A stretch of 64,000 bases of DNA from Acarospora socialis (lineage: Eukaryota; Ascomycota; Lecanoromycetes; Acarosporales; Acarosporaceae). Below, one piece after another: positions 1-64,000 of the stretch; within the stretch, counting starts at the first letter, position 1; each line of letters begins with the position of its first letter. The position numbers were made by a program, and so were the translations under genes. The stretch spans positions 1,240,001 through 1,304,000 of the forward strand of contig JAMYGW020000010.1 of assembly GCA_025617375.2 (NCBI GenBank), read 5' to 3'. The notes under the pieces are model-generated. The model was not told where the DNA came from and did no database searches. It saw nothing but the letters and a program-made list of their open reading frames with translations.

Positions 1-2864
1 ACCGTCCGTCCGTACAGGAGTTCAAGCAGCTATCCCTCCCTGCGTATTGGGGCAGTTGTCTACATGCTCGAAACCACTCGACCGACTGTAGTCGAGCTCG
101 GTCTCTCCGGCGAATTGAGTAGGTACTAAGTATGAAGACTTGGCTCTGTGTATTTTTGGTGCCCAGAAATACGGTACAAGGTACAGTCCCCAAGCCCAGA
201 GCAAGCCCGGACACACAACTTGGTTGCATCAAGCGTGTCCGTATACTCCATACTTTGGTGGGCTTGTCTCTATGGATGGCCCTCTCCAAGGCAGTCAGCT
301 TACCACAGCAAGATAAGACCTGAAAGTTGGTTGAGAGCAACCTGAATGGTCGGTCACGCACAAGATAATGGCAAGGAGGTGTGTCTTTTGTGCGACAGCT
401 GCATCTTCTCGAATGTGACCCTTGCCAACGACCAGTCAGTGGGGAGAGCAGCTTTCGGGTGATAGCGTACTAACCATCACCGGTGCACAGCGGGTCAACG
501 TATATTCGAGGGTTGGGTTGGGAATAGGTTGGGCCGGCCATCCGCAATCAGCACATACGGTAGGTAGCAAGCCCCCATTGGTTCTTTCTATGCATCCCAA
601 CTTCGTTGCACAATAAATGCTCTGCTGACATGTGAAACAACATGCTCTGTCGATCATCATGGTGGATCACCACCTTATCTACAGTATCTTAGGTATCTTA
701 GGTCGAACCAATCACAATAAATTATTAATTACGCATACGATTGGGAGAGAGATCTGCTTGATCTTGCCCACAGCTCCGTCCCCAACCTCGTAAAATGTCA
801 CCGACGAACGCTGCCCTGTGCGTGGTCACGATCACAGTTAGCTGACGGACGGAGGAATGTTAGTCAGGAACGTTCATGATACTGACAGCACCGACTCTTC
901 AGTCTAAGAAATCATCTCAAGTGAATTCAACGTTTTTATGCTTTATACTTTCTAATGATCGCCTGGTACGGGAGCGCATGATGATCGCATCTTACTTTAT
1001 GCACTTACACGAGAGGCTCGTGCGGAGAAGCTGTGCGCACAAATCGGCCGCTGCTGACGAGTCCCCAAAATAAATGAGAAAGCATGCATGATAGGTAGGG
1101 ATCCCAGGCAAAAAACGTTACGAAAGCTTAATTGGACTCAACCACCGTCCCTCACCTCCACTCAATCACAGCTAACTCTCTTCAAGCTCAGGTCAGGTCA
1201 GCTTACGGCATACCCAGGTAGGTACCGCGCAAGTGGTTACTCATACCTCTGCGCGTCTGGCTACTTGTAGAGCAACGTGGTAAGGTACCCGCCACACTCC
1301 ATACTATACTGTACATTCTGGGTACAACTACTCCGTACAGCATGCAAGAACAGTTGGCCCGCTTCGATTTGATCTCTTAAGGTACGAGTACAACTTCCCG
1401 CCCTGTCCAAGTGCCCTCTGAGTGGCCAATCCAGTGTTTGAGCGCTAATGGACGGGACGTGATGACCTTACCTAGGTAGTATGATTTGCACATCCAACTA
1501 CCAGTACTACCTATAGTACACCATTGTGTATCTTCCACCACCTGACGCTATACTCATCTGGCCTGGTCCCCCCTCCTTCCGACCGATCTTGCGTTACTCC
1601 CCGCACCCAGGGCACCACCAGACAAGCGTCCTTGTTTTGGACGATTTTTTTTAACGCCAGCCCTCAGGAATAAGGGCAACACTCCTTCAGGTCCCTGAAC
1701 GTGGTCATTAAGCCCATTTGAAATATTAATTGGGTATCAGCTCAAGCCAACTTCATATCTTCCTTAACGCCACAACTACTGTTCCATCCGTGCCAGGTTA
1801 ATACATACATACGCACACTGAGTAGATGACCTACCATGGACATCAGACGCTAATGCCTCCTGGCATTCGGTCAAGCCTGGATCTCTTGGTCAGTTCCGGT
1901 CCGGATGATGGCTCATGCGGAGAAATCTGAAAATAGAACCTAAAGGATGCTGTACTGCGTACAGACAGTGGCGACCCAGTCTGACGGCTCGAGGCGGTTC
2001 GTATATGCGCGCATCATGCGACTTGGCGGCGATGGGAAAGACTTTTTTTTTTGGCGAAAAGGGTCCCAACATGCAAATACTTGCATACACATGCGTCAAA
2101 TACTTTCCTTGCTATCCTGTACATCTCGAACTATTCACCCTAGTTCTTTCCTACCTTATCTCGTATAGCCTTTCATCTCTGCCGCCAAGTTCTCTCTTTG
2201 TGGGTTCTTGCGTTAAGGCTACTCCAAGTGCCACGCGGACGTACCCACTCCATGCTCCTTCCCGCGAGCTGACGGGTTTGGCTTTTGCTCGACCACCTCT
2301 TTCGAGTCTTGGATGTCGCTTAACCAGAAATGATCTAAGACAAGAGGCGTCTTTAAGCTGATCATCAATCTACACAGGGATGTCAGCTGGAATATGGACT
2401 GCCTTTGGCTGTTCCGCTGCCGATGCGAACGATTACCAACCATAATAGGAGAGGGTCTGGTCTTGCCGCGTCTAGGATCATCCGCCGAGAGCACTCGATC
2501 TTCAGCCTTCAATTAATTGATGGCTTATCCATACTTTGGTGAACACGGCTCCCTTACGCCAATTGTGGCTCGAAGGGTCTCCGATGCGGAAAGGCCTTAG
2601 TTCCAGAATCTCCCTTTGTTTACCCAAAATGGCTCCGCTAACCTGAACCTCTATTGAGGCGTCTCGCATGCTTGGGCGCCGGCCGGCTCCGGGGTTGGTT
2701 GACTACCTCATAAGACCTCTCGGACAGCCCTCCCTTTGGATCGTAGTATGATCTTACCATAGTCTGTCGTTGACTCCTTCGTTCGCTTGATCCTGTCCTG
2801 TGCAGGCCCATTCTCTTCAACCCGTCCAGCAAAGGTAATGTGTTAGAGACGATACACTCTCGTT
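1..2864. other. Intergenic region, no gene supported
   Basis: No open frame here has a recognisable domain or a convincing exon chain; the open stretches are short and overlap on both strands. The DNA carries several TAGGTA/TACCTA-type hexamers (near 121, 561, 690, 1215, 1470), a motif that recurs in other non-coding gaps of this window. The last few hundred bases before 2865 must hold the promoter of the WSC gene, but I see no clear TATA element. Confidence 0.6.
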
Positions 2865-5800
2865 ATGTTGTTCTTCTCTTCTGGTTTTGCCTTTTTGGCG
2901 GCCGCATTCATCAACTTCACACATGTTGCTGCAGTAGCACCGACGGATGAGTATACCGATGCCGACCCGGCGCAGTCGGGCTACTTGCCGAACCACAATA
3001 TGGACCCGGCCGTGGTGGACAGCTCTCAGTTTGGGCAACTGTGGAAGGTGCCCTTCAACGCCAAGGAGCAGGTAAGGACTTCCAATATCGCAACTTGGGA
3101 TGGCAGCAGCACTTGTTCACGTGTTGCTCCCACATACGTCTACGAATCCGTCGATTTCGTGGCTAATCTGCCATATAGTTTTACGCAAAACCGTTGACCT
3201 ACACACCACTCGCTGGTGGCCCGCAGCTGTTGTTCCTCGCATCTTCACAGAACTGGATCCGAACTTTGGACGCGAAAACAGGAAACATCCTCAACACTCG
3301 GCAGGTACACACGCCCTTCCTGCAGTCGGACATTGGGTGCACGGATATTGCCAATACCATCGGTATTATCGGAACTCCTGTGATAGACCCGGGCTCGGAC
3401 GTTGCGTACTTTTATTCTAAGACCTATATTCCCAACTATCGAACCGCGGGCAATACTGGGACCTACAATGGTGTCTATTACTTTCACGGTGTTAATGTAA
3501 ATACTCTACAAGACGTGCCCGGCTACCCCATCCTTATCGACGGATCGACCAGCGACAACGCCCCTTCGAAGTACTTTATCGGTGGTACCGTTCTGCAACG
3601 GCCATCTCTAGCACAGATCGGCAACGTCGTGTACGGCGCTTTTGGAGGCCACTGCGATCTCTTCAATTACACTGGTCTGGTGATTGGGATCGATATCAAT
3701 CAAAAGAAGATAGTGACCAGCTTTGCCACTGAAACTGGTCCCTTGGTCCCGCAGAGCAATGTATGGAATCAGAACGGCGGTGGCGGCCAAGGTGGTATCT
3801 GGCAGAGCGGCATGGGCTTGTCTACCGACGGCGCTCGCCTTTTCTTCGTCTCCGGTAACGGTGTCGGCCACCAGAATTCCGGTACCCCTGCATCGGGGAG
3901 CACTCCGTTGAATACATTGGGTGAAGCATGCGTGAGTGTCCATCCGGGGGTGAAGCATGTCTCATTGCTGACCAGAAGCAGGCAAATCTACAGGTTGGAG
4001 CTGGCGGCGTCCTCTCTCTAGCTGATTACTTCCAACCGTACGACTACCAAAACTTGGATGGCGGAGATCAGGACTTTGGTTCTGGCGGTATGGCCCTGCT
4101 TGATCCGGGAACCTTCAAAGGCACTGGCGTATCTCGCATGGGCGTGACCGCGGGTAAGAACGGAAAGATTTACATACTTAATGCCGATAACCTTGGAGGG
4201 TACAGACTCGGTCCTGGCCAGACGGACGGGATCATCCAAACACTCGTGACGAACAAGGCCGTGTTCGGTGGTTGCGGCTCTTATCCACTAGAGGGAGGAT
4301 ACATTTACTCCACACCCGTAGGCTATCCGACGTACGTGTACAAACTTGGCTTCACTGGCTCCGGCGTTCCCCAATTTAACCCGGCCGGTCAGAGTCATGA
4401 GAACTCTGCTGGTCGTGTCGGCGTTGGCATCCCAACAGTTACCACTTATCAAGGGAAGGCCGGCACTGCTATTCTGTGGATGACTGACCCTGACGCTGGC
4501 CTTCGCGCATGGTATGCGGTGCCCGGCGCCGATGGATTCCTGAAGACCATCAACTTGCCGCAGGTCAACGGCTTAAACAAGTTCCAGCGACCCGGATTTG
4601 GCGATAGTCGCCTCTACGTTACCGACCCTAATGGGGTACTATACTGTTTGGGTTCCCCGGTCAATCTGCCGCTTAATTGCACTTCGCCGGTCAATTTCGG
4701 CACCGTGGCTCTTGGTTCGCAGTCGACGCAAACCATTACCTGCAAGGCTAACATCGCCATCACGGCGATCAATGGCGCTACCGTTGGAGACGCCCACTTC
4801 CAGGTCAACAATTCCTCGTTACCTCAGGGTCCTGTTGCCGCCGGCACTGTCTTTAGCTTTCCCGTCACCTGGAACCTGCAAGGTACCTCGGTTTCGAATG
4901 CACAGAATGCTTCGTTCGGAAACACAACGCCAGGCGTCAAGAGCACGGCTTTGACATTGCTGACTACCAATGCCGCAACAGGCTACTCAACACAGTTTCC
5001 AATCAGCTTGACGGGAACTGAAGTCAGTTCAAACGCCTATCTCAGTCTGACACCAATCAACGTGGACTATGGAGGGGTGGTGATACTACCAAATCAAACG
5101 CCACCGACAGTCAGTTTACCATTTGTGATTGCAAACGCAGGTTCATCGCCGATGACTATTCTTGGTTACGCTTATACTAGCGATGAACTCGATAACGCTA
5201 ATATCAATTTCACTAATACGACATTTGCTGGCGACGGTACGGCAGATCTGGGACATGGCTTTACCTCCTCGAATCTCCCTGCGGTCAACACTGTCATTCA
5301 GCCAAATCAGCAAGTCTCAGTGTCATCGACATTTACTCCTGTCGACGGAATTGCGTTGTATCAATCTTATTTCAATGTATGGACAGACGGTGGCAAGGCA
5401 TATACGCTCCTGGAAGGGTCTGCTTCTGCAGCTCCAGTCGCAAATTTCTCGATAAGTACCAGCGAGGGAGGTTGGCTCCCTCAGTCGAATCTACTTATGG
5501 ACTTCGGAAAAGTAGCTCCAGGTAGCTCTTCGTCCCGGCAAATCCGCATCTGCAATGTTGGCGGTTCGGTGCTGGAGATCTCGAAATCAAAACCACCCAA
5601 TGGGGTCATCCGAGCGAGTGCCCCCGGCATCGACTTGCACGAGTCTCAGCAAATTCCCGTGGGTAGCTGTGCCTATGGTACAGTTCTCTTTATCGCACCC
5701 ACCGAGGATCCCAATGTCCCTGATCAGGTCGTCACGAACACCTGGACTCTCAATACTAACGACCTCAACTTTGGTGTTCACGAGGTTCAAATCACAGGGA

Positions 5801-8800
5801 CTATCGTTGATGTCATGGTCGGTCCAACGAACTCTACCGGAAACCCCGTCTACACGTACTTGGGTTGTTACCAAGACGGAACAGCTGGCAAACTTCTGCC
5901 AGCACAACAATGGTCCGACGCGAATAACAACAACGGTCGTTGTCAGACTGCATGCAACACTGGTAAATATATCTTTGCAGGAACAGAATACCAGAGTGAG
6001 TGCTACTGCGGTAATACACCTCCGCCAAGTCAGTACCTTAACGCAGACAACACCATGTGTTCTTTCGCTTGCTCAGGGGATGGGACTCAGCATTGCGGGG
6101 GTGTGAACGGTTTTATTAGCATATACTACGATGCTACTAGGTACACTCCGGGCAGCAGTAGTACTACTACTCCCCCTAACACCGGCCCAGGTACCACGCC
6201 GGGTGATCCTGTCACCGTCGCTCAAGTAGCGAACTACAACTACATAGGTTGTTACAGCGAGGCAACAGCTGGTCGTGCCCTTTCAGGGAAGGCCGTGGCG
6301 GCGCCTGCCACTGGAGGGACTGTGGAGAGTTGTCAAGCAGCTTGTTCTGCTTACACTTACTTTGGCGTTGAGTACTCCAACGAATGTTATTGCGGTAACA
6401 CTATCAATGCAGGCTCCGTCGCTCAGACCAGCACAAGCCCGGCAACGAACGGTTGCTCCATGTCATGTGGCGGAAACCAGACTGGTAAATTCGCTCCGTG
6501 CTGAGCCCAGATGTTCTGTTGCTGACCTCTCCACAGAGTACTGCGGCGGCCCGAACAGACTAAACATGTATTCGGTCAACGGCTCCCTGCCTGTGCCAAC
6601 CTCGTCTGCTGCAGGTCCTACGTCAACACCAACGGGCGGACCCGTGGTGGTACAAAGTGCCGGGGCGTACTCGTACATGGGATGTTACACCGAGGCCACA
6701 GCTGGCAGAGCGCTCAGTGGGCTCGCAAACCCCGAATCGGGTGCGGGTAATACCGTTGAAGCTTGTGCGGCCGCATGCACGAAATATACATATTTCGGTG
6801 TGGAGTATGGCTCGGAATGCTATTGTGGAAACTCTTTCGGCGCTGGCTCCGTTGTTGCCACTGGAGGCAACGATCCGAATGCAAACGGTTGCTCCATGAC
6901 CTGTGCCGGCAATGCAACTGAATACTGTGGCGGCCCTAATCGCCTCAACGTCTACCAACTCAATTCTACGGCTGTCACCAGCAGCTCGTCCATTACCACG
7001 TCCGGATCTGCGAACGCGGCGACGTCAGTGACTTTCACTACGTCAGCTGCTCCAACACCAACTGGTCCGATCGTTGTTCAAACGGTAGGACAGTTCGCTT
7101 TTCAAGGATGTTATAGTGAAGCGACCGGAGGACGCGCCCTAACTGGATTTGCATCCGCCAATGATTCTATGACCATCGAACTCTGTGCTGCCACTTGTGC
7201 CAGCTTTACCTGGTTCGGTGCCGAATACGGACGTGAATGTTATTGCGGGTCCAGCCCGAATGCTGGAAGCGCTTTGGTGGCGAACCAAGCCGATTGCAAC
7301 ATGATCTGTCCCGGTAACACGACAGAGTACTGTGGGGCTGGTAATCGCCTCCAGATGTACAAGTTGAGCCCTCCGGTGGCAAAAGTGTTGATAGCAAACT
7401 CGAGCACGAGTACCAACTCGAGCACGTCCGCCGCCTCAGCCTCAATAACCACCACCACAGGCTCCTCTACTGCGACTAGCTCAGATAGTTCAATAGTAGG
7501 CTCGTCCTTGTTGGTTGCGTCCTCGACTTCATCCTCATCGAGCGCATCTCCATCTCCCACCGGCCCAATCGTCGTACCAGGTAATGTCAATTTTACATAC
7601 CTGGCTTGCATGGTCGAACCTACCGGTTCACGAGCTTTGTCGAATATGGTCGTGGCGAATAATGCCATGACCGTTGAAACATGTCTCAGCTTTTGCTACA
7701 ATTACGCCTACGCTGGCCTGGAGTATGGTCAGGAGTGCTGGTGTGGTTCAACGCTTAACCCGGCTACTGTCAATGCAACTCTCCAGAGTGACTGCTCTAT
7801 GACCTGCGCAGGGAATAGCTCCGAGACCTGTGGGAACGGAAACCGTCTCACCATGTACAAACTAAAGCCCGCAGCTGTAGCGAAAGACAGTTCCTCCCTG
7901 ATCACTACAGCGACGACTTTCTCCTCGGGATCGACGACGGCGATACCGTCCTCATCAGCTACCTCCTTATCGGGGATCACTTCGCAGTCTAGTTCGTCCT
8001 CCTCTTCCGTATCACCATCCTCGACGTCATCTTCCTCGGTAGTGTCATCAGGATCGTCGAGTACTTCATCAGTGCCAACCTCCTCATCAGCGTCTTCTAC
8101 TCCATCAACATCATCCGTAGCATCGTCAGCTAGCAGTTCGTCAGCGACATCATCTTCATCCGCACCAGTCTCTAGCTCAGCATCGTCAAGCGCTTCTGGA
8201 TCAAGCACAACTCTTGCAACTTCCACAACAAGCACGACTTCATCGACCACCTTGGTGCCTACACCTGGACAGACGATCGGATCCTGGGTCCACCTTGGGT
8301 GTGCCAATGAAACGAACCCGCGTGCTTTGTCAGGCGCATCGTACACCAACACAACTGGCATGACGGTTGAGGCCTGTCAACAATTCTGCAGCAACGGCAA
8401 CAACAATTACGGTCTCGCCGGTGTGGAGTACGCGTCACAATGTTATTGCGGAAACGCCCTTCAATCATACAGTGCGCTTGGATTCACGGGCTGCAACAAG
8501 CCCTGTACCGGCAACTCGAGCGAGATCTGCGGCGGCAGCAGCCGACTGAGCGTCTACAACTCCACGACCTACATCCCGCCCACGACCGTCAAGCAAGTCG
8601 GCAGCTACGTCTCCAAGGGCTGCTACGCCGAAGGCACCAACGGTCGGCTCCTCGGCGGTGCGTCGTACAGCAACAGCACAGGCATGACGGTCGAGACCTG
8701 CGTCGCCTTCTGCAAGAACGCCAACGCCAACTACGCCGGCCTCGAGTTCGGCAAGCAATGTTTCTGCGGCAGCTCCCTCCCCTCCGCGGCAACGACGCTG

Positions 8801-8983
8801 GATGCAGGCCAATGCAATATGGTCTGTACCGGTAATAAACGCGAGTTCTGTGGCGCGGCTAGCAAGCTGAACGTTTACCTCAACGATCCTTCGTCGGTCA
8901 ATCCCGACGGCTCGCCCGCCAACATGAACACCCAGAACTCGGCGACCGTCTCGGCTGCGCCGGCGCCGACTTCTACGGCCTGA
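2865..8983 (+). CDS. Secreted quinoprotein-like / Ig-like / seven-WSC-domain protein
   Basis: Four exons, with introns at 3072-3178, 3932-3981 and 6485-6536, give about 1969 residues. The N-terminus is a signal peptide ending near the Ala-Val-Ala at residues 24-26. Residues about 35-540 look like a PQQ/quinoprotein-type beta-propeller (repeated strand-turn segments, Gly/Trp-rich). Residues about 546-936 hold three Ig-like segments of the HYDIN/choice-of-anchor type, each with a V-x-F-G-x-V-like opening. Seven WSC domains follow, starting near residues 946, 1072, 1198, 1341, 1507, 1736 and 1843, each with G-C-Y...C...C and the Y-C-G-N/S signature; domains 5 and 6 are separated by a long Ser/Thr-rich linker (about 1590-1725), likely O-mannosylated. 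WSC domains are carbohydrate-binding modules or wall-stress sensors. No C-terminal membrane anchor is visible, so a secreted or wall-bound role is inferred. The enzymatic activity of the propeller, if any, is unknown. The third intron is fixed by WSC continuity (Asn-Gln-Thr to Glu-Tyr-Cys). Confidence 0.88.
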
Positions 8984-9889
8984 TATTGCGCGATTCTGGT
9001 ACTGGGTGAGGGACGGAGGTGACTTGTACATGAATGTATGGGCTACGTGTACTTGTAATTCTAATACCTCTCCTTTAGCTTGTTTATTATGTTCTTCTTT
9101 GTGCCTATCTTACCGTGTTGTGATTCCGTTCGGAAGGCACAGACGCACATACTATATACATATTGCGAACAGACGGTTCTGAGTCTCCTTTGTCCACGCT
9201 TTAACCTTCATCTGTAGGTTAGGGTTGTCTATATGGGGACGGAGAAAGGGACTTATTTGTATGTATGAACGGATGAATGGACGGACGGACGGATGGATGG
9301 ATGGCTTAGGGACGGAAGGGCGTGTATATAGATCTCTTTCCTTTCCGCTTCTTTTTAGAATTTAATTAAATAATTCGTGTCTTACTTGCCATCAGCCGCA
9401 CAAGTTTACTGAATCTCATAGTCCATGATTCTGTTTCGAGCACGGCTAGAGGGGTCAAGTCAATCTCGTATGCACGATGAGGCTACGAACGCGCACCCCT
9501 ACCACCCGTGACGTTTCCCCTTTGGAACGATTGACGATCATGAACTCTTAACCGATTGTGCCTCTACCATACCCTGGCCTATCCTATCCACCGCCCTCCA
9601 CCTCTACCAAAACCAAACCAGGCAGTCCCAAGCTCAGAAATCCAAACACCCAAAACCAAAGCCCAGAGCAGCACCAAAGCCGGACCTCGAACCCTGGACG
9701 CAAAACGAGTGGCAGCCATGTCCTGAAACGCCGACCGAAATACTTTTGGACACACAGCGCGGGCGCAGCAACGTCTCCATCCCTGCAACCCTCTCTCGCC
9801 CTTCCCGTCTCGCCTCTACCCGTCGATGTCTTTCCACCCCTTCCATCCAACCAGTCTCCCACAACTTCTCAAACCAGAAAACCCAAAAG
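8984..9889. other. Intergenic gap between convergent genes, with GGAC/GGAT microsatellite
   Basis: This is the 3' flank of both the WSC gene (+) and the Nud1-type gene (-). A short tetranucleotide run of GGAC and GGAT units lies at about 9268-9304. The segment 9560-9890 is C-rich on the plus strand and open in several frames through composition bias. I see no gene in it. Confidence 0.6.
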
Positions 9890-12800
9890 TCACTTCTCCT
9901 TCCCTCCCCCCTCACCCCTCCCACCCTCTTCACTCCCACCCATTCCAGCCCTCACCCTCACAACACCCAACCGCACCAACCGTTCCCAAACCCAGTCCTT
10001 CCTCTCCACCCCGCCCTCACCCTCCCCGCGCTCAAACACCATCCCGTCCAGTCTCTCGAGCCTCGGATTCCCAGCCGCCACCATCATCTCGTACACTCTC
10101 CTCCGCAACTTGGTGTCTGTATCCAGCTTGTCGCGATAACGCGCGTCGAGCTCCTTGGACGTGGGCGGGAGCATGTACGGATCCTGCATCGAGGCCGTCT
10201 CGCCGTCATCGATGGCTGCGTCGGCGTCGGCTTCACCGTCTACAATGAGCTTCGTTGACGACGACGACGACGACGACGGCGCAAGGACCCTCGTCTCCGC
10301 CGCCGGAAGCGGATAGAGTCCCAACGTGACCGGATTGTTCCTGAGATCCAGCTGGGTCAAGTGCGCGAACCTGCTCAGGACGGCGGCGGTGCGTCGTAGC
10401 CGACAGAGGCGGTTGCCGGCGAGGGAGAGTGTTGTGAGACGAAGGATGCCGAGGAGCGGACGGATGTCTTTGAGGGCGTTGAAGTTGAGGTTCAGGGCGC
10501 GGGCGTTGGGGATGCGGCTGCCGAAGTCGGCGGGGAGGGATTGCAGGGCGCAGGAGGCCAGGTCGAGGTGCTGCAGGTTGAGGAAGGGGGTGGTGGGAGA
10601 GAGGGCGGGGAGGATGGTGCCGGAGAGGCGTAGGGTGCGCAGGTCGAGGCTGTGTGGGATGCGGAGCGGGGTGGTTGGCGGGAGGGTCTGCTCGCGGACG
10701 GAGAGCGTGGTGAGGTGGGTGGCTTGGCGGAGGTGGTGGATTCGGGGGATGCGGTTGTTGTCGAGATGGAGGGCGTGGAGACGGGGGTATGGGGCGACGT
10801 CGAAGGTTTGAAGATTGTTATGGGCCAGATGGAGGAATTGCAGGTTTCGGAGAGGCTTCGATGCGTCCGTGGGGAAGTCGGTGAGCTTGTTGTTATCTGG
10901 GAAACGTCAGACGATTGGCTTTCTGCTGCATATCTGGGAAGATGGTACTTACCAAGGCGGAGGTTCACTAATGCTGGTAAGCAATGCAAATTCCCGACTT
11001 CTTTCAGAAGGTTTCCACTCAAGTCGAGTTCGGACAGTCGTGTTCTAAAACGTGTCAGCAAGGGGGGCCTGCGATGACAACCGCTCCTGTACATACAGCT
11101 CCGCACTCTCGAAATCCACAGTCTCCAGACGATTCCCTCGAAGCCTCAGACTGATCAGACCGTCAAGTTCGAAGATACCCTCGATATCGCGGATCTTATT
11201 ATCGTCCGCCCGTAGTTCTCTCAAGTGTATCAAGCTGCTGAAGCCCTCGAGACTCTCGAATTGGTTCCCAGACACATCCAGGTACTGCAAATTACTCAGA
11301 TGAGCCCAAGCGGTCAAATTGGAAAGACAGTTTCGCTGTATCTTGAGATGGCGGATGGTGGATGGGGCACCGTTCAATTGCCCAAGTTCGTTGTCCGCCA
11401 CATCCAGCTCTTCCAGTCGTCCGCAGAACTCGCAGAGCAGATGTAGTGTGATCAAGCCTTGGCCTCGGAGGTGAAGTTGTCGGATGTACTCCCAGTATGG
11501 TTCGTATGGCTCCACGTCGGTGATTTTCTTGACGAGCTCGTCGACCGCGATGGAGAAGCTGCTTTCGACTTCCTTCACTGATTGATGAGCACCGCGTTTG
11601 GCGACGTGGTTGATGTCGAGCTGAAGTGACTCATCGAGCTGATGGACCGTGAAGTCTGGTAGAGGACTCAGATGGAAACTGTAATTGGACCGTCGACCTG
11701 CCGGAGACGAAACTGGCAGTGGGGTGGAGATTGTAACGTCCAGACCTTTTGCCTCATCGATGTCAAGGCATGTATTGAAGGATACCTCAGTGTGCTCGTC
11801 GATACGAGAGATTGGCCGTGCAGTGAAAGATTGACCTCTACGGGTGGTACTGGAATAAGTTGACTTCCGTGCAAACCCAGCGGACTTGCGTTTTGGAGCA
11901 CTGCTATACGGTTTCCCTAGTCCGGAACTATGCTCGACGGGAGATCGCTCATGGACAGATTCACAACCGTCGGTCCACAATCTTGAACCACGATCCGGAG
12001 ACTCGCCGGACTTCTGTGACTGCACATGATTTACCAGAGGCGAAGAGAATGCGACAGTAACTACTCGAGCTCTGTGTTTGAGGTGGTCCGGCCGGGTCGG
12101 AGTCTTGGAGACTCGACCTTCGAGTATACTGATTTCATGCTCGACCTCCTCTTCACGATCTCCGGCAACAAGCTTTTGCACTTCAGTGGTCTTTTGTTGT
12201 CCCTTAGGATGCAGCTTTGTTGTAGAAGGTTCATCGCCCCAGGACGTGGCGCGAGTCTCAGTTATTGGTTCACTGGACTCCACCTGAGAATACTTCGATC
12301 CGACCGAACTGATATTGATAGGAACTTCCTCAAGACCCTCTCTTGTGCAAGGCCTAGAACCTACAGCGCTGCCTTCAGCCTGCTTCGCATCCGTGAACTC
12401 CGACCCTCCCTTGAGTTGCTGAATAGAGCCAACCAGCTTACCCACTGTCTCCTTGGTTTCCACCTCAAGCATCTGAATGCGGTTCATCTCTTCTAGCTCG
12501 TCGACGCTGAGATCAGGGATATCTTCGAAAGGATCTGCTTCGGTTCCTTCACTGGTACGTTTCTCTGACCCGGCTGCACTACCTCCCGCAGAACCCTTGC
12601 GCTTGACCCATGTCTGCTTGACATGATCATACGTCATCCCAGCAGCCTGAGCAGGGATGAGATGAGACACTCTTTCCGGCGCAATCAAGGCCTTGGTTCC
12701 CGAGCTTCTTGATGAACCGGTGGGAATGGAACTTCTAGTTGATGGCCCGCTTGACGGATTGGATATTTGGGATTGTACCTCCTGATGCAATTGTCCAGTT

Positions 12801-15800
12801 ATTTCCTCAAGGGTGGAGGAACTGAAATGTTTGCGCTTACGCTGCCACTGCGCGTTTTCAAGTATCCGTATATTTGACGGTTCACTCTCAACCTCAGCGT
12901 CCGAGACAGAAACTTCCGTACGAGTAACGGTTAGAGCGTTCTGAACTCCGTGCTCGTTGATTTTAAGAGACCTGAGCGACGACGCGACAATCTCGTCCAC
13001 CTCATCCTTCTCCTCGAACTTCCTCAGATGGCTGATGACCCTTGGATCTAGCTGCTTTGGGGTTCTCAACATGCGGAGGCTTCCACCTTCGCGGCTTGGT
13101 GGGCGAGAAAATTCATCCTTTGTAGATTGCTCATCGTAAGTAAGCTCGTTGGCTGCTACCTCTTCTGCCTCCTCTGCCTCGGATTGCTCTATGCTTCCGA
13201 GACCACTTGGCGGCTTCCCCTTCGCGCGGATGATGTTCATGACTTTAGTAGCTTCATTAAGGAAATCCTGTGTTGTAATGGATGGCTTACGACTATCATT
13301 GGCCATATTCTCAGCGGCATGGACGGCAAAGGTAGCAAGTTCTGCAGCGAGCGCCCGGGTTTGAGCCTCTATGCCTTGATCAGCAGTATTTGATCGTGTG
13401 CCAGGTTGGTCCGAACTGATCTGTTCTCCAGGTTCCGGTAAGCCAGACACCATTCCTTCAGTAGCTCCAGGCGCCCTGGCTTGTTTCCGAAGCTGGGTTG
13501 GTGTCGGCGTCCTGGGACGGAGCATTTGGCGTAAGGCAATGACTTTCGGGTCTGCTTCTGGATTGTTGGAATCGTACCGAGCATCTTTCCGTTTCCTTCC
13601 GACAATGGACTGCATTTGCTGCGACCTCTGTTCAGTCGACTGCACATCCGCAGTGATGGCACCCGCCTCTGCGTTACCGTAAGTGCGACGGCGTTTTGGT
13701 GCAGGATCCTTCGCTGGCGAATTTGGCGGCCGTTTGGATTTCACCTGTGTGTCGTCATCCGGCGGTTCGTCGCCGTCCCTATGTTTTGTAGGACTCGTCA
13801 TCTGAGCGGGCCCAACTTCTGCCACCCACCTTCGAGTAATACTGTGCGATGTCCTCGTTGTAGACCGGTGTGATCGTCGTCTTCGGGCCTGGCCACTTCC
13901 TTTGATTTCTGGAGACTGCTCTAAACGGATGGCAACACGCAATTCAGCACCACTATCGAGCTCGAAAAGAGCCGGCTCGGATCCCTTGTCCTCGTGTTGA
14001 GAGATGGACTGAGACGAGGCAATGGAAACCTCTTCTTTAAATTCGTAGCCATGAAACTTCCCTTCTCCAAAGCTATTTATACTAGCGGTACGCTTTGGTA
14101 GTGATGTAGCTGAATTAGGATTGTTAGGTTCTACTGATGTGAAGCCACTCCTTGCCCTAACGATGCTGGAATCGGAACTTTTTCCTTCAGGGAGACGGCT
14201 AGAAGAGCTATCCTGGAATTGGCCCATCCTTCTCAACAGTCTGTTATTGGTGAATGTGTCGTACTCTCCAAACAGCTTCAGTGGACTTCCTGAAGATTCC
14301 AATCTTTGAGGACTCGGTCCTCCGCAATTTGGGTTCATCGCTGGAGAGTGGAGAATGGCAGGCAGTTCCAGTCCGGACTTTGGATCTCTGCGTGCAATTG
14401 CTCGGGCCGGAACTGGTATTGGGGATGTAGGTAGAATTGACCAACTAGGGTCTCTTCCAAGCCGGTGCACTGCTGAGAGATCGGAGTTGTCGAAACATGG
14501 GTTGGAGGATGGGCTCAGGTTTCGCTTGAGGAATGAACCATCGTTCGAATAGCCTCCGCGCCGCATGTTGATAAAACCGCCCCTCGAGGCAAAAACCTCC
14601 GTGCTAGTAGAGAGATCATCCGGTAGAGACTGGCTCGTCCAGTCATGCGATTGGCGTTCCGGCGAAATAGAACCCTCACGACTGTCGGGGTGTCCGTACT
14701 GAACGTCGTGATCACTTGACCGCGTCGAAGGCCGAAAGTTTTCCTGTAACCCAAGGCGTCCGATTTCTTGTTTGAGGTGCCGATAGGACAGATCGAGAGC
14801 AGCATAGTCGATTCGGCCATCAACCGTGTTATGCTTAGAGACGAACACGGGACTGAATTTCTCATTCCGTGAGTCATCTTGACCACTAACAGTCCGGTTA
14901 CCTTCCAGGCGCTCTTGTAAGCCCTGGACAGACGGCTCGCAATCCGAGTCATCGGCATGGGAATGAGCCGCATGCAGTTCACTATTCTCACTGCGAGCAT
15001 ACGTACGAGGCGCCTGTGGTTGGCTGTTGCTTTTGTTTTCACGGTCCTGAGGGCCAGTCCGGTCCACATTATCAGCCGGGCTTGTGGTACGATCTTCTTC
15101 CTCTTCCTCAAGGACCTCTAATGCAGTTTTGACGACAGATGTTACGTCGGAGACCGAGTTAGGGTTTTCTGATTGCAGAGCAGATGGGTAAGGTGGAGGA
15201 CTCGATGGGAAGTCGCTGTCCCTGGCGCACTCGAACTTACGCCCCTTCTTCTGTTGCGGTCGTAAAGATCCTGTACCGGGATGGAAAATATTTTCTAATC
15301 CCATTGGACTGAACAGGTCACGCTGTTCTCCATATCCGACTTGACCCTTCAAAATGCGCCGTTTCCACTCCGGAGTGCCTTGTCGTTCTTGAGCTTTTTG
15401 TGGAGACGAACTCGAAACGTTATGCTTCACCGTATTGTGGATGACGGAGTGTAAGGAGGAATCGGAAACTGATCTCGAGCTCTTAAGAGTGTCGCGTGGC
15501 GAAGAACGTCTGTCATGCTGGTTCGCTTTATCGTTCGGTGACAATGGCGAACGAGCGTTGAGTCGCGATGAAGTGCGCTCGCTCAATGCATGGCCGTTTC
15601 CCTTGCCCAGCACTGACTTTGAAGAGGCCTTTCCCGGACCTCTCCCACCGCGTACATCTAACGATGAAGTAGAGGAAGCGCGCTGTTTTGGACGCGGTAT
15701 TCGACTTTGAGGTGCACTGCCCACGCTTGAGTTGTCCGATATCGAGGATCTGCCATTGGCAAGAGACGCTGGTGGAGAGGGTCTTGGCTGCGAGACCCAG

Positions 15801-15832
15801 TCTTCGGAGAGAGTATCAACCCAGCGATCCAT
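9890..15832 (-). CDS. Septation initiation network scaffold, leucine-rich repeat protein (Nud1/Cdc11 type)
   Basis: Three exons (15832-11097, 11044-10953, 10896-9890; introns of 52 and 56 nt) encode about 1944 residues. I chose the Met at 15832 because the N-terminus then reads M-D-R-W-V-D-T-L-S-E-D-W, which matches the conserved start of fungal Cdc11/Nud1 scaffolds; the frame stays open 52 codons further upstream. Residues 1-1440 are low-complexity and Ser/Pro/Arg-rich with many possible phosphosites. Leucine-rich repeats run from about 1450 to 1810 (L-x-x-L-x-L-x-x-N-x-L pattern), and both introns interrupt this region in a way that restores LRR spacing. A poly-Ser tract from a (GAC)n microsatellite lies near 10256-10277. 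In yeasts, proteins of this family anchor the septation/mitotic-exit GTPase-kinase cascade at spindle pole bodies; that role is inferred here. Confidence 0.85.
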
Positions 15833-16802
15833 AGTAATAGCTGTCCGAACAGGAGTCATGTCGGCTGTGCTTAGGCAATGCGCAGCGGGATGTTCATGCT
15901 TCGAGTTCTGTCGCTCGTAACAGTATCTGTACACAATTAAAGCTGAAGGAGCGCGTCTGGTAAAGAATGTCGGTGTCCAAGGAATCACTTGAACGTTAGT
16001 ACGCCAGGTTGTCGTATTGTCGCGTTGAGCCTTGTCATGTTCTTGATGGCTAAGGTTATACCTTGGTGGAATAAACTGGTGGTGGTGGTGGTAGCGGTTT
16101 GTTTACCTGTGAGCTTCGCCTATTGTTGCCGCTCGTCTCGAATTGCCAGTTGAGATTTGAAGAATGAATACTTCAATGCCAAAGTGAATATAATCAGTTC
16201 CGAAAATGTGTTGCCATCTTCTTCAGACACTGTAAAAGAAGATCCACGGTTGAGGGTGAACACTACTGTAGATTTTAACTATTGTGGCACCGTCAGACCT
16301 CATATCAAAACGTCCTTTCCTTGTCCGCCCATATCTCAAAACTTGTTGCTTCTCAATACCGCTCCGATGTGTACAGATGTTACAGAGCAAGGCCTCCGCA
16401 TCGTGACGTCATACTTACTAAGCATGATTACTAAGCATCCCCGCCGCATATATAGCGGTCACACCCCTTTACCCACTTATTTCCTTAACTATTACTTATA
16501 TATTATAACTTGAATCACATAGCTTAGGTTTACACCCTAACACAAAAACTGAGCTTGAAGGTCTGGTTCAGGCTTGCTTTGAGAGCCCAACCCAACCTGG
16601 ACTTTTAGTCCAGGTTTTAGTAAGCATGATATAACTGCATAAATTACACATAGACATGCACATAGTCATGGGTAGGCCTAAATTTAGGCTATGCAGCTAT
16701 GTACTTTATAAAAATATAAAATACCATATGTGAAATTTATACTTTGCAACACCTAAAAATGGTAATTTAGATGTAATATACTGTATTTTTGATAATCTAT
16801 CA
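15833..16802. other. Upstream region of the Nud1-type gene grading into AT-rich, gene-poor DNA
   Basis: 15833-16140 is ordinary promoter-like DNA with a short GGT run at 16078-16093. From about 16150 the composition turns AT-rich and no coding frame is convincing. Two small inverted structures are visible: a 7-bp stem CCTGGAC/GTCCAGG around 16597-16615 and a perfect 14-bp palindrome, GCCTAAATTTAGGC, near 16677. The AT-rich part probably belongs to the same insertion as the GC-rich element end that follows. Confidence 0.5.
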
Positions 16803-16956
16803 TATTAGTGATCTTAGGCCGGGCTGCCAAGAAAACCCGGCCCGGCCCTGCCCAAAACCCGGCCCTGCTCAGGGCCGGGCCGGGCTGCAAAGTTAGGCCC
16901 AGCGGGCTGATCCAAGTTCCAAAAACTGGGCCCGGCCCGACCCAATGGCCACCCTA
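16803..16956. mobile_element. GC-rich subterminal region of a probable hAT-like DNA transposon remnant
   Basis: A block of repeated GGCCGGGC/GCCCGGCC words, including an inverted arrangement around 16852-16890, sits in otherwise AT-rich DNA and ends in GGCCACCCT. Many hAT-type transposons have terminal inverted repeats beginning (C)AGGGTGGCC followed by subterminal GGGCCGGGC repeats, so this reads as a right-hand element end. I find no transposase frame, no matching left end and no confident 8-bp target duplication, so at most one end survives. A simple GC-rich repeat of other origin is possible. Confidence 0.4.
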
Positions 16957-17190
16957 CTCATCAGATTGCTTTTGCATCACATCATCAGTTTAAAAAACAT
17001 CATAATTGTGAAGAATCATCAGAAACTTTCTCATCTATCTAACTTCACAATTTCTTTTGCTTTTCAGCTTCAAATCTTCCAAGTCTTTCAGCTTCACAAG
17101 AAAGTTGTGTCAAAGAAATAGATTTTGTTTGTTTATTTTATAATTAGCTGTTACTTCAGATCAACTAATTTTCACTTAATATTCTTAGCA
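16957..17190. other. AT-rich, pyrimidine-rich spacer next to the reductase fragment
   Basis: AT-rich DNA with CTTTCAGCTTC-like repeats around 17062-17096. It ends abruptly at the first recognisable codon of the reductase-domain fragment near 17191, where composition jumps from AT-rich to strongly GC-rich. This looks like an insertion or recombination junction. Confidence 0.45.
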
Positions 17191-17949
17191 GACTTCATTC
17201 GCCTCAGCCAGACGGCCGACCTGATCATCCACCTGGGCGCCGAGGTCAACCATCTCAAGTCGTACGAGGCCGTGCGCACCGCCACTGTCGTCTCGACACA
17301 GATCCTCCTGGCCATGGCAACGCTGCGCCGCGTCCCTGTCCACTTTGTCTCATCATCGTCGGTCGCCATGCTCCAGAAGGGGATGCATGAGCTGGCCGAG
17401 ATATTGACGTCACGCATTTCGCCCCCGACCGATGCCGAGTCGCTGATGAGGAACGCCATCGGCTACACCGCCAGCAAGTGGGTCGACGAGGTGCTGCTCG
17501 AGCGCGCGGCGCTGTTGGTGATCATGCACCGCTTCCCCAACATCATGGGGCCCGACACACCCAACAAGATCCCACTGGTCGCGCTGGACTGCTTCTGCAC
17601 AAGGATGTGGGCCGTGCCGGCCCTAGACCCAAAGCAGTGGGTCGGGCAGCTCAATATCATTAATGTTGATGATGTGGTACCTGAGTTTATCGCAAACGCA
17701 TATGGCCACGATCCCCGGGAGCCTTTTGCCGTGCACAACTACTGCAGCAGCAACCGGTACTGGCTGTCGGACCTTGCGGGCATGTACGAGGAGAAGCTCG
17801 GCGGCAACATTGAGGTCTTGTCAACGGCGGAGTGGATGTGGAGGGCGACGACCATGGGGATGCCGAGGGGTGTAGTGGCCACATTTACTGACCATGATGA
17901 AATATTCGTGTCGCCTGTGTTGCGGAAGGGCCCAGGTAATGCTTCTTGA
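17191..17949 (+). pseudogene. 5'-truncated thioester-reductase (R) domain fragment of a PKS-NRPS or NRPS-like gene
   Basis: About 250 codons match the C-terminal part of fungal thioester-reductase domains, which release polyketide-peptide products by NADPH-dependent reduction or Dieckmann-type cyclisation. Visible hallmarks are the H-L-G-A-E-V-N-H-L segment after the cofactor-binding half, the S-S-S-S-V-A strand, and the short-chain-dehydrogenase Y-x-x-x-K pair within G-Y-T-A-S-K-W, followed by the R-F-P-N-I-M-G segment. The frame ends near where such domains normally end. The cofactor-binding start of the domain and all upstream modules (ketosynthase, adenylation, condensation and others) are absent; what lies upstream is AT-rich DNA and then the unrelated Nud1-type gene. 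The open frame extends artificially to 17125 in AT-rich sequence. GC content is high and there is no obvious C-to-T mutational decay, so the break may be fairly recent. Confidence 0.72.
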
Positions 17950-19869
17950 TCACAGTGTGGATGTCAATTGGGTGGCGACTTAGGCCCTAAGTGACTTTAG
18001 ATGTATACTGAGGTAACCAGTGCCCCCTCTGCACGAGAATTTACCTAGTGTAGTTGTTAGTCTTTGGGCATGAGTGATGAGAATTGAAGGGCTCTTGTCC
18101 AACCCTCTATTGGGTCTCTGTTGCCATCAGCCTCAACTATAGCCGCGCCTATTGGAGTGGAGATCCTGTAGCAACTAAGTGCAAGTGCGGAGAAAAGTCT
18201 ACAGATAAGCGAGATCTTGCAATGCACCGGACAGCAAAACACGGGCATGAATTGGGAGCTGTTCCCGATACCAGGTAGACGGGTTGGCGTAGATCTTGCC
18301 GGATAGGGCCTCTCCGAGCAGACCAGCGCAAGCTCTAACTTACCTAGGGGTGGTTGACGTAACAAACACAGGGCATCAATGTTGCCAAGCAAACGGCGTG
18401 ACAGACGGTGTTGCGCCACTGATCCACAACAGGCGATGCCAGCAATGCGTCCTCGACATCTTTGGCGTCTTTGGCGTCTTTGGCGTATAGCCTGGCTCGA
18501 TCGAGCGCGGAGTGCACTTCCAGAGCTGGATCCGTGGCGTCACTTTTAACTCAATTAAGGTTGGCAGCGTCCCTCCTTCCCATGTCAGTCCTCCCACCCT
18601 TCGTCTACCCCAGACTAACTGTCACTCCCTATTGGCAGCTGCTAGATGTTCCCATCCCCACAGCCCTCGACGCCCATCTTCGGTTCCTCAGTCACCAATG
18701 ATGGAGATGGCTCGATTGAGGTTGACCCGGCCTAATTACGATGAAGATATCGTGGCCGCTAAAAAAAGGTTCTATCTGCCCTTGTATGAAAGGGGGGGAC
18801 CCATGGACGAAAGCTGGACCTTTCCACTCCTGTACATTCTCATCTCCACATTGACACATTCCGCCCCAGCAACGACGGCCTTCTTCAACAAGACTATTCA
18901 CGAATGACTAGCTGTGCTTGGTCTGCTGTGCTTCCAGCCTCCCCAATTTACCTTACCAACCATGACGGTGCCATCAGGCGCCAACACCCAGGTAGCGATC
19001 TCGCACGACATTAAGGTTGGGTTGGTGGGGAGAGATAGTGCCAGTAGGCTAGTTCAACCGTCAGTATCTGTCATGAGTCAGTGCCTCCGATGGGGTTGCT
19101 AACGTACCTTACCTTAGGTATAACGAACATCGACAAACATGCCTATCATACCAGCTGCCACCGCGGCATTGTTTCTGGACTCCCCTGTCTCGAGGGGGAA
19201 GTGTACCATCTTGACCGATCCCTACCGGTACTGGGACGGACAGGAGCTAGGACTGAATTGGAATTGCACCTGGAGCGTGCAGGGAAGCTCAGGTCTTGGG
19301 AGGATCATACGATACCTCTTTTGAGGAATTGCACCAACGGCTAGCTCTCTGGAGCGTGCAGGTGCCGTCTGCCCAAAGCTACTTTGAGCAGCGACCTTGC
19401 CTAACTTACCCCAGGGTAAATACACATATTCTCACCATCCCTGAAATGTCTCCTTAGCCTCCCCGCTCTCGCGAGTTACTGTTCCGTCGGCCAGACGAAG
19501 CCCCCGGAGATGTCGAACTCCTTTTGGATTCGCATACAGCACATTAGCTCTGGTCCCTTCTGACGCCAAATGCCACGACTGTTGCGATTGGGAGGTCACT
19601 CTGCGCAGGCTAGCGAAGTCAATGGCATTGGTTTGAGCTCGCTGTCTCTAGATCTCCAGAGTGGCCAAGAGTAGCCAGTGGCGCAACTAAAGTTTATCTT
19701 CCTTTTATCGACTCCTCTCCGCTTCGCAGAGGATGACGATTGCCTCCTGGCAGCTGGGCTTGTCGAGTTCCGATATATAAGGGACGGCAACTTACCCCTC
19801 GAGCATCAAAGACCCCTCTCAGCACTATCCTGCGCTAGTAGCTCAGCTGTTCCGAAGGCAATCATCGAG
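17950..19869. other. Intergenic region, no gene supported
   Basis: Only short, mutually overlapping frames. A small tandem run of TCTTTGGCG (three copies) lies at about 18459-18485. The words CTGGAGCGTGCAGG recur near 19268 and 19350. The last few hundred bases are the promoter of the Cys-rich repeat gene; a TATATAA-like element lies near 19773-19781, about 90 bp before the start codon. Confidence 0.5.
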
Positions 19870-22800
19870 ATGGTTCGACTCTCTGCATTCGTTGTGCTTG
19901 CTTTTGGTTAGTCAAACAACCAACGGGGCATCCGAACCCTGGCCCTCGAAGAAGGAACCGACTGACTGGTGGACACAGTTACCGCCGTGTGGTCCCGAGC
20001 GCGCCCTGTGACGACTACAGATGGCAACAGTGTCTGTGCGCAATGGTGCGCGAGTGTTTTCCCTGACCCAGGGAGCATCTGCACTTCTCCGGCTGCTCAT
20101 GGCGTAGGGCCTTGCTACGTGTGTGGCCCTTTGAAGACGTCACCCACCGAACAGTTATGCAGTGGAGTGTGCCGCGAAACCAGCAACGACGTCAACAACT
20201 GTGGAAAGTGCGCGAATACGGTAGGTTTAGATCACATGGCGCTTGTTGAATGACATTGTAGGGGAAAGCTAACTTGCCCTTGTCTTCAGTGTCCAAAGGG
20301 AGCCATCTGTGACTCAAGCTCCTGCAAGTGTACCAACAGCAAACTCCCACCATGTAATGGTGCATGCCCCGACCTCCAGACCGACAGCAATAACTGTGGG
20401 AAATGTGAAAACAAGGTATTCCATCCGCTCACTGACTCAAACGGCAGAATGATTGCTAACACAATAGTAGTGTCCTACAGGTGCAACTTGCATCGGTGGG
20501 GCTTGCGTCTGCACTAATAGTGCGCTCCCACCCTGCAATGGTGCTTGCCCGGACCTTCAGACCGACACCAAGAACTGCGGGAAATGCGAGAACAAGGTAT
20601 CTAAGCCATCCATCGAGACAAACAACAGAACTAGGCTGATTTGGCAATAGTGTCCCGACGGTGCGACATGCTCCGCAGGCGCCTGCGTTTGTACCAACAG
20701 CGGTCTTCCACCCTGCGATGGTGCATGTCCAGACCTTCAGACCGACACCACAAACTGTGGGAAATGCAAGAACAAGGTATCTAAGCCACCCGTCATGACA
20801 AACAACATAACAAGGCTGATTTGGCAACAGTGTCCCGACGGTGCGACGTGCTCCGCAGGCGCCTGCGTTTGTACCAACAGCGGCCTTCCTCCATGCAACG
20901 GTGCATGTCCAGACCTCCAAACTGACAGCAAAAATTGTGGTAAATGTGACAACAAGGTATCTTGTCGTCGCCGAGATGTACCGCAAAATGCTGATACTCA
21001 GTGTAGTGCCCAGATGGAGCGACTTGCTCTGCAGGCGCTTGTATTTGTACCAACAGCGGACTTGCACCATGTAATGGCGCATGCCCAGACCTCCAAACTG
21101 ACAGCAAAAACTGTGGCAAATGTGACAACAAGGTATCTTGTCGTCGCTGAGATGTACCGCAAAATGCTGATACTCAGTGTAGTGCCCAGATGGAGCGACT
21201 TGCTCTGCAGGCGCTTGTATTTGTACCAACAGCGGGCTTGCACCATGTAATGACGCATGCCCAGACCTCCAAACTGACAGTAAGAACTGTGGCACATGTG
21301 ACAACAAGGTAAGCTGTTGTTGCAGGGATGAAGAGCAGAATGCTAATCTATGACATAGTGTCCAGATGGCGCAACATGCTCCGCAGGCGCCTGCGTTTGT
21401 ACTAACAGCGGTCTTCCTCCTTGCAATGGAGCCTGCCCAGACCTCCAAACTGATAGTCAGAATTGTGGAAAATGCGACAATAAGGTAAGTCAATATGGAG
21501 GATATGGGCACCATACTACTGACATATCAAATAGTGTCCAGACGGCGCAACATGTGCTGCAGGTGCTTGCGTTTGTACCAACAGTGGCCTCGCACCATGT
21601 GATGGTGCATGCCCAGACCTTCAAGTTGATAGTCAAAACTGCGGAAAGTGCAAGAACAAGGTAAGTCAATTGCAATGCTATAGGCAGCATATCACTAAAG
21701 CAGGAGCTAGTGTCCAGATGGTGCAACATGTGCCAAAGGTGCTTGCGTTTGTACCAACAGTGGTCTTGCACCATGTAATGGGGCATGCCCAGACCTTCAG
21801 ACAGATAGTCAAAACTGCGGAAAGTGCGAGAACAAGGTACGTCAGTGTTGACGATGTGGGCAGCAGCAGATCACTGAAATCAAGACTAGTGTCCAGATGG
21901 TGCAACGTGTGCATCAGGTGCCTGCGTTTGTACCAACAGCAAGTTGCCTCCATGTAATGGGGCCTGCCCAGACCTCCAAACTGACGGTAAAAACTGTGGG
22001 ACATGTGGCAACAAGGTATGTCTTTCTATTGTATTAACAGCAGAAGGCTAACACAGATAGTGTCCTGATGGTGCAACATGCGCCTCAGGTGCTTGCGTTT
22101 GTACCAATAGTGGATTGGCTCCGTGCAACGGGGCCTGCCCTGACCTAAAGTCCGATAGCCAGAATTGTGGAAAATGTGGCAACACAGTGTGTTCCAGTGT
22201 GCACCCTTCCCATTTCAGCAGCTGACGTTTTTTGCCTACAGTGCCCCACGGGCTCAGCATGCTCTTCAGGTGCTTGCAAATGCACCAATAATGGGCAAGA
22301 CCTTTGCAACGGGGGTTGTCCAGATCTAGGTTCCGATAGCCGAAATTGTGGGAAATGCGGTAACACAGTATGTTCTAGCCTTCGTTTTTCTCAATTTTGC
22401 TGCTGATGTATGCCTCTAGTGCCCTGCGGGCTCAGCATGCTCTTCCGGTGCTTGCAAATGCAACAATAATGGGCAAGGTCTCTGCAATGGTGGCTGTCCA
22501 GATTTGTCCTCGGACAATAACAATTGTGGAGGATGTGGCAAGACGGTATATTTTGTCTGAGCCTACGGGATTGGAGCTACTGATGTAACCTGTTCATCAG
22601 TGTCCTGCGGGCTCAACATGTTCTGGAGGTGCCTGCAAGTGCAGTAACAGTGGGCAAGGCCTCTGCAACGGTGGTTGTCCAGATCTGTCGTTGGACAATA
22701 ACAATTGTGGGGGATGTGGCAGGACAGTATGTTCAAATCTGAGTCCTTCCCTTCTGATTGCTGATGTGCCTTGTCAATCAGTGTCCTGGCGGCACATCAT

Positions 22801-23362
22801 GCTCTTCAGGATCTTGCAAGTGCACCAATAGCGGGCAACCTCAATGCAACGGCGGCTGTCCTGATTACTCGTCGGACAACAACAATTGCGGAGGGTGCGG
22901 TCGTGGGGTACGTCACACCTGTATTTTCCCCTCGTGAGACGACTGCAACCTGACCGATTTATGATCAGTGTGGGCCGGGTACAGCGTGTAGGGGCGGCAA
23001 TTGCGTCTCGACATGCTCCATCACCAATGGCGGTTCCACCTTGCTCACGTTATATACCTATCCAGCCTCGACGTGTGGCGCTGGTCAAACCAGCAATACC
23101 ATCAAGACCGCCGGCTGCTGTGCTTCGAGGGCATCTTTCGGCAACTTTGGGGGTGCTCAGGTCAGTATTGCCGGTGGTCAGAGCGGCTGCGGGGGTGAGT
23201 CTCACATACACTCTTGGAAATGGTTCAATCACGGACTAATGTTGGAACGTAGCCTATTTCTACACCGACGCGTCTTGCACTCAGGGCCAGTCGGCAAAGG
23301 TTGTGCCTTACTTCCAATGCTTGGACGCTACCAAGTACCAGAGCTTCCAAATCCTGTGTTGA
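19870..23362 (+). CDS. Secreted cysteine-rich protein with 15 tandem 42-residue exon-encoded repeats
   Basis: I assemble 19 exons: 19870-19906, 19979-20220, fifteen 126-nt repeat exons between 20290 and 22907, then 22969-23194 and 23253-23362, giving about 834 residues. The start gives a hydrophobic signal peptide (M-V-R-L-S-A-F-V-V-L-A-F). Exon 2 carries an N-terminal Cys-rich region ending in a half repeat (N-N-C-G-K-C). Each repeat has eight Cys at positions 1, 7, 12, 14, 22, 26, 36 and 39, typically with C-P-D-G-A-T-C and N-C-G-K-C. The C-terminal ~110 residues are unique, with further Cys and a terminal I-L-C. The N-C-G-x-C pattern recalls Stig1-like and bacterial Cys-rich repeats, but I do not assign a family. 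Extracellular, disulfide-rich structure is inferred. Every repeat intron is phase 0, so whole repeats can be gained, lost or skipped without changing frame. Confidence 0.82.
20290..22907 (+). repeat. Tandem array of 15 exon-plus-intron units (about 171-182 bp each)
   Basis: Unit exons start at 20290, 20471, 20651, 20831, 21007, 21183, 21359, 21535, 21711, 21890, 22061, 22242, 22420, 22601 and 22782, and each is exactly 126 nt. The introns between them are 45-55 nt. Two subfamilies are visible: units 1-11 (P-D-L-Q-T-D type, unit 11 transitional) and units 12-15 (G-Q-x-x-C-N-G-G-C type). Neighbouring units share their introns as well as their exons: the introns after units 4 and 5 differ at a single base, and those after units 2 and 3 are clearly related. 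The duplicated unit was therefore genomic (exon plus intron), and some duplications are recent. Confidence 0.9.
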
Positions 23363-24580
23363 AGCGCTTGGGGTCAAAATTAATGTCATGGAGCACGATT
23401 TTGAAATTCGCAAGTGCCATGGGCCTTTGTGGTGCTCTGTCTGTACAATAGTTCCTGATATTCATTCTTTTGGCGGAAACACTATGAGCCCGGGCATGGG
23501 GTGTCCTCTTGTGTATGAAATGGTAATACATATGTCATGCCTTCGAAAGTGGGTTGTGGCTACCCTACCTTTCTCCTTGTTTCCATACCTACGAGTAATG
23601 GTCAGTACCTACCTTTCAGGTTGTTATTTGGTATTGACGTTACCCAAGGTATCACCAAGTACAGGAGGGCATTCTCAGACAAGCTTTTTATCCCGGTTTT
23701 TGCCCGCATAGCTATCGGCTTGGCCAACTTTCTTTATATCTTAGCTTAATTGACATTATTTCCGTCGTGCAAAGGTTGACTCAGTGGAGTGTACTTGATG
23801 GGCAGTGAACAGCATGGTGGTCAACAGAAGGCAAGACCGCGAAGGGGTAACGGAAGCGCTGCAGTGAGAGTGATGATGCTGGGTGAGGTTCTATGAGAGA
23901 ATAAGGATGCTGAATGGGCACTGAGGGGCAGATGCAGATCTTATAGAGTGAGAGTGCAAGAGAAAGCTGGTCAGGGATCCCACACCGCCACGGCACGTGC
24001 AGCAACAACCCCGCTCGTCACAAGTGAGCTGAGGTTGGGCTTGGGGCGAAGCACTGACAGATCCAATACACAGTGATATGTATGAAATGTGTAAGACAGC
24101 AAAAGCAAACAGAATGATTACTGCAACCCCGGAGGGAGCAGGATCCCATGGCGTCTTTGTCGGTGCATGGAAGGGCAGTCAACGGTGGAGGGGGCGGCAG
24201 CAGCAAGGGGTGGGGAGGGGAGCCGGGAAGCGAGGGCGGTGAGGTGAAGCTAAGCCTGAAGGGGGACGCCTTACCGGAATGGGGAATTCGGCGCGCCAGC
24301 ATTACGCGAATTGCCGATGAGCATATAGGTAAGGTAGCTCTCGCCCATGGCTGCCTTAGAGCAACTGTCCGTAGCAATGAGCAACGACGCAACGCCACGA
24401 AAATCGTATGAACGTGACGATGGATCACCGCTCCTCGATGCAAACACTCCCAACAAGCCTGCTATACCAAGATAATCACAAGCGGTGCAGGTTAAGGACG
24501 GTCTTTACAACTTCCCATAGACTGCCACCTTGACAAACTCGAGCGAACAAACTCTTCACCGTCTACTGTACTCAAATACA
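23363..24580. other. Intergenic region, no gene supported
   Basis: The 3' flank of the Cys-rich gene and the promoter of the next gene. Frames are short and overlapping. A G-rich stretch lies at about 24170-24260. No RNA gene or repeat was recognised. Confidence 0.5.
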
Positions 24581-27220
24581 ATGTCGTATTTGCGGCAACC
24601 ATCTCCACTATCATTCGAACCACTGTCGCCATCACCGTCTGACGTTGTAGCCTCAGACTCCGAGTGTGAGATAGACTCTGATTCACGCAAAGCGAAGCGC
24701 CGTCGAGTTGAGGATCTTGGGCGGCAATATCTCGCAGGACGACCGTTGTTCATCCAGTCTGCTAGTTTCAAAGGACCGTTTGATAAGGGATGGGTCAATC
24801 CTTGGAAGAAACCCAGGGGAGGCAGTCCACGACACGGCTCTACGAATGAGGAGGAGCGGCTAGTTGGGGAGTTCCCGACAGATCGAACGGTCCAGTCAGT
24901 TGCAGAGGATCAGGTTGAGGATGGGAGCAGTGTGGGTCGAGGTCATCCTGGGCTTAGCCGGAAAGTATCACGATCGCTTGACAAGGCTACCATGACCGCC
25001 GGCGTCTGGAGTCTTGCTACCAGACCGGAAAGGACTTCACAAGGGCAGCTCGTTTCGAAGGAGCAAGAGCAGAGAGGATCACGAAAGGACGAGCGGCCAC
25101 GTACGGCAGCTCTGCCACAAGAAAACAGGTTGAGGAGAACCGTGGAACCAGCTATTGATCCGACTAGACCTTTCAAGAGGCCTCATCAAGCTCAAACTCC
25201 TAGGTCCCTGATATCTGCAGCGAATGAGTGGCTTAAGTCCGATGAGGGCTATCTCGCAGAACAGCCACGGGGAGAAGCAAGGTCTCTCACGCCAACACCC
25301 ACCTCACGAGCAGACGATAGGCGAATTCCTTCAGGGCAATACGCAGACCAACACACTCCTAGGCCAGGCCCGTCACGAGAGGAACTCTCAACGCTTAGTA
25401 GGCCTGCAGCTTTCACGCCAATCAACGTACCGTCGCGCAGTCTGAAATTTTCAGACAACCAAGATGCACAGAAGCGGAAAGAGTCCACGTCACGCTCACC
25501 ATCAAACGCTCCGACGACAGTCAAAGAGTTGAGATCCTTCAGCCCCAAAGTATGTCAAAGCAAGTCTACAGAAGCCGGAGCAGTTGGCAAACCGAGAGGT
25601 CAGCGCACAGAATCACGTTCGCCTGGTTTGACGCTGAATGTTTTTACAGAAGCAGCCCCCACTACCAGGATCAGTCGATTACCGCAGGCATCACAAGATC
25701 CAGCTTTAAGACCTTCAGTAACAGACTCTTCTCGCGTACCTGCTCGGAGGGAGAACCCAACCTCTCGGCAGCGTCCAGCTGTTACCACCAGAGAACCTCT
25801 GTCACCTAGGAATTATCCGCCATTGACGACGGCTAGGATTGGTGGTGTTTCTGTACAGCACTCAGACAGCCGCCCACCCCCTTTTGTCCAAGACAGGGCT
25901 TCGGTTAATCATCACGAGTCCTCCCAATCGCCTCAAGATAGCAGAAGCAGAGTCCACACAGTCCCGCCGTCGACCAACATTTCAGCGTTTAAATTTCGAC
26001 GACCTGTAAAGACGATACCTGGGCCTCGTTTGGAGGCCGCAGAACCCAGCGTTGAGCCTCCCACTTTCGAGGTTGGGCAGATTCAGAAACCAAGAAGATT
26101 GGACTTTGCCTCATCGGAAGATTCTCCACATAAAGCAGAAGCACCGACGCCAACAGCTCAGGCGACATCCGAGGGTGGCACAGTTCACGACGCTTGCCAA
26201 TCTCAGCATGGCGGAGCCGTCTCAAATTCTTCTCGCGAAGAGCTATCTGTGAACCTGAACAACCCGGGCAAACAGGTCTTAGTCCAGCAGACTGACGACC
26301 CTAGCCGTTCGTCGAGTAATTTCCAAGAAGCTCAGATAGTACCTGACCCAGCTGGAAAAGATCCTCGGGTTCCATCCGCTTCCTCGACTGGCCTGATGGA
26401 GACCGACAAACAGTCATTGCACTTTAGCACCGAGACTGATGACGCGAGCGCCCAGCTCTCCACGCAAGCCGCCATTGCCAAGGCCCAATTGTCCTTCAAA
26501 GCCGATCTAACTTCACCCATAAAGCAGTGCTCTGTACCGTGCCCGGAAAACAAAGACTGTAATGAATCGAATCACCGGAATGTTACTTCTGTACAAAAAC
26601 CTAAGCACAACATCACCCCTTTTCAAACGTTCCGTACCCCGTCTCCTGAAGTTTTATATAAGCGGACCCCTGTTACATCTGGGGCCAACGAGCATCTGAG
26701 CACCCAACAAATGATAGATGCGGTAACACCTTTCGCATTCAGTACAACGAAGAAACCCACGACGAAGAGGATTAGTTTCACCACTTCTATAGCCGATGGT
26801 CAAAGTCATCGTGACTCTGACCATGTCAACAGGGATCATGGCAATTTCGGCCACTTGAGCCTGGACATGGACACGAGTCCTGATACTTCTGATGAAGCCA
26901 ACGTGACGACACAGAGGCCACCGAGAGGCCAAAGCCTCGAGAAAGAGGTTCCTTCAGCCAACTCATTCGCTCTGCCGGTCTCATTCTCAATCGCACCCAA
27001 TGGGACCTTGAAAGAAGTGTCCCAACAGGACGGGCAGGTTGAAGCTGCGGTCATGGATTTGGGGGCTGTCCTTGATGACGTTGGAAGCTTTCTACAAAGC
27101 TGGGACATAGAGGCTGAACTCAAGAAGAGTACCGGTCCTTCAACCACTGGACCCACCAACTCTGGCAGCCGAGTTCACACAGGCATTTCGTCTGGAAGGC
27201 CAAGATATTCGAAGCCGTAG
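24581..27220 (+). CDS. Uncharacterised disordered, probably nuclear protein
   Basis: Single exon of 879 residues from the Met at 24581 (M-S-Y-L-R-Q-P-S); the frame is open 17 codons upstream to another Met at 24530, but the downstream Met begins the Ser/Pro-rich start that looks native. A basic cluster, K-A-K-R-R-R, near residue 40 could be a nuclear localisation signal. It is followed by an ordered-looking block with G-R-x-Y-L-A-G-R-P-L-F-I-Q and G-W-V-N-P-W, the only strongly motif-like part. The middle (about 90-800) is Ser/Pro/Arg/Gln-rich and probably disordered. A second short ordered block near the C-terminus contains L-D-D-V-G-S-F-L-Q-S-W. I do not recognise the family and propose no function. 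Confidence 0.72.
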   Translation: MSYLRQPSPLSFEPLSPSPSDVVASDSECEIDSDSRKAKRRRVEDLGRQYLAGRPLFIQSASFKGPFDKGWVNPWKKPRGGSPRHGSTNEEERLVGEFPTDRTVQSVAEDQVEDGSSVGRGHPGLSRKVSRSLDKATMTAGVWSLATRPERTSQGQLVSKEQEQRGSRKDERPRTAALPQENRLRRTVEPAIDPTRPFKRPHQAQTPRSLISAANEWLKSDEGYLAEQPRGEARSLTPTPTSRADDRRIPSGQYADQHTPRPGPSREELSTLSRPAAFTPINVPSRSLKFSDNQDAQKRKESTSRSPSNAPTTVKELRSFSPKVCQSKSTEAGAVGKPRGQRTESRSPGLTLNVFTEAAPTTRISRLPQASQDPALRPSVTDSSRVPARRENPTSRQRPAVTTREPLSPRNYPPLTTARIGGVSVQHSDSRPPPFVQDRASVNHHESSQSPQDSRSRVHTVPPSTNISAFKFRRPVKTIPGPRLEAAEPSVEPPTFEVGQIQKPRRLDFASSEDSPHKAEAPTPTAQATSEGGTVHDACQSQHGGAVSNSSREELSVNLNNPGKQVLVQQTDDPSRSSSNFQEAQIVPDPAGKDPRVPSASSTGLMETDKQSLHFSTETDDASAQLSTQAAIAKAQLSFKADLTSPIKQCSVPCPENKDCNESNHRNVTSVQKPKHNITPFQTFRTPSPEVLYKRTPVTSGANEHLSTQQMIDAVTPFAFSTTKKPTTKRISFTTSIADGQSHRDSDHVNRDHGNFGHLSLDMDTSPDTSDEANVTTQRPPRGQSLEKEVPSANSFALPVSFSIAPNGTLKEVSQQDGQVEAAVMDLGAVLDDVGSFLQSWDIEAELKKSTGPSTTGPTNSGSRVHTGISSGRPRYSKP

Positions 27221-28280
27221 CACCACTCATAGATATGGACCAAATAGATGCGCATCTAGAATTGACATCGATCCCCAGTCTCTTATTGGAACCGGAGCAT
27301 TTCTCGTTTGGAATGCACGGATGATTTTTCTCAATGCAGTAAAGGGGTGGCCTGATCAACCCTTTATCGTGCAAAGTGATAGGCATGCGCTCCTAGCCTC
27401 ATCTCACCGGATTATCAATGTCAGTACCGACCTGTTAGTGAGAGGCATTCAGTCGGGATGTCGTGATCTGCTGCAGATTTCGAGGCGGGTGTAGCAGCGC
27501 CATTGCCGTGATCGATCCTGTCAACATCTGCCGCTACTTATAGGTAGGTACCTTACCTCAACTACCTAGACCTAATGCATTGGCCCCGCGCGCTGCTCAA
27601 TGCAAGAGCGCTGTCTGTTGTAAGTAGTTAGGACCATGGATTTACATTAGGTGTCGTCCAACTGCGCGTCAGAACAGCCATATGCGAAGCACGTTGCCAG
27701 CTGATTGGAGTTCAGCTCACGACGAAGACCGTTACCGCCATCACCCGCAAATTCAATCGGCCTGTAAGACTAAAGGTCTTCCGAGAAACGCTGAGTTCCG
27801 GACGGACCGGAGAGGTGTTTGAGAATGGCATTTGACATGATATACGACAGGATCGTGACTTCTCCTTCATACCAAGCTGTCTTAATAGGTAGGTAGTAAG
27901 TAACATCTTATAAAGTACAAAGTACCCAGCTAAGGACGGATGATCTTCGCCAAACGACCAGGTGAGGTCATCTCAAGTACCTACCATTTGACTTACTGTT
28001 GAATTAAATGCAGCTTTCGATGGATAATTGCTCTTCTTCCCGCATTGGAATTGAGACGCAGACGCGTTTAAGCCATCTTTTAGCCTGTAGAACTGGCATC
28101 ACCTGCAACGTGGCAAACCCAAGCAATTAAAGAAAGAAAATCGCTGTACACAGAAACGTACTGTACCTTGGACCTTATCATAGACACCCCCGGCATCTCC
28201 CAAATCTGCAAAGACCCAGCCCAAAAAGCTCAGCGAATTATTCCGCCACGTCGTGTAGCGGTCTACTAAATGTCCAACTC
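27221..28280. other. Intergenic region with TAGGTA/TACCTA hexamers
   Basis: No gene is supported. A cluster of TAGGTA/TACCTA words occurs at about 27541-27572, with further copies near 27888 and 27975. The distal part is the promoter of the inositol phosphate kinase gene. Confidence 0.55.
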
Positions 28281-31200
28281 ATGACAAACCCCCTTTCCGC
28301 TTCAGAAAATACCTCACTTGCTCTATCGGTGAGGTCTTCTGAAGACCCCCAAGTCCTTAAGAATGATCCGCCGCCCCTCTCGGCGCCGTCCATGGCGATA
28401 ACGTCGATAGGGTCCGCTCCGCCTGCGAAAACAAAAGCAAAAGCAAGGCCCCCGGCATTGGCGTGGGACGGACCTACAGTGTATGAAGACGAGGGCGCAC
28501 AACTGTCGGAGAGGGACAGTATCTTTGCAACACATTACATCACATCGGACCCACCCGCCGACAATCCACAACTTTCTACTGCAAAGGGCAGGCACGACGA
28601 AGCCCATAATCCACAGCAAGATGCAGTTGCCGAGATGGAATTGCCTGCACCTCACTTTTCACATTCACCGGAGCCTGCACCACTCTTCCACAAAACGACA
28701 TCCTCACCAACCATAGCATCAGTCAAAGGGTTCGAGAATGGTCTTGACGGTCGAAGAGGTAGACGAAAGTGCCTAGCCTCAACTGAGAGCGGGTCTTTGG
28801 ACTTCTTGGAGTATTTTCAGAGCAGAGCTGGGTCATTGGATCGCGTTGGTCGAGGGGAGCGCGTCCAGGTCCTGCCGCCATTTATTAGCCCTGTCGATAC
28901 TCCGATCAACCGTCCGTCAACCCCGCGAGAGATTCCCGATATATTGTCGATGCCGAGAGACGGAGCACACAACACGGTACTTCCTAGTCGGAAGGATGAG
29001 CAACCTGGTCGAGGGGAGCAGATCATGTCTACCGGGGAAGGACATAGCTCAAGTCGGCACGAAAATGGTCATGTGGAAAAGAAGATAGCGGCAAGCTTGG
29101 CTAAGACGGAGCCGGCTCAGAATCCACGAAGCCGTAAAACTAGTCATTACCTGGGTTTGTTCAAGGAAAACACTCCTTCTCAAGAGCACAGACGCCGGGA
29201 CGAAAAGGCCAAGGAGAAGACGAGCAAGGAAAAGGCCGTCGATCTAGACGTGCGTGCAGAGCTTGGCGAAGAGGCTCAGCAGACTGCACATTGTAGGGAT
29301 TCTTACTTTCCAGCTCAAGACCCCGGGGATCCAGACTCAGACGATCTCCCTTGTGCTCATCCAGGTTCTACCGATGACCAATTTTCTTCAGGAGAGGTCA
29401 ACCATGTTCAACAAGAGAATTTATTACCGCTCTCCGCGCAATCCATTGAGCCCTCCACTTCCGTAGAGACTATGGATGCTTTCTTGCATGAAAATAACGA
29501 GCGAGTTCAGAGCAAAGAGACGGATAGTGCTAACAGTGCAAGCGCTCCAACACGCTTGATGACACACAGTTTCCCGCTGTGTCTTCTGGAGGAGATACGT
29601 AATCACCATAACCTGACACCTGGTGCGGAACGAGGAACATCATTTTCAAGAAGCATCCCAACCATTTCCGCCGAGCGAGCAAAGTCCGCGTCAGTTGGTG
29701 CTAGTCCAGATCCTACATCCGCCGAGAAATTGGAAGAACATGATGGAGCAACTGCAGATCGCGACTCAGCTGAGAATGAAGATGACGATGAATCTGATAA
29801 GGAGCAAATCTCTTCGGCATTGTACTTCCCTCATCAAACACCGGTTCTGGAGGAGGTCGAGCGAGTAAGGTCAAGTCGAGGTACAGAAGCTGTAGACACT
29901 CATCAATACAGCTCGTCGCTTGAGCCAGAAGTCAACGTGCTCCAGCGTCGCAAAGTTGCATCCCAGGAACCACCATCAAACGAGGTTGACATTAATCTAC
30001 GATCTTCGGACCAACATCGCTACCTTCACGGTGATCTACAACAGCACCTAAATCCATTACATGACGTCGAACCTCAGCTCTCTACAGTACCATCCGATAT
30101 TGGGTCCTCCTCAGCCTCGAACTCAGATTATGAGTCAATAGACGAGGCAGCAGTCTCTTCGCGCGAGGATGACACAAACCTTACCGATGATGATGCTGAT
30201 ACAACTCCAACCGCTACTCCAGTAGCTCATGCTCCACTCACACGCCTAAAGTCACGAAGCCCTCGTCAGCACCCACCAGCTCCACTAGGCGCAGTGGAGC
30301 TGAAGCCGTACAGCCACCAGGTCGGAGGACATACCACCGTGTTCCGCTTCTCTAGACGTGCCGTTTGCAAACAGCTCAGCAACAGAGAGAACGAGTTTTA
30401 TGAGACGGTCGAACGTAGGCATCCTGAGCTGTTGAGATTTCTGCCAAGGTATGCATGGTTTTCCTAAAACCTCCTCTCAATAAGGCCTTGAAGCTGAGAT
30501 ATCAGCAAAGGTGCAATCTGCGCTATCGACGGCTATACCTACGTTCTTAAATCTATGCTAACGAAGTGCTTTTACTTTACATGTAGGTACATCGGAGTGC
30601 TCAATGTTACATACCGCAAAGCTCCGAAGCGCAAGAAGATCAAAAAGGAAACCGAGGCTGAGAAGCGCCTCTCCAACGGAGCAAGACGAGCAGATGCAGG
30701 TTTGGATGAGCTCTCCAATTTAGCAGCGCTCGGAAGGGATCCGCAGGATGAGCCAGCTAGAGCTTCGCTGAGCGCACAAGTCAAGGATCAACCCCGAATT
30801 GTTAGTTATTCTCAACAAGCAACGCCAGTCCCACATGTGATATTCGAGAACAACCGACATATCATACCCGACAGCCTCTTTAGCGTCCCTCGACCTACTC
30901 TGTACTCTGATGTTTCCGAACCGTTCAAAGGCGGAAGATCCCCAGCCGGGAGATATTATCAACCTGCTGACGCCGGCGATACGGGAGAGAGGAACTATGC
31001 GGGTAAGATTGCTTCCCCGGCAAGGGCGTCCTTCGTGAAGCACCAGACTAGTTGGGGCGCAACTACGGTCAACACGAAGCTCCAAGAGCAAGTATTGCGC
31101 GAAGTGTTCGGTCCCCCAATCATCCACTACCATCAGCGCCACGCGAGAAGCCATCACACATTACCACGAGTGAAAGAGGCAAACAATCAAAGGAGCAAGA

Positions 31201-32609
31201 TACTGGAACTCCCATCTTCTGGTAGCCGTCGAAACAGTGAAGACTTCACACAATCTCATCCGAGTGCTGTTAGGAGAGATACAAACGGAAATCAAGCTCC
31301 AAACAATGGAGCAGATCGCAAATCCTCCCTTTCGGTGGTCCGTAAAGACTCAGCCCCAACCACTGCAGCGCACGATCCTAATCTAGAATCTCTGGAGAAA
31401 TTTCGCACATCGAACACCGAGGAGAATACCATGCCGACCTCGGCTGGTCGCCGAATCCATAGACGACATTCGGGCAGCGGACTCCGTAGAAGACGAAGTA
31501 CTGTGGACAGCACCAAGAGGTACGATCTAGAGTATTTCGAAGATGACGGGTACGGTGGGGACAAGGAAGATGAGGTGATTTCCATGGATAACGTCAAGGA
31601 AGGCCAAACAATGTCGTCTTTCACGTCTGATAAAGCTCTGGCTATTACAGGGAAAGCGTCCATCAGCTCAGACGATCCGGACACAGCGTTGAATGTTTCA
31701 GACGTTCGCTCCAGGGATACACCCGTTCCATATCGAGGATACTCGAGTACACGTGAGTCCAATCAAGGACCCGTGAACCCTAAACAGGCTCAATTACAAC
31801 CAGACGAACGGGTGCAGCACTTCCTGCTCTTGGAGGATTTGACTGCAGGAATGAGCAAGCCTTGCGTGTTGGATCTGAAAATGGGGACGCGTCAGTATGG
31901 GGTTGAAGCTGATGAAAAAAAGAAAAAGTCTCAGAGGCGGAAGTGCCAAACAACGACGTCGCAACAGCTAGGGGTACGATTGTGCGGGATGCAAGTGTGG
32001 AATGTCAAGAAGCAAACGTACCTTTTTGAAGACAAGTATTTCGGGCGCGATCTTAAAGCGGGTCGCGAATTCCAGAGTGCTCTCACTCGCTTTCTGTACG
32101 ATGGAGTCAGCTATGCCAGCGTCTCCCGGCATATTCCGGTCATTCTGGAGAGGATCACCAAGCTCGAAAGCATGATCCGAAACCTACCGGGTTATCGATT
32201 TTACGCCAGCAGCCTCCTTATGCTTTACGACGGTGCTATTGGTAAAGAACAAGACGGCCAAGACAAGGGTCAGGCCAAACCGATCGGCGATCTGGAGCAC
32301 CCTAGATCAAACATCGAGCTCAAGATCGTCGACTTTGCAAATTGCGTGACGGGTGAAGATACGTTGCCACCGACCGTTCCCTGCCCACCGCATGATCCCG
32401 ACGGGGTCGATCGTGGTTATCTGCGAGGCCTACGCACACTAAGGATCTACTTTCAACGCATCTGGCGAGAGATCAACGATCAGGACTATGTGGAAAGAGG
32501 AGAGGGAGAAGGGATGGCACTGAGCCAGAGGGGTGCTGGGAATGTTGGTACGTCCGGCGATTGGACGGACGGGGTGATTTACGAAGATCCGGGAGATGTC
32601 AGTTTCTAA
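28281..32609 (+). CDS. KCS1: Inositol hexakisphosphate kinase (Kcs1 type)
   Basis: Two exons (28281-30448 and 30587-32609, 138-nt intron) give about 1396 residues. The intron falls inside the kinase domain and splicing restores [11 protein letters not shown]. The N-terminal ~670 residues are disordered and Ser/Glu-rich. The split catalytic domain starts near residue 675 (H-Q-V-G-G-H) and continues after a ~400-residue insertion with the inositol-binding P-C-V-L-D-L-K-M-G motif (PxxxDxKxG, about residue 1147), the A-S-S-L-L motif (about 1262) and the metal-binding I-V-D-F-A motif (about 1302). The family phosphorylates InsP6 to the pyrophosphate 5-InsP7, which feeds phosphate sensing and stress signalling. 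The protein is longer than yeast Kcs1 (about 1050 residues) because of the disordered regions. Confidence 0.9.
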
Positions 32610-33067
32610 GTGCACGGCACTCGCCCTGATATGCTCTGGTGGAATCACCGTTTGCTGTGTAAGGGCACTGACAGTAACGATGCACGTTTGATGCGTCATG
32701 GCTATAGTTACGTGGTGGGGGTTCTCATTGAATAGCGGTACTGTACATAGTAGCAACATCCTCTTCCAAGACTGAGTAAATGATAAAGTTGAGGATCACG
32801 TTATTCACTTATCAGATAGATCAGTGGTGTAGCAGCAGTTAAGGCAGCCATGCCCGTATTCGTAGCGCTAGACTCCCAGGCCTCGGCTCGACACGACGCC
32901 AAACCAGATCTCGTGGGCCGTGTCATCATCCTCGTCACGATGCTTCGGTCTATATTCTCCGAATGGCTCACAATACGCTTTGCTGAGATGATGTAGAAAG
33001 CCCGGCCGACATCCGTTTCTTTCCTTCCTTTTAACTAGCCAGCCAGTCCATACAGCTCTCCGTCGCC
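32610..33067. other. Intergenic region between kinase and transporter genes
   Basis: About 460 bp separating two genes on the same strand. It holds the terminator of the first and the promoter of the second. I see no further feature in it. Confidence 0.6.
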
Positions 33068-34965
33068 ATGCGGAAGCGCAACGGGTCGATCGACAAGCTG
33101 GACTTCGACTCCCAACGCGCTCATCGCCAACCCAACAACGACTCCGACAGCTCCGGCCCAAGCGGTCTTCTGGACGACGACGAGAGTTTTTTCAGCAACG
33201 TGGCCGAAGGCGTCGTGCAACGCGATCAGCGCAACATGCAGAGAGCGGTCGTGCGGTATCTCAGTTTCGCGTGCGCCATGTTGAGCTGGTAAGCGCACCT
33301 TTCCCATTCCGTTGCCGCCTCTACGTCACGTACGTCAGGTCGTGGAACTGGGCGGTTGAAGCTAGCATTGGCTGATTGGGATGGGGCAGTCTCTGCGCCG
33401 GCTCGACCACGGCGTATTCGCTCTACGGCCCGCTCTTCCTCTCGCGCCTGCACTACTCCCAGCTGCAAGTCAACCTCGTCTCCATCACGGCGGAGCTCGC
33501 CATGTACCTGCCCGTGCCGCTGTGGGGGTTCCTGTGCGACAGATACGGGCCGCGACTGCCGTCGCTGTTTGCGGGCGTCGTGTTTGGGTTGGGATACCTG
33601 CTGGCGGCGTTTACTTACCGGCATGGGGCGTTGAGAGCGGCTGGAGGCGAGGGATGGCCGTTCGGGGTGATGGTTTTGGCCTTCGTCGGGGTCGGCATGG
33701 GAACCAGTTGCATGTACCTGTCGGCCGTGACGACGTGCGCGAAGAACTTCGGGAAGGGCCGACATAAGGGGTTTGCGCTCGCGATGCCGATCGCGGCGTT
33801 TGGCTTGAGTGGGATGTGGCAGAGTCAGGTTGGGAGTCGATTGCTCTACGAGCATGCAGGGGACGGTAGGAGAGGGGAGGTGGATGTGTTCAAGTACTTT
33901 CTGTTCCTGGGTTTTACGCTGTTGCTGGTCGGCATTATCGGCGCCTTGGGATTGCGGATTGTGGACGAGGAGGCCCTGATCGACGAGGCGGTGGAAGAGC
34001 TCGAGAGGAGCGGACTGCTGGAAGACAGCCCATTCTTCCAGCACGCTCCCACCGACAGGGACTACGGTACTCTCCACGCCCGGCGGTCATCGAACGAGGA
34101 TCTCGACCCACCAACCCCCATCGAAGCCGACTCAGACCCCGTCTCGCGCAAGAAAACCTGGCTCCTCAACGCCGAAACGCGCGCCTTCCTCCGTGATCCG
34201 ACGATGTGGTTCCTAGCCGCCGGCTTCTTCCTCGTGACGGGTCCCGGCGAAGCGTTCATCAACAACCTCGGCACCATCATCGGCACCTTGTATCCGCCCC
34301 CCTCCTCCTCCTCCTCCTCCTCCTCCTCCTCCTCCTCCACCGACCCAAACCCCCTTCCACCAACCTCCCCCGCCACGCACGTCTCCATCGTCGCCCTCAC
34401 TTCCACCCTCGCCCGCATCCTAACCGGCACCCTCTCCGACCTCCTCGCCCCTCCCTCCGCCTCCCCCCATCACCCCACCCACCACCGCATCCACATCTCC
34501 CGCCTCTCCTTCCTCCTCCTCTCCACCCTCCTCCTCTCCGCCGGCCAAACCTTCCTCGCCTCCGGCGCCGTCCAAAACCACGCCGCCGACCGCTTCTGGA
34601 TCGTCTCCGCCCTCATCGGCGCCGGCTACGGCGCCGTCTTCAGCCTCGTCCCCATCGTCTGCAGCGTCGTCTGGGGCGTCGAGAATTTCGGGACGAATTG
34701 GGGCATCGTCGCCATGGTGCCGGCTGCGGGGGCGAGTTTGTGGGGGGTCGTGTTTGCGGGCGGGTATGAGTGGGGGAAGGGGAGGGAGGGTGTGAAGCAA
34801 GGGGAGGTGGTGGCGACGGTGGTGGAGGATGTGTTGTGCTATGGACGAGACTGCTATGCGCCGACGTTCTGGGCTATGGCGGTTAGTGTCTGGGTTGCTT
34901 GTGGGCTGTGGTTGTGGGCGTGGAAGGGGCCGGGGGGTTGGAGTCGGCGGGGGATAGCGGTTTAG
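33068..34965 (+). CDS. MCH1: Major facilitator transporter, Mch1-like (monocarboxylate-permease homologue)
   Basis: Two exons (33068-33288 and 33390-34965, 101-nt intron) give about 598 residues. Splicing joins F-A-C-A-M-L-S-C to L-C-A-G-S-T-T-A-Y within the first transmembrane helix. About 12 hydrophobic helices in two bundles of six are visible. The first bundle carries the family-typical S-L-Y-G-P-L-F and the C-D-R-Y-G-P-R loop between helices 2 and 3 (the MFS G-x-x-x-D-R-x-G-R region). A central hydrophilic loop separates the halves. A second loop holds a poly-Ser run of about 12 TCC codons (about 34302-34338), a length-variable microsatellite. Yeast Mch1 is a vacuolar-membrane MFS protein that does not behave as a plasma-membrane monocarboxylate carrier, and its substrate is unknown. 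Confidence 0.85.
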
Positions 34966-35300
34966 AGGATGGGTACCATGGTGGACGTTTCTTGGGCTTG
35001 GTGTTGGGCTTGGAGTGGGGGTTTTGATGCATTGCAGGGGTATGGGTATGGGTTTGTTTGATGTTGAGTTTAGATATATAGATATGAATTCCCACAACCG
35101 AGATATCGGAGAAGGTTGGCTGCGCTATGGTGGTACTTGATTTTTCGTGGGTTTATACTTTATACGTCAATGGTGAATTCGGAGATTTCGGGGACAGAGA
35201 GAGCGCGCGAGAGCGAGCTAGGGTATCCGAAGGACCGAGAACGAACACAAGAACGATAATTATAAACGCCGTCCACCTGCCCACCGAGTCTCAGATCTGC
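34966..35300. terminator. Shared 3' flank of convergent transporter and RabGAP genes
   Basis: The two genes end tail to tail with 335 bp between stop codons, so both transcripts must end here and may overlap. No discrete terminator motif can be named. Confidence 0.4.
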
Positions 35301-38300
35301 TCACGAGCCCAAGATCTCCTCGTCCACCGGCATAGGCGAGTAGACGTGCAGCTCGCCCATACCGTTCTCCTCTCCGTTGTTTGATAAACTGTCGCTATTG
35401 CGCCGACTGCCGTTTCCAACGCCATCCAGTACGGCCACCTCATCCCTTGCACCTTTCCCACCCCTTCTCTCCTCCCTCGCCACCTCCCTAGCCCTCATAA
35501 CCTCCCTCTCCTCCTCCACAGCCCTGGCCCTCCTCTCCTCGACATCCGCCCTTTTGACGACCTTCTTCAACGCATCGCTCGCGTTGATCAAGCCATCGAT
35601 ACTGATTGCATGGTTCGTCATCTCATGATTGATATACCCATACACCTCGGCGGGCGCCTCGCACTTTAATAGACTCTTCTCGTTGAGTTTCAGCAGCGCG
35701 AGCGCGACCTGGAAGAGGAAAGTGGCGCCGTCGTTGGTGCAGAGGACGACGTCCCAGACGCGGAAGAGCGCCTCGGCGGACAGGCAGTCGGTGAAGACGG
35801 AGAGGAACCATTGGAAGGTGAGGGCCTCGAGTTCGATGCCGAGTGCGTCAAGGTGCGCGGACAGCGTGGGGAGGAGCTCGGACACGTATTGGCGGAGGAC
35901 GTGCTGGTCGGCGCGCGAGGCGAGGAGCGAGTGGTCGTAGTAGTGGTCCGGGAGGATGTTCTCGACCATACGGGCCAGGACCCAGAAGGCGTCTTCGGCG
36001 GTCGGCATGATGAGGAGGAGGGAGGCGGCGATCAGGTTCATGCCCTGGCAGTAGCCGACGGACGGGTTGCGGCGGGAGTAAGCTAGGAGAACTTCGTTGA
36101 GCTTGGCCACGCCGGGCCCGCGGCGGAAGAAGACATTGTCGGTCAGGGTGCGGTTGATGTCCATTTGGATTTGAGCCACGATGGTGGGGTCGTCGACGCC
36201 GTTGTTGACGAGCTCTTCGTAGTAGCCGGGTGCTCGAAGGGCTGAAGCGCCGCTGCATTCGGCCCAGATCTTCGCGCGGTAGGCGACCGGTATGCCGCCG
36301 AGAACAAGAGATTTGAACTCGTTCCATTTGGCTCGACCCACTTTGCCCTTGTTACCAAGGCCAGCGACACCGATCATCTCTCCATCAGTTAAAGAGACCT
36401 CGGGCATGGAGGCTTGGGTCAGCCGACCGTCAAGTATAGCGGCTTCACCCTCTCGTTTCCTATCTGCACGCACTTTCCGTAAGAACTCATTCCACTTGAT
36501 GGTCTTCTCACGCTGAAGGGAATCGTGGAGCTCTGTAAGTTGTTCAAGTAGAAGCTTAACCGGCTCGTGCTCGGCTTTTGTGGTAGACCTGAGGGTATCA
36601 GTTGTCAATGTTGACGGCACAGCGGACGCCGCCTGGGCTGCCGTGCTTGTAGAGGTTGATAATTGTGGATTGAGTGAGGGCAACGACCTCCGATGCTCCG
36701 AGGTCGTATCAGCATCAACATTGGTCAAAGTCGTAATTGCCGCAGCGGACGGCGTGTGCGACAAGAGCTCGGTTGGGTAGTTCGCAACCTTCAAATAGTC
36801 TTGCCATTTCATCGCGGTTTTCTCATCTGCCATTTCCTCCATTGAGGCCGGTGTATCTGGTCTTAGATCGGCTGAGAGAGGGCTCCCCACAAGTACCTTT
36901 GTCGCTTCATGCTTATGACTGTCGGCAATCAAGTCTGTGACGTCTCTAGTACCAGTGAGCATCTCGACACTGCTAGCACTCCTGCGATGCCCGGTGTTCG
37001 TCGAGTCTGACCATTCTCTCTTCTTACGACGCTGATCATATATAAAACCGAAGCGATCGGTGAGGAACTCGGTCTGGTGCAAGTCATTGTAGGTTTGAGT
37101 CAAGGTGGGTGGCCGAGAGTCTGGTGGGAGTATGGTGTCCATCTCCACAGGGCCCAGGTTTGTGGCGCCGTCAGGAGACGTATCCGTCATAGGGCTTCCT
37201 GGGGGTAATATACTGGATGCAATATTACGCCAACCCTCCTGCGGAACGGCCTTGACGGTGCCGTTGGCGGTCGCATTGAAAGATGGAACCAACGTTCTGT
37301 TGCCTGGTGTGTTGGATGACTTCTTGCTGACTTTCATCAATGCTGCTTTCGCTGAGCTTCCAGTCTCCACTGATGCTAATGAAGCGGTCCTTGAGCCTTT
37401 CGATACAGCTCCTCCCGTAGTGGCGGCTCTTTCCCTTCCATTCTTTTGCTTGTCACCTTCACGACCAGCGGCTTGATTTCCAGCGAATAGTTTTAATGTC
37501 CATGAAGTGACGGAGAATGATGACTTGCGAGATTGATTGTCGGAATCGTTTCCATCCTGCATTTCAGCATTGTTCTGCACGTCGACCGTCTTCCTTCGGT
37601 TCAAACTGGATTCATACTCCCGTGGCTGGAACATGTCGTTATTTAATCTTGTACGGTGTGAGAGGCCGCTGCTCGAAACCCTTGGCTTTACCATCGTATC
37701 TGAATTCTCTTTGACTCCATCAAGGATGCTGCTCGACCTACTGGCTTTGTGAGTTGTAGACACGTGGCTCCTCCAATTGTTCGCAGCGATCCCGGACTTG
37801 GTTGATGTTCCCTCGTCGCTGTAGATTGAAGGAGCATCGCCTGGACGAATCGTAGCTTGGCGGTCTCGTTCGTCCACACTGTCCAGATATCCCTCGTCTA
37901 GTTCTAATTCGACGCTGACGTTTTCTGCCATAGCTTCATTTACCATATCGTTAATAGTATTGCTTGCACTTGTACTGTTTCGAGCACTGCTCGTTCCTCT
38001 CTCTCCTGGACAATCTCCCGCTGCCTTTATGCTATCCACAGAACTCTTTGGTTTGGATGTCTCAAGGTTATGTAGCCTTGTCTCGATATCCAGATTCGAA
38101 ACTTCAACTTCTCTCAACATCCGTTTCAGCTCCCGTTCCCGCTCTTCTGCTCGTTGCCGGAGCGTAGTGACCTGCGCGTCCCGCTGCGCCAGATCCGCTG
38201 CCATCTGCCGGACCAGAGCCACAGCACCAGTCCTTGCTATCATACGTTCGATGTGTTCATCACTTGCATGATGCAGCGCCCCAGGAATGTTTTGAGCTTT

Positions 38301-38657
38301 GCCGGTTGAGTCGTCGAAGAGAGCAGGACGTCCTCGAAAGGATGGAGTAGAAGTTGTAAGACGCTCTACTATCGATGGAGTATGTTTCCTGGGTTGCTGA
38401 GGTGTTTGTACTGCTGGTTCGGTAGGCGACCTCTGCTTTGGTGTCTTTGCACGTATGGTTTTGGGAGAGTTGTCCGGCGAGAGCGATGGGAAGGACGTGA
38501 GAGACTTGTCTGACGGTGGCGTCTGTGTTGTAGAGTTGCTCGACACATACCGCCGTGGTTTGACACGCACTGTGCCAGACTTAAAGCTTTTGGTGGAAGC
38601 GGTGGAGGCTTGGGAGGAACTTCGCTCGAGTTGTCCATTGCTGCTGTCTTCCATCAC
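35301..38657 (-). CDS. TBC-domain Rab GTPase-activating protein
   Basis: Single exon of 1118 residues (1117 if the second of two adjacent Met codons is used). Residues 1-770 are Ser/Thr-rich and mostly disordered, with a short predicted coiled coil near 150-200 (R-Q-R-A-E-E-R-E-R-E-L-K). The TBC domain spans about 780-1005 and keeps both catalytic fingers: the Arg finger in I-Q-M-D-I-N-R-T (about residue 834) and the Gln finger in Y-C-Q-G-M-N (about 868). The W-F-L-S-V-F-T-D-C-L block is also present. A charged helix (about 1040-1080, R-R-A-R-A-V-E-E-E-R) follows. Such proteins accelerate GTP hydrolysis on Rab GTPases in secretion or polarised growth. The domain resembles the yeast Msb3/Msb4/Mdr1 group, but the target Rab cannot be read from sequence. 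Confidence 0.87.
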   Translation of the reverse strand: MMEDSSNGQLERSSSQASTASTKSFKSGTVRVKPRRYVSSNSTTQTPPSDKSLTSFPSLSPDNSPKTIRAKTPKQRSPTEPAVQTPQQPRKHTPSIVERLTTSTPSFRGRPALFDDSTGKAQNIPGALHHASDEHIERMIARTGAVALVRQMAADLAQRDAQVTTLRQRAEERERELKRMLREVEVSNLDIETRLHNLETSKPKSSVDSIKAAGDCPGERGTSSARNSTSASNTINDMVNEAMAENVSVELELDEGYLDSVDERDRQATIRPGDAPSIYSDEGTSTKSGIAANNWRSHVSTTHKASRSSSILDGVKENSDTMVKPRVSSSGLSHRTRLNNDMFQPREYESSLNRRKTVDVQNNAEMQDGNDSDNQSRKSSFSVTSWTLKLFAGNQAAGREGDKQKNGRERAATTGGAVSKGSRTASLASVETGSSAKAALMKVSKKSSNTPGNRTLVPSFNATANGTVKAVPQEGWRNIASSILPPGSPMTDTSPDGATNLGPVEMDTILPPDSRPPTLTQTYNDLHQTEFLTDRFGFIYDQRRKKREWSDSTNTGHRRSASSVEMLTGTRDVTDLIADSHKHEATKVLVGSPLSADLRPDTPASMEEMADEKTAMKWQDYLKVANYPTELLSHTPSAAAITTLTNVDADTTSEHRRSLPSLNPQLSTSTSTAAQAASAVPSTLTTDTLRSTTKAEHEPVKLLLEQLTELHDSLQREKTIKWNEFLRKVRADRKREGEAAILDGRLTQASMPEVSLTDGEMIGVAGLGNKGKVGRAKWNEFKSLVLGGIPVAYRAKIWAECSGASALRAPGYYEELVNNGVDDPTIVAQIQMDINRTLTDNVFFRRGPGVAKLNEVLLAYSRRNPSVGYCQGMNLIAASLLLIMPTAEDAFWVLARMVENILPDHYYDHSLLASRADQHVLRQYVSELLPTLSAHLDALGIELEALTFQWFLSVFTDCLSAEALFRVWDVVLCTNDGATFLFQVALALLKLNEKSLLKCEAPAEVYGYINHEMTNHAISIDGLINASDALKKVVKRADVEERRARAVEEEREVMRAREVAREERRGGKGARDEVAVLDGVGNGSRRNSDSLSNNGEENGMGELHVYSPMPVDEEILGS

Positions 38658-39554
38658 ACAGGGTTGTCACTTGGTAATAACCTAACATATGAGACAGTCT
38701 CTGAAGCTGAGAGAGAGAACGATATCTCCAGGTCAGATCCAGTGCATTTAAGAAGGGGAAGCACCCTTCTGTGTTTGGCACCCGCTTGTTGTGTGGTTTT
38801 GGTAGTTGTTTAGGTGGGGACCAACTACGCCGCATCACAGGTCGTCATGGATGGCTAGGATGTCTTTGTAAACATGGTTAGTATAGATCTTCCCAGTAAG
38901 ACTTAGATGATCTTGCTGACTGAATCTTCGGGATTCTGCGACATTGCTTTGCTTCTATGAAAAGATAGCCTACCAAGAAAAGGATATATCCATTCATGAC
39001 GTTACCTTCGACGCGTTCCCGAGCATGCACCTTTGGAGCTGTTTGTTCTGCCGCATCGCGCCAAGTTAGATCATGCTTTTGCAATGTTTACACACATGCA
39101 GCACCCCAGTAGACATTTGAGGTCTACGAGCTACCTTCACGAACCATTACTACTCTACAGAATCATCTTTCTCACCCGGCTATTGATAACGTCAAGACTA
39201 CTGCAGCTCACTTTTGGACATTATTGGTATGATACTGCCTTCAGCGCAGGTCACAGACCGGAGGCTGCCCCTACAGAAGGGTAGCAACAGCTTCAACAAA
39301 GTCATTATCTAGACTTAGGCATTTCAGATATCATGTGCTCCAGTTGAAAGTTGTCCAGAAACCACCCACGTCTATCCACCCACTAACCGTAGATCCTGCC
39401 TGCAGATCATCCCACACAGGTGTGCCTCGGCTCCCCAGCTTCTGCTGAAGGTCCCCGCAACATGAACCGTTATATTCAAGCAAGGACTTAGCAAGCTTCA
39501 CTGTTTACAGCACACCATCTATACAACATTACCGACATCTGCAAAGAGCCCACC
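38658..39554. promoter_or_regulatory. Divergent intergenic promoter region (RabGAP and dehydrogenase)
   Basis: About 900 bp between two divergent start codons; both promoters must lie here. No TATA element stands out on either strand, and no repeat or RNA gene was recognised. Confidence 0.5.
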
Positions 39555-40718
39555 ATGACGTCCGTACCCAAGCAGCGACTGCAGCTGCTCAGCGCACAGC
39601 TCTCCGCACCCATCGAGGACCCCGGCACATTCGAAAACATCCCCAAGATCCGGCGCATAGCAGGCGACTCAGCCGGACCGTAAGCTCTCCTCCCATGTAT
39701 ATCCAACAATACGACTCTCACACGTTCCAGGAGAGTGAAGGATAAAGTCGTCATCGTTACTGGTTCGCCCTCCCTTTCAATTCCTTTCATTCAACCCAAC
39801 ACCCCGGAACCCCTCATTGAGCCTGACTCTTCAAAGGCACCAACTCCCCAATCGGCATCGGCCGCGCCTCCGCCCACCAATTCGCCCACAACGGCGCCCG
39901 AGCCGTCTACATCTGCGACTACTCGAACGAGCACCTGGCGACGCACAAGCGCGAGCTGGAATCCCTCTACCCGGACGTCGACATCCACGCGCGGCATCTC
40001 GACGCCGCGAACGAGACGGACATGAAGGGCGTGGTGGACGAGGCGGTGGAAAAATACGGCCGACTGGATATCATGTTCGCAAACGCGGGAATCGTGGGGC
40101 AGGCGAAGGTCTTCATGGACATCGAGGGCGAGGAGTTCATGAAGACGCTACGGACGAACGTCTTAAGGTCAGCTACACCCACCACTCCCGCCCCCGTTGA
40201 CCCTGTCAAGATCCCCACCAACTCCTTACTGACGACGCCCCGCATCCTGCGCCAACAACAGCGTCTTCCTCGCCACCAAGCACGCCGCAAGAGCCATGCT
40301 CCTCACCTCCGCCTCGAAACCGTACCCGTCCGGCAGCATCATCGCGACCGCCTCCGTCGCGGGCCTGCGCTCCAACGCCGGCAGCACCGACTACTCCGCC
40401 AGCAAAGCCGCCGTCATCTCGCTGATGCAGACCTGCTGCTACCAGCTGGCCGGAACGGGCGTCCGCTGCAACGCCATCTGTCCCGGCGTCATCGAGACGG
40501 GCATGACGGCGCCAATGTACGACGCCGCAAGGGCGCGCGGCACGGAGAAGAAGATCGGGCAATTGAATCCGCTGAGGAGGGGTGCTGTGGCGGATGAGGT
40601 GGCGCGCGTGGCGCTTTTCTTGGGGAGCGATGAGAGTAGTTATGTTAATGGGCAGGCGTGGGCGGTTTGTGGGGGGTTGAGTGCGGGGCATCCGGTTGTG
40701 CCGGGGAAGTTGGGGTGA
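39555..40718 (+). CDS. Short-chain dehydrogenase/reductase (SDR), classical type
   Basis: Four exons (39555-39679, 39731-39762, 39837-40167, 40262-40718) give 314 residues; the 32-nt second exon is unusually small. The Rossmann cofactor motif reads T-G-T-N-S-P-I-G-I-G (about residues 51-60), a variant with Asn-Ser-Pro. N-A-G follows at the end of strand 4. The catalytic Ser lies in T-A-S-V-A-G, and Y-S-A-S-K places Tyr207 and Lys211. The C-terminal P-G-V-I-E-T-G-M and V-N-G-Q segments are typical. All three introns are fixed by restoring SDR motifs across the joints (V-I-V-T-G/T-N-S and N-V-L-S/V-F-L-A). About 45 residues precede the usual SDR start. Substrate unknown; it probably uses NAD(P). 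Confidence 0.86.
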
Positions 40719-41149
40719 GATGTATTTGGCCTAGATTTACAAAGGGACTATATTATTTTGTTATATGTGCTTACGGAAGGGGAGGGTAGGGGATGCCTTA
40801 GTATGAGGTGATGCTGACATGTGTGATCTTCTGGACTGGTGCTGGTGGGTGTTCTCCGGATGGGTCAAGAGGTAGATCGTCCTCTGGAGTCGAGTATCTG
40901 GTTTGACTATTATTTGGAGGACGTTGGTCATCTAGCTTCCTGTTAAGGAACATAGGCTACCTGGGGAAACGAGCGAAAGAGACAGTGATGAACGAGTCCG
41001 GGATGGTGTGATGAGTTCAATGGAGATGGGTTGATGCTTGTTGAGAAGAAGAGATATTAGTAGGTTGGGAAAGGTAGAGAGTCATTGTTGGTATGCTGCG
41101 TTTAAAGGACACCTACGATCAAAAGTTGCCTGAAACAAACTTGACTGGG
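40719..41149. other. Gap between dehydrogenase and repeat array
   Basis: The 3' flank of the dehydrogenase gene. No gene or clear repeat was seen. Confidence 0.5.
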
Positions 41150-41835
41150 GAGACTGATAAATATTAGCGCATGATGAGTAGCTGAGACGTTCGAGGCTCA
41201 AAGCAATAAACATCGGTCAGGTTTGGGGCAATCCGGCATCGCGGAGTGATGAGTGGATGAGACGTTCGACGCCCATGTTCACAAACATCAATCAGGTATA
41301 GAACTGAAAATAGCCCATCATCAGCTCATGATGGATTATGTAGGTGTTCAACGCCAAGAGGAGAAACGCTGATCAAGTTAGTGGTTACGATACATCGTCA
41401 TGGCATGATGATGAGCAATAGATGTAAAGTACCCTAGGCTTAAGACCAAAGGTCCTTCATCGCAGAGTGATGAGTTTGAGGAGACGTTCGACGCTCAAGG
41501 CCAAAAGGTCGGGATGGGTTTGGCTTAAGAGATAGCCATCGCCGTAGAATGATGGGCGGAGGAGACGTTCGACAATCAAGTCTAAGACCCCTGATCACGT
41601 TTGAGACCATGAATTCTTCATCGCAGCATCAAGTTCCAAACCCCAATCAGGTATGAGGTGGAGCCGCTTCAGCAGGCTAGGTAATTCATCACCACACCAT
41701 AATGAGGGTAGGAGACGTTCGACGGGTAAACGTAAAAACCCGGATTGGGTTTGGGTTGGGAGAATTGTCATCACCATAGGTACGATGATGAGCGGAGGAG
41801 ACGTTCGACGATCATCATCTCGAAACCACCTCTGG
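41150..41835. repeat. Degenerate tandem array of about nine ~75-86 bp units with core GAGACGTTCGACG
   Basis: The core GAGACGTTCGA starts at 41184, 41259, 41481, 41562, 41712 and 41798; gaps of 75, 222, 81, 150 and 86 bp fit a unit of roughly 75-86 bp, with eroded copies near 41344, 41400 and 41640. A typical unit reads CATCGC, then TGATGAG, then the core, then TCAAG, then a TCAGGTTTGGG-like tail. CATC and GATG can pair, and one pair differs in a compensated way between units (TCATC/GATGA at about 41458 versus CCATC/GATGG at about 41537). It lies between the 3' ends of the dehydrogenase (+) and the Bcd1-like gene (-). No coding frame is shared by the units. Confidence 0.75.
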
Positions 41836-41985
41836 CTTTCCGCTGTAAGGAACTGCTTTCTAAGACGTCACATATACCACCACTACTCTAGCTCTGCTCA
41901 TGAAGTGTACCTTTGTCAATTCCGGGATTCGACTCTGCTTCTTCGAGGATAGAGTACTGGTAGACAAACAAAACACTGTACAGGC

Positions 41986-43263
41986 TTAAGCGGCGCCAAG
42001 ATCCCTTCGTAAAACATCCAAAATCTTCGTGTCATCCAAGTTGGGGTGTTCGACGTCTGCGTCTGTGCGAACACCCGAGTCCATGAGTTTTCCATGATCC
42101 AGCGATCCCGCTGGAAGAACGGCCAGTAATTCGTCCATCTCTTCTTCCTCCCTCTTTGACAGGCCCAGAAACTCGGATTCTAGCATGTATCCGTCTGGGA
42201 GCTGATACGGGACCTGAGAAAGCGCGTAGATGGTCGGAAATTCTAGGATGACTCGGTGTTTGAGGATCTCCGCGAGAGTACTGGATGGGGAGAGCGGGAT
42301 GAGGACACGGGAGGACGAGGGCGTATGTGGGCGGAGGAGGTAGAAATGAAGTGGGGGTGCATTGGAAGGCTTGTCGCTTGAGGATTGGTCGATTGACACT
42401 TCTTTTGTAGGGATTGAACGCGTGCCGGGTGGTTTCTCGGGGTCGATGGGAAGATCTTGTGACGGAATTGGCGGTGGCGCTGGTTGTTGTTCAAGTTCGG
42501 GACATGGGGAAGATTGTGGCTTGATGATTGGCCCACATGTCGCTGATGGTGGTCCTGGTATATGCTCGGAGTCGAGCTTACGCTTTTTCGTGGGCGGATA
42601 CTTTTCTGCGCGGAATCGGGCGTATGCTTCGGTCAAGGGTAGCGTTTCCAATGCGCTCCCCAACTCCCTCTTTCCATCACTCTGTATCCACTCCACTGTC
42701 CAAGAAAGACATTTGTGTCTATAGGAGATTTAGTACGTTCTTGTCGGCAGAGTATGTGCCCTCGCCTACTTCCTGTGCCAGTGTGTTTTATTCTCTCTAC
42801 TCCGCACCATGCCTTTCGGCGCCCGATCCACAATAACGCCCGTCCTCTCAATGGCTCTTTGCACATTGACTTCGCCCTTCCGCGGGCCTATGCTGTGCCC
42901 ATGAGAAGCGCGACGATCACCGTTATCCGTCAGCTGCACACCCCGACTGTCAGCATCTTTCTCTGCACCTTCGAGCTTCCGCTCGATGTTCGTCAGGAAG
43001 TTAAAGTCTCGGTCGATGCCGGCAGGGGTAGCAAGATCACTGCGCTTGATGTACGCGGCGGGGTCTCGGATGCCCGAGCATTGTGCCCAAAGCTTGTGAC
43101 GCTTTGTACAGGGAAGGGAGCAAGTCTGGGTCGAGCAGCGGGGGCAGCGGTATTTTGGGGGACTGGTGTGACTGAGTGGAATCGTCAGCATTTTGATTGG
43201 AAGAAAGTCATCTCAAGGAACACACCAGATTCTACACAATTCGCTCAGTAAAGGTTCCGTCAT
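41986..43263 (-). CDS. BCD1: Box C/D snoRNA assembly protein 1-like HIT zinc-finger protein
   Basis: Three exons (43263-43226, 43171-42770, 42718-41986; introns 54 and 51 nt) give about 390 residues. The 38-nt first exon is needed: it supplies the Met and the first Cys pair, giving M-T-E-P-L-L-S-E-L-C-R-I-C. The HIT-type zinc finger is then complete, with ligands C10, C13, C22, C25, C30, C34, H38 and C44, followed by the Bcd1-typical D-F-N-F-L-T-N-I-E-R segment. The second intron joins H-W-H-R-K to H-K-C-L-S-W-T-V-E-W. The C-terminal half has a K-K-R-K basic cluster and an acidic tail. Bcd1 is required for box C/D snoRNP assembly in yeast nuclei. The last acceptor and the short first exon are inferences, but family spacing supports both. 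Confidence 0.85.
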
Positions 43264-43677
43264 TGCGCGATCGGTACGATGGATCGTCTGGCAGAGAAAG
43301 TCGGACGGTCAACAACAGCATACTGAAAGATTACTGCAAAGCTTATCGATAACTCGGGCGGAAGAAGGTTTGGGCGTCCCCGATGTACGAGGATAGATCA
43401 GTAAGGTAAAGAGGCTTTACAAGGGTGAATGACTTACCTTAAGCTAGAGCATCCAGTAGTTGAAGAGTCTGCCCGAGTAGTCCGAAAGGGCTGCCAGGAA
43501 TGGAACGATGATAACGTCGGTGTTTTCGTCTGGGTACAGAAGCAGCATATTAGACGCGTGATAGGGCATGTTCTGCCTGACATCTGCAGTGCGTAGTACC
43601 TACTGTCGCTGCGCTGTGCATCTCCCTGCGCCCAACTTGACGACGTGCAGTTGAGGTATCCAATTTGGGATGTTCAT
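43264..43677. promoter_or_regulatory. Proximal upstream region of the Bcd1-like gene
   Basis: The first ~410 bp upstream of the minus-strand start codon, ending at the 68-bp tandem copies. No discrete promoter element was identified. Confidence 0.4.
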
Positions 43678-43888
43678 TTGAAGCGAAGGATGCAGGATTA
43701 TCAGTGTTGTCGTCCGTCACATTAATTGTGTATGACCTCCGCTCCTTGAAGCGAAGGATGCAGGATTATCAGTGTTGTCGTCCGTCACATTAATTGTGTA
43801 TGACCTCCGCTCCTTGAAGCGAAGGATGCAGGATTATCAGTGTTGTCGTCCGTCACATTAATTGTGTATGACCTCCGCTCCTTGAAGC
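43678..43888. repeat. Three perfect 68-bp tandem copies
   Basis: Copies start at 43678, 43746 and 43814, each beginning TTGAAGCGAAGG and ending CTCCGCTCC; a seven-base start of a fourth copy follows (43882-43888). The three copies appear identical, so the expansion is recent or recently homogenised, or an assembly artefact. The array lies 415-625 bp upstream of the Bcd1-like start codon. Confidence 0.92.
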
Positions 43889-45428
43889 TTCATAAAGGGC
43901 ATGTAATAATGTATTCTGCGCTATGACCTGGAATTATACAGTGGTACTTCGTACCCAGGGAAAAAGAGCGGGCCTCGAACCAAAACAAGATCTCCCAAGA
44001 TGCAGCAAACCTTCGAGGTGCTCTACTTCGACCAAGTGGAGACTATGCTCAGTACATTGAAGGCCCTCGGTTTTAACTGTCACTGTTCTCTCTCCTATCG
44101 AGGGTAGTAGTATTCCATAGCTGCTCATCAAACTCTTGACTACACTCTTTTGTGATAAACAAATCCCCAGAACACGGTTGCCGGTCTCGGTGTGAGTTAT
44201 CGCGTGGCATAGCATGGCATGACATCTAACAGCCGAAGGCTTACATGATCAACGGTCCTGAAAAGTAAATTGGCGGCGACGGCGAGACCAAACAAGCAAT
44301 AAGGACGAAAAAGAAAGTCAACTGTCAGTTAAGTTATGCAGACCGATAATGAGGCTTGTATCCTGGAGTATAATCTGAAACGTAAAACACTCGACATCCT
44401 CCTGTGATCAACTTACACTACCCTGTGTATACAGCACTGCCAGTCTGCCATAGGTGGCTTAACCTATGCGTCCCAACTGTGATGTGACTTGTCTCGTTCA
44501 TCAGTGGGATCCAGCAGATTGCGGTTGATCTCTTGTCTTTGTAAACGTTTCTCCTTCCAATTCGAGCCTGATACGGGTTTTCATTTAATACATAGTGACA
44601 TGTAGGCTGTTATTATTATTTGGTCTCCCTCGTCGGGGCTTACAAGGTACAACCACCTTATAGGCTTTGGGAGTCTTCGCCTGAGATCCCCTGTCAGGCT
44701 CTCGGCTTTGGCTAAAGTTGTCCCAATCACAGTACGTTTCTTCGAGACTAATGTCAATTCATCTTGAGTCTACTGCAGGTCCCCCAAAAGCCCCCATTTC
44801 AAACGATCACTCTGCATTGTTAGGGGCTATTTCATTGGCCTACAATTGCTCTAATAGTTCGGAAGACTGCCCGGTAACTCACCACGGATTCATGCTTTGA
44901 GGTCCGTTCTCTGTTTCGACCAGGGTCTTCTGATTAGACCGTTGCACTTTTATGATTTGTGAGCTCTGCACAGGACCTGTATTCGTACCTTGTCATATTT
45001 ACAATACTAGTACCGTACTGTTTGCCTACACTTCCTGCTCCTCCTCCTCCATCCTGTTGCACGATCGTCGATGCCAACGAGTGAAAGGGGAATTTGTGGA
45101 GAGTCAGTATCACTGGTGCTCACTGCCATTGACGTTGTCACGAAGAGAGCATCGCCTTGACGGCCTAGAATACAGACGACTCCAAGAACCCTTGACGCTT
45201 ATATCGCCGGGTAGCTGTTCTTAAACTCCTTTGCTTAAGGACTTCAGCTCTCGTTCAGTCCTCAAATCCCCGAATCAATCACTTCGACCCAGGCCTTTTC
45301 AGACTGCTTCGAAGGAACCAAAGCGCGGGTAGTTTGGACTACACACGGGCCTCACGAAGGCGATTGTTGCGGACGTGTGAATAACAGCCTATCGGCAGTC
45401 GTTCCCTCAAGCGGGACTCCCATCAGCT
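43889..45428. other. Intergenic region upstream of the DENN gene
   Basis: About 1.5 kb with no convincing frame, RNA gene or further repeat. It must contain the DENN gene promoter. Confidence 0.5.
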
Positions 45429-48400
45429 ATGGCACCCTCAATAAGAGACCACTCCTCCTTCGTTCGTCCAGCTACGCGCGACCGTCCGTCAACGCGGGAT
45501 CAAGTCGACAGCAACCTAGTAATACCGAGTCGAACCTCCTCCCTTCACTCCCGCATCACGCAGCCCATTCCGTCGACACTCACCATCAAACCAGCCCAGC
45601 GAACTCCGAAGACGTTGACTCACGCGTATATGGTATGTGGAGTTGGTCGGGAACCTTCACAATGGGTGAAAGCACCGGCGCCCTTGCAGGGAAAGGTTGG
45701 GCATATGAAGGGCGCCGTCGGCCAATTCTGGCTGCCAGAAATCTTGGGGAGCAGTCCAAGGCTGGAGCAGGACAACGAGATCGCTAGGGCCTTGCACTCT
45801 GCCATGAGGGTAAGCTATTCATCCAAGGCGATAGCCTTCGGATCATAGAACGTGGCTATCCCCTAATCGCACATAATGCTGACTACATCAGGCGTGCTTT
45901 CCACACGACGTCGAGATATGTACTGGGCGAAGCCAGCCTCATTGCGTACATCACTCTTTTGTGCTGCAGCAGGACTCTACACATACGCTATATGGTATCG
46001 CACTCCGAGTCTGGTCAAGGGCGGACGAAAAGCGTGCGGAGACAATACGCGATCTACGGAAGAGGACAGAGACAGAGTTCTACGATGCAACCGACGAAAC
46101 ATACTGGATTCCTTACTGCTTGAGCTTCCTCTCGAGGTATCCTTTGTATAACTTACTGGGTGATTACCTTCGAGGGATGTGGATTCACTGGAACAAGGCA
46201 ACCAATCTCTTCCACGCCGAAGAGGTTTCCCGGATTCTCAGCTTCCCTGCGCCACGGCTCAACGATCTGGTCAGAATCGATATGAAGGACTACGCGCTCT
46301 GCTACCAGTTCCCCTCGTCCCCGACAGGCTTCCAAAATTTTGCCATGTGGCCGTTGTTCACCTGCTTGTCCATCCCGAATATTGTTGGAGTTGTCGAGGC
46401 TGCGCTGTCACCGACACGACGCATCATCTTCGTCAGCCACTACCCGGCAATGCTGACCGTTGCCGCCGAGACCATCCGTTTTTGCGTGCGCGTCTATGAA
46501 TGGAGCGGTCTCTATGTTCCCGTCGTGCATGCTCGCCATGCGAAGGAGCTCGTGCAAGAGCCAGGCCCGTACATCCTTGGTATCACCGCGGAGTGTCGAA
46601 CGCTCTTCACGGCTCCCACCGACGCGCTCGTTGTGGACTTGGATCGAAACTTTGTCCTGACGTCAAGCCCACCCACTGCGTTGACGGCGGGCCAAAGGAC
46701 GAAGATGATCACCCGCATGACTCAAGCGCTGAACGGTGACGTGACTCCATCTGGTGCTCCTCTGCACCTCCGATCAGCATATGGAGGCGGGAAGCTCATC
46801 CCCGCCGGTCAAATAATTGTCATGAGAGGTGAAGTGGAGAGCATCCAAGACCCAGAATGGTGGAACCAGGACAGCGTGATGAGCGTCATGGATCATGTCT
46901 GCGAGAAGCTGGTAAATACGATTCGTCAACCCAAAGGTATTGTTCCGTGCTAACGTCTTTGTCAGGGCCGTAATACCGGCATGAAGGCTATCTTTGGTGG
47001 TGCGGTCAAAAAGCCACTGATGACCAAGGTATCCATGAGACATCTTAACGAGATTGTCCGCGAACGCAACCAGTACTCCAGAGACGCAATGGAGGCATGG
47101 CAAGACTTCATCAACCTCAAAGGCAGAATGGACACGGAACTGTCCAAGGTCACGAAGAGAAATAACTTCCTCGTTGAGGAACTTGAGAGCTGGAAGCAAC
47201 AGGTAAGACTTATATTTATACGAAGTGACTATGATATTGACAACGTCTGCAGTTTCTCAAATTCCAAGCCTTTGCCGAACAACTTACAAAGGAGACTCAA
47301 GATCTCAAGGTCAAGATCGAAAACCACAAGCGAGAGAATCGCCGGCTTACGGTCCTCATCGACCAGCAAAAGGACGACGCCGCTCGCCTTACCGTTCGTC
47401 TGTCCGGCACGGAGAAACAACGCGACGATGCTCTCGAGGCGCTTGTTCTGCAACAGGAGATCGCCGAAGAACTCGAGAGGGAGCGGAAGCGCAATCGGAA
47501 GGAGCTTGCGGGTCTTCAACATACAAATGCTACAATCCTTCGTCAACGCGACGAGGCACAGCGTGTGGTGCTACATCTTCGAAGCTTGATCAATGGGCAG
47601 ACCCATCACATGGAGCATATCGTTCGCTCGTTAGGAAAGTCTCCCGAGCTGACGGAGTATCTTGAAGATGGCTTCGACGACCTCCCAGAGGATGTGGAAG
47701 AAGGTATCGATGCTTCAATCGGGCACAACGCTCATGATGCCTCCGATATCGGCTCTATCAAAGGGGTTGCTGGCCTCAGATCAGAGTCTCGCCCATCGTA
47801 CAGCCGCGCCAGCACTCTTGACGGAAACGGAAAGCCACTCGACGGCGAAGACGTTACACCAGAGATGGAGAGACGTTTCTTCAACAGCCCTATCAATAAG
47901 CGCTTCAGCCAGGTCAGCTTGGCGGATGTGGCCGACAGGCATCTCCGCGACAAGACGGACGCTATCGCAGATATCATCAGAAACATCAGCGAGCAATGTG
48001 CTGCGGCCGTCGAAGGGTTGCAATTGGCGCATGATGCGGACAATGAGTCTGAAAGCGCAGAATTGAAGGGACGTCGAGACGGTCACCTTGCGCCATCCGA
48101 CGACGGGCACGACCATTCAATCCGCACTGACGGGAGCGAGATGGGCGAGCCCTCGGTGTCTGTCAGTGGTGTAGAGGATTCAAGCTTCTTGAGCCCCGAT
48201 GGAAGGAACAGTAGCATCCCTCCGACTCCGGATCTGGTGCACAACCGGTCCAGCACATCCATGTCGATGGTCAGCAGCTCGACGACGCCGGAACGAGCAA
48301 GTCAGCAGTATGGCTACAGGGATGTGCGCACGAAGATCGTTGAGGATAACGACTCGCATGAAAAGACGTCGTTCTATGGCGATGCGCAGAATGAGACCGG

Positions 48401-48470
48401 GCACATTAGCAAGCAGTCCACTGGGGAGGAGCTGATAAGACCTTCGACTGCGAGACTTGTAGGGCAGTAA
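45429..48470 (+). CDS. DENN-domain protein (probable Rab guanine-nucleotide exchange factor)
   Basis: Four exons (45429-45809, 45892-46911, 46966-47202, 47253-48470) encode about 951 residues. The upstream DENN part covers about 65-180: A-C-F-P-H-D-V-E follows the first splice joint and F-V-L-Q-Q-D-S-T-H-T-L-Y-G closes the block. The core DENN part, about 260-400, carries the V-S-H-Y-P-A-M-L-T and G-P-Y-I-L-G-I motifs. A long coiled coil (about 450-620, e.g. L-K-V-K-I-E-N-H-K-R-E-N-R-R-L) follows, then a Ser/Asp-rich tail. DENN proteins activate Rab GTPases by nucleotide exchange in membrane traffic; the partner is unknown. The start Met at 45429 gives about 60 disordered residues before the DENN region and is not certain. 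Confidence 0.86.
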
Positions 48471-49563
48471 AAGCGTACAAGGTATTGGCGTTCGTTGCAT
48501 TCACGTTTCGTTCCCTTGTCAGCTTCTTGGTGTTTTTGTTTAATATTCCCGATGATGTTCTTCTCTCTCAATGGTTTGTCTTATTATATGGAGAAATGTA
48601 AGGTGCTGCTTTCTACCACCGAATAGCTTGACGCTTGAAGAATTAAAGATATATATCTTGATGTATTTACTCTCCGAGGAAGACGTTAGGCTTTCAACTG
48701 AATGGTGGTCCGTTCTTGATAACATCTGGACCATCGTGCAGAGTTCTTAGATGCTGAACACTGACGCGTAGTACTCCGTGCTGACTGTCCGCTGCATCTG
48801 AAGGTAGAAGACTCAACATGAAGCCGAGAAGTAGGACAATGATAATCGTTGCGCTATCTCTAGCCTTCTCACTTACTGCTTGAAATCGATTGCATTCTGG
48901 CACTCCGATCTGTGGATGTAATTATTATCCCCTGCTGAAGAATCCCGTTCACGTTTACATGTACTTCGTACGAAGGCGGTTGACAAGATTCTTCGCCAGT
49001 CCCAGGACTTTACGACTGACAACAAAGTAGTCAAGATAGTCCCATCCCTAGCTGAGACCACGTATAACAGCTGCTTCTGAGGTACTCCAGCCTATCAGTC
49101 CTCATTCTGCAACAGTTGAAGGTCTTTGCTGCAAGATTATGTTCTTCTGGTGGTCCTATGTAAATAGCTCAAGCTGGGGGGTGGCGAAGAAACGTTGTCA
49201 ACCGCCTTCGTACCTCCATACTCAAATCCATTCACTTACCCACCTCTGACTGATTGACAATTCAATTGCACATTGTCTTGTTGGCATATATCTTCAAGTA
49301 CGATATGTCTGACATCTTATGAAGAGGCTTGTTTTGAGATATCATATTCATGATTTGTCTCAGATCATACGAGAATGAAAGCGCGTGCATTCCGTGAACA
49401 ACGTTTGCAGAGTAGGTGCGACTGAGGAGCGCGTCCGTTTAATTGTCTTCACTCTACATGATTACAAGCACTTGAATATATCCTTTGACTGTAGCTCATA
49501 AAAGATATCTTCAAGTTCTCTTATGTCGCACACCCAGCTTCTTTGAATCATCATTTCAAGGCT
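48471..49563. other. Intergenic region, no gene supported
   Basis: The 3' flank of the DENN gene and the promoter of the GH16-type gene. Only short overlapping frames; no repeat or RNA gene recognised. Confidence 0.5.
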
Positions 49564-50904
49564 ATGCTACCCCATCCCAACATCGAATTCAGGAATGGAG
49601 CACTTCAATCTATACTATTCCTCGTCGTCCTTCTTTCCACCACGACCTCCGCCGCGCAAAATCCACTAAAAGACAATTCGTCCGGCTGCTCTTGCTACAC
49701 GACCTCCGGCCCGTCAGCCGCCTACTTCACGTACCATCGCTTCCACGACTTTCGCGCCTTCCCCCGGAGGCAAGTCAATGTCCCGCCTCCTGTGGCCGAC
49801 GGCCAGGACAGTGGCAACGAGGGCTCCACAAACGCATTCTTCGACAGTACGCTCTGGACGGCGGACTGGCGTGCCCAGAACTGGGCGAAGGACGCCACCT
49901 CGGACGCACCGGTGAGGCTCGTCAACTCGCTGCAGAACGTCTACATCGGTACGGTCCCGTCGCCGTCTGGCACGAGCCTAGCATGAAGCCGGTACCAAGC
50001 TGACAGTTGCGTCATCGCGTCGCGCCCTGCTGCAGGCCAAGACCGACCCTACACGCCCACCTACCTGGCTCTACGCACCACCCGCCTCCCCACCTTCCAA
50101 TCGACAGCGGAGATCGAGTCGCTCCAGAAAAACGTCCTGCACGCCTCCATCCGACTACGGGCGCGCGTCTATGGCAACGCCGGCGCCGTCGCCGGCCTCT
50201 TCCTCTACTACAACGACAGCTGCGAATCCGACATCGAGATCCTGACCTCGGATCCGACCACGCACGTCCGGTACTCGAACCAGCCGACCGTGGACGCGGC
50301 GGGCGACCTCATTGACGCGGCCTCGGACGACGTCGGGTTGCCGAACGGCATGCAGTGGACGGGCTGGAACGAGCATCGCATCGATTGGTTGCCTGGGCGC
50401 AGCGCGTGGTATGTGAATGGCGTCAGTGTGGCGAATATGTCGTATGGGGTGCCGACGCTGCCGAGTAGCTTGATCTTGACCTTGTGGAGTGATGGAGGGG
50501 TTTGGAGTCGGGAAATGGAGGTGGGTGGGGAGGCGAGCTTGCAGATTCAGTGGGTCGAGATGGTGTTTAATACTTCGGGCCCGGTGACGGGACCGGAGGG
50601 CGCGACGACTTCGCGAACGGGGAGGCGGTGGGCGGATGGGGGTGCGGGGGTGAAGAGGAGGAGGGACAGGGATAGGGAGTGTAGGGTGCCTTGTACGGTT
50701 GATGGCGTGAGGACGGTTGGGTGGCCGGAATATGGCGGTGAAAGAGTGTCGGCGGGTAATGTTGTGGTCAACGAGGATAGGGCGAGGGGAACGGTGCCGC
50801 TGAGCTTGCTGGGTATGCTTGCGGTTGCGGCGGTGGGAGATGTGGAGGTTGCGTTTGCAGTCATTTTGCTTGCTATTGCTGCTTCGTTTGTTCTTGGTGT
50901 ATGA
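49564..50904 (+). CDS. Secreted GH16-type (concanavalin-like) glycoside hydrolase
   Basis: Two exons (49564-49948 and 50036-50904, 87-nt intron) give about 417 residues; a second possible start at 49543 adds seven. I prefer 49564 because it places a hydrophobic signal segment (I-L-F-L-V-V-L-L) nearer the N-terminus. The fungal signature Y-F-T-Y-H-R-F-H-D-F-R follows near residues 55-65. The active-site motif E-S-D-I-E (nucleophile, Asp, acid/base) lies at about 192-197 within C-E-S-D-I-E-I-L, and a W-Y-V-N-G strand follows. The last ~100 residues include a basic stretch with a Cys pair and a final hydrophobic helix (A-F-A-V-I-L-L-A-I-A-A), possibly a membrane or GPI anchor. GH16 enzymes cleave or transglycosylate beta-1,3/1,4-glucans. 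Whether the C-terminus is read correctly (a further intron is possible) is uncertain. Confidence 0.8.
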
Positions 50905-52393
50905 TGCCCGGGCCGTCGTCGGGAGCATTTGGAGATTGCAAACGGTGATGTTGGGTAGGGGAGTTAGGTCTGGGTGGACCAAGCTCCTTCACCGGTGTCG
51001 GGCGGGATGGATTGCAGCGACCGTCCCGGATGAATACATTGTTGACGGGATCACGATTGTTTGTCGTAGGTCTAGACTCGCACCGGCATGTTGAGGGGAA
51101 GCAAACTCGTCATGGAAGCCAACCCATTGCCTGAAGTTCTTTGGCCTAGCCAACTTTCATGGAGCTGACAGTCGCTTGCTCTGCCTTGCCGTCTGTGCGC
51201 TTCGATGTGCACTGTACACTTCTGCTCTGCCCTCTGAAGATGGAGTTAGAGCCACCTCCCCTGGTGACTGTCAGAGCAAGAGATGGATTGCACACACTAG
51301 TGGCACCTTTATCCTACCTATAGCGTACTCTACAATGACCACGTGAAACTAAAGATGCCTAGACCCTTCTACACAGTAAGGACAGAGCTGAACATCTTGA
51401 TGGGCCATTAAGACGCAGAATTCAAAGAGGCACGATATCCCACCTGAGCACTGACTGCATGACCGAGGCTGGCTGAATATTATGTTTGGGTAAAAATGAT
51501 GGAAGTCTTTTATTTGTGGCGTTGACCAGCGAAGTCTTTTGTGCAGTCGCATGGGCCAACTTGGTCTTTTACCCTAACATAACAAGAACGGATGACCTCC
51601 TACCCATGATCCTTGACCCACAAAGCTTAAGGTATTATTTCAGTAAAGGACATGAATCATTAGCTAGTCACAGCGATTCTGACCAATCAACATCATTAAA
51701 GACTCACGATATCGTGATCTAGTGACTGTTTTCAGACGATTGGAAGTTGATTTCTATATTTAGTGCGTTATCAATTGAAGATCGTTTTCAGACCATGATA
51801 ACAACACGATTATTCGGAACCTCCTTTGCCCGGTAAGGTGCCGGATCGATTCAGTTTCGTCAACAGATACTTCTTGGATGGGCATCGAAAAAGCCCTCCA
51901 ACCTTTGCCACTGCGAAAGGGTCATATCACAACAGTAGGCTGCTGCCCATGAAGGCTTGTACAGTGTTTGGACTGTCTTCTCTTCGCTCCTGCCACTAGA
52001 GGAGGGATGGGCTGGATAGGCGCCTTGCATTGAGCTGAACGTGCTGAGGCGTTGGCTATTACTGACTCTGGAACAACATATCCACCACTAGCTCCTGGTG
52101 TGGCGGCGCTGAGTTGATCTTCACCTGCAATGTTCAGCCAGCCTCATATTCATGCACCTCGGAAGTGAGGGTGCATAAGTGCAGTCAGTTGCATACAGCG
52201 CCAATTTCATGCCGTGGTCCTGTTTTCAAGCTTCAGCTTCTATTCACGTACACCAAGGATGGTTCAAGGCTCAAATGCTTCATCATGGGATAAATAGCAT
52301 TCCATATCCCACCGTCCTTGGTCTTTCTCAATCATCCGCCTCCTCAGCATCATATTGTTGTCTTCCCTATCAAGTCCTAATTGACAATTTAAC
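50905..52393. other. Intergenic region, no gene supported
   Basis: About 1.5 kb without a recognisable gene, somewhat AT-rich in 51300-51850. An ATAAATAG element near 52288-52295 lies about 100 bp before the next start codon and could be its TATA box. Confidence 0.5.
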
Positions 52394-53568
52394 ATGTCCG
52401 CCGCCAACACCATGCTTACCTTGGCCCAATTATTTGGGCAGGACGCTAAAGTTAAACAGATTGAGGACCTTGTGAAGGAGTTCGATTTCAGTAAAGTATT
52501 TTGCCATTCATTTTATTTTGAGCACACTACAGACCTCTCCGCCACAGAAGCGGATGTTAACTGTTACCAGATAAAAGTCAGCGAGAGCTCGCAGGATGAC
52601 TTCCTGCACACTGACTTGGCCCCTTCCTTGGGCACACTTACCAGTGAAGCCTTAAAGGAGTTGGATGCCGAGCTCAAGATAATGATAACCGGGACAATGA
52701 AGACTATTGCGAACATTCCGCGCAAAGACCGCAAGTGGGACAGGCTCATATCCGCTCTTCTGCAGAACCCGCTTATGGAGCAGGAGGGAACCCCGATTTG
52801 GCGACCAGGCACCCTCACTAAAGGAGGCACCAATGTGTTCAAGGTTGATGGTTCACCCGACGACGTCATTGTGAAAGAGGTCAGTCCTTCCTTTCATCCA
52901 ACCATGTCTTTCATCTGATATGCTGAAACTCTACCAAGGTCGAAGCTTGGTTCAAGGACCTCATTAGGGACGAAGATGTCCTCAAGAGCACCAGTATCGA
53001 CATCGACGTTCTCGGCAGGATCGTCGCTCAGACGGGCGCCACGGTCGACAGTTTGAGAACATTCTTTGCCAAGACGGAGCACCATGAGAAGACAATTGTA
53101 GATATCGGCGTCCTTCGCTTCCCAGATAGCGACCACCCTTTCTTCAAGGTAGATTAAACTGACATTTCGGGGCATAAATGGTACCACATCTAGTTATCGT
53201 GCTAACCAATTGTTAGGTGTACCATATCAACCTAACTGCATCCTCGACCTCTGATCGCATACTTATGACGCAAAAGGACTCGAGCTCCATTACCGGAGGT
53301 ATGAGGCCCCTTTCCTCTCTTTTGGAGCCCCTCAGCAGCTTGTATGGGAGGCTGCTAGGTGTATCTGTACCGGTCGTCTCCTCACAATGTCCACCATCCA
53401 TATTACCTAATTCATTCACTTGCGTTCGTGGAAGCCCAGCTGACTTCCAATGGCCTTGTTCCAGAGTTCCATTGCCAGAAATTCAAACCACGCGAAAGCG
53501 TCACCAAACAACTGTCCGAGAAAGTCCGTGGCGCAGCCATTGCGCAGGCCGAGGCCCTTCTTCTCTGA
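52394..53568 (+). CDS. Unrecognised small protein gene, four exons
   Basis: My model has exons 52394-52879, 52939-53148, 53217-53298 and 53435-53568, about 303 residues. The first two joints are good (I-V-K-E/V-E-A-W-F-K and P-F-F-K/V-Y-H-I-N). The third intron (136 nt, ending in GAAG) is the weakest call; the last exon could begin elsewhere. No signal peptide or membrane helix is visible. The protein is mixed alpha/beta in appearance, with Phe/Tyr/His-rich F-C-H-S-F-Y-F-E-H-T near residue 38, a W-x-R-P-G-T-L-T-K-G-G-T segment near 135, and an Ala-rich C-terminal helix (A-A-I-A-Q-A-E-A-L-L-L). Consistent codon use and clean splice sites suggest a real gene. I recognise no family and assign no function. 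Confidence 0.6.
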
Positions 53569-55655
53569 TTCAGGCCTTCCTTCCTTCTGCGGGGATACGT
53601 TGTTGCAAAAAAGGTGGGTGGTGCTGAAGTTGGAGATGCGATGCGTGAGGGTGGGATCGCAACCCGATTGAATATACGCATATCTGCTTTCCATTTGACG
53701 CGTGGTCTTCAAGATCGATGACACTGACCTTAGTCTACTCGTTTCATCAAAACGCAACACAAACTTCATGGCAACGCCATTCCGCAATAGGCACAGCTTG
53801 GAGTGTTTAGCCCTCTCTTAGGTAGTGCAGCCATACTTGTGAAACAAATCACGTGCAGAGATATGGCCCGCTTACCTGTCGAAGTAAAGCGTAATATATC
53901 CTTCACGTGACCTGTGCCACCAAGACCCTCGCGAATCAGGCACTCTCGTGCGAGTAAATCCCCCCCTTTAGCCGACTTCTCTGAAGTCGACCAGTCGCCT
54001 CACCGTTTGTGCGCTTTCCTCGCCCCGTCGCACAAGGGAGTCTCAATAATAGTCGGCGTCAGGATCCTTACTACGAGTACGTCCGTTGCATGCTCCTCAT
54101 TTGTGTCCAGCGGTCCGGTCAAGGTCCCATCAATACTGTCGTTGCTCACCCTCACTTCCATACCTACAGTATTTTACCATCTCCATATTACATGTATGAT
54201 TCAACCGAGGGAGAGTGCACTTGTGAGATTCTCGAAGGTAAGTTAAGCCTTGGCGATGAGACCTTCGAGAAAGGCACAAGACCACCAGGCCGATGAGGGT
54301 ATCGTTAGTAAGGGTTACCGGGAGAAGGAGCCAACAAACGACGGAGCCTTATAGCTTGCGTCTTAATGCGGCGGGGAATTCGGGAGGTGCCTGAGCCAGA
54401 GACCCGAAGTAGCGGCATGCGCTTGTTTGTTGGGCCGGCGCTGCCCCCTTTCTGCTTGAAATGCGAGAGGGACGAGTGTTAGTATCATAAAAGCACATGC
54501 ATGAGTGCAGTGGTAGAAGAATCGAGACAATTAGGTACGGTATATGAGGGAAGCAAACGGAAGAGAGGGAGATGAGTGTCGAAGTACTCCGTAATAATAA
54601 TAACGATAATCGCAACATCTATATCACATTACGACCTTATGTACCCGCTGCAGAGGGCAACGGTCGGCGTATTTTGTGTTTCGTTTGGAGGGATGCGGAG
54701 AGGAGAGGAGAGAGGGGAAGAATTGCCGTAGCCGTGCCTTCTTGGACGGATGATCAAACGCGAACGCCTGTCGGGCTTTTCGTTTCCACGTCGCTGGGTT
54801 GTGACGTGCCTTTGTCCTCATGTTGTGTGGATAGTTGTTTGGTAAGTCTGGAGAAGGCTGGTGAGGATACATGTGAGTATGTTTACAATGGACCATATAA
54901 ACAGATAGGTGGAGTATCAGGTCTCTGCTTTCTGCTTCGCCTTCCGAAGATCTAATTGCACTCTGACTATTTGTTGAGATGCCTCCTTTCCATTCCTTCC
55001 TTTCCAAACCCTTCCCTTCTCTCCCTCCCGTGTGCCGTAGATTAAGTTGCCTACCTTGCGGAGTCAGTGTATATGGATGGGTGCTAAGAGATGCGTGTGC
55101 TCTGTCGATGTGATTGACCCCTGATTAGCGGCACCGGTCACTTCTTTAGCGGGACTTGCTACTCCGTACCTTAAGGTACTCCCGCACCTCCTTTTGTGCA
55201 GCTTAACGTTAAGTTACTGGATTGGATTTTCGGACGGATGTGACTGAACTGACCGACGGACGTTGCGCCTTTCTTTCGTCTTAAGTCACCTTCTGCACCT
55301 CCAAACCAGAAAACCCTTCTCAGATCGTGTTGCGAATCTTCCAGATACTTGTACAGTAATCCGGCGTACATAAGGTAGAAACGACTACCGGCTATCGTGC
55401 TTCACTTGCTGCGAGATCCGGAGCGGCGTGCATAAGGATACGCGTAGGTATTGTTATGTACTGCAACTGCAGTGTATGCTGCAGCCGGCCCTGTCGACCA
55501 ATCACGACTTTTCTCACGCCCGCTTCGCATGACCTCCTTACCTGAATTTCAATAATTCCCGATCTCCTCAACGGCCACCTCACTTTCAATCACCACGCTG
55601 TTTCTGGGATTGGGCAGGAGACGGTTTTGGTCGCGCCAAACGGGCATTTAGAGAG
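53569..55655. other. Intergenic region upstream of the kinesin gene
   Basis: About 2.1 kb with only short overlapping frames. A short AATAATAATAA run lies near 54592-54602. No gene, RNA or larger repeat is supported. Confidence 0.5.
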
Positions 55656-58600
55656 ATGGCCACCTCTCCGCCTGAATCACCGTCCGGCCTTCCGCAACGC
55701 CCAATGAGCGCAATGATCAGGGCCCCGCGAAGTTCCAGTCGGTTGAGTATGAGCAGCAAGCAAGGAGGCGGCAGTCGCGCTTCAGATGAGGATGGTAAAA
55801 CTTCGGTCAAAGTTGGTGAGTGGGCAGTGACGTGTGCTCCTTCTCTTATCGATACGCTGCAAGGAGACGTGCCTGATGCCCGCTGCTGCTTCTAGTGGTC
55901 CGTGTGCGCCCGCCTCTCACGTCGACCGATCCAGGCTTCGACCTGATCCCGCAACGCTTTCAGCGGTCCATGGTCCAGGTGACGTCGGCGACAAGCTTGG
56001 CTGTCGACTCTCCTCAGGGCCGGAAGCTCTTCGTCTTCGATCGCGTGTTTGGCGAGGATGTCGACCAACAGGGTATCTGGAACTATTTGGACGAAAGTGT
56101 CAACGGCTTCGTTCAAGGTTACAATGTCTCCGTCCTTGCCTATGGGCAGTCCGGTGCCGGGAAGTCATACACGATGGGTACCTCTGGGCCGGCAGAGCAG
56201 AGTGATCCCCAGGTAATGGGTACGTGATCCTATTTATGCGAGCCGAATCTATAATCCTTAATTGAAAGAACTGCACTTGGACCAGCGTTTGCATCGGTAC
56301 TGATACCGAAAACCTTAGGGGTGATTCCGCGCGCTGCGACCGCGTTGTTTGAGAAGTTGTCCGGCCCTCCAGCATTGACTCGCAACGGCTCTTCTGGTCT
56401 GCGTTCGCCGACTCGTTACTCTACAAATTCGGTTCACACACTTCAGAGTCTGTCTAAATCAGGATTCGAAAAGGGTTGGCAGATGAAAGCCACATATGTT
56501 GAAGTATGGGTCGATTACTCTACACATTTGCTTCGCTAACGAGCCTCCAGATATACAACGAACAGCTAAGAGATCTTTTGGTGCCAGATTCGGTGCCGCA
56601 AGGCGAGAGGAGCGCAGTCACCATCCGAGAGGACACCAAGGGCCGTATTCTCTTGACCGGCCTTCACCAGGTGAACATCAACTCCATCGAGGATCTGCTT
56701 GGAGCGCTCAACTTCGGTTCGTCCATCCGACAAACTGATGCTACCGCAATCAATGCCAAGTCCTCACGTTCGCATGCGGTCTTCAGTCTGAACTTGATCC
56801 AGCGTAAGAACAAGCAAGCAACCACGTCAACACAAGAAAAGAGATTCTCTGTACCCATAGAGGCGATGACTGGCGCTGAAAACATTGTTACTATCGACAG
56901 CAAGCTTCACTTCGTTGACCTGGCTGGTAGTGAGAGGCTGAAGAATACCGGAGCTTCGGGTGATCGTGCCAAGGAGGGGATCTCTATCAATGCCGGACTC
57001 GCTAGCCTTGGCAAAGTTATCTCGCAACTTTCCTCCCGGTCGGCGGGATCGCACGTGTCATACCGAGACTCCAGGCTCACCCGTCTGTTGCAAGATTCGC
57101 TTGGTGGGAACGCAATCACGTATATGATAGCATGTGTTACTCCCGCGGAGTTCCATCTCAGTGAGACCCTGAATACAGTGCAGTATGCGCAGCGAGCCCG
57201 CGCCATCCAGAGCAAGCCCCGTATCCAGCAGATATCCGATGACAGCGATAAGCAGGCCATTATCGATCGCTTGCGCGCCGAAGTGTCTTTCCTCCGGGAT
57301 CAAATACGGAACGCAGAACGTGGTGACCGACGAAGCAATGCGCCACAAGAGCGTGCGGAGCGCCAGAATGAGCGAGAGATTGAGCTTCAAAACCACCTCC
57401 TAGATATCCAGGAGAATTACAGTGCCCTCAGCCAGCGTCATGCGAAGCTCATCTCCGAGATCACCAAGGCTAGAGACAACGACTCGAGTGACACTCCCAC
57501 CTTGAACGATACTCTTGGAGACAGCGCGGTCGAGAGACTGAAGCGTTCGAACTCGTTTGCGGAGGCTGTCGAACAGGTGGTCTTGGAGTATGAGAAGACC
57601 ATACAGAGCCTTGAGACGTCTTTGTCTAACACTCGATCTTCGCTCTCGACCACCGAGAGCAGTCTGCTGGAGAAGGAGACCAAGTGCGCTTATATCGAGA
57701 CTGTCAACCAGCAACTCCAAGCTCGCGTGCAAAAGATGATGGATAGAGAAGCCAGCACGGAACATTATCTCCACGATTTGGAAGCCAAGCTCGATGGACA
57801 CACATCGGGTGAAGAAAAGAATTCCGCCATCATCGTCGAGCTCCGAAAAGAGATTGCTAGAGTCCGTGCAAGTGAAGCCAGCTGCGAGGACTATATTTCA
57901 ACTCTCGAAGAGCGCCTGGCGGAAGCCGATCAAGACATGGAGACAATGCAGCGCGAAGTGGACCGTTTGGAATTTGTAGTGGAGCGTCAGCGGAGTATGG
58001 GCAAACTCGATCATTTACTCAAAGAATTCGATCACGTGCAGCAAGACGGCAAGGTACTCGACGATGGGTCCATGGTTAATGGGCATTCAAACGGAGAGTT
58101 GGGAGCCGATCACAAACGAAGACGGTCAGGAGACACGTTGAAGGAGGCCGCTGAGACTGTCATCCCCGAGTCTGATGATGAGTACGAGACGCTTTCTCCA
58201 AAAAAGGGCTCACAACTGGAGGGAACATCACAGATAGATGGCACCGGATGGTCTCAGCATGACTCGAAGTCTGAGGATGTGGCTGCGCCTCGATCGCAGA
58301 ACGCAGCGAAAGACAATCTTGCGCCTCAGAGTCCGGCACAATCAAAGTTTGTAGCTGACAAGCTGGAAGACGTCACTCAAGAGCTTTTTGATCTTCGTGT
58401 CGAGCATGAGACGACGGTCAACGAGTATGATCTTCTGTCTGCTAAATATGAAGAAGCTCTGAGGACCCTTTCAGAGCTTCAAGATGCGGTTGACGAGGCA
58501 CGGCATCCAGCAAACCGGTCAATCCTCGCCTCACCAGGATCGACTCGACCTACTTCTTTTTTAGGGGACGCGAGGGTGCACGAGCTCAAATATGGAGGAC

Positions 58601-61197
58601 ACTTGTCATCCTCGCGATCTCTCTCATCGGAATTGTCCTTGGCTGGGGAATCACCCACCACAACGGAACCATCTGATGTCGAGACAGCGATCAAAGAATC
58701 TGACTCTGGAGACGTGGCGAGGGTGCTGCGGAAGGAGGAGACGCTGGCTCAGGAGATGGAGATTTTGAAGAACCTGCAAGCTGAAAAAGAGGAGGGAATG
58801 CTTGTATTGACTGAGCAGTACGAACAACTGCAAGAACAACACTTGAAGACATTGGATGTAGTTGAGGAACTAAAGTCCGAGGTCCAAAAAGCGAAAACCC
58901 TCACTCCTACGTCGCCAACTTCGCCGCTTTCGCCGCTTTCGCCGCATATCCGGCGCAAGTCGGGTCAGACCCTTATGGCGATCGATCGAGCTCATCGGTC
59001 AATGGCCTCTCTGCGAAACATCGCAGCGGAGAATTTCGAAGATAATCCTGATACAATGCAGAACTTTGAGCTTAATCTCAACACCGCAATGCACGAGTTG
59101 CACTCAAGGTCTGAGCGAATTCAGGTCCTTGAGGCGGAGCTTGCAGGGGTAAAGAAAGAGATGGAGACCAAGATGACGATAATATCAGGGCTGACAAGAG
59201 AACGTTCAAGTCTGAAAGGATCCTCGCCCATGGACATTTCCGTCGTGTCGTCCATGCGGGATCAGCTCCTTCAAAGCGAGAACCAGATCCGGACTCTTCA
59301 TGAAAACTACGCTGCACGGGAAAAGGAGCTGTTGGAAGAGATCCAAATGTTGAACGACTCACTCACGCCGCATGCAACGGCATCCTCCTCCATGCCAGGC
59401 ATCTTCCCAGAAACTCCACTTGTGGACCTATCGGACTCCAAGCAGTTAGGTGACGGACCTCGTAACACTGATACAGTCCAAGCGCAGAGGATCCAAGAAC
59501 TGCAGGAAGAATTATCAAGTTGGGAGAAACGACATCAATCTGCGGTTGAGTCAATGCAGGCGTCGGAAAGAAAACTACTCACCACGATAGCTGAGCTGGA
59601 GAGTGAAATGTCTCGCGTCGAGGGCATGCGCCGACAAGAATCCGCCCGATCTGAAGCGCAAGCAGGTGACAAGGTTGTTGCTGCGACGGATCTTGAGCAG
59701 GAGAGAAATAGACATCAAGAAGCCGTGCATGCATTACAGAAGGATATGGAACACCATAATGTTACAATATCTACAAACGCAGCCAGAATAACAGAGCTTG
59801 AGCAGTCGCTTGCGGCTGCTCATGATCAGCTTGAGGAGAGCACACGTTCCAGAGAAGCGATGGAGACCAACCTCACTAAACAGCGCGACCTTGTCTCGCA
59901 GATGGAGGCAAAAGTTCAGGAACATCAGTCGGCAGTGGAGTTCTACAAGCACGGGCTGATGTCGTTACACGACTCTCGAGATCGCGAACTTGAAGGATTT
60001 AGGCAATCTACGGCGGCCGCTCAAGCCGATACCGAAGCCCGTCTTGCAGCACAAGCCTCAGCACACCAGGACGCTCTAAAATCACTAGATAACGAACTTA
60101 GCAATGCAAAGAACGAGATTACTCAGCTGCTGGCTGGCGCGGCTGCGGTCCTCAAGGAGGAAACCGCCGTCGGTACTTTGCAATCCCAGATACAAAGGCT
60201 TTATGAAGAGAAGAATGACGTTGTTGCCAAGTACAATGATGCCTGCAGGAAGTTGGAAGTAGCGGAAGAAAACGAGAGGACTGTTGCTGAACAGATCAAC
60301 CGACTCCAGCTCACCGTTACGGAGTTAACCGATGTCAACCAAAAGACTGTCAAAGAACTAGAGCTGGTCAGTGAAAAAGAGAAGAAGAGTTCTCGCCTGG
60401 TGGATGAGCTTGAAGAGCAGATCGCGGCCAACTTTGACCAACACCAGGCTGCGACCAACAGGCTTTCAGTAATCCAATCTGAGCGAAACCAAGTTGCTGA
60501 GCAGGCCAATGCGGTAAGGAAGAGACTAGAAGAGGAGATAGAAGTCTACCGTAACCGCTGTAGCCAGCTTGAGGTACCTTTCACTAGTGCATCCTGCGAA
60601 TAGTCACAACTGACTCGATTTTAGATTCAACTCAAAGCCAACAGCCCGCTTCCTGATATACCGCAATCGCATGATCGCACGAGTTCTATGACGTCCAACC
60701 TGCGCAAGAGCGCCTCTGTTGTGTCACTACCATCCCCACCCCCAGTCATTCCACTTCCGCCTCTGCCCACCATGGCCAACACCTCTCCCAATGGCAACAC
60801 GGCGAACGGACCGTCTCCGACTAATTCTCGTCATGCGAGCAAGGACCTCGCTAACGCTCAACTTGTTGAGGATCAAGAAGCCCGCATTCGCACGATCGAG
60901 AAGCATCTGTACGCCGAAAAGCAGCTCACCGCAACTCTCGAAGAAGCCCTCGTGGATCTCGAGACGCAGGGAAACAAAGTCAAGATGGACATGGAGGCTT
61001 GGAAGAAGAAGGCGTGGGCCTACGAGGATGAACTCACCGATCTGCGCAAGGAGAGAAATTCGAGTCGCTACTCGATCCAAGCCGTGGAGGAAGAGCGCAA
61101 CGCGAGAAGGGAGGCGGAAGCAGCCAGGGCGCATCTGGAAGAGCGCATGAACGCGATCAACAAGAAAAAGAAGAAAAGCGCTCTGAACTGCTTCTGA
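55656..61197 (+). CDS. N-terminal-motor kinesin with very long coiled-coil tail
   Basis: Five exons (55656-55815, 55896-56219, 56319-56503, 56551-60573, 60625-61197) give about 1754 residues. A disordered 50-residue start precedes the motor domain (about 52-435), with V-V-V-R-V-R-P at its first strand, P-loop G-Q-S-G-A-G-K-S near 136, switch I N-A-K-S-S-R-S-H near 290 and switch II V-D-L-A-G-S-E near 344. All three motor-region introns are fixed by kinesin homology (e.g. A-T-Y-V-E/I-Y-N-E-Q). From about 455 to the end the protein is almost continuous heptad-type coiled coil, broken by disordered Ser/Pro segments near 735-850 and 1000. The C-terminus is basic and ends K-K-K-K-K-S-A-L-N-C-F. 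It is likely a processive, plus-end kinesin, perhaps in the kinesin-4 neighbourhood; class assignment needs a tree. Confidence 0.88.
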
Positions 61198-61747
61198 GCA
61201 GCTCCTGATGTCAATACTTGGATCAGTCCGTTTTTGGCGTACGATGTGATGCTTCTACTACCTATTCTATGCACAAATTTTTCTGGCTTTACCTTTTCAC
61301 GAGAGCATTGGCGGGTGTTGGAGATGAGCGTGGCGCTTTTCTTCAGTTCTGTCGTTCTCGAGATACCACTTCGGCGTGCTTTCAGCGCAAGATAGCTTGG
61401 GAGGTACATCTGCTGTTGATTCTCCGTTCCTATTGCTGTGGCATCAGCATGGCCTGTATGTTACTCGGGAAGCTTGGATGTCGGTAAAGATTTATGTAGC
61501 AGTCGACGAATCTTAAGATTGTAGAAGCCTCTGTGACATGATGTTGGATGTCCACTCTGTATTGGACTAGAGTGCGCAGATACTATGCTCCTTATACGAC
61601 CTGGCCGTTGTATAACTCTGTGAGTATTCCTGTAGATCATCTCGTCCAGGGCACGCTCGGTAAGAGCTTCCCCGAACACAGAGCTTCGATCCAGAACTTC
61701 GAAGGTCGGAGCTTGAAACAACCCAAAAAGAAAGCAACATACCCACC
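61198..61747. other. Intergenic region between kinesin and ALG2
   Basis: About 550 bp between genes on the same strand. No further feature was recognised. Confidence 0.55.
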
Positions 61748-63300
61748 ATGAGCAAAAGGAAGAAGAACATCGTCTTCTTCCACCCAGACCTCGGCATCGG
61801 CGGCGCCGAACGCCTCGTCATCGACGCCGCCGTCGGCCTCCAGAATCTCGGCCACACCGTCACCATCTTCACGTCGCACCGCGACCCGGCGCACTGCTTC
61901 GACGAAGCCCGCGACGGTGAGTCTACTCCCCTCACATCCACCACCTCCCGATTCCGAAACTTCCATTCTGATAAGCCAAACCAGGCACCCTCGACGTCCG
62001 CGTCCGCGGCCACACGCTCGTTCCCCCCTCCATCCTCTCCCGCCTCACCATCCTCTGCGCCACCCTCCGCCAACTGCACCTCATCCTGTCCATCAGCGTC
62101 TTCAGCCGCGAACTCGCGGCCCTCCGCCCGGACGCCTTCTTCGTCGACCAGTTGGCCGCGGGGATCCCCGTCCTGCGTTATTTCTGGCCGGATGTGCGCG
62201 TGTTGTTCTATTGTCATTTTCCGGATTTGCTGTTAGTGAGGGGGCGGGAGGGGGCGTGGGGATGGGGGTTCGTGAAGAGGGCGTGGAGGGTGCCGTTCGA
62301 TGCGGTGGAGGGGTGGGGGATGGGGTGTGCGGATCGGGTGGTGGTCAATAGTGCGTTTACGAGGGGGGTGGTGGGGAGGGTGTGGCCTGGGTTGTTGAAG
62401 GGGAGGGGGGTGAGGGTTGTGTATCCTTGCGTGGATACGCGGGGCGGTGGGGAGGAGGGGAAGGGGAAGGGGAAGGGGGTCTGGAAGGGGAAGAAGGTGG
62501 TTTTGAGCATCAATCGGTTCGAGCGGAAGAAGGATGTCGGGCTGGCGATTCGGGCGTTTGCGCGGTTGGGGGAGCGGGGGCGGAGTGGGGTGCGGTTGGT
62601 TGTTGCCGGTGAGTCAAGTCGGGCTACGCGCCGTGTTGACCTTATGGATCCTGAAATGTGGTCATCTACAGGCGGCTACGACAATCGAATCCACGAAAAC
62701 GTAGCCTATCACAACGAGCTGGTCGCGTTGGCCGAATCGCTCGGCTTGCAGTGCGCCACCACCAAGAATATCGTCACCGCCTTGAACGTCCCCGACGCCA
62801 TCGAAGTCCTCTTCCTCCTCTCCGTCCCCGCGTCGCTGAAGTCCATGCTCCTCAACGCCGCCAGCGTGCTGATTTACACCCCGTCGCAAGAACACTTCGG
62901 CATCGTCCCTCTGGAAGCCATGCTGGCCGGCGTGCCCGTGCTGGCGGCCAACACCGGCGGGCCGCTCGAAACGGTCGTCGATGGGCAGACGGGCTGGCTG
63001 CGGCCTGTGGACGATGTGGGGCAGTGGACGGAAGTTCTGGAGGATGTCCTGCATCGCTTGAGCGAGGAGCAGTTGATGCGGATGGGAGAGGCGGGGGGGA
63101 GGAGGGTGAGGGAGGAGTTTTCGGAGACGAAGATGGCCGAGAGGTTGGATGAGGAGATTGATGAGATAGTGGGTGCGCCAAGACAAGCAGCAGTTTCGAT
63201 ACAGGATTTGTTGTTGGCGTTGGGGGTGGGAGGGATGGTGTTGGTCGGTATTCTTGCAGTGGTCTATAGATTACTCTATCGAAATCAAACGGTTCAATAG
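61748..63300 (+). CDS. ALG2: Alpha-1,3/1,6-mannosyltransferase Alg2
   Basis: Three exons (61748-61916, 61985-62608, 62672-63300) give about 473 residues, the usual size. It adds the second and third mannose to the dolichol-linked glycan on the cytosolic face of the ER. The start gives [15 protein letters not shown], the GT4 donor-domain opening. H-F-P-D-L-L-L and Y-P-C-V-D are also present. The GT4 E-x7-E motif reads E-H-F-G-I-V-P-L-E near residue 337. A C-terminal hydrophobic helix ([13 protein letters not shown]) fits the known membrane anchor. The second intron (63 nt) has no in-frame stop and would add 21 residues if kept, but removing it restores the family sequence L-V-V-A-G-G-Y-D. Confidence 0.92.
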
Positions 63301-63731
63301 TGTTTGTATTGGTTCTTTGGTAAAGCCTTATCCATATATTGTCATGCTGGTTTGAATTGAACGGAGAGAGTAGTCACGTGCTTACGCGACGGATCTTGTC
63401 GCGACGTCGCTTCCTATGGCGATCCATCACCGTCCTGTGGTGGAAGTCACCACTTCATTGCATTTGTTAATGGTTGCTCTTGCTCCATTAGTCTTCGGTC
63501 GCTCTGGCTACGTCAGCGAATAGCGCATTCACTCGACTTTCGTCCCAATCTGGAAAACTACCCTTCCCGGAAGGTGCGAGGACGACTTAGCGCGCGCCCT
63601 ACACTACCTCTTACAGCCGTTTCTTACAAGTCAGAAAAGCCTTGCAGTTGGCACTGTTTGATGCTTGTCGACATCAAGCATTGAACTTTCGTATAGCGCA
63701 GCGACCCAGCAAACCTACTCTACTTCCTACA
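63301..63731. other. Intergenic region between ALG2 and the last gene
   Basis: About 430 bp holding the 3' flank of ALG2 and the promoter of the next gene. Pyrimidine-rich ACTCTACTTCCTAC directly precedes the next start codon. No other feature is seen. Confidence 0.5.
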
Positions 63732-64000
63732 ATGCCTCCGCCTGAGATTATCGACCTCAGTCTAGAGACCGATGAAGAGGAACCACCATTACCTCGCCCC
63801 TTAGCGTCTGGTAATCAGAGCAAGAATGTTGCCGGTACCGACTTCGGATTTGTCGGAGATGGCGATGCTAGGGTGCATGCAGACTATTCTACGGAAGGGC
63901 AGAGGAAGAGGAGGAGGTTGAGTCCAGCGTTGCTCTCTGACGATGATGTGGAGATTGTTGAGGGCTACGTTCATACTAAGAGACGTGCGGAGGTCAGTAA
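63732..64000 (+). CDS. N-terminus of a probable nuclear protein, cut by the window edge
   Basis: An ATG at 63732 opens a frame that runs to the window end, with a possible splice donor (GAG/GTCAGT) at about 63992. The visible ~87 residues are acidic and disordered. They begin M-P-P-P-E-I-I-D-L-S-L-E-T-D-E-E-E, a hydrophobic core followed by acidic residues that fits a SUMO-interacting motif; D-D-V-E-I-V-E-G further on could be a second. A basic cluster, R-K-R-R-R, lies between them and could be a nuclear localisation signal. The domain that would identify the protein lies outside the window. Confidence 0.6.
   Translation, partial: MPPPEIIDLSLETDEEEPPLPRPLASGNQSKNVAGTDFGFVGDGDARVHADYSTEGQRKRRRLSPALLSDDDVEIVEGYVHTKRRAEVS

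Follow-up and report, generated by a model that had tools for sequence, protein, structure and literature searches.

A putative secreted STIG1-type repeat protein of Acarospora socialis, with sixteen modules and an exon array that probably grew by tandem duplication

How does a fungal gene come to carry fifteen consecutive exons of one length, each with the same spacing of cysteines, and what does one such exon encode? The question is raised by a locus of Acarospora socialis that lies in a stretch of 64,000 nucleotides of contig JAMYGW020000010.1, the whole of which is called the window here. Joining its exons at candidate splice sites gave a model of 19 exons on the plus strand (19870-23362) for an 834-aa protein with 140 Cys (Table 1).

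Table 1. Features of the modelled gene, with positions counted from the first letter of the window
Feature	Position	Strand	Description
Exon 1	19870..19906	+	Start codon; hydrophobic N-terminus resembling a secretion signal
Exon 2	19979..20220	+	Cys-containing N-terminal region; its end, CSGVC...NCGKCANT, is the opening half of module 1
Exons 3-17 (array)	20290..22907	+	15 exons of 126 nt each; PF04885 Stig1
Recent duplication (intron 6 + exon 7 / intron 7 + exon 8)	20957..21308	+	176 nt each, 6 differences
Exon 18	22969..23194	+	Closing half of module 16 (CGPGTACRGGNCVSTC), then start of the C-terminal region
Exon 19	23253..23362	+	Remainder of the C-terminal region; stop codon

An array of uniform exons

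The original prediction was that fifteen consecutive exons of exactly 126 nt, in phase 0, begin with the Cys1 codon directly after AG and keep eight Cys in fixed positions, and all 15 units agree with it. Each of the 15 (20290-22907) is 126 nt long, is preceded by AG and followed by GT, has an open frame, starts with TGT or TGC and carries Cys at residues 1, 7, 12, 14, 22, 26, 36 and 39. In our sequence-based model exons 3-17 are in phase 0 at both ends, and in the alignment of their 42-aa units 16 of 42 columns are invariant, with a mean column identity of 81%. When both strands were scanned for AG followed by TGY, 41 further open codons and GT, we found 17 places on the plus strand, 15 of them with eight Cys and all of these within the array, and none on the minus strand; in the control, one strand each of 20 first-order Markov sequences, there were 1.3 places on average and none with eight Cys. 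Because the scan itself demands AG and GT, their presence is not independent evidence of splicing.

Such evidence comes from the introns and from the edges of the exons. The 14 introns within the array are 45-55 nt long, and of the 18 introns of the model, 16 (all except introns 10 and 11) have a branch-like CTRAY motif at 8-40 nt from their 3' end, compared with 2.35 on average and at most 9 in 1000 shuffles. Exon columns hold 1.61, 1.57 and 0.76 bits at codon positions 1, 2 and 3, and flanking intron columns hold 0.0-0.6 bits outside the splice-site positions, so that conservation drops at the exon edges; the informative intron columns are donor positions +3 (1.6 bits), +4 (0.8) and +6 (1.4), acceptor position -3 (1.1) and, standing by itself, column -22 (1.1). 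Among introns 2-17, retention would bring an in-frame stop inside the intron in 10 of 16; of the remaining six, five have a length not divisible by three, and only intron 5 (54 nt) would keep the frame without adding a stop. Upstream of the array, the reading frame continues from exon 1 into exon 2 over a GT-AG intron that has CTGAC at -17, and splicing throughout leaves a single uninterrupted frame of 834 aa, hydrophobic at its N-terminus. We infer that splicing in vivo very likely takes place at the exon edges given here. The acceptor of exon 4 (20463-20470, plus strand) reads AATAG-TAG-TGT, in which splicing at the upstream AG would make TAG, a stop, the first codon of the exon.

Sixteen modules, each divided by an intron

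Compared with Pfam, the 834-aa protein matches PF04885 (Stig1) with 251.8 bits (E 4.8e-76) over 15 stretches, a whole-protein score above the curated cut-off of 24.1 bits. The best of the 15 stretches (residues 281-315) aligns to profile positions 48-82 of 85, and since it covers only part of the model, our claim is of a STIG1-type module and not of an orthologue of plant STIG1. It also spans the junction of exons 7 and 8 at residues 303/304, which goes against the expectation of one module per exon. Counted in the Pfam register, from the Cys22-type residue, there are 16 complete modules running from exon 2 to exon 18, and a single phase-0 intron interrupts every one of them at a constant position. 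With all modules cut at one place, each exon carries Cys1-Cys14 as the closing half of a module and, after it, Cys22-Cys39 as the opening half of the following one; judged from these alignments, whether an exon holds one module is a matter of the register chosen, and the exon is not the Pfam module.

Interchangeability of the units was borne out, in that every one of the 256 possible joins of an opening half to a closing half restores the canonical Cys pattern (tolerating one to three residues ahead of the last Cys), so that loss, gain or skipping of an exon would keep both the frame and the pattern. The NCBIfam family NF041328 was reached with 109.7 bits (cut-off 100) by a 168-aa typed excerpt in which units 4-5 are joined to units 12-13 and which is thus not a natural protein. 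The granulin family was absent from the Pfam rows of the 834-aa protein at E <= 10, residues 1-71 alone had no Pfam match, the 96-aa C-terminal region (22969-23362, plus strand) had none at E <= 10, and Rfam gave no match at the gathering score.

Relatives in bacteria

A profile search with the 42-residue unit had been proposed as a way of finding relatives. With the 42-aa alignment none was confirmed among 22 prokaryote-genome and 44 viral-contig pattern stretches; it was the 126-aa alignment that succeeded, taking 155 candidate pattern stretches in the prokaryote genome collection to 56 confirmed loci, while 45 pattern stretches in viral contigs yielded none. The plasmid search returned two Sandaracinus records. 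By title, the 56 loci belong to myxobacteria (19), ‘Deltaproteobacteria’ or ‘delta proteobacterium’ (25), ‘Proteobacteria’ (7), Bdellovibrio (2), archaea (2; L003 and L050) and a bacterium (1); in the tree labels the ‘Deltaproteobacteria’ rows appear as Myxococcota and the ‘uncultured delta proteobacterium’ rows carry no phylum.

These loci also hold arrays, as open frames without introns. The best open frame has at least two motifs in 50 of the 56 loci (motifs are listed for 55, L051 having none), 43 aa is the commonest distance from motif to motif, with 119 spacings, and the longest frames contain 23 and 24 motifs. In 309 modules from 40 of the 56 loci, seven of the eight Cys are spaced identically, and all 46 of the three-module bacterial segments submitted to Pfam matched PF04885. 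Of 51 extracted segments 46 were aligned, the five less regular ones (one each from L001, L012, L022, L026 and L027) being omitted by hand. One locus of archaeal title (L003:2530-3885), from a metagenome-assembled genome named Methanomicrobiales archaeon, codes for a repeat protein of STIG1 type in which some modules have the fungal-like CxC spacing.

Modules of the fungal array share 70% identity on average, and a fungal and a bacterial module 48%. A module tree was built on 33 columns from the 16 fungal modules and 112 of the 309 bacterial ones, taking the first three or fewer of each locus. In this tree 15 of the 16 fungal modules share one starred branch (99/91), but the first stands outside it, and all 16 are united in 0% of 200 bootstrap trees, so the tree lends no support to one origin of all 16; 67 of its 122 inner branches are open, and the bootstrap is unsettled.

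Age and growth of the array

Adjacent exons of the array are 71-96% identical. Synonymous divergence (NG86 dS) was estimable for 13 of the 14 adjacent unit pairs, pair 1/2 giving no estimate, and amounts to 1.50, 0.56, 1.15, 0.12, 1.79, 2.79 and 0.38 for pairs 2/3 to 8/9 and to 1.09, 3.03, 1.51, 1.27, 0.77 and 2.02 for pairs 9/10 to 14/15. The value is at least 0.77 in 10 of the 13 and below 0.3 in one (units 5/6, 0.12). From these sequence comparisons the array looks old, with exons 7 and 8 (units 5/6) as its sole recent copy, the blocks of intron 6 plus exon 7 and intron 7 plus exon 8 differing at 6 of 176 sites. Neighbouring units differ by a dN of 0.02-0.20, and the 40 of 105 unit pairs that were usable (0 < dS < 3) have a median dN/dS of 0.09, a low ratio that points to purifying selection on the exons.

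These values also bear on a possible artefact of the gene model or the assembly, in which regular exons would be imposed on a decaying repeat or the number of copies would be mistaken. An extra copy could hide at units 5 and 6, which are 96% alike; the other adjacent units, at 71-89% identity, are distinguishable, and 15 units of equal length without a stop, relaxed third positions, a dN/dS of about 0.09 and branch sites in 16 of 18 introns make such an artefact extremely improbable.

Introns, compared after their splice sites had been trimmed, resemble each other mainly in local clusters, with z of 11.3 for introns 4/5, 14.7 for 6/7, 5.2-5.4 for 6-7/8, 3.4-5.0 among 9-11, 3.6 for 13/14 and 3.7 for 13/16. 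Six of the 13 adjacent pairs reach only 0.2-1.7, and the distant pair 3/12 reaches 3.5; drift and chance can explain both. Intron similarity tracks exon identity, with Spearman coefficients of 0.33 and 0.29 over pairs that are not independent of one another. Local clusters of similar introns and near-identical blocks of 176 nt are what would be expected after stepwise duplication of blocks followed by drift of the introns, and the pattern supports past growth by duplication of exon-intron blocks.

Alternatively, introns could have been inserted independently into an intronless ancestral array, at a preferred site in each repeat, for instance by introner-like elements. The open, intronless arrays of the same repeat in bacteria are compatible with such an origin, as are the six adjacent intron pairs without detectable similarity. 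We consider it very unlikely, given that the array introns all lie at one codon boundary and in one phase, that several clusters of neighbouring introns are clearly similar and follow the similarity of the exons, and that introns recently brought in by an element would be expected to be alike throughout and not mainly among neighbours.

The original prediction allowed for variation of copy number in populations, which the recent copy of units 5/6 favours and the single adjacent dS below 0.3 among the 13 speaks against, leaving this part weakly supported. More generally, the locus might be variable in length, with unequal exchange changing exon number among strains and/or exon-skipping isoforms tuning the length or valence of a rod. 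Every exon being neutral to the frame, with all 256 half-to-half joins canonical, and the one recent 176-nt duplication with 6 differences would suit this idea. Most neighbours have, however, diverged synonymously; no two units match exactly over more than 53 nt, and the median of their longest exact matches is 11 nt, which leaves little present substrate for unequal exchange except in the pair of exons 7 and 8; and introns of 45-55 nt, lying between short exons, suggest intron definition, with which, from general knowledge of fungal splicing, skipping would be uncommon. Such active variation is in our judgment unlikely.

We therefore rank tandem duplication first, ahead of active copy-number variation, independent intron insertion and an artefact, and consider the account as a whole likely. 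It would have the following steps: 16 tandem STIG1-type modules, set between a short N-terminal region and the 96-aa C-terminal region, would have arisen as the array grew by repeated tandem duplication of exon-plus-intron blocks; purifying selection would then have held the exons while the introns drifted; and the product would be an elongated, disulfide-braced extracellular rod or multivalent binder of the cell wall or matrix.

A further and decidedly speculative suggestion, which we would give little credence at present, is that the introns are kept as breakers of homology. Drifting spacers of 45-55 nt would guard the array from recombinational collapse and repeat-induced mutation, and the exons would stay frame-neutral so that splicing could alter the length of the rod. 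RIP-like dinucleotide bias is absent from the array (TA/AT 0.64 against 0.71 in the window; (CA+TG)/(AC+GT) 1.47 against 1.16), which fits this suggestion and proves little. If it were true, the exon grid would stabilise a repeat gene in the genome and leave flexibility in its RNA.

Predicted structure and putative role

Plant STIG1 proteins are short and secreted. The 834-aa protein is putatively secreted, its spliced model having a hydrophobic N-terminus. A three-module bacterial relative was predicted confidently, with pLDDT 94.3 and pTM 0.69 as a fold with ten short strands. Foldseek searches with this model against PDB and viral models gave nothing at E <= 0.001; the weak rows were EGF-like and TNFR-like, and the top PDB rows were EGF-type modules at TMq 0.2-0.3, too weak for an assignment of the fold. 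The PDB sequence search gave a single match at chance level (E 1.2). Because the model is that of a bacterial relative and matches nothing in PDB at E <= 0.001, the rod shape is something that we infer, the natural reading of the prediction being that the fungal protein would form a chain of small beads braced by disulfides. Its putative role would be that of a spacer in the wall or matrix or of a multivalent binder outside the cell.

Surroundings of the gene

Other genes of the window were scanned as raw open frames, 15 in all, and the domains found in neighbouring frames were WSC, inositol polyphosphate kinase, TBC, DENN and kinesin; together with the shortness of the introns they are, from general knowledge, in keeping with a filamentous ascomycete. 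Open frames at 3925-8980 on the plus strand have two and five WSC-domain stretches; the five share one uninterrupted frame and form a tandem Cys-rich array without an intron per module. A perfect tandem repeat at 43678-43888 has 3.1 copies of a 68-bp unit, a length not divisible by three. An open frame of 352-356 aa runs antisense to the gene (20456-21526, minus strand), covers most of exons 4-9 with their introns and is probably a by-product of the codon make-up of the STIG1-type repeat.

Comparison with known systems

The Cys-rich module of PF04885 is common to the plant STIG1 family and the fungal protein, which differs in having 16 tandem modules, an unmatched C-terminal region and an intron in every module. 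With the myxobacterial MXAN_6577-like proteins (NF041328) and the long myxobacterial arrays the fungal gene shares the repeat, but those arrays are bacterial and intronless whereas the fungal gene is split by introns, and the seventh and eighth Cys form CxxxC in the 43-aa bacterial arrays listed and CxC in the fungal units. A Stig1 domain in fungi is not new, to judge from the section on small secreted proteins in a paper on nematode-trapping fungi, where the available text names Stig1 among the domains (PMC3828140). In a table of the same source, two such fungi have 3.3 and 3.8 exons per gene, compared with the 19 modelled here. Among the matches listed in our literature searches, nearly all judged by title and the start of the abstract, no paper describes a fungal Stig1 exon array.

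Runs of exons equal in length and phase are known from the LRR genes of Tetrahymena, where, according to the part of the report available, arrays of exactly 90-bp exons in phase 2 are attributed to clonal exon expansion and the authors were unaware of LRR genes with such 90-bp arrays in any other organism (PMC6564038). By the rule of at least three consecutive exons with common length and phase that defines an array of the Tetrahymena LRR type, the run here has 15. The differences are that the ciliate arrays encode leucine-rich repeats, are in phase 2 and occur in many genes (PMC6564038, in the same part). Progranulin offers the other likeness, which is one of exon layout only: in its CN exons, as described in the portion of the source available, the end of one Cys-rich module is joined to the start of the next, and exon duplication has given near-identical tandem modules (PMC4527844). 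It differs in its 12-Cys granulin motif and mixed exon types, and its authors, in that portion, detected a granulin-related gene in no fungal species (PMC4527844).

The fungal gene thus joins an array of equal-length exons with exons that straddle modules, on a third type of repeat. Both the domain and the type of exon array are known, and their combination is new as far as our literature searches reach. It offers a clean natural case of a protein that would have been lengthened by the copying of exon-intron blocks, and raises the questions of whether introns stabilise tandem repeats and whether fungi use symmetric exons for isoforms. It also links a repeat of intronless bacterial arrays to an exon layout known in ciliates and animals.
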